Program-made: the position numbers and the translations under genes | Assembly (NCBI GenBank): GCA_028700655.1 | Contig: JAQVSG010000010.1 | Location: 1 to 44,721 of the forward strand | Direction of reading: 5' to 3' | From: Caldisericia bacterium | Lineage (GTDB): Bacteria > Caldisericota > Caldisericia > UBA6126 | DNA length: 44,721 nt | Shown here: positions 1 through 44,721 of the stretch, piece by piece | Layout of the letters: each line of letters opens with the position of its first letter | Numbering within the stretch: the first letter of the stretch is position 1 | Notes under the pieces: generated by a model | What the model saw: the letters and a program-made list of their open reading frames with translations, nothing else | What the model was told of the DNA's origin: nothing | The model's database searches: none

Positions 1-90
1 AGTAGTGTTATGATGACTACTGTTATACAGGGGAAAAGTGTTTTTTTCTAGCGTTTCTTTCATTTTTCGGGTAGTTTTTTTCATAATAGT

Positions 91-309
91 GTGTTTTTAG
101 AATTTACACAACATATTTTACACTACCTAAGCAATGATCCCTATGCTGATCCTTTTATCATAGCCAAGGCACAGTCCTTAAAAGGTACAGTGGTTACTGA
201 GGAAAAACACTCTCCAAATTCTGGTAAAATACCTACCATTTGTGAGTATTATCAAATATGCTGTATCAATCTTGAACAGTTCTTTTCAAAGGAAAATTGG
301 ACATTTTGA
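91..309 (+). pseudogene. C-terminal remnant of a DUF4411 / PIN-like toxin
   Basis: ORF ends with ADPFIIAKAQSLKGTVVTEEK...KIPTICEYYQICCINLEQFF, resembling the C-terminal third of DUF4411 proteins. The frame is closed by a stop at 49-51 and the upstream residues do not look like a DUF4411 N-terminus. Confidence 0.6.
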
Positions 310-383
310 CATATTAAATACTGAGATATAAATTGTTTTTGGGTTTAGTCTCTGAGTCTGTTTTGTGCAATGATGAAATTCAA

Positions 384-412
384 TTGACATTTGGGATCTT
401 TTTGTGTAACAT
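384..412 (+). promoter_or_regulatory. sigma70-like promoter of the abiE operon (TTGACA-N17-TAACAT)
   Basis: TTGACA at 384-389, 17-nt spacer, TAACAT at 407-412, about 30 nt before ATG 445. Confidence 0.6.
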
Positions 413-445
413 GGTACTGTAAATATTTTACAGTTAGGTGTTACA
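405..445. promoter_or_regulatory. Two-tier inverted repeat, candidate AbiEi operator
   Basis: TGTAACA-N5-CTGTAAA-TAT-TTTACAG-N5-TGTTACA; both arm pairs are perfect. It overlaps the -10 and ends at the A of the proposed ATG. Confidence 0.7.
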
Positions 446-1011
446 TGACATTCATACAAAAGCTGTCTAAAATGCGAGGATTGCAGACTGTTTTTACGAT
501 TCCAGAGATTTCGTATATAACGCACTATAACGATGAAAAATTGTATTCTGCCTTGAAATATGCTGTAAAAACAAATCATCTGATCCGCATTTCAAAAGGT
601 TTGTATGCTTTTGATCATCAGTATTCAAAACACGAATATGCCAACAAACTACGGTCTCCTTCTTACATTAGTTTGTATACAGTTTTGCAAGAACACAACA
701 TAGTGTTTCAACCCTATACTTCGGTTTTTTCCATTGCAAACCGAAACGAAACAATGGCAAGAGATGGACAAAACTATGCGTATCGTAAAATCAAAGATTC
801 CATTCTCCTTCAACCTTTTGGTATTGCTTCTGCGAATGGTATATTCAAAGCGAGTCCTGAAAGAGCGTTATGCGATAAAATATACCTAGATCATCACGAA
901 TATTTCGACAATCGTCGATCAATCGATTGGGATTTCATGACATCGCTCAATCAAAACGTGTACAACGACAACCGGTATATTGCTATGTTCATTAAGGAGA
1001 ATAAACCATGA
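445..1011 (+). CDS. abiEi: AbiEi-like antitoxin / transcriptional regulator (type IV TA)
   Basis: N-terminal winged-helix-like region followed by LIRISKGLYAF and ASPERALCDKIY motifs; overlaps the downstream AbiEii gene by ATGA. ATG 445 preferred over TTG 391 (AGGTG just upstream). Confidence 0.75.
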   Translation: MTFIQKLSKMRGLQTVFTIPEISYITHYNDEKLYSALKYAVKTNHLIRISKGLYAFDHQYSKHEYANKLRSPSYISLYTVLQEHNIVFQPYTSVFSIANRNETMARDGQNYAYRKIKDSILLQPFGIASANGIFKASPERALCDKIYLDHHEYFDNRRSIDWDFMTSLNQNVYNDNRYIAMFIKENKP

Positions 1012-1727
1012 TCACACTGGATATTGCGAAACACCGTATAGCAATGACCCAATTATTATTAGATTTGTATAAAGATTCTAGGATTGCTCCTCTCCTTGGA
1101 TTTACGGGAGGAACTGCAGCAATGATGTTTTATAATCTACCAAGATTCTCGGTGGATTTGGATTTTGATATCATGGGGGACACTTCAAAGCGTTCTATCA
1201 GTTCTGAATTGTTATTTGAACACATAACCAAGCTTTTGCATCGCAAATATCAAGTGACTGACGAGTGTATGAAATTTAATACGCTTTTTTGGTTGATTCG
1301 GTATGAACTTCATTTCGCTCAAGTGAAAATAGAAATATCAACAAGAAACTCGACCCTGAATCACTATCATCCCGTTTTATTCTATGGCGTGACAGTGTAC
1401 ATTATGGATGCACAGGATATGATCGTATATAAGATGATTGCAGTCATGACACGTAGTCAATTGGCCAATCGAGACCTATTTGATTTGCATTATTTTTTAC
1501 AGTCTCCGTATGCAACATCTATTCGTTATTCTTTGCTAGAAGATTTAACGAAAACATCCCCGAAGGAGTATTTAATTGGTCTTCTTAAAAAAATAACCTT
1601 AATAAAGCCTTCTTCCGTTTTAAATGGATTGGGAGAAATACTAGAACCATCCCAAAAAATATGGGTGAAAAAGAACCTGCTCCCCGAACTTGAAAACTTG
1701 ATACAACTGCAGATTGATCAGATGTGA
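1008..1727 (+). CDS. abiEii: AbiEii-like nucleotidyltransferase toxin
   Basis: FTGGTAAMMFYNLPRFSVDLDFDI (GG...DLDFD nucleotidyltransferase signature) and a downstream DLFDLHYFL motif typical of AbiEii. Confidence 0.82.
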   Translation: MITLDIAKHRIAMTQLLLDLYKDSRIAPLLGFTGGTAAMMFYNLPRFSVDLDFDIMGDTSKRSISSELLFEHITKLLHRKYQVTDECMKFNTLFWLIRYELHFAQVKIEISTRNSTLNHYHPVLFYGVTVYIMDAQDMIVYKMIAVMTRSQLANRDLFDLHYFLQSPYATSIRYSLLEDLTKTSPKEYLIGLLKKITLIKPSSVLNGLGEILEPSQKIWVKKNLLPELENLIQLQIDQM

Positions 1728-1798
1728 AGTCTCTTCTACTATTGTTACTGTGGATTTTTGTAGGATGTTCGGATTCTATATCATACCAAAAAGTATAA

Positions 1799-1826
1799 TT
1801 GACAAAGTTCGCTTTCTATATATAAT
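1799..1826 (+). promoter_or_regulatory. sigma70-like promoter (TTGACA-N16-TATAAT) upstream of kamA-ablB
   Basis: Exact TTGACA 1799-1804 and TATAAT 1821-1826 with a 16-nt spacer. Confidence 0.7.
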
Positions 1827-1914
1827 AAATGGTATATTTATGCGATTTGTGAAAAAAATATTGATACGATTGACCATATTGTTTAAACTTTGATGAAGAC
1901 TAGAAAGAGGTAGT

Positions 1915-3210
1915 ATGACTTCCCAATCAGAACAACACTTTAGAAGCAATTTTTCCGATGGTACGGAATCCAATTGGAGCGACTGGAAATGGCAGTTAAA
2001 ACACTGTATCCGTTCCGTAGAAACATTTGAAAAGGTGCTGGGAATTCAATTTTCTGCAGAAGAAAAAGAAGATTTACAGAAAACCGTAAATAAATTCCCT
2101 GTTTCTATCACTCCTTACTATTTGTCTCTGATTGATACCAAAAATATGAACGAAGATCCAGTTTTTCGACAGAGTTTTCCGTCTGTGCAGGAACTAGAAG
2201 TTTCTCGCTGTGATATGAAAGATCCTCTTTCAGAAGATGCCGATAGTCCGGTGCCGTGTATTACTCATCGATACCCAGATCGCGTTTTATTTCTTGTGAG
2301 TAACACTTGTGCCATGTACTGCCGGCATTGTACTCGAAAGAGAAAAGTGGGAGATATCGACAGCATACCAGATCGAGAACAAATCCTAAAAGGGATTCAA
2401 TATATTAAAGAAACCAAGCAAGTGCGAGATGTTCTCCTTAGCGGAGGGGATCCATTTTTATTATCCGATGAATATCTGGATTGGATTTTAACTGAACTTC
2501 AGGCCATTGATCACATAGAAGTGATCCGAATCGGATCGCGAGTCCCTGCTGTATTGCCCTTTCGAATCACAGATTCGTTGGTGAATGTATTGAAAAAACA
2601 CCAACCCGTGTGGGTGAATACGCAATTTAATCACCCTCGAGAAATTACAAAATCGTCTCGCACTGCGCTGCGAAAATTAGCTGATGCAGGCATTCCTTTG
2701 GGCAATCAGTCGGTTTTATTGGCATGCGTGAATGATTGCCCCAGAATTATGCGAGCACTCGTGCACAAGTTAGTGGCCAATCGCGTTCGTCCTTACTATT
2801 TGTATCAATGCGATTTATCCGAAGGTCTAAGCCACTTTCGAACGCCTATTGGAAAAGGGATTGAAATCATGGAAAGTTTGATAGGACATACGAGCGGTTT
2901 TTGCGTTCCCAGGTATGTGATTGATGCTCCCGGCGGAGGTGGAAAAATTCCTGTGATGCCTAATTATTTGATTTCTTGGTCCACCAACAAGGTGATTCTT
3001 CGCAACTATGAAGGCATTATTACCACCTATAAAGAACCCGATTCGTACAAACCTATATTTTGCAATCGCGATTGTGAAAACTGTGATTTGCAGTTAAGCT
3101 TGGACGATGCAGACGAACAAAAAGCGTTGGGAGTAGAGAAGCTATTGTCTGATTCAGATGATGCAATATCATTGATTCCAGCAGAAAACGAGAGAACGGA
3201 TCGTCGTTAA
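1915..3210 (+). CDS. ablA/kamA: Lysine 2,3-aminomutase (radical SAM, PLP)
   Basis: Radical-SAM [33 protein letters not shown]. Confidence 0.95.
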
Positions 3211-3215
3211 AGCAA

Positions 3216-4049
3216 ATGGATACGATAGAACGATTTCAAGATTCTGTACTTCAACATGGAAAATCCAGTAACCGTATCTATGTGATGGAATATCCCCCTT
3301 CTATGAAGGATGATTATCCTCTACGGCTGAAGGAATTTGCTGCAGAGAGTGGGTATACCAAAATCGTTTGTAAAATCCCTTCTCGATACAAAAATTGTTT
3401 TTTACAGGGCGGCTATGTGGAAGAAGCAATTATTCCTAAGTTCTATCAGGGCAAAGAAGATGCTCATTTTTTATGTTTTTACCATGATCCTTTGCGACAA
3501 AAAGAAGAAATGAAACTGAAGTATGAGCAAGTGAAGCGAATAGCTGAAGACAAAAGAGATACTTTTCAAACCTCCTCTGGTTCTTCGGAAATTCATGTAG
3601 AAAAATGTACTTCGAAAGATATTCCCTCCATGGCGACTCTTTACAAAACTGTGTTTCCTTCTTATCCTTTCCCTATTAATGACCCCGATTACCTCTTCGA
3701 AACAATGAGGGACAATATTGACTATTATTGCGTGAGAAAACACAATCAGATGGTTGCACTAGCTTCTGCAGAAATGTCGTTTCGATACAAAAATGTAGAA
3801 ATGACAGATTTTGCCACCCTTCCAAGGGAATGCGGTCAAGGGTATGCTGGTGAAATATTGCATCAAATGGAACAAGATATGCAGGAAAAAGAAATCTACA
3901 CTTTCTACACGATTGCCCGTGCAATTTCCATAGGAATGAATGCGACCTTTACAAAACAAAACTACCATTTTGGTGGTCGTTTGCCAAACAATACCGACAT
4001 TTCGGGTCACATTGAAAGTATGAATGTGTGGTACAAAACGAAACAGTAA
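3216..4049 (+). CDS. ablB: beta-lysine N6-acetyltransferase (GNAT)
   Basis: Directly downstream of KamA; AblB-like N-terminus and C-terminal GNAT fold (YAGEILHQME, NYHFGGRLPNN). Confidence 0.88.
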   Translation: MDTIERFQDSVLQHGKSSNRIYVMEYPPSMKDDYPLRLKEFAAESGYTKIVCKIPSRYKNCFLQGGYVEEAIIPKFYQGKEDAHFLCFYHDPLRQKEEMKLKYEQVKRIAEDKRDTFQTSSGSSEIHVEKCTSKDIPSMATLYKTVFPSYPFPINDPDYLFETMRDNIDYYCVRKHNQMVALASAEMSFRYKNVEMTDFATLPRECGQGYAGEILHQMEQDMQEKEIYTFYTIARAISIGMNATFTKQNYHFGGRLPNNTDISGHIESMNVWYKTKQ

Positions 4050-4056
4050 AGATTCT

Positions 4057-4812
4057 TTATTTGCTTTCTAGCCAGCATTGGATTCCATCCCATGCCACTT
4101 CCCACGAAAGCGTAACTGGGTCGACTTCTGTTGAGAGGAGATCTTCTTTCAAGGTCCGATCAGAAACAATGGATGTGATGCATCCTGCGCGAATTCCTAA
4201 AGTGCTAGCGATCACAAACAAACTAGCAGATTCCATTTCGTAATTCAAGACTCCTAGTTGTTTCCACTGTTCCATGGTGTCATTCCAGCGAGGAATAATA
4301 TATTTTTTGGTAGTATCAAACCGGTTTTGCCCCGGATAAAAAGAAGCTGTAGATGCAGTGATTCCAACGTGGTGTGGAATGCTTTTCTTTTTGGCAGATT
4401 CCAGCAATAGCGAAACCCATTCATAATGTGCAATAGCAGGATATTCGATGGGGGCATAAAAAGGACTCACACCATCGAGTCGGATGGATGCCTGTGTAAT
4501 CACCACTTCTCCTTGTTTCACAAACGGCTGAATAGCACCAGAAGTGCCCACTCGAAGGATGTCTCGAATACCAATCTGGGACAATTCTTCTACCAGAATT
4601 TCCAAGGAGGAACCACCAATTCCATGAGAAGCAAAAAGTAATGGTTTGTTTTGAACGTATGCAATGGCAATTGTGAATTCTCTTTTTCGTTCAATGATTT
4701 TTGCATCAAATTGCTTTTGATTGGCAAGTTCTTCAATGCGATATGGATCCCCGGTAATGCAAGCAAAGGTTGCATTTTGAATGGATTCTGTTGTTAAAGC
4801 AATGTGGTTCAT
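4057..4812 (-). CDS. Uridine/purine nucleoside phosphorylase family
   Basis: HGIGGSSLEILVEEL, RVGTSGAIQ, NYEMESASLFVIAS motifs; start MNHIALTTES with good RBS. Confidence 0.85.
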   Translation of the reverse strand: MNHIALTTESIQNATFACITGDPYRIEELANQKQFDAKIIERKREFTIAIAYVQNKPLLFASHGIGGSSLEILVEELSQIGIRDILRVGTSGAIQPFVKQGEVVITQASIRLDGVSPFYAPIEYPAIAHYEWVSLLLESAKKKSIPHHVGITASTASFYPGQNRFDTTKKYIIPRWNDTMEQWKQLGVLNYEMESASLFVIASTLGIRAGCITSIVSDRTLKEDLLSTEVDPVTLSWEVAWDGIQCWLESK

Positions 4813-4825
4813 GCGCTCTCCTTTG

Positions 4826-6847
4826 TCATTGGGCATGTTGGATATTTTTTTGAAGAGGAAGTTGGATATGGAAAGTACTGCCTTTCCCCCACAACGAATC
4901 GACCCAAATCTTCCCACGGTGACGCTCGACTATTTGTTTGCATATAGAAAGACCCAAACCACTGCTGTTGTTTTGTTTGTTGGAACGAGAACACCGAGTA
5001 AAACTTGCAAACAGTTTGGGAAGGTCTTCTTGGTGAATTCCTTCGCCGGTATCTTGAATCTGGATGTGCATTATTTTTTGTTCTGGTTTTTCTTTCGCTG
5101 AAATAGTAATGGATCCTTTGTGTGTATATTTGATGGCGTTGTGGAGAAGGTTGGGAAACAAGGTAGCCATTTCATCACGGTTTACATGTAAAATAGAAAG
5201 CGTGGAGGGAAGCTCATTATGAATGACCAATTGTTTTTCATCAGCCAATGGCTGTATCATCTTGATGATTTCCTGCAAAAGCGTAGGAAGGTAAACGCGA
5301 TCAAGAATAGGTGACACAGGAGAGGATTTTAATTTCTGAAAATCCAATATTTCTCGGATGAAAAAAGACAATCGTTGACAGTTTTTATCACAAATCGACA
5401 AAAGTTCTTGGGTGTGTTCTTTATGATCGGAACAAGAATGACTTTGCAGAAGGCGAAGACAACTTTGAATAGCCAGTAGGGGTGTACGCAATTCATGCGA
5501 GACCTGATTCACAAATTGGTCTTTCATTTTTTCATTATCTTCCATCATTCGGACACTTTCCCAGTTTTGATACGCTAGAGACGTGAGATAACTAAAAGCG
5601 CTACACACTTTGCTATCTTGTATGTTATATTTCTCAGCTTTTCCCGTGAGAGCCATGATACCAATAGTTTTTGATTGATATCGAATAGGAGTATAGATGA
5701 CAGAAAAAGAAGGAGGACAAGGCTTTATTTGATATTGCTTCCAGAAAGCTTGTATCATATCACTACTAATAAAAGGGTGTTTCATCGATTGAAAAAAGGA
5801 TTGATCGTGGTGAATAGATATAGGGATGGGTGCGCTGGAATCAAATGTGAAACCAATGGATTTCAAAAGTAGAATAGTGTCGGAGGGAAGATGGTTTTGA
5901 AACAATCCAATAAAACCTTTGGTAGAAGAAGTTACCGAACATAAAAGATCAAACATTCTTCGAAAGGAGCTTTGAAAATCTTTTTGCTTGATAATCATTT
6001 TTGCTGCTTCAAACAAAGATTCTAGTTCATTGGTCCTTTGTTTTTCTTCTAGCAAAGAATTCTGGTACGAAATCTCCATTTTTTTTCGTTGGGTGATATC
6101 AGTAATAAATCCTTCTAAATAGACTACATTTCCCTCTAAGTCATAAATAGCGCGCCCTTTTTCCCATACCCACTTCTGCATGCCCGACTTGGTAGTAATT
6201 GGATATTCATCTTGAAATGTACCAGGCGCTTTAACAATATGGTTCCATTTTTCCCAAATCGATTGTTGAAAATCAGGATGGATGATATCGTTGTAGCTAA
6301 TACTCTGATTCTGCAGAACATCCTCGGAAGAATATCCCGTAAGTTCTTCAAATCCTTTGCTCAGGTACACCATGGTCCAGTTTTTATCAAACTTACATCG
6401 GTAGACAAACCCAGAGAGATTTTCAATTAAGTTTTGTAGAAACTGATCTTTTTCTTGAAGCTCTAGCAAATTCTTTTTAATAGAGGTAATGTCATAATAA
6501 ATGGCGAAAAAGAAAGGGTGATGAGGAGAAGAGATATGAATTTGGTAGGTTCGTTTTGCCACAGAAACATATGCTTCCACATACCGATCTTTTTTTGTTT
6601 TGACAACATTGTCATATACGTGAAGATGGGGAGGTGGATTGGTTTGATGCAAGTCGGATCCAATACTCTGGAGAACATGTGCTTGATCGGTATGCATCAT
6701 AGTAGCAAAGGCAGGATTTGCATCCATGATTTGATAGTCAACAGGTTGTCCATCATCATTGTATATCATTTGGCAATAACACATTGGATTCATTGACGAA
6801 TGAAACAAATCTCGATAAAGTGTGAGGGAATCTCGCAACAAACTCAT
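4826..6847 (-). CDS. PAS/PAS/GAF sensor histidine kinase
   Basis: PAS motifs (GFEELTGYSSEDVLQ), H-box SHELRTPLLAIQ, HATPase N/G boxes (DTGEGIHQEDLPKLF, SSGLGLSICKQIV). No response regulator adjacent. Confidence 0.9.
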   Translation of the reverse strand: MSLLRDSLTLYRDLFHSSMNPMCYCQMIYNDDGQPVDYQIMDANPAFATMMHTDQAHVLQSIGSDLHQTNPPPHLHVYDNVVKTKKDRYVEAYVSVAKRTYQIHISSPHHPFFFAIYYDITSIKKNLLELQEKDQFLQNLIENLSGFVYRCKFDKNWTMVYLSKGFEELTGYSSEDVLQNQSISYNDIIHPDFQQSIWEKWNHIVKAPGTFQDEYPITTKSGMQKWVWEKGRAIYDLEGNVVYLEGFITDITQRKKMEISYQNSLLEEKQRTNELESLFEAAKMIIKQKDFQSSFRRMFDLLCSVTSSTKGFIGLFQNHLPSDTILLLKSIGFTFDSSAPIPISIHHDQSFFQSMKHPFISSDMIQAFWKQYQIKPCPPSFSVIYTPIRYQSKTIGIMALTGKAEKYNIQDSKVCSAFSYLTSLAYQNWESVRMMEDNEKMKDQFVNQVSHELRTPLLAIQSCLRLLQSHSCSDHKEHTQELLSICDKNCQRLSFFIREILDFQKLKSSPVSPILDRVYLPTLLQEIIKMIQPLADEKQLVIHNELPSTLSILHVNRDEMATLFPNLLHNAIKYTHKGSITISAKEKPEQKIMHIQIQDTGEGIHQEDLPKLFASFTRCSRSNKQNNSSGLGLSICKQIVERHRGKIWVDSLWGKGSTFHIQLPLQKNIQHAQ

Positions 6848-6937
6848 TGTTATTACTCCTGTTAATGATGTACAAAACAACGATTATTATCTTTCATTAT
6901 ACCAAATCATCAAACAGATGCTAGACAACCGAGAAGT

Positions 6938-7492
6938 TTATCTCCCTTTATAGAGAGCAAAAGAATACCATACACCCACCGAGATATCCACACCCTTTGC
7001 GTTTTGTTCCAAAAGATAAGGAAGGATAGCTGCGGGTTGCAACAAAACGACTTCAATTTCCTCCGAGGATTCTAGTTGAGCCATAACATTGGCATTGATA
7101 GGATCGTTTTCGTCCACTTCCAATTCCACCACATGCATAAAATCGGAAAACAATCCAGCATTGCTGCAAATTCTAGGACTCACTCGAACAACTTTGCCTG
7201 TGTACCCAGTTTCTTCTTTCAATTCTCGAGTAGCTTGTGTAGCAATATCGTCCGATTCTGACAATCCTGCAGGAAAGGCAATGACCCAATTTTCGATAGT
7301 GGGTCGATACTGTCGTATGAGAACAATTCGGCCCGAGGGTTGCAATTGGGCAATCATGGTCATAGAAATGGGATGTTTTACCCTTGTAACAACCTCCCAA
7401 TGAGATAGTTCTCCGTTGTTGCAGGCAAAGGTTTTTTCCAAAACACCCACCCATTTTCCTTTGTAACCGAATTTTTCATGTATTTTTTTCAT
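6938..7492 (-). CDS. NUDIX hydrolase, ADP-ribose pyrophosphatase-like
   Basis: Nudix box-like AFPAGLSESDDIATQATRELKEETGYTG; start MKKIHEKFGYKGKW with RBS. Confidence 0.85.
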   Translation of the reverse strand: MKKIHEKFGYKGKWVGVLEKTFACNNGELSHWEVVTRVKHPISMTMIAQLQPSGRIVLIRQYRPTIENWVIAFPAGLSESDDIATQATRELKEETGYTGKVVRVSPRICSNAGLFSDFMHVVELEVDENDPINANVMAQLESSEEIEVVLLQPAAILPYLLEQNAKGVDISVGVWYSFALYKGR

Positions 7493-7580
7493 ACTCACCT
7501 CTGGTTCGTTTCTTTTTAGTATGATCGATAACCAATATTTCGCAAGAAAAAAGAAAGAGAGAAAAAATGTGAAAAGGAAC

Positions 7581-7608
7581 TTGACATTTTTAACATATTT
7601 TTTAAGAT
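7581..7608 (+). promoter_or_regulatory. Putative promoter for DUF2089-DUF4097 genes
   Basis: TTGACA 7581-7586, TAAGAT about 7603-7608 (16-nt spacer). Confidence 0.45.
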
Positions 7609-7652
7609 TGTTAATGTTTAGCTTAACTATTTTAATTTTATGGAGGCATTGA

Positions 7653-8192
7653 ATGAAAACACGACAAACCGAGAATCGAAATGTACGTTCTGTTCCCACA
7701 ATATGTCCATCATGTGGTTCGAAGCTTCGCATTAAAGTGCTCTCGTGTCCTTCTTGTAAAACCGAAGTAAACGGTTCTTTTACAATGGGCCCTTTCGCTC
7801 ATTTAACAAAGGAGGAAGAAAGCTTTTTGCAATGTTTTTTGATCTCTCGGGGTAACTTAAAAGAAGTTCAAGAACGACTTAACATTTCGTATCCAACCGC
7901 TAGGAATAAATTGGATCAACTTCTTGAAAGCATTCGCAACCACGTCGAATCAGAAAAAACCGAACAAAGCTTTGTGGAAAAAGTGGTAGACCCTGCCAAG
8001 ATTAAAAGCACTCTTCATGAAATCTCCGATTCGTTTCGAAAAATAAAGGACACATGGAAAGAATCGTCTGTAGATTCGCAAGAACCATTGTCCAAAGAAG
8101 ACAAAGATGTATTGGAGATTTTGGAACAATATGATGATGGTGACATTGCGTTTGATGATTTGTTAGAAAAAATAAACGACCAAGGAGAATAG
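7653..8192 (+). CDS. DUF2089 family zinc-ribbon/HTH protein
   Basis: Zinc ribbon CPSCGSKL...CPSCKTEV followed by an HTH-like region (SRGNLKEVQERLNISYPTARNKLDQLLE). Confidence 0.85.
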   Translation: MKTRQTENRNVRSVPTICPSCGSKLRIKVLSCPSCKTEVNGSFTMGPFAHLTKEEESFLQCFLISRGNLKEVQERLNISYPTARNKLDQLLESIRNHVESEKTEQSFVEKVVDPAKIKSTLHEISDSFRKIKDTWKESSVDSQEPLSKEDKDVLEILEQYDDGDIAFDDLLEKINDQGE

Positions 8193-8193
8193 T

Positions 8194-9186
8194 ATGAAAA
8201 ACACAGTCATAGAAAAACTGGATATATTGGAAGAATCCGGGAAAATTACCCACGAGCAAAGACTGCAGCTAGAAGAAAAATGGCAGAAGCGTAAAGAGAA
8301 CTCCTCTGCAGTTTCTTCCATGGAAGAAACTGCCACAGAAACGCACAATACCAACGAGATAGACATTGATGAAAACCAGGATGTCATTCCTGTTGGAAGC
8401 CAAAAAGAACTTGTTTGTAAGAGCATTGATGAAGATATTGAAATCATCGGAGACCCCCAGCTAAAAAATATCGAGTTGAAAAAAGGAAGAGATCTTGTCG
8501 ACATTGTTTGTTCGGAACAGAGAATCTCGATAAAAAGCAAAAATGATGTTGCACAAAGATCGTTCTTTGTCGGCCGTAAAAAACGTCGTATTCAACTACT
8601 TGTACCCAGCGTACTTGCGATAACGCTGAAATCCGTTTCGGGTGACTTGCAATTGCATAATTTACAGCAAAGTGTTGTCGCCAAATCCGTATCGGGGGAT
8701 ATCCAAGCCAATGAATTGCATGGCCTAGTGGAGCTTGAAACTATCAGTGGAGACATTGAAATCAATTCTACCACACACCTTTGCAAAGCATTCACAAAAA
8801 GTGGTGATATTGAGATATCCAATAGTGCAATTCAAGGACCCATTAAGTGTTTTTCCGGTGATATTGGGATCGTAAATGCAACCATCTCCGATGCCGAAAT
8901 TGGTACTTTTAGCGGGGATGTGGCGTTGAAAAAAGTCTCGCCCCAAGGAACCATCTATTTGAAAACATATTCTGGAGACCTACATGCCCACCTTCTTACA
9001 AACGGGGGAACCATCGCTACCAAAGATACCAATAAGTCCAGAAAATTCATCGACTATATGGGCCAGGAACAAACTTTTACCGATCAACCCGTTTCCTTTG
9101 GCAATGGTGCGGATGTAGAGTTATTGATTAAAACCAAAAGTGGTGATGAAAACATCAAATTGGAGGAAAACTTGAGCAATGTATGA
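8194..9186 (+). CDS. DUF4097-family beta-strand repeat protein
   Basis: Repeated S.SGD[LI] units (VSGDLQL, VSGDIQA, ISGDIEI, FSGDVAL, YSGDLHA). Confidence 0.85.
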   Translation: MKNTVIEKLDILEESGKITHEQRLQLEEKWQKRKENSSAVSSMEETATETHNTNEIDIDENQDVIPVGSQKELVCKSIDEDIEIIGDPQLKNIELKKGRDLVDIVCSEQRISIKSKNDVAQRSFFVGRKKRRIQLLVPSVLAITLKSVSGDLQLHNLQQSVVAKSVSGDIQANELHGLVELETISGDIEINSTTHLCKAFTKSGDIEISNSAIQGPIKCFSGDIGIVNATISDAEIGTFSGDVALKKVSPQGTIYLKTYSGDLHAHLLTNGGTIATKDTNKSRKFIDYMGQEQTFTDQPVSFGNGADVELLIKTKSGDENIKLEENLSNV

Positions 9187-9216
9187 ACACCTATCACGAA
9201 TAGTACCAGTAAACAA

Positions 9217-9262
9217 AACGAGAAAGAGAACTTCCAATGAACTTCTCTTTCTCGTTCTTCTT
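9217..9262. terminator. Bidirectional Rho-independent terminator
   Basis: Perfect 14-bp stem AACGAGAAAGAGAA / TTCTCTTTCTCGTT between convergent genes. Confidence 0.8.
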
Positions 9263-9295
9263 TATGTGCCCGGCATTGCAGGATAATTTAATTCA

Positions 9296-9901
9296 CTATT
9301 CTGTAGTGTATAGAGATTTCAGTTTGTCGATAAAATCTCCTAATTGTTCTACTGACCATCCTGTATCACTATCTATTACAGATCCTTTGCTATCCATAAA
9401 CAGCATAGACGGATATGCAACGATTTCATAGGTGTCCTTAAATATGTTTTCTTGGTCGTAGAAAATAGTATACTTGAGTTCTTTTTCATTCACGGAATCA
9501 AAATCTACTTCAACACCGTATTGCTCTCTATGCTGCACAATAATTTCGTTGAATGTTTTTTTCTCCATGGAACCAAGCACTAACGAGAAAGCAACATGAT
9601 ATTTTTGTGCCTCAAATTGCAAGGAATTATAGTACTCTAACAAATAATCTGAACAAGTGATATCTTTGACAAGGTACTCCTGCATTGGGCACCATATAAA
9701 AACAAAACCTGCAAAATCTTCTGAAAAATCTAGATTCTGTTCATTGATTTGCTTTATCTGTTGCGTTGCTTCAGTGAATGTGGCTTTTGTTTGATGGGGT
9801 GTGGTATTGCTGCTATTGGTAGTGTTGCCTTGTAGACTGCAACTTGTCATGGAAATTGCAATGAATGAAATCAAAACAACTTTCATAAATACATGTTTCA
9901 T
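9296..9901 (-). CDS. Lipoprotein with a thioredoxin-like fold (predicted)
   Basis: Lipobox MTSC near the N-terminus; C-terminal YPSMLFMDSKGSVIDSDTGW resembles thioredoxin-like proteins. Confidence 0.55.
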   Translation of the reverse strand: MKHVFMKVVLISFIAISMTSCSLQGNTTNSSNTTPHQTKATFTEATQQIKQINEQNLDFSEDFAGFVFIWCPMQEYLVKDITCSDYLLEYYNSLQFEAQKYHVAFSLVLGSMEKKTFNEIIVQHREQYGVEVDFDSVNEKELKYTIFYDQENIFKDTYEIVAYPSMLFMDSKGSVIDSDTGWSVEQLGDFIDKLKSLYTTE

Positions 9902-9917
9902 TTTGTCCTCCTTGGTA

Positions 9918-10097
9918 TCAATCTAATGAAGCATTCACTATATGATTTTCGACATCAAGATTCACTGCCAAATTGGTACAAACACTGATCAACATTAATT
10001 CTTCTTCTCGTCCTGATCTAGCATGTAAATCCTGCTTGTACAATTCAGTATACTCATATTTTTGGTCATCGTAAGAATAGCTGTAAAAGATAGACAA
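9918..10097 (-). pseudogene. Out-of-frame C-terminal extension of the upstream membrane protein (or small overlapping ORF)
   Basis: Open frame ...LSIFYSYSYDDQKYEYTELYKQDLHARSGREEELMLISVCTNLAVNLDVENHIVNASLD*, entered if the G6 run (10098-10103) has one G fewer; stop lies just before the RBS of the 9901 lipoprotein gene. Confidence 0.5.
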
Positions 10098-10707
10098 CCC
10101 CCCATATACTAACCCCTATTAGAATTATGAATACAGAAACTGCCTTTATGTTTATGGGGGATGGATTTGTTTCCTCTTGGGATTTTTCTAGGATCCGTTT
10201 GTAGAATTCCGACAACTTTCTTTGATTTCTTCGGCTTTTATGATAACACCATATCCATGTTTCTACTTCTTTTTGGACAGTAATTTCTTCCTTCCATTCT
10301 TCAATCCATACCACATATTTTCCCTCTCTGTGTTCTGGATACACAGTAGTGGTAAGATTAAGATCCCGAGAGGTTTCTTGCAAAAGGTGTTTAAAATCGC
10401 CATTGAATAAGAAGATATGCCATGTTTTGTATTCTTTGACCAAAGCAATGCCCGTACATAAAAGATAAATCAATATCAAGCCACAGAGAAATACGGTGAG
10501 ACAACTAGGACCATAAATGTCCGGAACCCCTATGGCAAAAAGTAATACGAGTGCACTAAAGATACAATGCAAAGGCGCGAAAAAACCATGAATGACAATA
10601 GGTTTGCGCTTGAGATAAACAAGTAGCAGAAAGATTGCTTCAAGAAAAAGTACCGCGATCATCAGTAGCACAAGTAAATTGCCCAGCATGGCATCAGTAT
10701 ACATCAT
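10066..10707 (-). CDS. Membrane protein of unknown function (possibly frameshifted near its C-terminus)
   Basis: Several hydrophobic segments; tightly spaced between lipoprotein genes. Confidence 0.6.
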   Translation of the reverse strand: MMYTDAMLGNLLVLLMIAVLFLEAIFLLLVYLKRKPIVIHGFFAPLHCIFSALVLLFAIGVPDIYGPSCLTVFLCGLILIYLLCTGIALVKEYKTWHIFLFNGDFKHLLQETSRDLNLTTTVYPEHREGKYVVWIEEWKEEITVQKEVETWIWCYHKSRRNQRKLSEFYKRILEKSQEETNPSPINIKAVSVFIILIGVSIWGVVYLLQLFLR

Positions 10708-10714
10708 TTACCTC

Positions 10715-12421
10715 CTAGTATTGCCCAGCAGGCTTCAGATAGACTGAAAACTGGCAATCGTTTTGAATGGAATCGTTCAACCCCACAACGAAAACTAGAT
10801 ACTGGGTTCCTTTTTTTGTAGACTGAGGAAAATTTTTGAGTACAACATCAGGATTTCCTTGTAGAAGATCATACTTGTTTCCTTGCATGGCAATGACTGC
10901 AACAGAAACATCGCCTTCTACGAATACAACAGGATTCCATCCTTCTTGGGCATTTTGATCCTGTTTTTCATCCCATGTTAAGGCAACAATTCTTGCACCA
11001 AATGGAGGGATTGTAAGGGTTGTGGCTCCAAGCAACGGGGTTTCCCTGTTGGCCAATAGTTGGCTATATTCTTCTTGGCTTGGCAGGGATAAGCGCAACG
11101 TTTTGCCAATCGACCTGAAATCTTTGTTGTTTGCGACCAATTCTATGTATAAATCATGGGGGCTGTAATTGTTTGCTACTCTTCCTAGAAGCACTTTTTC
11201 ATAAAAATCGCTGGCCCAATTGGCTGGATTCCCCCCAAAGGAACTATAAAAAGCATGTTCCCAATCTCCGTTTTTTCCTCCGTATTGATAGGCTTTTACA
11301 ATAAAGTCGTCCGACTGTTTATGAGCAATATACTCTATTAATGGCATTCTTGCATACCCCTGACTAGTTGAATCAATAACGGGATAGACTCCATCAAAAA
11401 GGAGAAACCAGTGCGTAGAGGTTGCATTGGGAAGCTTTCGATTGAGGGTCCATTCATAATAGGACGCAGTTGCTTCATCGAACCAGACACAAGCAGTGCT
11501 GGGGGTTGTATAATTGCTTTGCACAAAATGAAAAAACTCGTGGATGAGGATTGGTTTGACGATATCTGTTTGATACCCATTTTGAAACAGGTCAATGTGC
11601 AGATAGATTGCACCGAAATTGGTTGAATAGGGAAGGGACTTGTCTATGCTAGTGAATTCATTTCTTTGCATGTAGTAGCCATCTGTATCTAAGCTTTGGA
11701 TATAGATGTCAAAAGGCCAGAGCGATCGTTTGGAATAACGATATCCTTTTTGGATAAAGATCTGATAAACGGATTCCAAGTCTTCCATAAAAGTCTGTCG
11801 ATCAGAAGGATTCAATAGAAAGCTTTCGCCAGATTTTTGGATCGAAGGTAGATACACGCGAAAAAGGCCATCATTTTTACTTTCAACTGTATGCTGAAAC
11901 AAGCCTACATACAGTTGAGTTTGGTTTTTTTGATGAGGAAGATTCGATTCGGAAGCAAGCCGCCGGATGATGGTTTGTTTTCGATAATGAGCAGGGATAA
12001 AAGAAGCACTGACAGTTTCATCTTGTACAAGTGCCTCCATATATTGATATAAAACAATGCTTTCGTCCTCACCTGGAGATTCCATTCCAACGCCGAATGA
12101 AATAGTTCCTACAGGGGGATCTAGCAGTCCATTTCTGGAAAGGATCATCTGTACATCTATGGGTTCATCCCAATAGTCTTCGCCTAGTTCAATCCGGTAC
12201 AAATCAGAAATCAGACCATCGGCTTGGAAGATGTTGGACACATTCGTTAATGTGATTTGCTGGCTATCGATTGCGTTTTTATTTTGAAAAGAAATCTCGA
12301 TTGCATCCATCGATACACGATTGTCTTGAATTGTTACCGCTTTTTGATCTTTTCTAGAGCACCCCGTAAGAAGCAATGAAGCAACCAATGCTATACGAAG
12401 AATTTTCAAATATACTTTCAT
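10715..12421 (-). CDS. Lipoprotein with a putative gluzincin metallopeptidase domain
   Basis: Lipobox LLLTGCS; HEFFHFVQS (HExxH) and downstream WFDEATASYYEW glutamate. Confidence 0.65.
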   Translation of the reverse strand: MKVYLKILRIALVASLLLTGCSRKDQKAVTIQDNRVSMDAIEISFQNKNAIDSQQITLTNVSNIFQADGLISDLYRIELGEDYWDEPIDVQMILSRNGLLDPPVGTISFGVGMESPGEDESIVLYQYMEALVQDETVSASFIPAHYRKQTIIRRLASESNLPHQKNQTQLYVGLFQHTVESKNDGLFRVYLPSIQKSGESFLLNPSDRQTFMEDLESVYQIFIQKGYRYSKRSLWPFDIYIQSLDTDGYYMQRNEFTSIDKSLPYSTNFGAIYLHIDLFQNGYQTDIVKPILIHEFFHFVQSNYTTPSTACVWFDEATASYYEWTLNRKLPNATSTHWFLLFDGVYPVIDSTSQGYARMPLIEYIAHKQSDDFIVKAYQYGGKNGDWEHAFYSSFGGNPANWASDFYEKVLLGRVANNYSPHDLYIELVANNKDFRSIGKTLRLSLPSQEEYSQLLANRETPLLGATTLTIPPFGARIVALTWDEKQDQNAQEGWNPVVFVEGDVSVAVIAMQGNKYDLLQGNPDVVLKNFPQSTKKGTQYLVFVVGLNDSIQNDCQFSVYLKPAGQY

Positions 12422-12553
12422 AGCACCATTCCTTTCAAAATGCAGGTACCCTTATTATATGACAAGAGAGAGCTTTGTGGAGGTGTTTGCATTGAAAAAT
12501 AACCATGCTGTAAAAAACAGAAACACGGACAAAGTTGGTTGAAATAGATGAAA

Positions 12554-12629
12554 TGGTGGAGCAGGGGGGAATCGAACCCCCGACCTCGTACTTGCGAAGC
12601 ACGTGTTCTCCCAATTGAACTACTGCCCC
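12554..12629 (-). tRNA. tRNA-Ala, anticodon CGC, CCA encoded
   Basis: Cloverleaf GGGGCAG...CGTGC-TTCGCAA-GTACG...GGGGGTTCGATTCCCCC-CTGCTCC-ACCA; G3:U70 pair as expected for Ala. Confidence 0.95.
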
Positions 12630-12692
12630 AAACCAAGAGTATTTTAGCAGGAAAAGATGGTTTTTCAAAAAAAAAAGGATTTGTGTAAAAAA

Positions 12693-12736
12693 AAAGTGGT
12701 TGACTGCTATCGTTGATGATAGCAATCAACCACTTT
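12693..12736 (-). terminator. Rho-independent terminator of the DUF805 gene
   Basis: 19-bp stem with one mismatch, which is a U.G wobble only in the minus-strand RNA; followed in minus sense by a T run. Confidence 0.8.
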
Positions 12737-12748
12737 CATAAAATAATG

Positions 12749-13108
12749 CTAGTTCGTTTCTACCTTCGGATTTGGACCGTATTCGTTGTCGCCTGGTTTG
12801 CTGTCTTGTACAAAGAAAACAAGAAGAACAATCCAGCCAATAATGGGAAGGAGCGCCCAAAGCCAGTTCCAGCCACTTCGTCCTGTGTCATGTAATCGTC
12901 GAACCATAACAGCAAGGCCCGGAATGAGGATGATTAAGCTAAAAATGGGATACCAGATAGAGTACATTTGTCCGTTTACTTTAGGTGGGATGGAGTTTAA
13001 AACTGCACCAATGATTGCGTTAATCAAGACAAAGGTCCAATACTCACTGCGTCGAGCTCTTCCAGTAAAAACCGCAAACTTTTTCCAGGGAGCGAGATAC
13101 CATTTCAT
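12749..13108 (-). CDS. DUF805 family membrane protein
   Basis: FTGRARRSEYWTFVLIN and VRRLHDTGRSGWNWLW motifs. Confidence 0.9.
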   Translation of the reverse strand: MKWYLAPWKKFAVFTGRARRSEYWTFVLINAIIGAVLNSIPPKVNGQMYSIWYPIFSLIILIPGLAVMVRRLHDTGRSGWNWLWALLPIIGWIVLLVFFVQDSKPGDNEYGPNPKVETN

Positions 13109-13132
13109 AAAAAACTCCTTTCTAAAATACCG

Positions 13133-13158
13133 TCAGCTAGCTGATACGAATCAGCTGA
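13133..13158. repeat. Tandem palindromes in the DUF805 5' region
   Basis: TCAGCTAGCTGA (13133-13144) and TCAGCTGA (13151-13158), each self-complementary. Confidence 0.5.
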
Positions 13159-13255
13159 AATAAAAAAAATGAAAAAAAAGTTACAATTCAACTATACATG
13201 ATTTGGTACATTTGGGAATATTCCAACAGTTTTTTCTAAAAGGAAAGTTGATTTT

Positions 13256-13280
13256 GGAAAAACTCTGCTTTTTCGCAGAA
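13256..13280 (-). terminator. Weak Rho-independent terminator after the histidine kinase
   Basis: Minus-strand TCTGC-GAAAAA-GCAGA followed by GTTTTT. Confidence 0.45.
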
Positions 13281-13284
13281 AGCT

Positions 13285-15264
13285 CTAGATCTCTTCAGAA
13301 AAATTATATTTGTAGGGCAACTCAATATGGAATATACTGCCTTTCCCATATTCAGAAGTAGCCCATAGGTCTCCGCGATGGAGCTGAATAATTTTCTTGG
13401 ACAATGCTAAATTCATGCCAGAAGAATAGCGGCTTGCAAAGTTTTCTGAACAATTTTTCATGGAGGTGGAATGAAATAAATCGTTTATCTCGTAGGGGTG
13501 AAGTCCAATGCCCGTATCAATAACTTGAATCCGGAGTTTGTCCTTCTTTTCTATTCGATCCACCCGAAGCTCAACAGACCCTTTGCTGGTATACTTCATA
13601 GCATTCCCAATCAGAGTGAATAAAACCTTTTGGAAATACTTCTTGTCCACCTGTACAATTAGGGGTGAAGAAGGAACATCGGTATGGATCGTAATACCTT
13701 TTTCCAATGCCAAAGAGGAGAAGAAATGCGCTGTTTCTTTCAATATTTCTGTAATATCATGATTTTGAAGAGTGAGACAGAAGGAAGAATCGTGAACTTT
13801 TTGGAAATCTAGAATATTGTATACAAACATCGAAAGACGATCAATGTTCCTTGTACTAATAGAGAGAAGTTCTTTTTGTTTGTCGTTCACTATTCCTACC
13901 GACGAATCGTTCAAAAGATGAATGCTGCTCTGAATGGCCGTTAACGGGGTTCGCATCTCATGAGATACGGTATTTATAAAAGAGCTTTTTAAAGTTTCAA
14001 TCTCGATCTGTTTTGTGATATCTCGAAGAATCGCACCGTACATACGTTCTTTTTGAAGCAGTATAGGAAAAAAAGAAATCTCGTATACATTGCTTTGATA
14101 CGGTCCATTCTCCACCTTCATTTTGATTAAAACTTGTGGATTGTCTTCCTCCATATTTTGGTATTTTTGGATCCATTGTTTGTATGCGTTTATTTTTTTT
14201 GGTGTTTGGTTAGCAATAGGATGCATTTTCCCCAGCATTTCCCAAAAAAACAGACTCTTACTATCGCCAGAGAAGTTTTGTAACAAATTTTTCTGAACTT
14301 GATTGCATAAAACAATTCGATGGGTAGCATCCATAATCACAATCCCATCAGTAGATTGGTTGATGGTCTCTCGCAAGATCTCTTCATTGGATTTCAGTTT
14401 ATTGACTTCAACAATACGTGACAAGGTGCTTCCTATCAAATAAATGATGCTGGTAAGTGTCTTTTGTATCTCTTCGGGAAACTGATCGTGCGTTTTGGAG
14501 GCAATATTGAGAGACCCAATCTTTAGTCCCATATATTCAATGGGCAGGATAGCAATTGCCTTGATGTTCTCGTCTTTATATCGATCGTAGCCAACGATCA
14601 ATCGGTCTGTTGCATGACCAAAAAAAGGACTTTTCATACCATTTAGTTTCTCACCCTCCGGAGAAGAAAAAGCTAGAGACTGAACATGGGCAATGAATGT
14701 AGAAGAGAATCCCAAACTAGATTGCAATTCAAATTTCTGATTCTCAACATCGCATAAATAGATTCCGCAGGCATCAATAAACGGGAGAGCAATAGTACAT
14801 TTAACAACTTCGTCACAAACTTGCTTTTCGTCATTGAGGGATGAAACATGGGTTCCTAAATGATTTTGAATTTTTAACGCTTTTGTGTTCATTATAGCTT
14901 GAGTAGTATCCTGGAACACGGCTACCACAATTCGGTTTCTTGGTGCATATAAATGAACTTGGAAATAGCGTTCGGTTGCTTTTTCGTGAAAATGATACGA
15001 TTGAGGTGATTGCGTATGCTGTACTTGTAACAACTTCTCAAAACTTGGTGTTACAGGATATTTCTGGAGATCGTTTTGGCATTTGCCCACATAGGAAGGA
15101 TGCTGAATCTTGAAAATTCTTTGAAAGGAACGGTTTACTTCGATACAGGTGAAATCAATGGGTTGCTTGTTCTCGTCAAAGACCAGCTGAAAAATGGCAA
15201 TGCTATTGAATGCATTTTTAAAAATCTCATAAAAACCCTCTTTGTAGCACTCTTCAACTTTCAT
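13285..15264 (-). CDS. GAF/PAS sensor histidine kinase
   Basis: H-box SHEMRTPLTAIQ, N-box GNAMKYTSKGSVEL, IDTGIGLHPYEI; G2 region SSGMNLALSKKI. Confidence 0.88.
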   Translation of the reverse strand: MKVEECYKEGFYEIFKNAFNSIAIFQLVFDENKQPIDFTCIEVNRSFQRIFKIQHPSYVGKCQNDLQKYPVTPSFEKLLQVQHTQSPQSYHFHEKATERYFQVHLYAPRNRIVVAVFQDTTQAIMNTKALKIQNHLGTHVSSLNDEKQVCDEVVKCTIALPFIDACGIYLCDVENQKFELQSSLGFSSTFIAHVQSLAFSSPEGEKLNGMKSPFFGHATDRLIVGYDRYKDENIKAIAILPIEYMGLKIGSLNIASKTHDQFPEEIQKTLTSIIYLIGSTLSRIVEVNKLKSNEEILRETINQSTDGIVIMDATHRIVLCNQVQKNLLQNFSGDSKSLFFWEMLGKMHPIANQTPKKINAYKQWIQKYQNMEEDNPQVLIKMKVENGPYQSNVYEISFFPILLQKERMYGAILRDITKQIEIETLKSSFINTVSHEMRTPLTAIQSSIHLLNDSSVGIVNDKQKELLSISTRNIDRLSMFVYNILDFQKVHDSSFCLTLQNHDITEILKETAHFFSSLALEKGITIHTDVPSSPLIVQVDKKYFQKVLFTLIGNAMKYTSKGSVELRVDRIEKKDKLRIQVIDTGIGLHPYEINDLFHSTSMKNCSENFASRYSSGMNLALSKKIIQLHRGDLWATSEYGKGSIFHIELPYKYNFSEEI

Positions 15265-15575
15265 GAGTCCTCTCCGTTCAAACGCATACTTTCGTAAAGT
15301 ACTATTCTATTGTACGGTTTTTTTTTCTAAATACACGCTTTTCGCAAGTAAAAGATTGTTCTCGTCCATCCTGTCTCTATGTCGTAAAAGAGACTACAAG
15401 ATCCACTTTTTCTGTATTGCTCGCGTGCTTGTTAAAAAATGCCTACAGCAAAAAGGAGTAAAACTACAATGCTATCTCACCGACACGGCGATGAAAAGGC
15501 CCAAAAATGTAGAGGTGAATCACTTCAATACTATTCAAAAGATTCTCCTTATGAATTTTTCATTGAAATCCTACT

Positions 15576-15800
15576 TCATGGAATCGTTACCTGTTCCAGT
15601 AACTTTTTCAATTCAACAACTTCTTCATCGCTCAACGTCACACCTTTGCTCATTTTATCATGCTCCGGGGACCAATCCCGGATATCATACTTAGGGGGTC
15701 GTCCACCCCACGATACTTTGTTCAGCTCTTTCTTCCACCCTTTGGCATTGGTGGAAAGAGTTCCAATGGTTTCCTCAATGGTAAATGTAAAGTCGGCCAT
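15576..15800 (-). CDS. YdbC/PC4-like ssDNA-binding protein
   Basis: IGTLSTNAKGWKKELNKVSWGGRPPKYDIRDWSPEHDKMSKGVTLSDEE matches the YdbC-type PC4 family; RBS before ATG. Confidence 0.85.
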   Translation of the reverse strand: MADFTFTIEETIGTLSTNAKGWKKELNKVSWGGRPPKYDIRDWSPEHDKMSKGVTLSDEEVVELKKLLEQVTIP

Positions 15801-15998
15801 ACGATACCTCCTATATATAGGCAAGAATTGACAGATCACATTGTATTATAAAAGAAAAAGTTCATTATAGAATCATATAGAAGCAGAGATTTGAAAAGAA
15901 TCTTTTCTTTACAGACAAATACCGATAAAATAGTTGTGTTCATTGTTCATGCTATAGAATTTTCGGTGGGTGCCTACGAGCATCAGAAAGAGGATGGT

Positions 15999-16502
15999 AT
16001 GGAAGATTCCCTTGTAGAATATGAAGAAAGACAAGCAATGAATCAGTGGTGGGTTTGGGCTCTTGTCCTTCTGACCACTTTTTTTGCTTGGTACACAGCC
16101 TATATTCAGCTTGTCAAAGGTGTGCCTGTAGGAACAAATCCTGCCTCGGATTCGGGAGTTATTATTCTTTGGATCGGGATGGGTATTTTGTTTCCATTGT
16201 TCATGGTTACAAGCGATCTACAAACGTTTATCAGTGAACAGGGAATTCGATTATCTTCTACCAATCGGTTTTTTATTCGACGATTCATTCCTTTCAGCGA
16301 CATTCAAAAAGCAGAAGCCAAGATAATAAATCCTCTTTTTGAGTATGGGGGCTGGGGGAACCGAGGCATTGGAAAACGCAAAGCCTATATTATGCACGGA
16401 AATACGGGCGTCATGCTTACGCTCAAGAATGGTGCTACTCTATTTATAGGCTCAGATTCACCCGAGGAGCTTTTATCGGTCATTCAATCCCACCTATCCT
16501 AA
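15999..16502 (+). CDS. Membrane protein of unknown function
   Basis: Two TM segments plus a C-terminal PH-like region (FSDIQKAEAKI...VMLTLKNGATLFIGSDSPEELLSVI). Confidence 0.6.
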   Translation: MEDSLVEYEERQAMNQWWVWALVLLTTFFAWYTAYIQLVKGVPVGTNPASDSGVIILWIGMGILFPLFMVTSDLQTFISEQGIRLSSTNRFFIRRFIPFSDIQKAEAKIINPLFEYGGWGNRGIGKRKAYIMHGNTGVMLTLKNGATLFIGSDSPEELLSVIQSHLS

Positions 16503-16564
16503 GGTCACCGCATTCTCTCTCCATTTTTTAGAAATATGGTACAATACTAGTAGGTAATTCTATT

Positions 16565-17125
16565 TTGAGTATTTCGTTAATCGATAAAGATATGGAGTTG
16601 ATTATGATTACGCAAAGCGATTTATCAGTTATAGTATATCCTTTTGAGGATCTTACTTCAGATGCCTCTAAAGAAAAGGCAAAAGCTGAATTGATACGTA
16701 TTCGCAAACTACTTTCCTCGTGGACACAAGCCGACTTGCCAAATATAGAAAATGAGACCATGAAAACGTTAATCCAATGGCACAACGTTTTTTTATCCAC
16801 TGGAGATCCCTATTTTACAAAAGAAGGTCGATATTTCGGAAATGAAAGCTATTTTTCCCAATTTCTCTATTTGGTTGAAAATGCTTCTTTTCGGGAAACA
16901 TACTATACATTTACACTGAAAAACTACCCCCTCCCGGATCATTTTTTTAAAGCGGATACACCTTCCCCTCCTACCGTTTTCCCTTGGTCTATTGTTGAAA
17001 TGGTTCTTCATAAAGACTTCATTGCCACACCTCCATCCCCCATCTCAGAATCGTTTCATACATTTGAAACAGCCGATGATTTGGTACACCATATTGAACT
17101 TTTAAACGGTATTACTTCTTGTTAA
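16565..17125 (+). CDS. Hypothetical protein
   Basis: Uninterrupted 186-aa ORF; TACAAT-like -10 upstream; no family recognised; exact start uncertain. Confidence 0.5.
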   Translation: MSISLIDKDMELIMITQSDLSVIVYPFEDLTSDASKEKAKAELIRIRKLLSSWTQADLPNIENETMKTLIQWHNVFLSTGDPYFTKEGRYFGNESYFSQFLYLVENASFRETYYTFTLKNYPLPDHFFKADTPSPPTVFPWSIVEMVLHKDFIATPPSPISESFHTFETADDLVHHIELLNGITSC

Positions 17126-17183
17126 TGAAGTTTTCCATTCGATTGGATGAGGGTATGCAAAAACTAACTTTGGAAAAACTACT

Positions 17184-20100
17184 ATGTATTTTCTAGCTTT
17201 TATTGCTTATCTTCACGTTTTTTCAACTCGATTTCTTCTGGGTCAGTTTCCTACATTGATTCAAACCATCCAGCAAAATTCTTTTCTTCAAAACGGCCTC
17301 ATGTTTATAACTCTTTTTTTCTTCACAGAAAGTATTATCACAATCCTCTCCTATTTTCTTCTCCTTCAAAAACCGTACACGCTACGGAAAAAACTACAAT
17401 ATATTACCTCTAAACTCTGTATTGAAATCAACGATTCGCCTTCCGATATTCATCAGAAAATTGACAATGTCCAAAAAAACTACGACAATGCCATTAATAC
17501 AACCCTGGAAGAAATTGCATCTTCGAAAAGCACTTTTCCTCGCTTTCGTTTAGATAAAACATTCTCCTGGATCACTTTTTTAAATACAGTTGTGCTTTTT
17601 ATTCTCTTAATTAATGTGCAGTTTATACTTTCTTTCCAGGCAATCCTTTTTATCTTTTATATATCCCTTCTTGTTTGTGGTTTTTTTCTGATTTCTCATC
17701 GCTTTACTCTTCGATGGGTCATTGATCCGAAAAAAAGTTGGCCCATCAGTATTTATCACCCTGTTACAGATCAATATTCACTTCTTCATGCTACCATCGC
17801 TTCTCAAATTCAAATGTATCTGAGAAATCGATACAACACAATTGAAATCACTTTGGAAAAAGACCTTCACAAAGAACCCGAATTTTTCCGACTACAAGGA
17901 ACTCGATGGATTGACCTTCAAAAAGGATATGTTGTGAAGGATCCTGCGTTTAAAAAAGTGTGGGATCACATTGAACACCAAACTGTTATGGTGCAATCGG
18001 AAGAAGCTAGTGGTAAAACCACATTTGGCTACGTAGTTGGTTATGAACTCGCAAAAAAGGGGCACCTGGTACTGTATCTTTCATTAAAGACAACACAAAT
18101 TAGCCCCCAACAACTCTTAGATTTGGCCTCTTTATTGGAACAAGGAAAAAGCGTTCTGATTTTGGACGACATTCACCTTGCCAATTCCGAAGAATTTTTT
18201 TGCGAAGAATTCTATTCCTCTCTCAAAAACCGGATTCTGTTCTTGCGCCGTAAACCTTCCTTATCAACCATACAAAATTGTGTTCAAATCTCATTTCAAT
18301 CAAATTTATCCAGTCGCATTGTTGAACGATTCCTTGTCATTTTAAGAAGAAAACCCTCTGACAATGCTACCATTCAAGAAGTATTATCACAGCGAACCGC
18401 CCTTGACAAATATCACAATCTTTACGAATTGTGTTTTGCATTACAGGCTCTTCAAAAAAACACTCCGATTGAAGATATTTTGATGGAAACGATACAAGCT
18501 TCCCATGCCGAGAATCTTCTTTTACCTATTGCTTTTCTTGAACAATATGAAATCCCCATTCGTAAAGACTTTCTAGAGAATTACTTATCGATTTCATCTG
18601 TCGCCATTGAGGACGGTCTGCATTCTTCTCCCCTATTGTATTCATTTTCTAAAGATGATCATCATTACGTGGGTCTTTCTCATCCTGCTCTGGCCGATCA
18701 AATTGTTTCGTTATATCAAAATCACCCTTCGTTTGGAAAAGATGTACAACATTCCATCATGAATTTGTTTTCATATTTAGAAATCCAGAAGATATATCAC
18801 ATGGATGCTTTTTTATATTATTATTTATTAATTGTTCCCGAAGAAGGCATGATGGTACTTTCAAGGATTCGTCCCAACACATGCAATCGTTTATGCGAGT
18901 ATGACGATTTCAAAACTATATTGGTAGACGTCTTAAGTCGGGCTACATTTGTTAATGCTTCCATTTCGTACAATGTAGAACACTCTCGACTGCAAGACAT
19001 TTTTTCTTCTTTCTCTCTACCTACCATTGAATCCATTATGGATGCAATGCAAAAACAATGCCACTTGCACTGTTTATTGTTCATTTTTCACCACTATGAA
19101 AAATGTTATGAATTGCCTGTATCGGTGTTCAATCAGCAAATTCAGAAGACATCCAGCCTTGCTGATGTGGCGGGTTTACTCCAATTTCTTCAGAACCTTC
19201 GATACCCCCATATAAACGAGATTCCTCCAAGCATATTTGCGGCCAAAATTCAAGAATCTACAAACATGTCGGAAACAGGACATCTTCTTACGACATTAAA
19301 GGAAATATTTTCTTCAGAGCTTTTTAAAGTCATTATCAAACTGCTTCCCGCTTCCATTTTCATCAACCAGATCAAGAATACCCAAGATCTTACTTTTATT
19401 AGCAAGCTGATGAAAGATTTGCAAAGCATCAACTATCCCTACATTGGTGAGATTGAACCTTCCATGCTTGTAGATAAAATTAAAGACAACGACAACCTTG
19501 AGACCATCAGTTGGTTCCTCTCCTCCCTCCAAATCACTGTATCACCTTCCTTTTTCCAAGAGATTATTCAGTTAATACCCCCCTCTCTACTTGGAGAAAA
19601 AATTGAAAAATGCGACAATTTGCGAAGCATTGGCTTGCTTCTTTCCTACCTTGAAGAGATTCAGTATATCTATATTACAAAACTCCCCCCTGTGTTGTTT
19701 GAAACCAAGATTCGAATGGGGAACAATCTTCGAGATATTGGAATGCTTTTATGCACACTGAAAGAAGTGTGTACGAAAAGCTGCTTCAAGTCAATCTTCC
19801 GATCTCTCTCCGTAAATGTTTTTATTGAAAAATTTAAATACCATGACAACTTACAGGATATTGGGCTTTTGTTAAGTACCTTGTATAAAATCCAGTACCC
19901 AGATCTTCAGAAAATCTCCCCTACGATCTTCCTACGAAAAATTGAAGAAAACCCTTCCCTTACACAAATTGAAACTCTTTTTAATATTCTTCGGCAAATC
20001 CTTCAAAAACCAACGTTTCAATCTATTTTGTCCTCTCTCAAAGTGTCTACAATTGAAGAAAAAATGATGAATTGTGAAGATCTCCAAGAAATCTGTTCTT

Positions 20101-20411
20101 TTTTAAATACGTTGTACAAAAATAAATATCGCAATATGCATCAACTTCCTGCAACCATTTTTGTGGAGAAAATTCAAAAAACAGACGACATTGAAGATAT
20201 TCAAAGTTTACTAAAAACGCTAACACGTATTCAATTTACACACACTGTCGAAATCCTTGAGCTTTTAGATCCCGATATGTTCCGTGAAAAAATGTTTTTT
20301 TCCAAAGATAAAGAAAAGATTGTATCCCTTATTTGCCAACTTCGGTTGATTGATTACCCTTACATTGATGCGCTAGAAAACAGCATAAGGAGTCAAATAG
20401 AAAATGAATGA
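17184..20411 (+). CDS. Large membrane P-loop NTPase (STAND/AAA-like) with C-terminal helical repeats
   Basis: About 4 N-terminal TM segments, Walker A-like SEEASGKTTFG, Walker B-like SVLILDDIH, then alternating 36/41-aa repeats to the C-terminus. Confidence 0.7.
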   Translation: MYFLAFIAYLHVFSTRFLLGQFPTLIQTIQQNSFLQNGLMFITLFFFTESIITILSYFLLLQKPYTLRKKLQYITSKLCIEINDSPSDIHQKIDNVQKNYDNAINTTLEEIASSKSTFPRFRLDKTFSWITFLNTVVLFILLINVQFILSFQAILFIFYISLLVCGFFLISHRFTLRWVIDPKKSWPISIYHPVTDQYSLLHATIASQIQMYLRNRYNTIEITLEKDLHKEPEFFRLQGTRWIDLQKGYVVKDPAFKKVWDHIEHQTVMVQSEEASGKTTFGYVVGYELAKKGHLVLYLSLKTTQISPQQLLDLASLLEQGKSVLILDDIHLANSEEFFCEEFYSSLKNRILFLRRKPSLSTIQNCVQISFQSNLSSRIVERFLVILRRKPSDNATIQEVLSQRTALDKYHNLYELCFALQALQKNTPIEDILMETIQASHAENLLLPIAFLEQYEIPIRKDFLENYLSISSVAIEDGLHSSPLLYSFSKDDHHYVGLSHPALADQIVSLYQNHPSFGKDVQHSIMNLFSYLEIQKIYHMDAFLYYYLLIVPEEGMMVLSRIRPNTCNRLCEYDDFKTILVDVLSRATFVNASISYNVEHSRLQDIFSSFSLPTIESIMDAMQKQCHLHCLLFIFHHYEKCYELPVSVFNQQIQKTSSLADVAGLLQFLQNLRYPHINEIPPSIFAAKIQESTNMSETGHLLTTLKEIFSSELFKVIIKLLPASIFINQIKNTQDLTFISKLMKDLQSINYPYIGEIEPSMLVDKIKDNDNLETISWFLSSLQITVSPSFFQEIIQLIPPSLLGEKIEKCDNLRSIGLLLSYLEEIQYIYITKLPPVLFETKIRMGNNLRDIGMLLCTLKEVCTKSCFKSIFRSLSVNVFIEKFKYHDNLQDIGLLLSTLYKIQYPDLQKISPTIFLRKIEENPSLTQIETLFNILRQILQKPTFQSILSSLKVSTIEEKMMNCEDLQEICSFLNTLYKNKYRNMHQLPATIFVEKIQKTDDIEDIQSLLKTLTRIQFTHTVEILELLDPDMFREKMFFSKDKEKIVSLICQLRLIDYPYIDALENSIRSQIENE
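19158..20408 (+). repeat. Protein-level repeat array: alternating 36/41-aa units
   Basis: Ten to eleven units of lengths 36,41,36,41,36,41,36,41,36,40,33; consensus LxxIxxLLxxLxxIxYPxIxxIxPxxFxxKIxxxxN. Confidence 0.85.
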
Positions 20412-20970
20412 GATCACTTTGTCACAAAGCACTGAAACTGCCGTCTTTGCGGGAGGATGTTTTTGGTGTATGGAAGCTGTTTTTTCACTTTTAGAGGGTG
20501 TCGTTTCTATAGAACCAGGATATACCGGTGGTACCATTGAAAATCCAACGTATGACGATGTTTGTATAGGCAGAACGGGCCATGCCGAGGCAATACGGAT
20601 TGTATTTGACCCTTCTATTATTCCTTACAAAGAGTTGCTCTCTATCTTTTTTTCTGCTCACAACCCAACTTCTTTGAACTCTCAAGGACCCGATGTTGGC
20701 ACTCAATATCGCTCGGCCATATTTTATACCACCGATCTGCAAAAAGATATCGCCCTTTCCTATGTGCAGCATCTCTCAACATTCGATCCATTTGAAAAAC
20801 CAATCGTAACAGAGATTGTAAAACTGTCTCATTTTTATCCTGCAGAACCATATCATCATCAATATTTCCAAAAGAATCCCCAACAAATGTATTGTCAGAT
20901 TTCCATTCAACCAAAAGTTGAAAAAATAAGAGAAAAACACTCTTCTCTGCTGAAAAAAACGGATAACTGA
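20404..20970 (+). CDS. msrA: Peptide methionine sulfoxide reductase A
   Basis: AVFAGGCFWCMEAVF, GYTGGTIENPTYDDVC, GTGHAEAI-type region (RTGHAEAIRI), GTQYRSAIFY. Confidence 0.95.
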   Translation: MNEITLSQSTETAVFAGGCFWCMEAVFSLLEGVVSIEPGYTGGTIENPTYDDVCIGRTGHAEAIRIVFDPSIIPYKELLSIFFSAHNPTSLNSQGPDVGTQYRSAIFYTTDLQKDIALSYVQHLSTFDPFEKPIVTEIVKLSHFYPAEPYHHQYFQKNPQQMYCQISIQPKVEKIREKHSSLLKKTDN

Positions 20971-22203
20971 TTGAATCACCACATTCAAACAGCCGTTTTT
21001 GGAACTCGCTTCAACAAAAAATTGGAGATGTCGATTAACACCTCTATTCTCAATCATTTTTTTCGTGCCTTTTTTTCAGTTCCATGGTATCGAACACAAT
21101 CTCAGTATCAACTGTACCTTTTGGAATATATGGAACTACATCCAAAAAGGAATCCGTTTTTTCAAGAGCATGCATCTTTTGTTCAATACTGGGTTGCCTA
21201 TCAAAACAACAAACCGGTAGGCAGGATTGCCGCATGGATTGACGATAAATACGATGAGCTTCAATCCTCAACTTCCCTGCGCAAAACAGGTTGGATTGGT
21301 CTATTTGAGTGCATTCCCAACAAAGACATCGCTCATACTCTCATTGAAACAGCTTGCGAAAGCCTTCGAAATAACAATGTCCATCGTATCCTGGGCCACG
21401 GTCGGTTTAATGCTAGCTCCCAGATTGGTCTACAGATCCAAGGTTTTGATTCTCCTCCCTCTTTTATGGAACCCTTTCACCCGCCTTATTACGAATCTTT
21501 CTTTTCTGCGTATGGTCACAAGATGAACGACTGGTTTTCGTTTGGAGTAGAGGAAAAAAGCTTTACTGAGTATTTGCACAGAATTCAGAAAAATGAATCC
21601 CGTTACGGATCTTTGGAAGAACAACTACGTCAAAAAGGAATTCGTATCTACTCTCCCACAAAAAAGAATCTTCCCTATGAGGTGAATCGAATTGTATCTC
21701 TTTACAACCACCTGTGGACAAGCCCTGAACATCCTCAATTCTCCCCCCTTTGCAAGGGGGAACAGAAATCTTTGCAACAGGCCATCACTGTATTTTGGGA
21801 ACCATCGCTCATTCATATCGCCGAGACTAAAGAACGGAAGATTGTTGGCATTGGTATTACGGTACCCGATATAAATGAAGCACTGCTTCATTTCCCCTAC
21901 CAGTTTCCACTATACCCCTCTCTATGGTCTTTGTTAAAACAAGATTTAAAAGGTTTTCTTCGAATGTATCAAACCATTCATGGACACCACTTCACGCGCG
22001 CTAGAGTTTTAATTCTTGGATCCAATGTTCCTTTTAGCGGACTTGACACCGCTCTTTACAAGAAATTGTATCAAGCTGTAAAAAAAAGTGGGATTCAAAG
22101 AATCTCTGCTTCGCAAATTGCCGATTCAAACTTACCCATGATGAATCCTTTGCGTAGAATGGGTTCGGTTGAGAAAGTATGGCGAGTGTATCAGATGCAG
22201 TAA
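20971..22203 (+). CDS. GNAT-like acyltransferase of unknown substrate
   Basis: WVAYQNNKPVGRIAAWID and C-terminal RMGSVEKVWRVYQ; GHGRFNASSQIGLQIQGFD region typical of large GNAT-fold proteins. Start uncertain (TTG 20971 or ATG further in). Confidence 0.6.
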   Translation: MNHHIQTAVFGTRFNKKLEMSINTSILNHFFRAFFSVPWYRTQSQYQLYLLEYMELHPKRNPFFQEHASFVQYWVAYQNNKPVGRIAAWIDDKYDELQSSTSLRKTGWIGLFECIPNKDIAHTLIETACESLRNNNVHRILGHGRFNASSQIGLQIQGFDSPPSFMEPFHPPYYESFFSAYGHKMNDWFSFGVEEKSFTEYLHRIQKNESRYGSLEEQLRQKGIRIYSPTKKNLPYEVNRIVSLYNHLWTSPEHPQFSPLCKGEQKSLQQAITVFWEPSLIHIAETKERKIVGIGITVPDINEALLHFPYQFPLYPSLWSLLKQDLKGFLRMYQTIHGHHFTRARVLILGSNVPFSGLDTALYKKLYQAVKKSGIQRISASQIADSNLPMMNPLRRMGSVEKVWRVYQMQ

Positions 22204-22225
22204 TTGAAATGTTTTTTTGTATACT

Positions 22226-25177
22226 ATGCGTATGCGAAAAATACGAATTGGAATCCTTGCTGATGGCGGTGATGCCGGAGGTGGGAGAAGACATATTTTA
22301 ACTTTATGCGAACAAATGCCTTCAGACTGTGTTACGGTTTCTTTCTTTTCTCTAGGAGAAGGAGCTCTTTCACATTCGGTAGAGAAACTCACTACGATTC
22401 AAAAAACGACATATCCTTTGCGATCAAAAATGGACCTTTCGCTTCCCTCCATCATTCGCCGTTGGGTCAAAGATCACAACATTGATATCCTTCATACTCA
22501 CGGTTTAAAAGCAAACATGTACGGTCGAATTGCCTTGCTCAAATCTTCAATCCCTATCGTTACAACCTACCATAGCAACCCTTTGTATGACTATTCATCA
22601 AGAGTATTGGGCATTGTTTTCAGCATCATTGATCAATGGACTCTGCATGTATCAACGCAATACATTGCCGTATCCTATGAAGTTGCTACTCAATTGATTC
22701 GAAGAGGTGTTTCTAGAGAACGCATTCATATTGTTAAAAATGGTGTTCCCCTTCACAATAAAATTGAACCTGCCGATGCCGCTACACAAAAACAAGAACT
22801 CCGAAAAACACTTCAGATTCCCCCTCATGCATGCGTTGTTGGTAGCTTGGGAAGGCTCGTTCGGGTCAAAGGATATGATGAAACCCTTCGCGTTTTTGCC
22901 TTTCTCAAAAAGCACTATGAAAAAGTTCATACCACACCTGTTCATTTACTATTAATTGGGGGAGGAGAATTAGAAGCTCGTTTAAAAAAACGGTGTAAAG
23001 ATTTGGGGATCGAGCAGTCTGTTCATTTTGTAGGCTTTCAGCAACATCCACAACCCTACATTGTGGCTTCTGATGTTATGCTTTTCACCCCTAAATCTGA
23101 AGCCCTAGGGATTGCCATTCTTGAAAGCATGAACGCGGGGGTTCCTGTAGTGGCAAAAAAGGTTGGAGGGATTCGTGAACTCATTATTAATGAATACAAC
23201 GGGTCGATATATAGCTCTATCCCACTTTTATCGAAAGCTGTAATCAGCCTGTTGGAATCCAAAGAAAAACAGAATGCTTTCATCAAAAATGGTCACAAGA
23301 TGATTCAACAATACTTCTCCAACGACACTATGATTGACAAAACAGAGCATGTATACAGAGATATATTGAAAGATTCTGTTCCAATCAGCTCCATATCTGT
23401 TAGCGGCAAACCAAAAGATCAGATTTTATCGGAGCTTTCTCAATCCATAGAAAGTACTCCTCATTGCAAACATGTTGTTACATTGAATATCGAAATGCTG
23501 GCCAAAGCATCTCGAGAAAAAAAAGTATGGGAAGCTATTCAACAGGCTGACCTTGTTCTTCCAGATGGAATGAGTATTGTAGCGTTAGCAAAAATCCAAC
23601 AATCTTGTTTTCTGGAAAGAATTCCTGGGATCGAATTTTCTACAGATCTTTTACAAATTGCCCATCAGAAAAACTGGAAAGTTTTTTTTGTGGGTGGGAA
23701 AAAAGATATTTTACCCTCTTTACAAACCTTTGTCCAACGCCAATATCCTGGTATCACTATTGCGGGTATGCATAATGGATACTTTCAATCACACGAAGAA
23801 AGCTCTCTTGTTCAAGAAATCCAAAAAACACAGCCCGATATTCTATTGGTTGCTTTGGGAATGGGGAAGCAAGAGTGTTTCATTGCCCGTTGGAAAGATC
23901 AACTGCCATGCAAAATTGCAATTGGTGTTGGTGGATCATTTGATGTCTGGTCTGGTCAATCTAAACGTTCACCGCAATGGTGGATTGATCACAAACTAGA
24001 GTGGTTGTATCGTGCCTTAAAAGAACCAAAACAACGTTTTACTCGCATCCTAAGCACAGTCCCTTTTTATCTACAACAACATCAAGTAAGGTTTTCACAG
24101 AAGAAAATTGTATTGTCTGGTTACTATGGATTTGGAAACATTGGTGATGAAGCAATTCTCCGAACCTTGATGAGAGATTTATCCCTGTTAAAAAAGAAGG
24201 GATACCCTCTCGATATCTCTGTTTTATCCGCCAATCCTTATTCCACTTCTACTCTTACCGATGCTTTTGCTATCGAACGGTTTTCTTTTTTTTCTGTTCT
24301 TGAAGAAATCTTCCGATGTGATGCGCTGATTAGCGGTGGTGGTGGATTGATTCAAGATATTACGAGCTTTAAAAGTCCTTTGTATTACCTTGGAATCATT
24401 CAAATTGCTCGTTTCTTTCGCAAGCCTGTTTTCATTTATGCCAATGGAATCGGTCCATTGCACCATGCAGTAAATAGGTTCTTGTGTAAAATTGTATTCA
24501 ATCAGTGTACAGCCATAACTTTACGAGATGAAGCCTCTCGACAACTTGTAGACCAAATTGGTGTCCGTCCTTCTATTGTGACCGTTACGGTTGATCCCAT
24601 TTTTTCTTTACGCCCAGAGCACGCTTTCAATATTGACTCATATCCCCATCACGATAACTTTATAGCTATATGCTTTGGTCCAAATCCACAAACCAATTCC
24701 AAGATTGAAGATATTGCGACTTTTCTTGACGACGTAGGCAACACCACCAAACTACCCTTGGTATTTACACCCTTTTATCCTGACTATGACAAGAAGTTTT
24801 CAATTTTGCTACAACAAAAGATGAAATATCCCTCTCATTTAATCGATACTTTTAACACCCCTGAAGATATGTTGTCTTTGCTTCGAAGATGTCAATTTGG
24901 TATTGGTATGCGTCTTCATTTCATGATCCTTCTATCTCTTCTTAAAAAACCCATCCTCCCTTTCATATACGACCCCAAAGTGAAAACGTTTGCACACATC
25001 TTGCACCTTACCCCTGTCTTGACAAAAAACGACAATATAGTGACCATGAAAAATGCGTTTCATCGGTTTTATCAACCCAATTCTTACAAAATACCCTATA
25101 CGGAAGAAGTGGTGGTTTTGCAAAAAAGGAATCTCGACAATTTCATCGCATTGGAATCCTTTGTTAAAAACGTATGA
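22226..25177 (+). CDS. Three-domain fusion: GT4 glycosyltransferase, WecG/TagA/CpsF (GT26), CsaB-type polysaccharide pyruvyl transferase
   Basis: N-term GT4 (ILHTHGLKANMYGR, GSLGRLVRVKGYDE, EALGIAILESMNAGVPVVA); middle GT26 (LVLPDGMSIV, IPGIEFSTDLL, PDILLVALGMGKQE, GVGGSFDVWSG); C-term CsaB (SGYYGFGNIGDEAIL, GGGGLIQD, GMRLHFMIL). Confidence 0.92.
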   Translation: MRMRKIRIGILADGGDAGGGRRHILTLCEQMPSDCVTVSFFSLGEGALSHSVEKLTTIQKTTYPLRSKMDLSLPSIIRRWVKDHNIDILHTHGLKANMYGRIALLKSSIPIVTTYHSNPLYDYSSRVLGIVFSIIDQWTLHVSTQYIAVSYEVATQLIRRGVSRERIHIVKNGVPLHNKIEPADAATQKQELRKTLQIPPHACVVGSLGRLVRVKGYDETLRVFAFLKKHYEKVHTTPVHLLLIGGGELEARLKKRCKDLGIEQSVHFVGFQQHPQPYIVASDVMLFTPKSEALGIAILESMNAGVPVVAKKVGGIRELIINEYNGSIYSSIPLLSKAVISLLESKEKQNAFIKNGHKMIQQYFSNDTMIDKTEHVYRDILKDSVPISSISVSGKPKDQILSELSQSIESTPHCKHVVTLNIEMLAKASREKKVWEAIQQADLVLPDGMSIVALAKIQQSCFLERIPGIEFSTDLLQIAHQKNWKVFFVGGKKDILPSLQTFVQRQYPGITIAGMHNGYFQSHEESSLVQEIQKTQPDILLVALGMGKQECFIARWKDQLPCKIAIGVGGSFDVWSGQSKRSPQWWIDHKLEWLYRALKEPKQRFTRILSTVPFYLQQHQVRFSQKKIVLSGYYGFGNIGDEAILRTLMRDLSLLKKKGYPLDISVLSANPYSTSTLTDAFAIERFSFFSVLEEIFRCDALISGGGGLIQDITSFKSPLYYLGIIQIARFFRKPVFIYANGIGPLHHAVNRFLCKIVFNQCTAITLRDEASRQLVDQIGVRPSIVTVTVDPIFSLRPEHAFNIDSYPHHDNFIAICFGPNPQTNSKIEDIATFLDDVGNTTKLPLVFTPFYPDYDKKFSILLQQKMKYPSHLIDTFNTPEDMLSLLRRCQFGIGMRLHFMILLSLLKKPILPFIYDPKVKTFAHILHLTPVLTKNDNIVTMKNAFHRFYQPNSYKIPYTEEVVVLQKRNLDNFIALESFVKNV

Positions 25178-25860
25178 AACCCCCACCAAAAAACTTCTTT
25201 TCACATCTTTCTTTGGAATTGGGGAATCTCTTCTTTCCTCCTACCTGTAGTATTTGTAACGCGCCAAATACCGATTTCTTATGTAAACATTGTCTAGGTC
25301 TATTACAACAATCCTGCTATCCTCATGGCCACTTCATCAGTCGTTTTGGAGACCTGGTTTTTTGTTCTTCTCGATATACCAAGGAAGCTTCCTTGCTCAT
25401 CGCTTCTCTTAAATATCATCGTAACTATCCTGCCGCACAATGGATTGCCAAACTTATCTACCCCTTGCTTGAGTCCACCATTCCTTACTCTCGACTTCAG
25501 GACAGTGTCTTTATTCCTGTCCCTTTAAGCCTGCAAAAAAAGTTTTCCAGAGGATACAATCAGTGTGAATTAATGGTTGACGTTTTATCGCGTATGACAG
25601 GCTTACCAAAAGATTTTCAAAGTCTGAAGAGACATACTATCTTTGTAGATCGGGATCAAATAGGTCGATCAAGAAAAGAACGAGAAAACAATCTGTCGTG
25701 CCAATTTGAATGGGTAGGACGTAAAACATACCCTTCTGTTCTGTTAATTGATGACATTTGTACAACCGGTAAAACGCTATTCGAGTGCAGACAAGCTATT
25801 CAAAAATCCAATCCCCAATGCTTTGTCCAACCCATTGTATTTGCCCACCCGGAAGGATAA
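25174..25860 (+). CDS. comF: ComF family phosphoribosyltransferase-like protein
   Basis: Zinc finger CSICNAP..FLCKHC, FIPVPLS..KKFSRGYNQCELM, VLLIDDICTTGKTL. Confidence 0.92.
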   Translation: MKPPPKNFFSHLSLELGNLFFPPTCSICNAPNTDFLCKHCLGLLQQSCYPHGHFISRFGDLVFCSSRYTKEASLLIASLKYHRNYPAAQWIAKLIYPLLESTIPYSRLQDSVFIPVPLSLQKKFSRGYNQCELMVDVLSRMTGLPKDFQSLKRHTIFVDRDQIGRSRKERENNLSCQFEWVGRKTYPSVLLIDDICTTGKTLFECRQAIQKSNPQCFVQPIVFAHPEG

Positions 25861-25864
25861 AAGC

Positions 25865-27058
25865 CTACAGAAGAAAGGACTCTTTGATAAGAGGGTAGTT
25901 GCATTCAGTAGCAGAAAAATGGTTTTGAGAGTCTTTTGTAAGGATACCACTGTGGCTAGAAAAAACCATTTGAATGTCTGGATGTTGCTGAAGAAACACA
26001 GAAAAATTGTTTGCATATTCTACAGATTTCGTATGATTCCAATTTAAAAAAGAATAGAATGGTCGTATTCGTCCATTTTGAAACAAAACGCTGTCCCCCG
26101 TAAACAAGGCATTCTCATTTACAACATAGTTCATATGACCAGGGGTGTGCCCTGGCACCAAGAAAGAAGTAATAGAAACTGTTTCGATCGTAATTTTTTG
26201 CAAATCATCGAGCACCCTGAAAGAGTAGTGTTTGGTAAAACGTTTCCAATGACGATACGGAAGCCAAAAAAAGCGTTTTGATGAAAACTCTTGCGAAGAA
26301 ACATAAATAGTAGCATTTGAGAAAAGCTCTAATCCTCCACAATGATCTCTATCTATGTGAGTTAGGAACACAGATTGAATTTGTGAGGGAGAAATATGAT
26401 ATCGTTTTAACTCTTCTTGGACAATCCGTGGGTTTTTCCCCGTATCAATGGCAATGTAACTCTGATTGATCCGGTACAGAAATAGATTAACACAACGATC
26501 TTGTAGGGCCAAGCATTCATTTGAGATCCATCCCGAAGGAACAGGGTAAAAATATGACGCAGGAAAAGACTTTGGGATAGGTATAACAGAAGGAACACAA
26601 TTCTTGTAATAGATAAATCGCAATTGATGAAGTTCAATCAAGTTCTTTTCGTAACTACGAATGATAAACAAAACAACGATATACAAGGAAAGGAAGTAGA
26701 CAACACTTAAAAAGGAAAAAGTGAAGAGGATAAAAAAACCGCAAAACGTGAATACAATTCCTGAAAAGATAGGATGTCTAGCGATTCCGTAACAACCTTT
26801 TACGGGTAAAATATGGATCTGCTGTTGCTTTTCTTTTTTGCCGTACTCGCCACTGATCCATAAAAACAATCCTACCCATAAAAAAAGAATTCCGACACAA
26901 CACAAGACAACCATAAGCCACCCTGTGAACGTAAATAAGGGATCGGTTACAATATGAAGAAATGCCAAAATCCAACCCATGAAAAAAGAGTACAGCATAA
27001 AATACAATGCCATTCGCTTTTTAATATGCTGCTTCAATGTCTTAGAAAAGAGTTTCAT
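25865..27058 (-). CDS. Fusion of an isoprenylcysteine-methyltransferase-like membrane domain and a metallo-beta-lactamase fold hydrolase
   Basis: ICMT/PEMT-like KGCYGIARHPIFSGIVFTFCGFF, then MBL VFLTHIDRDHCGG, VPGHTPGHMNYV, FTGDSVL, FSSHSG. Confidence 0.8.
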   Translation of the reverse strand: MKLFSKTLKQHIKKRMALYFMLYSFFMGWILAFLHIVTDPLFTFTGWLMVVLCCVGILFLWVGLFLWISGEYGKKEKQQQIHILPVKGCYGIARHPIFSGIVFTFCGFFILFTFSFLSVVYFLSLYIVVLFIIRSYEKNLIELHQLRFIYYKNCVPSVIPIPKSFPASYFYPVPSGWISNECLALQDRCVNLFLYRINQSYIAIDTGKNPRIVQEELKRYHISPSQIQSVFLTHIDRDHCGGLELFSNATIYVSSQEFSSKRFFWLPYRHWKRFTKHYSFRVLDDLQKITIETVSITSFLVPGHTPGHMNYVVNENALFTGDSVLFQNGRIRPFYSFLNWNHTKSVEYANNFSVFLQQHPDIQMVFSSHSGILTKDSQNHFSATECNYPLIKESFLL

Positions 27059-27105
27059 TATGGTAGTTTTACTTCCAAAGTATCCTCGTTTACAGAAGCG
27101 ATTCT

Positions 27106-27387
27106 TTATGCCTCCTCTGAGGATTCTTCAATATCTTGGGTTTCCATTACTTCATGCGCTGTCTTTTCTTGTCGAAGCTTGTTCTGGTAAGGTTTGCATA
27201 CCCAAAACTCATGCATAATCCAGCCCGTAATGATACCCCCCACGAACAAGATAAACATCATTAACACACGAGACATTTCAAAGGTCCATGCTAAAAAACG
27301 TATATTCACTACGGTTACATTCTGTACAATAAACACTACAATAACAGCAGATAATAGGATCCCAATAATTAGTTTTACATTTGCCAT
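27106..27387 (-). CDS. LapA/DUF1049-like membrane protein
   Basis: Two TM segments; VQNVTVVNIRFLAW motif. Confidence 0.75.
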   Translation of the reverse strand: MANVKLIIGILLSAVIVVFIVQNVTVVNIRFLAWTFEMSRVLMMFILFVGGIITGWIMHEFWVCKPYQNKLRQEKTAHEVMETQDIEESSEEA

Positions 27388-27471
27388 TGCATTTCCTCCT
27401 ATCTCAAAACGGTTTCAAACGTCGTAGTAGAAGTGTACCAAATTTTGAAATGAATCCCTACACGAAAACGA

Positions 27472-29208
27472 TTATCTTGCATAGTTGTCTGTAAAATCTT
27501 GGTGAATTTTCTCCACATCATACCCTTCTTTCCTCAAAAACTCAAGTTTATGACGGATTAAATTTTCAATCGATGGATTGCTTCGGTTGTATATGCTTTG
27601 GAGTAAATACTGTGTTTTGAGCAAATCTTTGTACGTTAAATCTTTGGTGTAATCATGATATTTAAAGTCTAAAGAACCATCTTTGGCAGGGACAACACAA
27701 TACCAAAGATCATGGTACCATCGATAATTTTCAGTACTATCTTTTCGGATCCAACGGGATTCTGTATCTTCAATCGCAGATAAAATTTGTTCTGCCGTAG
27801 TCAAGTATTCTTCATTATGGGTGGCAAGATACAATTCGAATAAATAGTTTATCTCTGATAATATGTGGTTTAATGAAGAATGGGTTGGTGTTTCGGGGTA
27901 GTCTTTATGATAGTAATCATAAAAAAAGAACCCTCTGGATGTTTCAATTTTTTGATCTTTTTTTGCTAAATCCACAAGATAATCCCCAATTTTTTTTCCA
28001 GTAAAAAGTGCTTCTGGCATTTGATAGTCGTTATAGGTTTTTAGCAAAAAGAAACCTGCATCAGTACAATAACGGGTATCAATGTAGTTTTTTGGAAATT
28101 GGTACAAATTCCATAAATACACACTGGCATGCCCCGAAGGCCAATTGCCGTATTTACTGGCGGCTTTTGCCACTGTATACACTGTATTGGCAAACATGTC
28201 ATAGAAAAATCGTTGGCTGGGATATTTCTGGTGTAGATTCATGAAACGACGTCCCTCCCAGCCAGCATAGGTATAATAATAATCATAGCGTTGATTGGAA
28301 GCACCAACATACTGATCTTCACTTGCAATATGAAATATACCGTCCTTGGTCACCTTTTTTCGCAGGGTGAAATCTGCGGATCGCATGTTTTCATAGGTTT
28401 CTTCGTTGGTTAAGTCCAACAACGAGCTTTTGCTGATAAAAAACCAGCTTTCGGCAGTTTGATACGATTCCAAAGTGAGAGCGGAGGTAATGGAAATAGA
28501 ATCTTTAGGAGACCAATCAACAACAGGTTGTGAGTTCATGCGCACAAGAGTTGTCAAGTCACTACATTCTGTGGGAGCTTTTTGATATACACTGGGAGCA
28601 CCTGCAAGAATACTGTCTAAATAAAATGACTCTTTCTTGGTTTCAATATAATACAAACTAGGTGGAAGAATATTCATGCCCGATGACAATGCATAAGAAA
28701 TGAATTCTGAATCTGGCACCACACTCTCATGAGGACGTTCTTCTGTGTTGTATTGCAGCGACCAGACTTTTGCACTTTCAGAAAAAACGGTGTCTGCTTG
28801 GAGGGTACATTGAATGGGTTGAGAAACACTTTGAACACTGAACAGTCGAACCAACACGAACAAGTCGCCATTTCGAAAGGTTCGAACAATGGTATTGGCA
28901 CTCACAGGAATTGATTCATTGGGTACATGCAGCTCCATTTGAATACTGGTTTCTTCAATAACACCCTTTTCTTCATTGGGTATAATAGAATCTTTCACCA
29001 GGGAAATATGAGAACACCGATAATCGGTAGGAAAAAAAACAGAGAGAGAAGGAGATGCATTGGAATCTCCATCGATCACAATTTGACTTTTCTCATTGTC
29101 GTAATAAATACCCTTGGGTGTTGGTTTTGCATAGGGATAAAAGAAGCCAACTACTAGAACGCTTACAATACAAAATATTATTATATTTGGGATCCACGTT
29201 TTGAACAT
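27472..29208 (-). CDS. Membrane-anchored protein, D-glucuronyl C5-epimerase C-terminal-like (alpha/alpha barrel)
   Basis: N-terminal TM anchor; C-terminal aromatic-rich helical region (SLNHILSEINYLFELYLATHNEEYLTTAEQIL...YRWYHDLWYCVVP). Confidence 0.5.
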   Translation of the reverse strand: MFKTWIPNIIIFCIVSVLVVGFFYPYAKPTPKGIYYDNEKSQIVIDGDSNASPSLSVFFPTDYRCSHISLVKDSIIPNEEKGVIEETSIQMELHVPNESIPVSANTIVRTFRNGDLFVLVRLFSVQSVSQPIQCTLQADTVFSESAKVWSLQYNTEERPHESVVPDSEFISYALSSGMNILPPSLYYIETKKESFYLDSILAGAPSVYQKAPTECSDLTTLVRMNSQPVVDWSPKDSISITSALTLESYQTAESWFFISKSSLLDLTNEETYENMRSADFTLRKKVTKDGIFHIASEDQYVGASNQRYDYYYTYAGWEGRRFMNLHQKYPSQRFFYDMFANTVYTVAKAASKYGNWPSGHASVYLWNLYQFPKNYIDTRYCTDAGFFLLKTYNDYQMPEALFTGKKIGDYLVDLAKKDQKIETSRGFFFYDYYHKDYPETPTHSSLNHILSEINYLFELYLATHNEEYLTTAEQILSAIEDTESRWIRKDSTENYRWYHDLWYCVVPAKDGSLDFKYHDYTKDLTYKDLLKTQYLLQSIYNRSNPSIENLIRHKLEFLRKEGYDVEKIHQDFTDNYAR

Positions 29209-29639
29209 TCTTCTTTCTCCTTGTATGCAACCAGCATAGATCGCACTTGTTTTTGATAACATTCTGGGGCTTGGCTTACGATCTTCTCAATCCACTCTTT
29301 CTGTTCTGAAGTCAGTGGCTTTTTTCGTTTTTTAGGTTGTACTTGTTTTACATTTCCTACCACAAATCGAATCTCTTTGACCATATCTTGTTGCAATGTG
29401 CGATTGATTTTCTCGATCATCTCTTCTTTCATTTGGTGTAGCTCTGTAACATAGATAGAATTTTTGCATGCAATCGTAAGGAGACCTGTCCTAAAACCAA
29501 GAATTTTGGTGGATCGAGCCAGCATTTTTCCTACAGCTTGTGGGTACGCATTATGGATGAAAGAACTCTCAATAATATTTTTTCGATCGTATTTTCGTCG
29601 TGAAAAAAAGGAGTGAAGAGATTGGTTAATTTTCTCCAT
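29181..29639 (-). CDS. DUF721/DciA-like protein
   Basis: AVGKMLARSTKILGFRTGLLTIACKNSIYVTELHQMKEEMIEKIN; follows recF. Confidence 0.8.
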   Translation of the reverse strand: MEKINQSLHSFFSRRKYDRKNIIESSFIHNAYPQAVGKMLARSTKILGFRTGLLTIACKNSIYVTELHQMKEEMIEKINRTLQQDMVKEIRFVVGNVKQVQPKKRKKPLTSEQKEWIEKIVSQAPECYQKQVRSMLVAYKEKEECSKRGSQI

Positions 29640-30693
29640 ATACACTTCCGTCTCGTACTTCTAACAATCGTCCAGAATCCTTTACACAACTCGGTTGCAA
29701 AGAAGTTAAAAACAATTGTGCTTTCGGTCGAATAAACTCAAACAATGTTTGAAAATTATCCGCGTCAAGTTCGGATTGAAAATCGTCCAACAAAACAACA
29801 GGAACATTTTTTGTTTCTTGTTCTAAAAAATGAAACTCACACAATTTGAGCACAAAGGATACAATTTTTTGCTCTCCTTCAGAACCATAAATACGCAATG
29901 ATTTTGTATTTCGTTTCATACTAATCCGGTCTAGGTGAGCACCAATCAGTGATGTACCACGAGCAATCTCTTGCTCTTCCAAGAGCTTCCTATTCACATC
30001 CAATTGGGAAGGAGAATAGACAATACGTATTTCCTGTAAAATAGGAAACTGTAGTCGATCACACACAGAAATAAACACATTCTGCATTTTTTCAATCGTT
30101 TTTTGTCTTTCTTTTTGAATGACCGTCGATACATGAAGAAGGGTATGTGTTAATGTGTCGTAAAGCTTTCTATCTTGGCTTTCACGAAGACCTTTTTTTA
30201 GTAAACAGTTTCTCGACTTATAAGTCAGAGCATACCGATTTAAAATAGAGAGATAGGGAGGATTTTCTTTCGCATGAATCCGATCGATAAATTTTCTCCG
30301 ATACTCTGGTCCCCCTTTCACAAGTTCTGGGGTACTGGGCGTCATTAACACAACATAACAAGTACCGAACAAATCCACAATTCGCTGGTTTTCCATTCCA
30401 TTTACGGTAATTTTCTTTTTCCCGTTTTTTTCCCATGAAATGGCAACTGTTTTGTCTGCACCATGGGTGAAGATATCTACTTCAGTACGTAGAAAAGAGG
30501 CCCCATAATTGAGCAAATGGAGATCTTGGCGAGTCCGAAAACCGTTTCCTTGCAGAGAAAAATAGAGAGCTTCCAGAAAATTCGTTTTCCCCGCTCCATT
30601 TTTCCCAACAATCACATTCACATTTCGAGAAAAAGAGCATGCAATCTGTTCAAAACTTCGAAAATTTGTTGCCTGCAAGTGGTCAACAAACAT
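29626..30693 (-). CDS. recF: RecF
   Basis: NVIVGKNGAGKTNFLEALYF, VVLLDDFQSELDADN, adjacent to dnaN. Confidence 0.95.
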   Translation of the reverse strand: MFVDHLQATNFRSFEQIACSFSRNVNVIVGKNGAGKTNFLEALYFSLQGNGFRTRQDLHLLNYGASFLRTEVDIFTHGADKTVAISWEKNGKKKITVNGMENQRIVDLFGTCYVVLMTPSTPELVKGGPEYRRKFIDRIHAKENPPYLSILNRYALTYKSRNCLLKKGLRESQDRKLYDTLTHTLLHVSTVIQKERQKTIEKMQNVFISVCDRLQFPILQEIRIVYSPSQLDVNRKLLEEQEIARGTSLIGAHLDRISMKRNTKSLRIYGSEGEQKIVSFVLKLCEFHFLEQETKNVPVVLLDDFQSELDADNFQTLFEFIRPKAQLFLTSLQPSCVKDSGRLLEVRDGSVYGEN

Positions 30694-31802
30694 TATTTCA
30701 TCCGAATTGTCACCAGAACGTACAAGTAATTATCAGAATCAGGTTCTTTGATAACCAGAGGATGGATAGAGCCTTGCAGGTTGTACTCTACAAGACTGGT
30801 TTCTACTCCCTCAACACCTTCGATCATATACCGGGCATCAAAGAGGACTTCGCACGCTTCACCACTGCGATTCATAAACTCAACAGGGACTTCTTCTTCT
30901 CCAGATCCAACTTCAGGATCGCTTGCGACCAACATAATGGAGTTCTCCTTCAGTTTCATACTAATGCGGCCCGTATTGGTACGAACAACCAGGTATAATC
31001 TTTGCAGGGCGTGGAGGAGTTTTTCGCGGTTTACAATAAAGCGGTATGCCGATTCTTTAGGTATGACTTTTGTATAGTCAGGAAAAGTTGAATCCACAAG
31101 TCTCGAAACTAGCGTTTGATTTTCAAATGTGAACTTTATCTCGCGTTCTGCAACAACCATGGTCATTTTGTCTGTGCTTGCTTTCATCGAAATACGAGAT
31201 AAGATTTTAAAAACTTTGGGAAGTGCTAAAACACGAATTGTGTTATAGTCTTTCTCTTCTATGGTTTTTGCAACCACCAATCTTTGTGCATCGGAAGCAA
31301 TCATCCGAAGTTCGTTGCCATCAGACTGCAAAGGAATGCAATGTAAATTAAGATTCCCTTCCACCTTCTGGGAAACAGCAGGAGACACTTTGTTGTACAA
31401 AGAAATTAAATGGCTACTAGAAACTTCGTAGGAAGAACCTGACACCTCCGGCAAAGTAGGGAATTCTTCCGGATTGATACAGTGAATCGAAAAATGGTTT
31501 GTTTGACCAAATATGGTAAGATGCAAATCCTGAAACTCGAGTTTGATAAACTCTTCTTCCATATTTTTTACAATATCGGTCAGCAATTTTGCGGGGATCG
31601 CAACTGTTACATCCCCATCTGCTTCGCACTCCAGATGACTGGTGAAACCAATCTCTAAATCGGAGGCGGTGATGGTAATGATTTGATTCGCCACGGAGAA
31701 ATGAAAACAGTTCAACACAGGTACTAAAGAGCTAGAAGGAATTACAGTAATCATCTCTTGCAAAATGGTACTAAGGTCATTTTTCTTACATTGTACTATC
31801 AT
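30693..31802 (-). CDS. dnaN: DNA polymerase III beta subunit (sliding clamp)
   Basis: MIVQCKKNDLSTILQEMITVIPSSSLVPVLNCFHF...; DARYMIEGVEGV; overlaps recF by TAATG. Confidence 0.95.
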   Translation of the reverse strand: MIVQCKKNDLSTILQEMITVIPSSSLVPVLNCFHFSVANQIITITASDLEIGFTSHLECEADGDVTVAIPAKLLTDIVKNMEEEFIKLEFQDLHLTIFGQTNHFSIHCINPEEFPTLPEVSGSSYEVSSSHLISLYNKVSPAVSQKVEGNLNLHCIPLQSDGNELRMIASDAQRLVVAKTIEEKDYNTIRVLALPKVFKILSRISMKASTDKMTMVVAEREIKFTFENQTLVSRLVDSTFPDYTKVIPKESAYRFIVNREKLLHALQRLYLVVRTNTGRISMKLKENSIMLVASDPEVGSGEEEVPVEFMNRSGEACEVLFDARYMIEGVEGVETSLVEYNLQGSIHPLVIKEPDSDNYLYVLVTIRMK

Positions 31803-31816
31803 TTTATATACCTCTT

Positions 31817-34528
31817 TTAGGTGAAATGGAAATAGAGAAAGATTGTTTGCGTACCGCCATCCCATTCTATTGTAGCACCTAAAGGTTCTGTGACAAATCG
31901 GAGCGGTACCATCGTGCGATTGTTCAAAATGAATGGAGCAGCATCAATCTTAGCCATTTTACCATTTACAAAAATTTCTCTTTTCCCTATCCATAATACT
32001 ACTTCGTTTTGTTTATACAAAACTTGAATCCTTTTTTCTTGGGGATCCCATTGAACAGATCCACCTACTATTTCACTCACGAAGCGAAGGGGAACATATG
32101 TTCTTTGTGATTGTAGAATAGGAGGTGCTTCCAGCTCCCAAGGCCACAGATAATCATTTACATACACATGTTGGTTTTGTATTTGCAATCGAATCGTATA
32201 GGATTCTGAAATACAGCTCACTTCAATTGATCTTTCTTGTACAGATTGGTCGGTGGCAATGGCTCGAAATTGTAGTTGACTTATACCGGCAGGCACTCCA
32301 ACCAAGGTTGAAAAGAGCCCATCTGAAGAAAGAGAAATCGGTTGATTTTGAACATAAAGTTTTGCTTTCGGATCGGCTTTGCCTTGTATTTCAAAAACGG
32401 GATGAAAGACAGTAATATTAGCATCCTTGTATAGTTGCAGTGAAGAGGGTCGAGGGATCAGTGACAGTTCGTTGGAAAAATCACTATGAGCCCCTTCTTT
32501 TGTCACTGCCTTCAGGGTGTAGTAATACAATACTCCATTGCTAACAGTATCGTCCACATACATTTCCTCTTGTCCAGGTAGGGAAGCAATTCGAACCATT
32601 TCATCACCAGACACTGTGGATCGATATACATCCAGGGACCAAATCCCAGGATATTTTTTCCAATACAAAACAGATCTAGTATCGGATCCATAAATTTTTT
32701 CAAGAGTCGGAGGTTGCAGAAAAGAAGAATCTCCTTTTAAGGTTTTCATAGATACGGGGATGTGAATCGATTTTGGTTCCATTCCAGATCCCGAGCATAA
32801 CAATATCAATTCCGCCTGATATTCCCCAGGAGGAACTTGGGTACCATCTGCTTGTATTGTTAATACTGCCGAACCCTGAGGAGCAATGCTGCCCGAAGTG
32901 GGCTCGTAATCCAACCATATAGGGGTAAGATCCTGAGAAGGTATACCGGTCACCATATTCGAGTTGGTGCTCTCATTGCCGTAAGTATCAAAAGCCCTTA
33001 CGATATATCTGTATTTTACACCATTTTCCAAAGGTGCATCTTCGTAATAATGAACAATACCGACAGTATCGATAAAAGAAAACTCCATCTCAAATTCTTT
33101 TTTTCGGTAGATATGAAATCCTGCTAAATCTGGTTTGGGTTGTTCTATATCCCAACTCAAAATGAATTTCTGGTGGCCTGGATAGCCTTTCAATCTTGCA
33201 GGAGCAAAGGGTGGAATCACATTTTCGCCGACGCGGCAGAATGCAATCATATCTCCACTATTGTCTTCTACGTACAAAAAACCTTGCGCCATTACGAGAG
33301 GGGAGTTAATAGGAAACGACAAGGAATGCAACCAAATATCCGATCCATTGTTTCGATCAAAACAATAAATAGTCCCATCGTTTCCACCAAAATAGACAGT
33401 ATTCCATGCCACAATGGGTGGTATCAGAATGGTTGTTCCTACATTTTTTTCCCATTTTTTTTGCCCAGACAAGCGGTGCAAAGCAATCGCTTTCCCAGTC
33501 CCTGTAGAAAAGAAGACGTATTGTTCATCGACAGCGATAGAGGCTGTAATATAATCTTCTATGGGGTATTTCCATATCTCGTTTCCATCCAGAGAAAAAC
33601 AAACAACAGTACTCTGGAGATTGTTTTCATCAGTGGAGCAATAGTAAAGATTGTGTGCAAAGAATACGGCGGGTCCTGGAATAGGGTGGTCGGTGGTCAT
33701 AGAGTATACTTCGCTGCCCGTTCGGCAATGGGCTATCCAAAGGTTTGTATGATTCAAAACAGCCGCCAAAATTCCTTCATCGGTGGCAATAAAATCACAT
33801 TTCCCCTGACGATACCAAAGTTCACGTCCTGTAATAAGATCCAAACAGATCAGTTTCGATTGTGTACCAATAAACAACAAACCTTCCCATGCCGCAATAC
33901 CATACAAATTGGGTACAAAATAAGGTTTTGTCCAAATGACTTGCTTGGCAATTCGATCAAACAAAACAAGGTTCTGATTTGTAGCCACAATTAGATATCT
34001 TGTATAAAGATGAACGGAATATATGGCATCGCCTATGTGGTAAGAGTCTTGTTTGACGCCAGTTCTACTGTGAATATGATGGATTCTGCCATCCTCGGAG
34101 GGTAGGTATAGGTTGGTACCAGATAAAACAGGAGGTAACACGGCCTTGCTATAAGTGGATCGCCATTTCTGTTCAAAAGGGGGAGACGTTGATTCTATCT
34201 TGTTGTATCCTGTTCTTGCATAATCATACTGAGGAGTTACCCATGGAGAGCCAACTTCCTCAGAAGACACGCCGTCCGTTTCAAGAAAACTATTGTTTTG
34301 GCTTGGATTGGGTACTGCTTCTTTAACGACAGCAAATTGTAAAGGCTGTGTCGTTTGATTTGTAATTAACACTGCTTTGGTATCTCTCTGAGTAGAAGTT
34401 TGAGAGAAGGAAACAGACGAAGGCTCAACAGTGATATTGGCACTCCCCTGTACGGAATAAAAAAGAAATTGAGACTCCGATATCAGCAGACAAAGTAGTA
34501 CAACCAAGCAAAACCGAATTGTTTTCAT
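31817..34528 (-). CDS. Secreted protein: PQQ-type beta-propeller, fibronectin III-like modules, copper amine oxidase N-terminal-like domain
   Basis: Repeated propeller motifs (TGRELWYRQG, SGQKKWEKNVG, NGSDIWLHSL), FN3-like YRYIVRAFDTYGNES, C-terminal RTYVPLRFVSEIVGGSVQWD and RTMVPLRFVTEPLGATIEWD. Confidence 0.88.
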   Translation of the reverse strand: MKTIRFCLVVLLCLLISESQFLFYSVQGSANITVEPSSVSFSQTSTQRDTKAVLITNQTTQPLQFAVVKEAVPNPSQNNSFLETDGVSSEEVGSPWVTPQYDYARTGYNKIESTSPPFEQKWRSTYSKAVLPPVLSGTNLYLPSEDGRIHHIHSRTGVKQDSYHIGDAIYSVHLYTRYLIVATNQNLVLFDRIAKQVIWTKPYFVPNLYGIAAWEGLLFIGTQSKLICLDLITGRELWYRQGKCDFIATDEGILAAVLNHTNLWIAHCRTGSEVYSMTTDHPIPGPAVFFAHNLYYCSTDENNLQSTVVCFSLDGNEIWKYPIEDYITASIAVDEQYVFFSTGTGKAIALHRLSGQKKWEKNVGTTILIPPIVAWNTVYFGGNDGTIYCFDRNNGSDIWLHSLSFPINSPLVMAQGFLYVEDNSGDMIAFCRVGENVIPPFAPARLKGYPGHQKFILSWDIEQPKPDLAGFHIYRKKEFEMEFSFIDTVGIVHYYEDAPLENGVKYRYIVRAFDTYGNESTNSNMVTGIPSQDLTPIWLDYEPTSGSIAPQGSAVLTIQADGTQVPPGEYQAELILLCSGSGMEPKSIHIPVSMKTLKGDSSFLQPPTLEKIYGSDTRSVLYWKKYPGIWSLDVYRSTVSGDEMVRIASLPGQEEMYVDDTVSNGVLYYYTLKAVTKEGAHSDFSNELSLIPRPSSLQLYKDANITVFHPVFEIQGKADPKAKLYVQNQPISLSSDGLFSTLVGVPAGISQLQFRAIATDQSVQERSIEVSCISESYTIRLQIQNQHVYVNDYLWPWELEAPPILQSQRTYVPLRFVSEIVGGSVQWDPQEKRIQVLYKQNEVVLWIGKREIFVNGKMAKIDAAPFILNNRTMVPLRFVTEPLGATIEWDGGTQTIFLYFHFT

Positions 34529-34737
34529 GTGGATGATTTTTTTCCAGCCTCCAACCATTTTAATTTTGTTTCAACCGTTAATACGATACCAAATAAAATG
34601 AGAATGCTCCCTGCACAGATCACAAGCATCTTCTGCTCACCAGCTAGGTGGTAAAAGGAGCACAGCCCCAACAAAACTACAATGACAAAAAGTATAATGA
34701 ATGACAAAGCTGTAAGTATATTTTCACTTTTTTTCAT
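34525..34737 (-). CDS. Small two-TM membrane protein
   Basis: Two hydrophobic segments; ATGA overlap with the downstream gene. Confidence 0.55.
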   Translation of the reverse strand: MKKSENILTALSFIILFVIVVLLGLCSFYHLAGEQKMLVICAGSILILFGIVLTVETKLKWLEAGKKSST

Positions 34738-34739
34738 AC

Positions 34740-35033
34740 TTAATCCTCCAAATGCCATTTTTGAATCCAGGAATCAAACCATGACAAGCGTCTTTTAATG
34801 TTCCCGTCACGGGTATCATGCAAATAGATAATGAACCCAAGAAACATGACAAAACCAACAAAGAGAATGAGTGCAATGAGGAACATCAAAAAATGGGTTG
34901 TCTGATACCCAAAACGAATCAGCAATTGTACTTTTGAAAAAAGTACATTGCCCATAACAACAGTTGGTAGCAAGGCGACCCAGAAAAACCAACTGCTATT
35001 TCTGATGAACCAATGCGCCTTTTCTTTTTTCAT
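34740..35033 (-). CDS. Small membrane protein, accessory of the cytochrome b operon
   Basis: Two hydrophobic segments; overlaps the 3' end of the cytochrome b gene. Confidence 0.6.
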   Translation of the reverse strand: MKKEKAHWFIRNSSWFFWVALLPTVVMGNVLFSKVQLLIRFGYQTTHFLMFLIALILFVGFVMFLGFIIYLHDTRDGNIKRRLSWFDSWIQKWHLED

Positions 35034-36147
35034 TACGCTCTACTTTCTTTTGCCACCATCCAAACCCAAGTATAAATGCAATATAGATACCAAAAATCCA
35101 AGGGATGTCAGCACGTAAAATTTCAGATTCTGAATAAATCGCCGATCTCCAAGAAAGAATAATGAACAATGCATATCCAAGAACTAGAAGCGAATTCCAA
35201 AGAGGTCGTTTGGAGGGTTTTTTAAAATGGTTTCGTTCAATATACGGCATAAAAATGACGAATACTAAAAAGATGATGTTGAAGAGAATTCCCCACAAAA
35301 AGTCCAGGATTTTTAAGAAATAATATACAAAAAGGAAGTACCAATCCGGCAATATGTGTTCTGGAGGAGAAGAAGGATCCGCTGGGGCGAGAGAATGAGC
35401 CGGTTCAGCAATTTGCCATACAATCACAATGGCAAACAGTAGAATCACTCCCAATGCAGGTAAATTGACTCGTTTTTTTCGGAAGAAATAATAGTAGGAC
35501 TCAGCCAATACAACAATACCCACTGGTAACACATAGTGAAGGGCATAGAATCGAGTGAGTGTATTGGTACAAATAACAACCGACCCCCGCGCAATGAATT
35601 GGATGAAAGATCCTAGATGCAAATTGCCCAAAAGTGGGAGTTCATCTACAAAAGAAGGCATCGTGGTTCCAATGGTTGTAGCCCAGTAAGCCCTCTGGTC
35701 CATGGGTAATATATAGCCGCTAAATCCAAAAACAGTCGTAATGACCACAAAAAGTACAGCCCAAAACCATGTAAACTCATGAGGCTGTTTGTGTTCTGCT
35801 GCAAAGAAAAGACGGAACACGCGAAGCATCGCTAATATGATGATCGTATCTGCTAAATATCTATGAAAACCTCGCAACCATGGACCAATAGCAACCCCCC
35901 ACAATTGGAGTGTCATGATAGACTCAACACTCCTATACGCCATTTCAAAAGAAGGAATATAGTAAATGGCGAGTATGGATCCTAGTAAAATTTGTATCAA
36001 CAAACCAGAATACAGCATTCCTCCAATCCAATAAGCAGGATTTTTCGGGTGTTTTGGTTGTAATGTTTCGTCAAAAAGATCTATATTTCGAAATCGATTT
36101 TTGATCCAGTACGTTATTTTTTGCCATGTGTTCTCTCGTGCAGACAT
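34996..36147 (-). CDS. Cytochrome b/b6-type protein with Qo motif PDWY; heme bH ligands absent
   Basis: RGFHRY...GYILPMDQRAYWATT...TLTRFYALHYVLP...PPEHILPDWYFL. H95 and H204 present; residues 109 and 218 are R and Y. Confidence 0.9.
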   Translation of the reverse strand: MSARENTWQKITYWIKNRFRNIDLFDETLQPKHPKNPAYWIGGMLYSGLLIQILLGSILAIYYIPSFEMAYRSVESIMTLQLWGVAIGPWLRGFHRYLADTIIILAMLRVFRLFFAAEHKQPHEFTWFWAVLFVVITTVFGFSGYILPMDQRAYWATTIGTTMPSFVDELPLLGNLHLGSFIQFIARGSVVICTNTLTRFYALHYVLPVGIVVLAESYYYFFRKKRVNLPALGVILLFAIVIVWQIAEPAHSLAPADPSSPPEHILPDWYFLFVYYFLKILDFLWGILFNIIFLVFVIFMPYIERNHFKKPSKRPLWNSLLVLGYALFIILSWRSAIYSESEILRADIPWIFGIYIAFILGFGWWQKKVERNEKRKGALVHQK

Positions 36148-36156
36148 AACTTCCTC

Positions 36157-37044
36157 CTAGTATTCTTTTTCCAGAGTTTTTAACTCTTTCCAGGAAAAAA
36201 TGGGTCCATCTTGGCAAACATATTTGCCTCCACAGTTGCAATGTCCACATTTTCCAATTCCACATTTCATGTGATTCTCAAGGGAGACATACACCAAATC
36301 ATCAGGAAAATGAATAGTTGACAAATTATTAAGAATGGATTGGAACATAACAGGGGGTCCCACTACTAGAATCACGGTATTGGTTTGATCGGGAGAAGTA
36401 TGATGGAATAAGACTTCACTACAATCGCAATAGGATTTATCAACAAGATTACATACAAACCCTACATTGCCATCCCAACCTTTTTCAGGTTTATCAATGG
36501 TGATTTTACAGGTTGTTTTTTTCTTTAATCTCCATTGCTTCATTTCTTCTCGATAAATGATCTCTTGGGAATTTCTAGCACCAAACAGAATCTCTAGTTC
36601 CCCATATTGATCTTGGTTTCGAAAATAATCTTCAACAACACTTCGTAGTGGAACTAAACCAATTCCTCCTGCCACTAAAACGATGTTTTTCCCACGGAAT
36701 GTGTCCATTGGGAATCCGTTCCCAAAGGGACCTCTTAAGCCTAGATAATCCCCTTTTTGTAGGGTATGAATTTGGCTGGTAACAACCCCTGTTTTGGCAA
36801 TACAAAAAAGAAGAGTATGATTGATTGGGTCGTAGTCAGAGACAGATATTGGGGCTTCTCCAACCCCCGGTATAGAAAGTTGATAGAATTGCCCAGGGAT
36901 AAATTTTTCTGGATAGTTCTCTTTGGGTAAATCCACCAGAAAATGTTTTACTGTACTCGTCTGTTGACCAACTTCACGAATGGACGCAAAAAAGGGTAGA
37001 TAGGGATTATTCGTGGATGAAGGGATTTTTTTATTCTTCTCCAT
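36157..37044 (-). CDS. FAD/NAD-binding oxidoreductase with [2Fe-2S] C-terminus (HydG/FlxA-like)
   Basis: PGQFYQLSIPGVGEAPISVSD, LGLRGPFGNGFP, LVAGGIGLVPLRS, C-terminal MKCGIGKCGHCNCGGKYVCQDGP. Confidence 0.9.
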   Translation of the reverse strand: MEKNKKIPSSTNNPYLPFFASIREVGQQTSTVKHFLVDLPKENYPEKFIPGQFYQLSIPGVGEAPISVSDYDPINHTLLFCIAKTGVVTSQIHTLQKGDYLGLRGPFGNGFPMDTFRGKNIVLVAGGIGLVPLRSVVEDYFRNQDQYGELEILFGARNSQEIIYREEMKQWRLKKKTTCKITIDKPEKGWDGNVGFVCNLVDKSYCDCSEVLFHHTSPDQTNTVILVVGPPVMFQSILNNLSTIHFPDDLVYVSLENHMKCGIGKCGHCNCGGKYVCQDGPIFSWKELKTLEKEY

Positions 37045-38074
37045 GATCAACAACCTCCTTAATATCTTTAATAATAGACACCATGTCAATATTTACAGGA
37101 CAAGATCGAGTACATCGTCCGCATCCTGTGCAAGAAAAGAGTCCAAGCTGCTCGACTGAATACTGATATTTATGCATTACTCTCTGCCGCAATCGAGCTT
37201 CTCTTGTAGCTCTAGGATTATGTCCCGAAGCATGCAAGGTAAAGGCATAGTTTTGGCACGTATCCCATGTTCGGTATCGACATCCATCTTGGCAAGTTTC
37301 TAACAAGTCGGCAGAATCAAAACAAGTGCAGGTGGGACAGTTGAATGTACAAGCACCACAAGCAATGCATACATCACTGTATGACTTCCAGATTGAAGAG
37401 GAGTACGCAGAATCAATGCGGCCTTTGATGGATAATAAATCCACCTTTTCTCGAATCATTGATTCTGTTTGCTTCTGAATGGATGGGAGAACTTCATTAT
37501 CTGCCTCTGGAGAATCTTCAAGCAAGGACGGTATTTTTTCAATCAGATCCTTTCCTTTAACAGTGAGCACTTCAACAAGATAAAAGGAGTCTGTTTTTGC
37601 CATCATAATATCGGCGCCTTTTGAATCTACAGGTGAATTACCCACAGATGTGCAAAAACACGTATTGAGAGGATTTTGACATGCCCATCCTATAAGGATC
37701 GTGTGTTTCCATTTTTCCAGCACATAGACATCTTGGTGTGTTGTCGAATAGAATTCTTTTACATAGGCTATTGCATGCAAATCGCAAGGCCGAATCCCTA
37801 GAATAATTTGTGGTTCGTTATGCAGCGTTTCTTTCAGCGTTGCTTTCCCATCTTTTTGTAGATGAAATGTATACAAGGTTTCCATTTGAGGAAATAAATA
37901 TTCTTTGGGAGATCGGAGAGGGTTGCTCCCCTCTAACACTATGTCAGCTACTTGTTCAACAGGCCTAAATTCGCGTTCACCTGCATCGGTTTTAACAGGA
38001 GCAATCAGAGTAGCTTGCTTTTGCAATTCCTGTAGAAAGGCTTGTAAATTGTTGATTTTGAGTCTCTTTCTCAT
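37031..38074 (-). CDS. [4Fe-4S] dicluster protein, HydB/AsrA/FlxB-like
   Basis: CIACGACTFNCPTCTCFD and CTGCGRCTRSCPVNIDM. Confidence 0.85.
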   Translation of the reverse strand: MRKRLKINNLQAFLQELQKQATLIAPVKTDAGEREFRPVEQVADIVLEGSNPLRSPKEYLFPQMETLYTFHLQKDGKATLKETLHNEPQIILGIRPCDLHAIAYVKEFYSTTHQDVYVLEKWKHTILIGWACQNPLNTCFCTSVGNSPVDSKGADIMMAKTDSFYLVEVLTVKGKDLIEKIPSLLEDSPEADNEVLPSIQKQTESMIREKVDLLSIKGRIDSAYSSSIWKSYSDVCIACGACTFNCPTCTCFDSADLLETCQDGCRYRTWDTCQNYAFTLHASGHNPRATREARLRQRVMHKYQYSVEQLGLFSCTGCGRCTRSCPVNIDMVSIIKDIKEVVDHGEE

Positions 38075-38083
38075 GATTCCTCC

Positions 38084-39076
38084 TTACACCAAATCTTCGC
38101 CCAAATTGTAGGAAAGAAGTTTTTGTCTTTCATCGTTGGTTTTTCCCGGTTTATAACCAAACTCTTCTTCCATACATCGGTTGAAATATTCAAAAAATAT
38201 ATGAAGCGGAATATCTTTCGGACAGGCTCTTTCGCATTCACCACAACCCGTACAGTTGGGGGCTATATGATGGAACCGAATCATGTGATACAAAATTGTA
38301 TTCTCTGTTGTCACTTGATTTTCCACTAGCTTTGCACGTTCTTTGGGTTTATCAAACACACACTGATCAGAACAAAAGCAAGCAGGGCAAATATTGCGAC
38401 ACGCATTGCAACGGATACATCTACTAAGTTCTTGATGAATCTTCTGTTGTAACTCTTTGGGACTCATCGTATCTTGCGGTAATTTCTTATGAGTTTGGTA
38501 ACGGTGTTTCAAGCGTGTGCGATATTCTTTTTCGTCACCCACAAAATAGTAGCCATAGTAGTAGGGCAAATCACAGTTTCGAGCATCCTCGCATTTGCGA
38601 AGCCAACTTTCTCTTTTTTCAAAGACATACTCTTTTCCACTGATATCAGTACATAGGATCTGAAAATCAGTTTCCTGCATGTCAACGATAGACTGATCAC
38701 AATGTTTTTCAATCTTCTTTCGATCAATGATTCCATCACAAGCTACCACAATTAGATTCACCAAAGTCTCGGATATTTGTTGATCAGAAAATGTTTGCAT
38801 GACAGATTTAGCATCACAAGGTTTGCACACAATATGAATCTTCCCCTTAAAATGAGGGGGCAGAATCTCTTGTCGATTCCTTTCGTTAAGATATTTTGCT
38901 AACGATATATCACAAAAAGAATCAAATACGATATCTTGAATATCCTCTTTTCGATACAAAAAAGCAGGAGTTCGGTGTCCAGGCAAAGATGCATTTTTCC
39001 ATGCTATGATTAAATCGCCTGGTTTCCATATCTGTGTTAAAAGTTGCTGAACATTTTGCTCAATTTGCTTTTTCAT
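38084..39076 (-). CDS. [4Fe-4S] dicluster protein, FlxC-like
   Basis: CIRCNACRNICPACFCSDQC and CTGCGECERACPKDIPLHIFF; strong RBS before ATG. Confidence 0.82.
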   Translation of the reverse strand: MKKQIEQNVQQLLTQIWKPGDLIIAWKNASLPGHRTPAFLYRKEDIQDIVFDSFCDISLAKYLNERNRQEILPPHFKGKIHIVCKPCDAKSVMQTFSDQQISETLVNLIVVACDGIIDRKKIEKHCDQSIVDMQETDFQILCTDISGKEYVFEKRESWLRKCEDARNCDLPYYYGYYFVGDEKEYRTRLKHRYQTHKKLPQDTMSPKELQQKIHQELSRCIRCNACRNICPACFCSDQCVFDKPKERAKLVENQVTTENTILYHMIRFHHIAPNCTGCGECERACPKDIPLHIFFEYFNRCMEEEFGYKPGKTNDERQKLLSYNLGEDLV

Positions 39077-39470
39077 TACTCCCTCCTTTTGTATCGAAGG
39101 TAGATATTCTCTCGATAAATAGATCAATGTCTGCCATGGTCTTTTTGACATCAGAGGGTTTATGCCACAAGGCTTGAAAACGGTCTTCCTCTATCCCAAA
39201 CGCTTTTAAAGTATATTTTGTAAGAAGAAATCGTCTTTCAGATATAGCGGACCCTTCTCGATAATGACAATCTCCTGGTTCACACCCTAGCACAATAACA
39301 CCTTTAGCGCCTTCATGGATCAACTTGAGCGCTACACTTGTATTAAAACGTCCTGCACAAGTAATAGGAACAACTTGAACAAGGGGGTATTTTTTTTGAA
39401 TTTCTTGAAGTACTTTTTTTCTTTGTTCCGCCAAGCAAGGGAAAAGATAAATCAATTCTTTGTTAGCCAT
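39060..39470 (-). CDS. MvhD/FlxD-like [2Fe-2S] protein
   Basis: CAGRFNTSVALKLIHEGAKGVIVLGCEPGDCHYREG. Confidence 0.9.
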   Translation of the reverse strand: MANKELIYLFPCLAEQRKKVLQEIQKKYPLVQVVPITCAGRFNTSVALKLIHEGAKGVIVLGCEPGDCHYREGSAISERRFLLTKYTLKAFGIEEDRFQALWHKPSDVKKTMADIDLFIERISTFDTKGGSNEKAN

Positions 39471-40459
39471 ATTGCCCGAACCTCCTCTTGTATAGATTTT
39501 GATGGGTCGTTATAGAGCTGAATTGCCAATGATCTACAAGCTCCCTCACATATACCACATCCTTGGCATTTTGTTTCATCCACAAAGGCCACAACACGTT
39601 GCCCATTGGCAATGGAATGAATTGCTTTTTTGGGACAAACATCGACACAATACAAGCAACCTGTGCATCGTTTTGGATCTACTTTTGCAAAAAGCTGTTT
39701 TCGCTTTAAGAATAAAGGAATCAAAGCAAGAAGGACACAAACACCCAAGAATATGAGTAAAACGGAAATTTGTTGCATAAAAGTGGGAACAGTGCCTTCG
39801 AATGCAACCGGTGTTTCGGGTAAATAGGGGATGGGAAAAAGCGCTGTTAAAATAAACATAAACCCTGTAATAAAAAGGAGTAAGGACAGTGGGGGTGTAA
39901 TTTTGGGTCTAGCAATGCGCTTAAAATGAGCAATAAGACCAATCAATATAAGAAAAGGTAACAACAGGTGAATTCCAAAATTCAAGGACAATAGATTTTG
40001 GTATTGTCGTCGTCCAATCTCAAAAAAATCGGCCCACTTCATTAACCAAGCTTCAAATTGTGGAGTATAGGAGGATAAAAAACCAGTATAAATAATGACA
40101 GCCACCAAAAAGACAAGGAACAAACCACTAACCCAACCCAGATTCCTGGGTTTGGTGATCTTATTGGTAGACCACATACGAAACAAATGTAAAAAAGCAA
40201 ACAATAGCATTCCCATGGCAGCGTAGCGATGAAAAGTACGCAAGTAGACTCCAAAGGGTAGCTGGTTGGTTATGTATACCAAAGAACCGTATGCACCTGG
40301 TATAGGGGTATTATAAGCTCCCCCAATGGCAGGAACAAAATTCATAAACAAAAAGGTACCCGAAAGAATTTGGAATACTAAAAAAATAAAAGTAATTCCG
40401 CCAAGGTAGTAGAAAGGGTTGTTTAGATACGATACTGTTTTGGTTTGAATGTCTCTCAT
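39452..40459 (-). CDS. Cytochrome b (b6-like) fused to a C-terminal 2x[4Fe-4S] ferredoxin domain
   Basis: RTFHRYAAMGMLLFAFLHLFRMW (H77/H91) and FGIHLLLPFLILIGLIAHF (H164/H178); C-term CTGCLYCVDVCPKKAI and CQGCGICEGACRSLAI. Confidence 0.9.
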   Translation of the reverse strand: MRDIQTKTVSYLNNPFYYLGGITFIFLVFQILSGTFLFMNFVPAIGGAYNTPIPGAYGSLVYITNQLPFGVYLRTFHRYAAMGMLLFAFLHLFRMWSTNKITKPRNLGWVSGLFLVFLVAVIIYTGFLSSYTPQFEAWLMKWADFFEIGRRQYQNLLSLNFGIHLLLPFLILIGLIAHFKRIARPKITPPLSLLLFITGFMFILTALFPIPYLPETPVAFEGTVPTFMQQISVLLIFLGVCVLLALIPLFLKRKQLFAKVDPKRCTGCLYCVDVCPKKAIHSIANGQRVVAFVDETKCQGCGICEGACRSLAIQLYNDPSKSIQEEVRAIWLTKN

Positions 40460-40965
40460 TCTCCACCTTCTTCAGTGCTTTCTAAATAGATATCGTCTCC
40501 TTCAACTTTGATTGAATAGACAGGTAAACCTCGAGGAGGTGGTCCTGCTGTAACCTCACCGGTAGTCGGATTAAAGGCACCATTGTGACAGTTACACCAT
40601 ATTCGTTGCTCAGGATCTTTTTCTTCATCCCATCGTACAATACACCCGAGGTGAGGACAAACTGCACTGTATGCATGAAACTCTCCATCCACATTGGCAA
40701 TGATTCCATAGATGTCTTGTCGGACATATTGAGGTCCAGCAAAAGGAAGATCGAGTTTCACACTGAAAGAATGCCCAGTTCCTTCAGGTACATCCTTCAC
40801 AGAAGCAATTACAATGGGTTCAAATTCGGCTGCAAATTGATACCCAAAAAACTTGAAGGGTTTCGCATCATGGTAAAAAAGCTGTAACAATGGAGATGCA
40901 AAAACGAACCCCGTTAACAACATACAAACAATCGTTGCTATAAGCACTTTACTGCTTTTTGTCAT
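40456..40965 (-). CDS. Rieske [2Fe-2S] protein, membrane anchored
   Basis: N-term TM; CPHLGC and CNCHNGAF boxes; PPPRGLPVYSIKVEGD. Confidence 0.93.
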   Translation of the reverse strand: MTKSSKVLIATIVCMLLTGFVFASPLLQLFYHDAKPFKFFGYQFAAEFEPIVIASVKDVPEGTGHSFSVKLDLPFAGPQYVRQDIYGIIANVDGEFHAYSAVCPHLGCIVRWDEEKDPEQRIWCNCHNGAFNPTTGEVTAGPPPRGLPVYSIKVEGDDIYLESTEEGGE

Positions 40966-41092
40966 ACAAACCTCCAACAAAAAGTACGCCCCATAAAAAA
41001 AATTGAATGATTCAAGTAGCATTAATTATATAAATTTTTTTTCGGAAATAATGACGAATTCGTAAAGAATTGGTCGAAATCAAAATTGGGTA

Positions 41093-41653
41093 TCAAGAAT
41101 CCATGGAAAAAAAAGACACTTGACCCACTCGGATTCTCCCCGTAGCAACCTTTACAATGACTACACTGCTGCGAAGATCGGGGTACGATGTTAGAATAAC
41201 ATGGCCCCCTGCAGAAGGAGTTCCTGCATACTTGAATGTTAATGTACGTGGGAGAAGGGGAGATCCACTGTACCCAAACTCGACGGAACCACTACAGATA
41301 CTACCGTATTCGTCAACATAAGCAGGGGTCAATATTCCAAAATAAAACGGAAATCCAATATTTTTGGGAAAGGTACGTGTAATGTATTTTCCCGAGCAAT
41401 TCAGTCCGTTTTCCTCGGTTTCAAATGCATAATAGTTATCTGTGGGATAAAACACAATTTTTAAATTCTGATGGGTGGAAATCGATTTCATTCGAAGCAT
41501 CTGGAGATCTTCGGCTAAGGTGCAAACGCAAATATCGAGTTGCCGTTGTTGCAACACATCCCTTGATAAAGAAACAAACGATCCACTAAGAATTACAATC
41601 ATCGACATCCAAAAAAAGAGTTCAAAAAATATATGAGAAGAAACTCGCTTCAT
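41093..41653 (-). CDS. GspH/FimT-like pseudopilin
   Basis: N-terminal hydrophobic helix FFELFFWMSMIVILSGSF, short start with ATG 41653. Confidence 0.6.
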   Translation of the reverse strand: MKRVSSHIFFELFFWMSMIVILSGSFVSLSRDVLQQRQLDICVCTLAEDLQMLRMKSISTHQNLKIVFYPTDNYYAFETEENGLNCSGKYITRTFPKNIGFPFYFGILTPAYVDEYGSICSGSVEFGYSGSPLLPRTLTFKYAGTPSAGGHVILTSYPDLRSSVVIVKVATGRIRVGQVSFFSMDS

Positions 41654-41654
41654 G

Positions 41655-42275
41655 TTATAAAAGGTATCCCACGATAAACCCAAGAGATATAAAGGGGATC
41701 AATGGAATTCTTCGGATTTGTAAAGGTTTTGAAAATGTAACTTTTTGGACAAAAATGACAATCATCGCGAAAATACTTCCTGAAATAAAGGTTATACAAA
41801 AGGAGGCCCAAATAGTTGCAATGGGGAACAATGGAGATAGAAGTGCAAAGTAAAGAATGTCGCCTTCTCCTAAACCTTGTTTTTTAGAAAAAATATACGG
41901 AAGGAACATGAATAGATAACCAATGAATGCTCTTGCAAAAACAATGCCTATACAACGACTCCAATTCGCAGAACACAATAAGGCTATACAAGAATACGAC
42001 TGGATAGCATGGGCACTTATAGTTCCTATCCATTCCTCCATAACCCGATACCCTGTTACGTAGGAGACACTGCTTCGCACAGCGAGTGGTAAACGAAGAT
42101 AACACTCGCTGGTGTCCTTCGCATAGGAGAGACATACAAAAAATATTACCAGTAGTGACAGCCACCAAAACCAAGTAACAGATATGCTCTGTTTTCGAAA
42201 ATCCTCCACAGAAAAAAGGATCATCGTAAGAAGCAATACGATTTTATCCACTGTAGAATACCTTTGCAATTTCAC
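41655..42275 (-). CDS. Type IV prepilin peptidase (A24), methyltransferase domain absent
   Basis: Catalytic Asp candidates in FSVEDFRKQSIS and GLGEGDILYFALL; IPLIPFISLG. Confidence 0.7.
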   Translation of the reverse strand: MKLQRYSTVDKIVLLLTMILFSVEDFRKQSISVTWFWWLSLLVIFFVCLSYAKDTSECYLRLPLAVRSSVSYVTGYRVMEEWIGTISAHAIQSYSCIALLCSANWSRCIGIVFARAFIGYLFMFLPYIFSKKQGLGEGDILYFALLSPLFPIATIWASFCITFISGSIFAMIVIFVQKVTFSKPLQIRRIPLIPFISLGFIVGYLL

Positions 42276-42825
42276 GTTTCAAAATTTTCCCACTGGTTGC
42301 TTCTTCTGTAGAGATTGTATATTTCATGGTTAAAGAAGGAGAGTAAATATACTGATGAGATAAAACATAACACTTGTAATAGGAATTCACATACAAGGGA
42401 ACCTGTAATAAAGGGTGTGTGTAAATCCCTTTTTGATCAGGCTTCAACATAAAAGCGGACATTTGACATATCATTTTTGTCGAAGTTTCATTGATGAATG
42501 TATAGACCAGAACGATATCTTCAGGGTGAACGGGACTACTTTTTAGATACACTTTTGGTTGTTCCAACAATTGCATTTTAAAGCCATCTTTCCCTGCAGT
42601 TTTAAAAAGGTCGAGTAAAATAAATTCTCCTGCTTCTTTCGCTTGATCCAATTTCATTTGATCCAATGACGCCTGCACAACAAGTTGATTTCGAAGGGTT
42701 TGTTGAATAGAGTAGACGGACAATAGAAGAAGCAGTGATATGATAAACACAACAGAGGGTAGAGCAAATCCTTTGCGTTTTAAACGAGCATATGGATGTA
42801 AAAAAGAATCCAATTGCGTTTTCAT
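42244..42825 (-). CDS. GspK/PilX-like minor pseudopilin
   Basis: KRKGFALPSVVFIISLLLLLSVYS prepilin-type N-terminus lacking Glu5. Confidence 0.6.
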   Translation of the reverse strand: MKTQLDSFLHPYARLKRKGFALPSVVFIISLLLLLSVYSIQQTLRNQLVVQASLDQMKLDQAKEAGEFILLDLFKTAGKDGFKMQLLEQPKVYLKSSPVHPEDIVLVYTFINETSTKMICQMSAFMLKPDQKGIYTHPLLQVPLYVNSYYKCYVLSHQYIYSPSLTMKYTISTEEATSGKILKREIAKVFYSG

Positions 42826-43325
42826 GATGTCAATGGAAAAAAGAGCATTCGTGAATACGTTCGTCCCATAATATCTTCTATACAGATTTGAATTTGTAAC
42901 GATTCTCCATCAGGGTATCTTGTTATCATGAACCTTCTGATTACTTTTTGAGTCAAATTTTGGAAGGTTCCATACCCTATGTCTCTACCTACTTCATTGC
43001 CTTTTGTATAATAACGGATCAATTTCTGATCTACGGTTTTAAAAGACAATATCTGTTCGCTAATCCCTTCTTTTGGACGTATTGAAATAGGCTCATACAT
43101 GAACTGTGTCCATTGTGTTTCAATGTCTTCCATTAAAAACAAAACATCATAATACACAGAATTTTGCTTTGTATCCTGGTACAAAGCACTTGAATATTGT
43201 TGTATCCATCCACCAATGGGGAATAGAATCATTCCACAAATCATCACACTTATCAAAGTTTCGACAGTGCTAAAAGAAGGGAAAGCGTGTCGGATCGGAG
43301 AAGGCTTCTTTTTTTGTTCTTCCAT
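42822..43325 (-). CDS. PilW/GspJ-like minor pseudopilin
   Basis: FPSFSTVETLISVMICGMILFPIGG prepilin-type N-terminus with Glu5. Confidence 0.55.
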   Translation of the reverse strand: MEEQKKKPSPIRHAFPSFSTVETLISVMICGMILFPIGGWIQQYSSALYQDTKQNSVYYDVLFLMEDIETQWTQFMYEPISIRPKEGISEQILSFKTVDQKLIRYYTKGNEVGRDIGYGTFQNLTQKVIRRFMITRYPDGESLQIQICIEDIMGRTYSRMLFFPLTS

Positions 43326-43330
43326 TTCTT

Positions 43331-43831
43331 TTATCCACACGATTTGATATACAAGGAAGAAGCACAATAGTGGTTGTTACCAAACGTATAAAAAACAATC
43401 ACATGATACAATGTGTAAGACTGCTGATAGATAGAAACAGGCTTTTTAGATACCAGTACTTGATAAGGATTTTCAATAATATCAGCAGGAAGAGAGATTT
43501 GGAAAAAAGGAATAGCACTTGATAAAGAAACGGGTACGGTAACAAAGGGATCGGTAGTATACTTACAATAATGAATAGGGGTTTCAAAAAATGTCTCGTC
43601 TTGAATCCATTCTTCGTTTTTACTGTGAAGCTGGCATGCTATAAAGTGACTAGTTTCAGTAAGTTTTCTTTGAAGTTGTGAGTGATTTTTGGAGGAATGG
43701 ACAAAGATCATCCAACGTTGAAATCCAAATAGAAAAATAAGAATACATAGAATAGAAACCAGGGTCTCAAAATAGGTAAACCCTGGTTTGGAGCAAGGAA
43801 AAAAAGATACGTATTTACGAGTTTTTTGCAT
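43331..43831 (-). CDS. Minor pseudopilin
   Basis: KPGFTYFETLVSILCILIFLFG prepilin-type N-terminus. Confidence 0.65.
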   Translation of the reverse strand: MQKTRKYVSFFPCSKPGFTYFETLVSILCILIFLFGFQRWMIFVHSSKNHSQLQRKLTETSHFIACQLHSKNEEWIQDETFFETPIHYCKYTTDPFVTVPVSLSSAIPFFQISLPADIIENPYQVLVSKKPVSIYQQSYTLYHVIVFYTFGNNHYCASSLYIKSCG

Positions 43832-43854
43832 AGTCCCTTTTGAGTTATAGGGTA

Positions 43855-44397
43855 TTATTCATCAAGTTCGATACTTACTATGCAATTGGAATCATATACA
43901 TCATCAAACTCATCAGAATATACAATGGTAATTGTATCGTCTGCAAGAGTAGCTGATGTATCGCTGATCTCAGCGGCTTTGTTGGGACCAATTGACCATA
44001 TTATGTAGTTTTGATGATCTACAAATAGGTGATACTTGTATTCATTCTCTGAGGTAGCTTGATTGAAAATATCTACAGGAATACGGACTCCAAGATAATC
44101 GATTCCTCCAGGCAACCCAGCGATGGTATAACTTTCACTTGTATTTACTGCGTCATCGGTTGTATCAATGCCCAGTAAATCGTTTAGTGAAGAAGGATAG
44201 CGACCCCAATCTGTATAGAAACACTTGATCGCTGTGGATATGGTAGAGAGATCCATTTTAGCACGAGCAGACTTACTTCTGTTAATATAACCTGCTACTT
44301 GGGGTACGGCAACGCCTGCGATAATGATAATAATGCCGATCGTAATAAGCAACTCTACCAAGGTAAATGCACGTTTTCGAACAGGATACTTTTTCAT
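43855..44397 (-). CDS. GspG-like major pseudopilin
   Basis: KRAFTLVELLITIGIIIIIAGVAVPQVAGYINRSKSARAKMDLSTISTAIKCFYTDWGRYPSSLNDL. Confidence 0.85.
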   Translation of the reverse strand: MKKYPVRKRAFTLVELLITIGIIIIIAGVAVPQVAGYINRSKSARAKMDLSTISTAIKCFYTDWGRYPSSLNDLLGIDTTDDAVNTSESYTIAGLPGGIDYLGVRIPVDIFNQATSENEYKYHLFVDHQNYIIWSIGPNKAAEISDTSATLADDTITIVYSDEFDDVYDSNCIVSIELDE

Positions 44398-44418
44398 GAT
44401 TCCTCCTACTATAAATTG

Positions 44419-44498
44419 AATCCAATGTAAATAAAGCCATGATTAAATTTGATGATGAGGATAGGCACCTTTTATGAGGTGAATCGGTACATTGGATT
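44419..44498 (-). promoter_or_regulatory. Structured 5' leader upstream of the gspG-like gene
   Basis: Perfect 11-bp outer stem (AATCCAATGTA / TACATTGGATT) enclosing an inner CACCT-tttatg-AGGTG hairpin. Confidence 0.45.
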
Positions 44499-44593
44499 GT
44501 AAGAGGATACTTTCAATGGTAAGAACAAGATTTGAAGAAAGACAAAGAATAAAGTCGTTTGGTGAATTGTATGAACCTGTAACCAAAAAAAAA

Positions 44594-44713
44594 TGGCTGG
44601 CGGCTTCCTACTCTCCCAGTCAGTTTCCCAACAAGTACCATCGGCCTCGATGAGCTTAACTTCCGTGTTCGAAATGGGAACGGGTGTACCCTCATCAGCA
44701 TCGCCACCAGCCA
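44594..44713 (-). rRNA. rrf: 5S ribosomal RNA
   Basis: Minus strand GGCTGGTGGCGATGCTGATGAGGGTACACCCGTTCCCATTTCGAACACGGAAGTTAAGCTC...GGGAGAGTAGGAAGCCGCCAGCC followed by T-run. Confidence 0.95.
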
Positions 44714-44721
44714 AAATATCA

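Follow-up and report, generated by a model that had tools for sequence, protein, structure and literature searches.

An operon in the window, a 44,721-nucleotide stretch of DNA from a Caldisericia bacterium, encodes a Rieske protein, two unequal cytochromes b (cytb1 and cytb2) and the four proteins of a Flx module. These proteins probably assemble into one membrane complex that connects NAD(P)(H), (mena)quinone and an electron acceptor or donor on the p-side, with FlxD seated on a ferredoxin (Fd) domain fused to cytb1, and cytb1 paired with cytb2 as a heterodimer. A Rieske/cytochrome b complex with an NAD(P) reductase has already been proposed for anammox bacteria, and the individual parts belong to known families. 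The complementary cytochrome b pair, the fusion of an HdrA-type Fd domain as a putative socket for Flx, the composition and the distribution are new.

Operon organization and distribution

ORF inspection identified nine abutting or overlapping ORFs on the minus strand at 34525-40965 in the order Rieske, cytb1-2x[4Fe-4S], FlxD, FlxC, FlxB, FlxA, cytb2, TM1, and TM2 (Table 1). A sequence-only reading of the window had described a tight minus-strand operon with these families, and all nine ORFs and their family assignments were recovered. The operon end given in that reading corresponds to the likely internal ATG start of the Rieske gene. Alignments also place the likely starts of FlxC, FlxA, and TM2 at internal methionines, which means that the genes overlap or are separated by gaps of about 10 bases, as in one transcription unit. 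The cytb1 protein carries four haem histidines (H77, H91, H164, and H178) and Fd-domain cysteines between C265 and C308, and its Qo motif is missing. The structure match for FlxB is the sulfhydrogenase beta subunit (9nez_B, 6e-49). Of the two [4Fe-4S] dicluster proteins, FlxB (37031-38074) is AsrA/HydB-like. As a correction to the earlier reading, FlxC (38084-39151) is weakly AsrA-like and resembles FlxC and F420-Fdh beta; it is 23% identical to the Hdr-linked FlxC of its own genome (E 3e-28). Small TM ORFs also occupy the TM2 position in loci L017, L018, and L036. The operon proteins of the window have no CXXCH motif, and the one CXXCH in the operon of family f6 lies within FlxB.

Table 1. 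Coordinates and assignments of the operon genes in the window.
Feature	Coordinates	Strand	Evidence
Rieske [2Fe-2S] protein, one N-terminal TM anchor	40456..40965 (ORF to 41022)	-	PF00355 4e-12; CPHLGC...CNCHNGAF
cytb1-Fd, six-TM cytochrome b with fused C-terminal 2x[4Fe-4S] domain of HdrA C-terminal type	39452..40459	-	Cytochrome_B and two Fer4 in one ORF
FlxD (MvhD/FlpD family), four conserved Cys	39060..39470	-	PF02662 4e-24; Cys in 11/11 homologues
FlxC-like 2x[4Fe-4S] protein	38084..39076, likely start (ORF to 39151)	-	Fer4_8 1e-8
FlxB (HydB/AsrA-like, 2x[4Fe-4S])	37031..38074	-	Fer4_22 1e-29; ShyB 3e-57; AsrA 2e-46
FlxA (HydG/AsrB-like FAD/NAD(P)/[2Fe-2S] oxidoreductase)	36157..37044 (ORF to 37089)	-	NAD_binding_1 4e-17; DHODB_Fe-S 3e-10; PRK08345 6e-70
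cytb2, b6-like N-part and subunit-IV-like C-part fused, Qo PDWY, p-side haem ligands H95/H204 only	34996..36147	-	cyt b6 alignment
TM1, small membrane subunit, no family	34740..35033	-	place conserved in Caldisericota, Melainabacteria/Fimbriimonadaceae
TM2, small membrane subunit, no family	34525..34737 (ORF to 34758)	-	homologues in L016, L022

The genome of the window (G000) is a 1.95 Mb, 88.6% complete genome of Caldisericota, a phylum of little-studied anaerobes. A search of 54 genomes of the phylum located full-length cytb1-Fd in G000, G045, and G047 (family f1) and in G039-G043 (family f6) at 33-67% identity. The order Rieske-cytb1Fd-FlxD-C-B-A-(cytb2-TM1) was found in G045, G047, G043, G040, G041, G042, and G039. 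Every locus that lies clear of a contig end keeps it through TM1, and partial copies with the downstream portion stand at contig ends in G046 and G048. The synteny and co-occurrence that the sequence-only reading had named as its check thus recur in two Caldisericota families, down to 33% identity. Pilin-like genes lie upstream of the f1 operons and a gene for a propeller protein follows them, and the f6 operons are flanked by GroEL and a DprA-like gene. Because these surroundings differ, the linkage within the operon is no accident of a conserved neighbourhood.

In the window, six consecutive genes directly upstream of the operon (41093-44397, minus strand) have prepilin-like N-termini or are prepilin-peptidase-like (41655-42275), and prepilin-type genes are similarly placed in G045 and G047. 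The downstream gene (31817-34558, minus strand) encodes a 913-aa secreted beta-propeller with PQQ_2-like repeats and a C-terminal Cu_amine_oxidN1 domain. This protein was considered as a member of the complex and rejected, since its gene adjoins the operon in f1 only and is absent there in f6. RecF-like and DnaN-like genes, as read from their sequences, follow the propeller gene (29626-31865, minus strand).

Relatives outside the phylum were sought by scanning 85,462 species genomes with two peptide patterns, and the best 80 of 192 matches were used. Among these, full-length cytb1-Fd occurs at 27-28% identity in Caenarcaniphilales/Melainabacteria and in one Fimbriimonadaceae genome. The outgroup order is Rieske-cytb2-TM1-TM2-cytb1Fd-FlxD without FlxABC, and genes for cbb3 oxidase and cytochrome c stand upstream of this core. 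Among the best 80 of 192 matches to the two patterns, the set that includes FlxABC was found only in Caldisericota, which does not prove its absence elsewhere. Loci L031-L036 and L038 share with the window operon the Rieske protein, a cytb2 with one haem site, TM1, cytb1-Fd, and FlxD, and differ from it in the missing FlxABC, the adjacent cbb3 oxidase and cytochrome c genes, and the retention of Ser and Tyr in the Rieske protein. Their core, shared by the window operon, combines a cytb2 that has ligands for the p-side haem alone, a cytb1 with four His and eight Cys, and FlxD. The one-haem cytb2 and the cytb1-Fd-FlxD pair follow the cbb3 oxidase in L036:3623-11731, L031, L033-L035, and L038. 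The complex III/IV genes of aerobic Melainabacteria have been annotated as b6f PetB/PetC beside O2 reductases (PMC6349859), and the part of that account available for comparison makes no mention of a second cytochrome b or of FlxD.

Two complementary cytochromes b

The two cytochromes b were compared in sets of 12 cytb1 and 13 cytb2 sequences that include those of Melainabacteria and Fimbriimonadaceae. All four histidine haem ligands of cytb1 and the eight cysteines of its ferredoxin domain are present in 12/12 homologues. Caldisericota cytb1 has no PDWY, and the outgroup sequences retain a degenerate form of it (DWFY, NWLY). Alignment of cytb2 with solved cyt b6 indicates that the first His of helices B and D, which ligate the p-side haem, are kept, and that R109 and Y218 stand in place of His at the n-side ligand positions. 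This n-side ligand loss extends to all 13 homologues, with R/K and Y/F as the replacing residues, and these proteins keep an intact (P/S)DWY at Qo. The two b haems and the PEWY-type Qo motif that bc1 and b6f cytochromes carry in the same protein are therefore split over cytb1 and cytb2. The sequence-only reading had correctly noted two cytb genes but had missed their inequality.

The complementary ligand and motif losses lead us to predict an obligate cytb1:cytb2 heterodimer of the bc/b6f kind with electron crossing from haem to haem. On these sequences, the simplest reading is a single heterodimer in which electrons from the Qo site would be forced from cytb2 over to cytb1. The sole Qo site would lie in cytb2, next to that subunit's one p-side haem and to the Rieske protein. 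The operon resembles bc1/b6f in its Rieske ligands, the Qo PDWY, and the haem-bearing helices B and D. It is unlike them in that its two cytochromes b differ and show complementary losses, the operon encodes no c1/f subunit, and an NAD(P) module is attached. The AlphaFold model of cytb1 (pLDDT 70) has six TM helices followed by the Fd domain and matches bc1 and b6f cytochromes b; the model of cytb2 is poor and of low confidence (pLDDT 46) and was set aside. The Lys and Arg residues of cytb1 sit in the n-side loops, and this positive-inside pattern together with the six TM helices places the Fd domain on the n-side, in the cytoplasm.

Complexes of the bc type are treated as symmetric dimers, and whether electrons cross between their halves has long been debated with the help of engineered asymmetric mutants. 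A natural heterodimer with compulsory crossing, if the prediction is right, would make the question of inter-half transfer directly testable. In engineered bc1, bL-bL transfer between monomers is catalytically relevant and fast enough (PMC4330944). The cytb2 of family f6 (L017:5324-7384, L018:5146-6618) contains a p-side insert of about 100-300 residues between helices A and B, and it is possible that this insert is a docking domain for the Rieske partner.

The ferredoxin domain and the Flx module

The nearest relative of the cytb1 Fd domain is the ferredoxin domain at the C-terminus of HdrA, with 41% identity over 88 residues to a Coatesbacteria HdrA and 39% identity to the HdrA of its own genome; the corresponding region is also matched in solved HdrA structures. 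In HdrABC-MvhAGD, electrons from MvhD pass through the C-terminal Fd domain of HdrA (PMC9012536), and MvhD is described as the connector elsewhere as well (PMC12350162). A contact between the Fd domain and FlxD has a basis in homology, because the cytb1 domain resembles the HdrA domain that serves MvhD/FlxD. An MvhD gene lies directly downstream of the Fd-bearing ORF in 55 of 63 other loci, all found by the Fd motif. The earlier proposal that the Fd domain bridges cytochrome b to Flx is supported by this gene position and by the likeness to HdrA. FlxABCD would be on the cytoplasmic side, docked through FlxD to the Fd domain of cytb1.

The Flx assignment itself was supported by sequence comparison with the Hdr-linked Flx proteins of the same genome. 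These are encoded in a separate canonical hdrC-B-A-flxD-C-B-A operon (G000:C79), and the Rieske/cytb operon has no hdr genes; cytb1 occupies the place of HdrA ahead of flxDCBA. The Rieske/cytb-linked and hdr-linked Flx proteins are 23-36% identical, and the idea that the former are a recent copy of the latter was rejected for this reason. Every FlxABC set seen in family f6 is in a Rieske/cytb operon. The FlxA tree sets the Rieske/cytb-linked sequences apart from the hdr-linked Flx of other genomes with moderate support (88/86) and a long-branch warning, and the same separation in the FlxB tree is weak (47/12). It had been anticipated that Flx genes occurring mostly without the Rieske/cytb genes would count against the complex, and the f6 linkage and the two trees do not show this pattern for the present Flx set. 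FlxABCD-HdrABC (Ramos et al. 2015, cited in PMC6037941) shares with the window operon the FlxD-C-B-A gene order and, next to these genes, a protein whose C-terminal Fd domain is of the HdrA type. In that comparison, the window operon has Rieske/cytb in place of HdrABC and no bifurcating HdrA FAD; the genes for FlxA, B, C, and D are found together. These data suggest that the Flx module is able to dock onto a cytochrome b in addition to HdrA.

Electron flow and related systems

As traced from ligands and homology, the complete path would run from Qo/Rieske in cytb2 to haem bp of cytb2, haem bp and then haem bn of cytb1, the two [4Fe-4S] clusters, FlxD, FlxC/FlxB, the FAD of FlxA, and NAD(P). 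Its direction was considered from the Rieske protein. The C-x-H/C-x-x-H ligands are present in 12/12 homologues. Two second-sphere residues, Ser and Tyr, raise the Rieske potential by hydrogen bonding; Gly and Phe occupy these positions in 8/8 Caldisericota sequences, which suggests a low potential, and Ser and Tyr are kept in the oxidase-linked homologues. No c-type cytochrome was detected in the genomes that have the operon using twin CXXCH patterns and PF13442. The standard potentials are about -70 to -75 mV for menaquinone and about -320 mV for NAD (PMC12954380), and with these values the p-side acceptor would have to exceed about +170 mV for quinol to be bifurcated towards NAD(P)+. The Gly/Phe residues and the failure to find a cytochrome c with these patterns make net NADH oxidation somewhat likelier in Caldisericota, judging from the sequences, than quinol-driven NAD(P)+ reduction. 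NADH would then deliver electrons to quinone and to an acceptor on the p-side, and a Q-cycle might take part.

The forward mode, one of the two directions named in the sequence-only reading and the one proposed for anammox, would split the electrons of quinol. One would pass to Rieske and on to an acceptor of high potential, and its partner would travel via cytb1, Fd, and Flx to NAD(P)+. The single Qo site and the exit on the n-side towards an NAD(P) module fit this mode, as do the anammox precedent, where Rieske potentials exceed +300 mV (+303 and +335 mV for the Kuenenia proteins; PMC12954380), and the Melainabacteria-type homologues that adjoin a cbb3 oxidase with Ser/Tyr in place. However, the oxidase-adjacent homologues have no FlxABC in the operon, and with the Caldisericota Rieske residues and no acceptor of the needed potential found, the direction is energetically doubtful and we consider it rather unlikely here. 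The same path reversed, in which quinone at Qo is reduced jointly by NAD(P)H and, through Rieske, by a reduced donor on the p-side with the help of the membrane potential, should be favourable for donors below about +170 mV, as estimated from standard potentials. No such donor was identified and, to our knowledge, no Rieske/cytb enzyme runs physiologically in that direction, which makes this confurcation improbable. If the operon instead encoded two enzymes that exchange no electrons directly, one a Rieske/cytb complex and the other a soluble Flx/ferredoxin enzyme, this would accommodate the Rieske-cytb2-TM-cytb1Fd-FlxD loci of Melainabacteria/Fimbriimonadaceae that lack FlxABC. Yet FlxD accompanies cytb1-Fd even in those loci, every cytb1 homologue carries the Fd fusion, and the gene order is interleaved (cytb1-FlxDCBA-cytb2); we regard this arrangement as very improbable. 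More broadly, and tentatively, the single wired complex may be a naturally occurring and obligately asymmetric heterodimer of cytochromes b that confines quinol chemistry to one half, makes crossing compulsory, and passes electrons over an HdrA-type Fd to FlxABCD for NAD(P)-linked bifurcation or confurcation built from interchangeable Hdr/Flx parts, with a sister form free of FlxABC that feeds cbb3 oxidases.

Among the closest described systems are the anammox Rieske/cytb complexes Kuste4569-4574 and Kustd1480-1485, for which quinone bifurcation to NAD(P)H was proposed (PMC12954380). Compared by description, they share with the Caldisericota operon a Rieske protein, a b6-like cytochrome b, a subunit-IV-like part, and a cytoplasmic NAD(P) oxidoreductase with [4Fe-4S] clusters, which is putative in anammox and is FlxA-D in Caldisericota. 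The anammox complexes are modelled with a homodimeric cytochrome b and an extra interface haem, whereas Caldisericota have two different cytochromes b, which argues against such a homodimer there, and the multihaem cytochromes c of the anammox operons have no counterpart in the Caldisericota operon. The HdrA-type Fd fusion and FlxABCD are unlike the anammox description. The operon was not found in a Brocadiaceae-labelled genome or its order. The statement that this composition is undescribed stands for the open-access literature searched; an analogous complex and mechanism had been proposed for Kuenenia, a precedent that the sequence-only reading had missed. The proposal of quinone-coupled NAD(P) chemistry may thereby extend from anammox to a second, differently built complex.

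The complex may be an NAD(P)H-quinone link, since NuoH is absent from 5/5 f1 genomes (up to 97% complete), and the 11-subunit complex I operon of f6 (NuoA-D and H-N; L142:3258-13200, L143) lacks NuoEFG. The absence of complex I in f1 favours NADH oxidation, and the complex is a candidate NADH-quinone link for respiring bacteria without complex I. The futalosine menaquinone genes MqnA/MqnD (PF02621) were found in 0/54 genomes of the phylum, and an adjacent UbiA-UbiE (MenA/MenG-like) pair is present in G000, G045, G043, and G039. Cytochrom_C_asm (PF01578) occurs in 11/54 Caldisericota genomes, which are the ten of f1 and f6 plus G044. Beside the UbiA-UbiE pair in the genome of the window lies a gene for a NapH/NosR-like Fer4_5 membrane Fe-S protein (L117:8616-9257, minus strand).

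Follow-up and report, generated by a model that had tools for sequence, protein, structure and literature searches.

The window analysed here, a contig of 44,721 nucleotides from a Caldisericia bacterium (JAQVSG010000010.1), carries on its minus strand a run of eight genes, in which neighbours overlap or lie 9 bp apart. Their order is a Rieske protein, a cytochrome b fused to a ferredoxin (cytb1-Fd), FlxD-, FlxC-, FlxB- and FlxA-like proteins, a second cytochrome b (cytb2), and a small membrane protein:

40456..41022, minus strand: Rieske [2Fe-2S] protein, CPHLGC...CNCHNGAF (Pfam PF00355, 4.4e-12, and ortholog alignment)
39452..40459, minus strand: cytb1-Fd, six-TM cytochrome b with a C-terminal 2x[4Fe-4S] domain
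39536..39667, minus strand: eight Cys of the cytb1 ferredoxin domain (HdrA matches 7bkb_A, 3.7e-8, and 5odc_A, 3e-7)
39060..39470, minus strand: FlxD/MvhD/FlpD-like [2Fe-2S] protein (PF02662, 4.2e-24; paralog of FlxD on contig C79)
38084..39151, minus strand: FlxC-like 4Fe-4S protein (paralog on contig C79)
37031..38074, minus strand: FlxB-like protein (Fer4_22; ShyB/HydB/AsrA relatives; PF17179, 1.1e-29, and NCBIfam)
36157..37089, minus strand: FlxA-like FAD/NAD(P)-binding protein with a DHODB-type Fe-S binding domain (PF00175, PF10418; ShyC/HydG/AsrB relatives by NCBIfam)
34996..36147, minus strand: cytb2, 383 aa, full-length cytochrome b that keeps the Qo motifs and the ligands of bL but not those of bH (Pfam N- and C-terminal cytochrome b domains)
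34740..35033, minus strand: 97-aa membrane protein, possible small subunit, overlapping the end of cytb2

The operon has no gene for a cytochrome c or for cytochrome c1/f, and a scan for promoters and terminators gave no signal above shuffled sequences. The seven main genes stand in the same order in the second family (f6), at a different genomic site. The 97-aa protein has weakly conserved counterparts in other orthologous operons of family f1, and none was detected in the f6 operons. The neighbours of the operon are, on one side, a PQQ-like/copper amine oxidase N-domain protein, dnaN and recF (31817-34558) and, on the other, pilin-like and prepilin-peptidase-like genes (41093-44397); this arrangement is kept, at least partly, in a related genome (L033).

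Cytb2 adopts a cytochrome b fold in its AlphaFold2 model (pLDDT 88), and every PDB match listed for the model is either a cytochrome b chain or a complex that contains bc1. A preliminary description of this DNA held that the protein keeps the histidine ligands of heme bL (H95 and H204) and a PDWY Qo motif, while both histidines of heme bH are replaced, by R109 and Y218. We came to the same assignment, and the four codons lie on the minus strand where that description placed them:

35863-35865, minus strand: H95, codon CAT, helix B ligand of bL
35821..35823, minus strand: R109, codon CGC, at the helix-B position of the bH His
35758..35760, minus strand: A130, at the helix-C position of the Gly packed against bH
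35536-35538, minus strand: H204, codon CAC, helix D ligand of bL
35500..35502, minus strand: E216, codon GAG, invariant in Caldisericia
35494..35496, minus strand: Y218, codon TAC, at the helix-D position of the bH His
35338..35349, minus strand: PDWY, the Qo motif

Alignment to solved cytochrome b6 chains places H95 at the helix-B ligand of bL and R109 at the helix-B ligand of bH. The register of helix D is set by P208, so that Y218 is P+10, a column occupied by His in 41/41 outside relatives. Conservation of non-histidine residues at the two bH columns had been named beforehand as a check on the reading, and it is borne out: R109 and Y/F218 are present in 7/7 Caldisericia orthologs, and no ortholog has His. 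In the alignment used for these counts (A2; 7 Caldisericia sequences and 41 from outside, including Chloroflexota, Nitrospirota, anammox bacteria, Acidobacteriota, Armatimonadota and others), column 109 is Arg in all seven Caldisericia and His in all 41 outside sequences. Column 218 is Tyr in six of the seven and Phe in the remaining one, against His in 41/41, and column 130, the helix-C Gly in contact with bH, is Ala or Thr in 7/7, against Gly in 41/41. The bL set, H95, H204, G56 and G144, is present in 48/48 sequences. The Qo motif reads PDWY in all Caldisericia cytb2 proteins and PEW(Y/F) in 41/41 outside relatives. Beyond this alignment, helix B has Arg in every ortholog read through that helix, and the bH position of helix D has Tyr or Phe in every ortholog read through it. 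The outside relatives that were read are the best 80 of 369 in a genome scan, so that rare bH-less cytochromes are possible elsewhere. A scan of viral contigs with cytb2 gave no relatives.

Only three histidines are invariant in cytb2, namely H95, H204 and H264, which leaves no conserved substitute for the bH ligands. Two close pairs of cytb2 orthologs have dN/dS of ~0.05 and ~0.04, indicating strong purifying selection. A sequencing error or a decaying pseudogene has a negligible chance of being the explanation and is rejected, since the same residues recur in independent genomes of five genera and dN/dS is ~0.05. As judged from the sequences, bH has truly been lost from cytb2, and this loss is old and under constraint; its age follows from the ~38% identity that is shared by the two families. 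Column 216 is Glu in 7/7 Caldisericia and in 0/41 outside sequences, and a salt bridge between R109 and E216 was considered; this is only a guess, as helix positions +12 and +14 face different sides. The cytb2 proteins of the second family (L036 9941-11419 and L039 8846-10912) contain an insertion of ~100 to 300 residues in the outer-side A-B loop, just past helix A.

The partner cytochrome is complementary to cytb2. The preliminary description credited it with all four heme histidines and a ferredoxin, and both are in place: the histidines are H77, H91, H164 and H178, and the ferredoxin has eight Cys. The four histidines and both Gly pairs are kept in 8/8 aligned cytb1 sequences. The PEWY/PDWY motif and the YWATT segment are absent from cytb1. 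Neither subunit unites both His pairs with a Qo site, as is expected of a member of the Rieske/cytochrome b complexes: cytb2 has the bL pair only, and cytb1 has both pairs without the Qo motif. Since a Qo motif is missing from cytb1, the two proteins appear to divide the work, with cytb2 contributing Qo and bL, and cytb1 contributing bL, bH and an exit for electrons. The structural model of cytb1 contains six predicted helices and, with pLDDT of 62, is too weak to be read beyond that number. From the six helices and the standard topology of cytochrome b, we infer that the C-terminal ferredoxin is on the cytoplasmic, bH side of the membrane. This ferredoxin matches HdrA of the same genome (38.8% identity over 80 aa, 5e-9). 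In the NCBIfam profile of HdrA2, the tail of cytb1 aligns with positions 567-641 and FlpD with positions 676-773, so that the two together reproduce the end of HdrA2. In Hdr complexes, the C-terminal ferredoxin domain of HdrA faces MvhD/FlxD.

The four genes between cytb1 and cytb2 are FlxD-, FlxC-, FlxB- and FlxA-like, in this order. The same genome contains, in one run on contig C79 (L160 243-6893), the genes HdrC-HdrB-HdrA-FlxD-FlxC-FlxB-FlxA, and each Flx protein of the window has a paralog there, in matching D-C-B-A order. HdrA, HdrB and HdrC are absent from the window operon, which thus reads, gene by gene, like an FlxDCBA operon with the Rieske protein and cytb1 standing in the place of HdrCBA and cytb2 added at the end. 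The genome does encode HdrABC, and the window Flx proteins might be thought to serve that distant complex, but it is adjoined by an FlxDCBA set of its own and has no need of another, so that this idea is largely refuted and retains next to no credibility.

Caldisericota are a group of uncultured anaerobic bacteria. We found cytb2 in 10/54 of their genomes, and these ten represent two families and five genera. Both cytb1 and cytb2 are present in eight of the 54, two more are interrupted by a contig end inside the operon, and 44 have neither. In the phylogenetic tree, cytb2 proteins make up one clade (support 100/98), which is compatible with a single loss of bH. A recent duplication of cytb2 as the source of cytb1 is not favoured by the tree, where the two form separate clades and cytb2 is placed beside ordinary Rieske-linked cytochromes b; cytb1 looks to have been recruited from a separate cytb-Fd family, found also in Chloroflexota, rather than split off from cytb2. 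Fusions related to cytb1, with both parts covered, occur in 12/400 Chloroflexota genomes, mostly beside genes for COX1, DsbD-like proteins and heavy-metal ATPases, and without a Rieske gene. In a sample of 399 Bacillota genomes no cytb-Fd match was obtained at 1e-35, an observation of limited weight. None of the 71 outside cytochrome b loci has a full Flx set beside it.

Several Chloroflexota loci deserve mention in their own right. L145 8444-15437 and the similar loci L146-L154 encode a cytochrome b with 2x[4Fe-4S], joined by FlpD in relatives, and their role is perhaps in electron supply for an oxidase or for copper insertion. In one Anaerolineales genome, the locus L124 3710-14784 includes a triheme cytochrome c, Rieske protein, SUIV, b6, a GltD-like FAD/Fe-S protein, a cytb-Fd-FlpD-cyt c fusion and a cytochrome oxidase. 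The fusion protein keeps its heme histidines, and the locus has the appearance of a Rieske system that is aerobic, linked to NAD(P) and in possession of all its hemes.

The Rieske protein of the window contains the CxHxxC...CxCH cluster-binding boxes (PF00355 and alignment). In both families it lacks the Ser and Tyr that raise the potential of the cluster (CNCHNGAF and CRCHDGFF, with Ser replaced by Gly). A typical Rieske potential is +300 mV, which we take as the baseline. The loss of the Ser and Tyr hydrogen-bond donors lowers the potential by 130 and 65 mV (quoted in PMC12954380), and the residues of the window protein suggest a value of ~+100 mV. With menaquinone at -70 mV and NAD at -320 mV (PMC12954380), splitting menaquinol between such a Rieske center and NAD+ would run uphill by about 75 mV at standard potentials, and any cost of the membrane potential would come on top. 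The reaction between Qo/Rieske and NAD(H) is accordingly predicted to be near enough to equilibrium to be reversible, and production of NADH is not implied. MenA and MenG are present in the genome, which is 88.6% complete, and the futalosine enzymes MqnA/MqnD and the 49-kDa subunit of complex I were not found in it. The presence of CcmF suggests that the organism has c-type cytochromes; a CxxCH scan gave 146 matches, compared to 70 in the reversed control, with no evident multiheme cluster among the matches listed.

We consider it reasonably probable, on the strength of gene content and residue conservation, that the gene products assemble into an asymmetric Rieske/cytochrome b complex. Its core would be an obligate heterodimer of cytb1 and cytb2, as the preliminary description predicted, and it would link the quinone pool with NAD(H). 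Quinol would be split at Qo of cytb2, with one electron taken up by the Rieske cluster and the second by bL. As cytb2 is devoid of bH, the second electron would have to cross to bL of cytb1, from which it would move to bH of the same subunit and on to its ferredoxin; FlxD, FlxC and FlxB would then relay it to the flavin of FlxA and to NAD+. The entire path could also run in reverse. On its own, cytb2 would be a dead end for the bL electron, and a partner with bH would be needed; the heterodimer, with transfer between the two bL hemes, is favoured by the co-occurrence of the two cytochromes, by the close packing of their genes in one operon, and by the fact that an electron on bL would have nowhere else to go. 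The chemistry has an experimental precedent: in a cross-inactivated bc1, where one cytochrome b is Qo-dead and the other is bH-dead, bL-bL-bH transfer proceeds at catalytic rates (PMC4330944).

The overall plan would be that of FlxABCD-HdrABC, with the flavin-bifurcating HdrA core swapped for a quinone-bifurcating core made of the Rieske protein and cytochromes b. Removal of bH from cytb2 would delete one of two points on the cytoplasmic side at which electrons may leak back to menaquinone, and it is leakage to menaquinone on the negative side that the authors of the anammox study see as the chief difficulty for Rieske complexes that reduce NAD(P) (PMC12954380). We see about an even chance that the complex is a natural obligate heterodimer in which quinol electrons exit only by inter-subunit bL-bL transfer, to NAD(H) and not to a Qi site, and in which a quinone core has replaced the flavin core of HdrA on FlxABCD. 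Several observations count against our preferred account. Without the Ser and Tyr residues in the Rieske protein, uphill reduction of NAD+ becomes harder. The operon lacks a cytochrome c gene, and the genome places listed in the CxxCH scan show no obvious multiheme cluster that could serve the Rieske protein as a partner. In Chloroflexota, genes for cytb-Fd-FlpD proteins are neighbours of oxidase or cytochrome c genes, with no second cytochrome b nearby, which indicates that this family can work alone.

The heterodimer may also be real and yet deliver its Qo electrons to menaquinone. In such a Q cycle with an NADH inlet, NADH would reduce menaquinone at a putative Qi site of cytb1 by way of Flx, the ferredoxin and bH, and cytb2 with the Rieske protein would oxidise menaquinol. 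A genome in which the complex I subunit was not found needs another link between NADH and quinone, and a Rieske protein of the low-potential type fits an ordinary menaquinone Q cycle. The scheme does not, however, explain why bH of cytb2 was lost and why this state is maintained under selection, and we regard it as rather unlikely. Still less likely, in our opinion, is the existence of two separate complexes, one in which cytb1-Fd and Flx form an NADH:quinone or NADH:cytochrome enzyme, and another in which cytb2 and the Rieske protein form a bL-only homodimer for non-bifurcating oxidation of quinol. The solitary cytb-Fd-FlpD proteins of Chloroflexota speak for such a separation, and bc1 fully devoid of bH is amenable to study, with bL reduced at Qo (PMC4330944). 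The same knockout, however, has no connection between Qo and Qi (PMC4330944), leaving bL as the dead end discussed above, and the shared operon, the gene order kept by both of the diverged families and the strict co-occurrence of the two cytochromes all argue for a joint function. It is also known that Tyr can ligate heme in unrelated proteins, and the near-constant Tyr218 might thus hold heme or another cofactor in the bH pocket of cytb2, or the emptied pocket might bind quinone; but one ortholog has Phe at this site, the opposite ligand is always Arg, the helix-C Gly is changed to Ala or Thr and no other His is conserved on the bH side, which makes this reading very improbable.

The heterodimer coupled to NAD(H) that we favour has relatives of several kinds among known systems. 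Like the window operon, the anammox complexes Kustd1480-1485 and Kuste4569-4574 combine a Rieske/cytochrome b core with a cytoplasmic Fe-S/FAD/NAD(P) module, and bifurcation at Qo has been proposed to make NAD(P)H there; in contrast, two identical cytochromes b make up the dimer in the models of these complexes, with hemes bP, bN and cN and a further heme proposed for the interface. Their other components include a five-TM subunit IV, multiheme cytochromes c and a high-potential Rieske protein (>+300 mV) (PMC12954380). The window system would differ from them in having two distinct cytochromes b, one of which has lost bH, a module of the Flx type, no c subunit in the operon, and a Rieske protein without the potential-raising Ser/Tyr. 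In an engineered Rhodobacter bc1, which joins a Qo-dead half (G158W) to a bH-dead half (H212N), the Qo electron must likewise take the route from bL to bL and bH of the partner, but this is a man-made fusion/heterodimer that reduces quinone at Qi (PMC4330944), whereas the complex of the window would be natural and have a ferredoxin/NAD(H) module behind bH.

With FlxABCD-HdrABC of the Desulfovibrio type, and of contig C79, the operon shares the FlxD-C-B-A order and protein families and the HdrA-like ferredoxin beside FlxD, but it has a Rieske protein and two membrane cytochromes b instead of HdrC, HdrB and HdrA with its flavin bifurcation. With bc1/b6f it shares the Rieske protein, the fold, bL ligands and Qo motif of cytb2; it differs in the missing bH ligands of cytb2, the absence of a cytochrome c1/f gene, and the presence of a second, different cytochrome b. 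Finally, the Chloroflexota cytb-Fd-FlpD(-cyt c) fusions (L145, L124 and others) have the same order of cytb, 2x[4Fe-4S] and FlpD, and keep the histidines for both hemes where these were read; unlike the window genes, they usually come without a Rieske protein or second cytochrome b, have FlpD fused, and are unlinked to FlxABC.

In the open-licence literature we found no description of a Rieske/cytochrome b system in Caldiserica or of FloxABCD combined with a Rieske protein. The parts are known; what appears to be new is their arrangement, in which an Flx module is joined to one subunit that has Qo but no bH and to another that has the hemes but no Qo. Electron crossing between the bL hemes of two monomers is a matter of debate for working bc1, and direct tests use engineered mutants. 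If our interpretation is true, a natural enzyme that depends on the bL-bL step would allow this debate to be put to the test in a native system. The case for NAD(P)H-generating Rieske complexes, as proposed for anammox bacteria, would become clearer, and the chemistries of quinone and flavin bifurcation would be linked through one shared Flx module. For this organism, whose 88.6% complete genome has yielded no 49-kDa subunit of complex I, the operon may provide a connection between NADH and the quinone pool.
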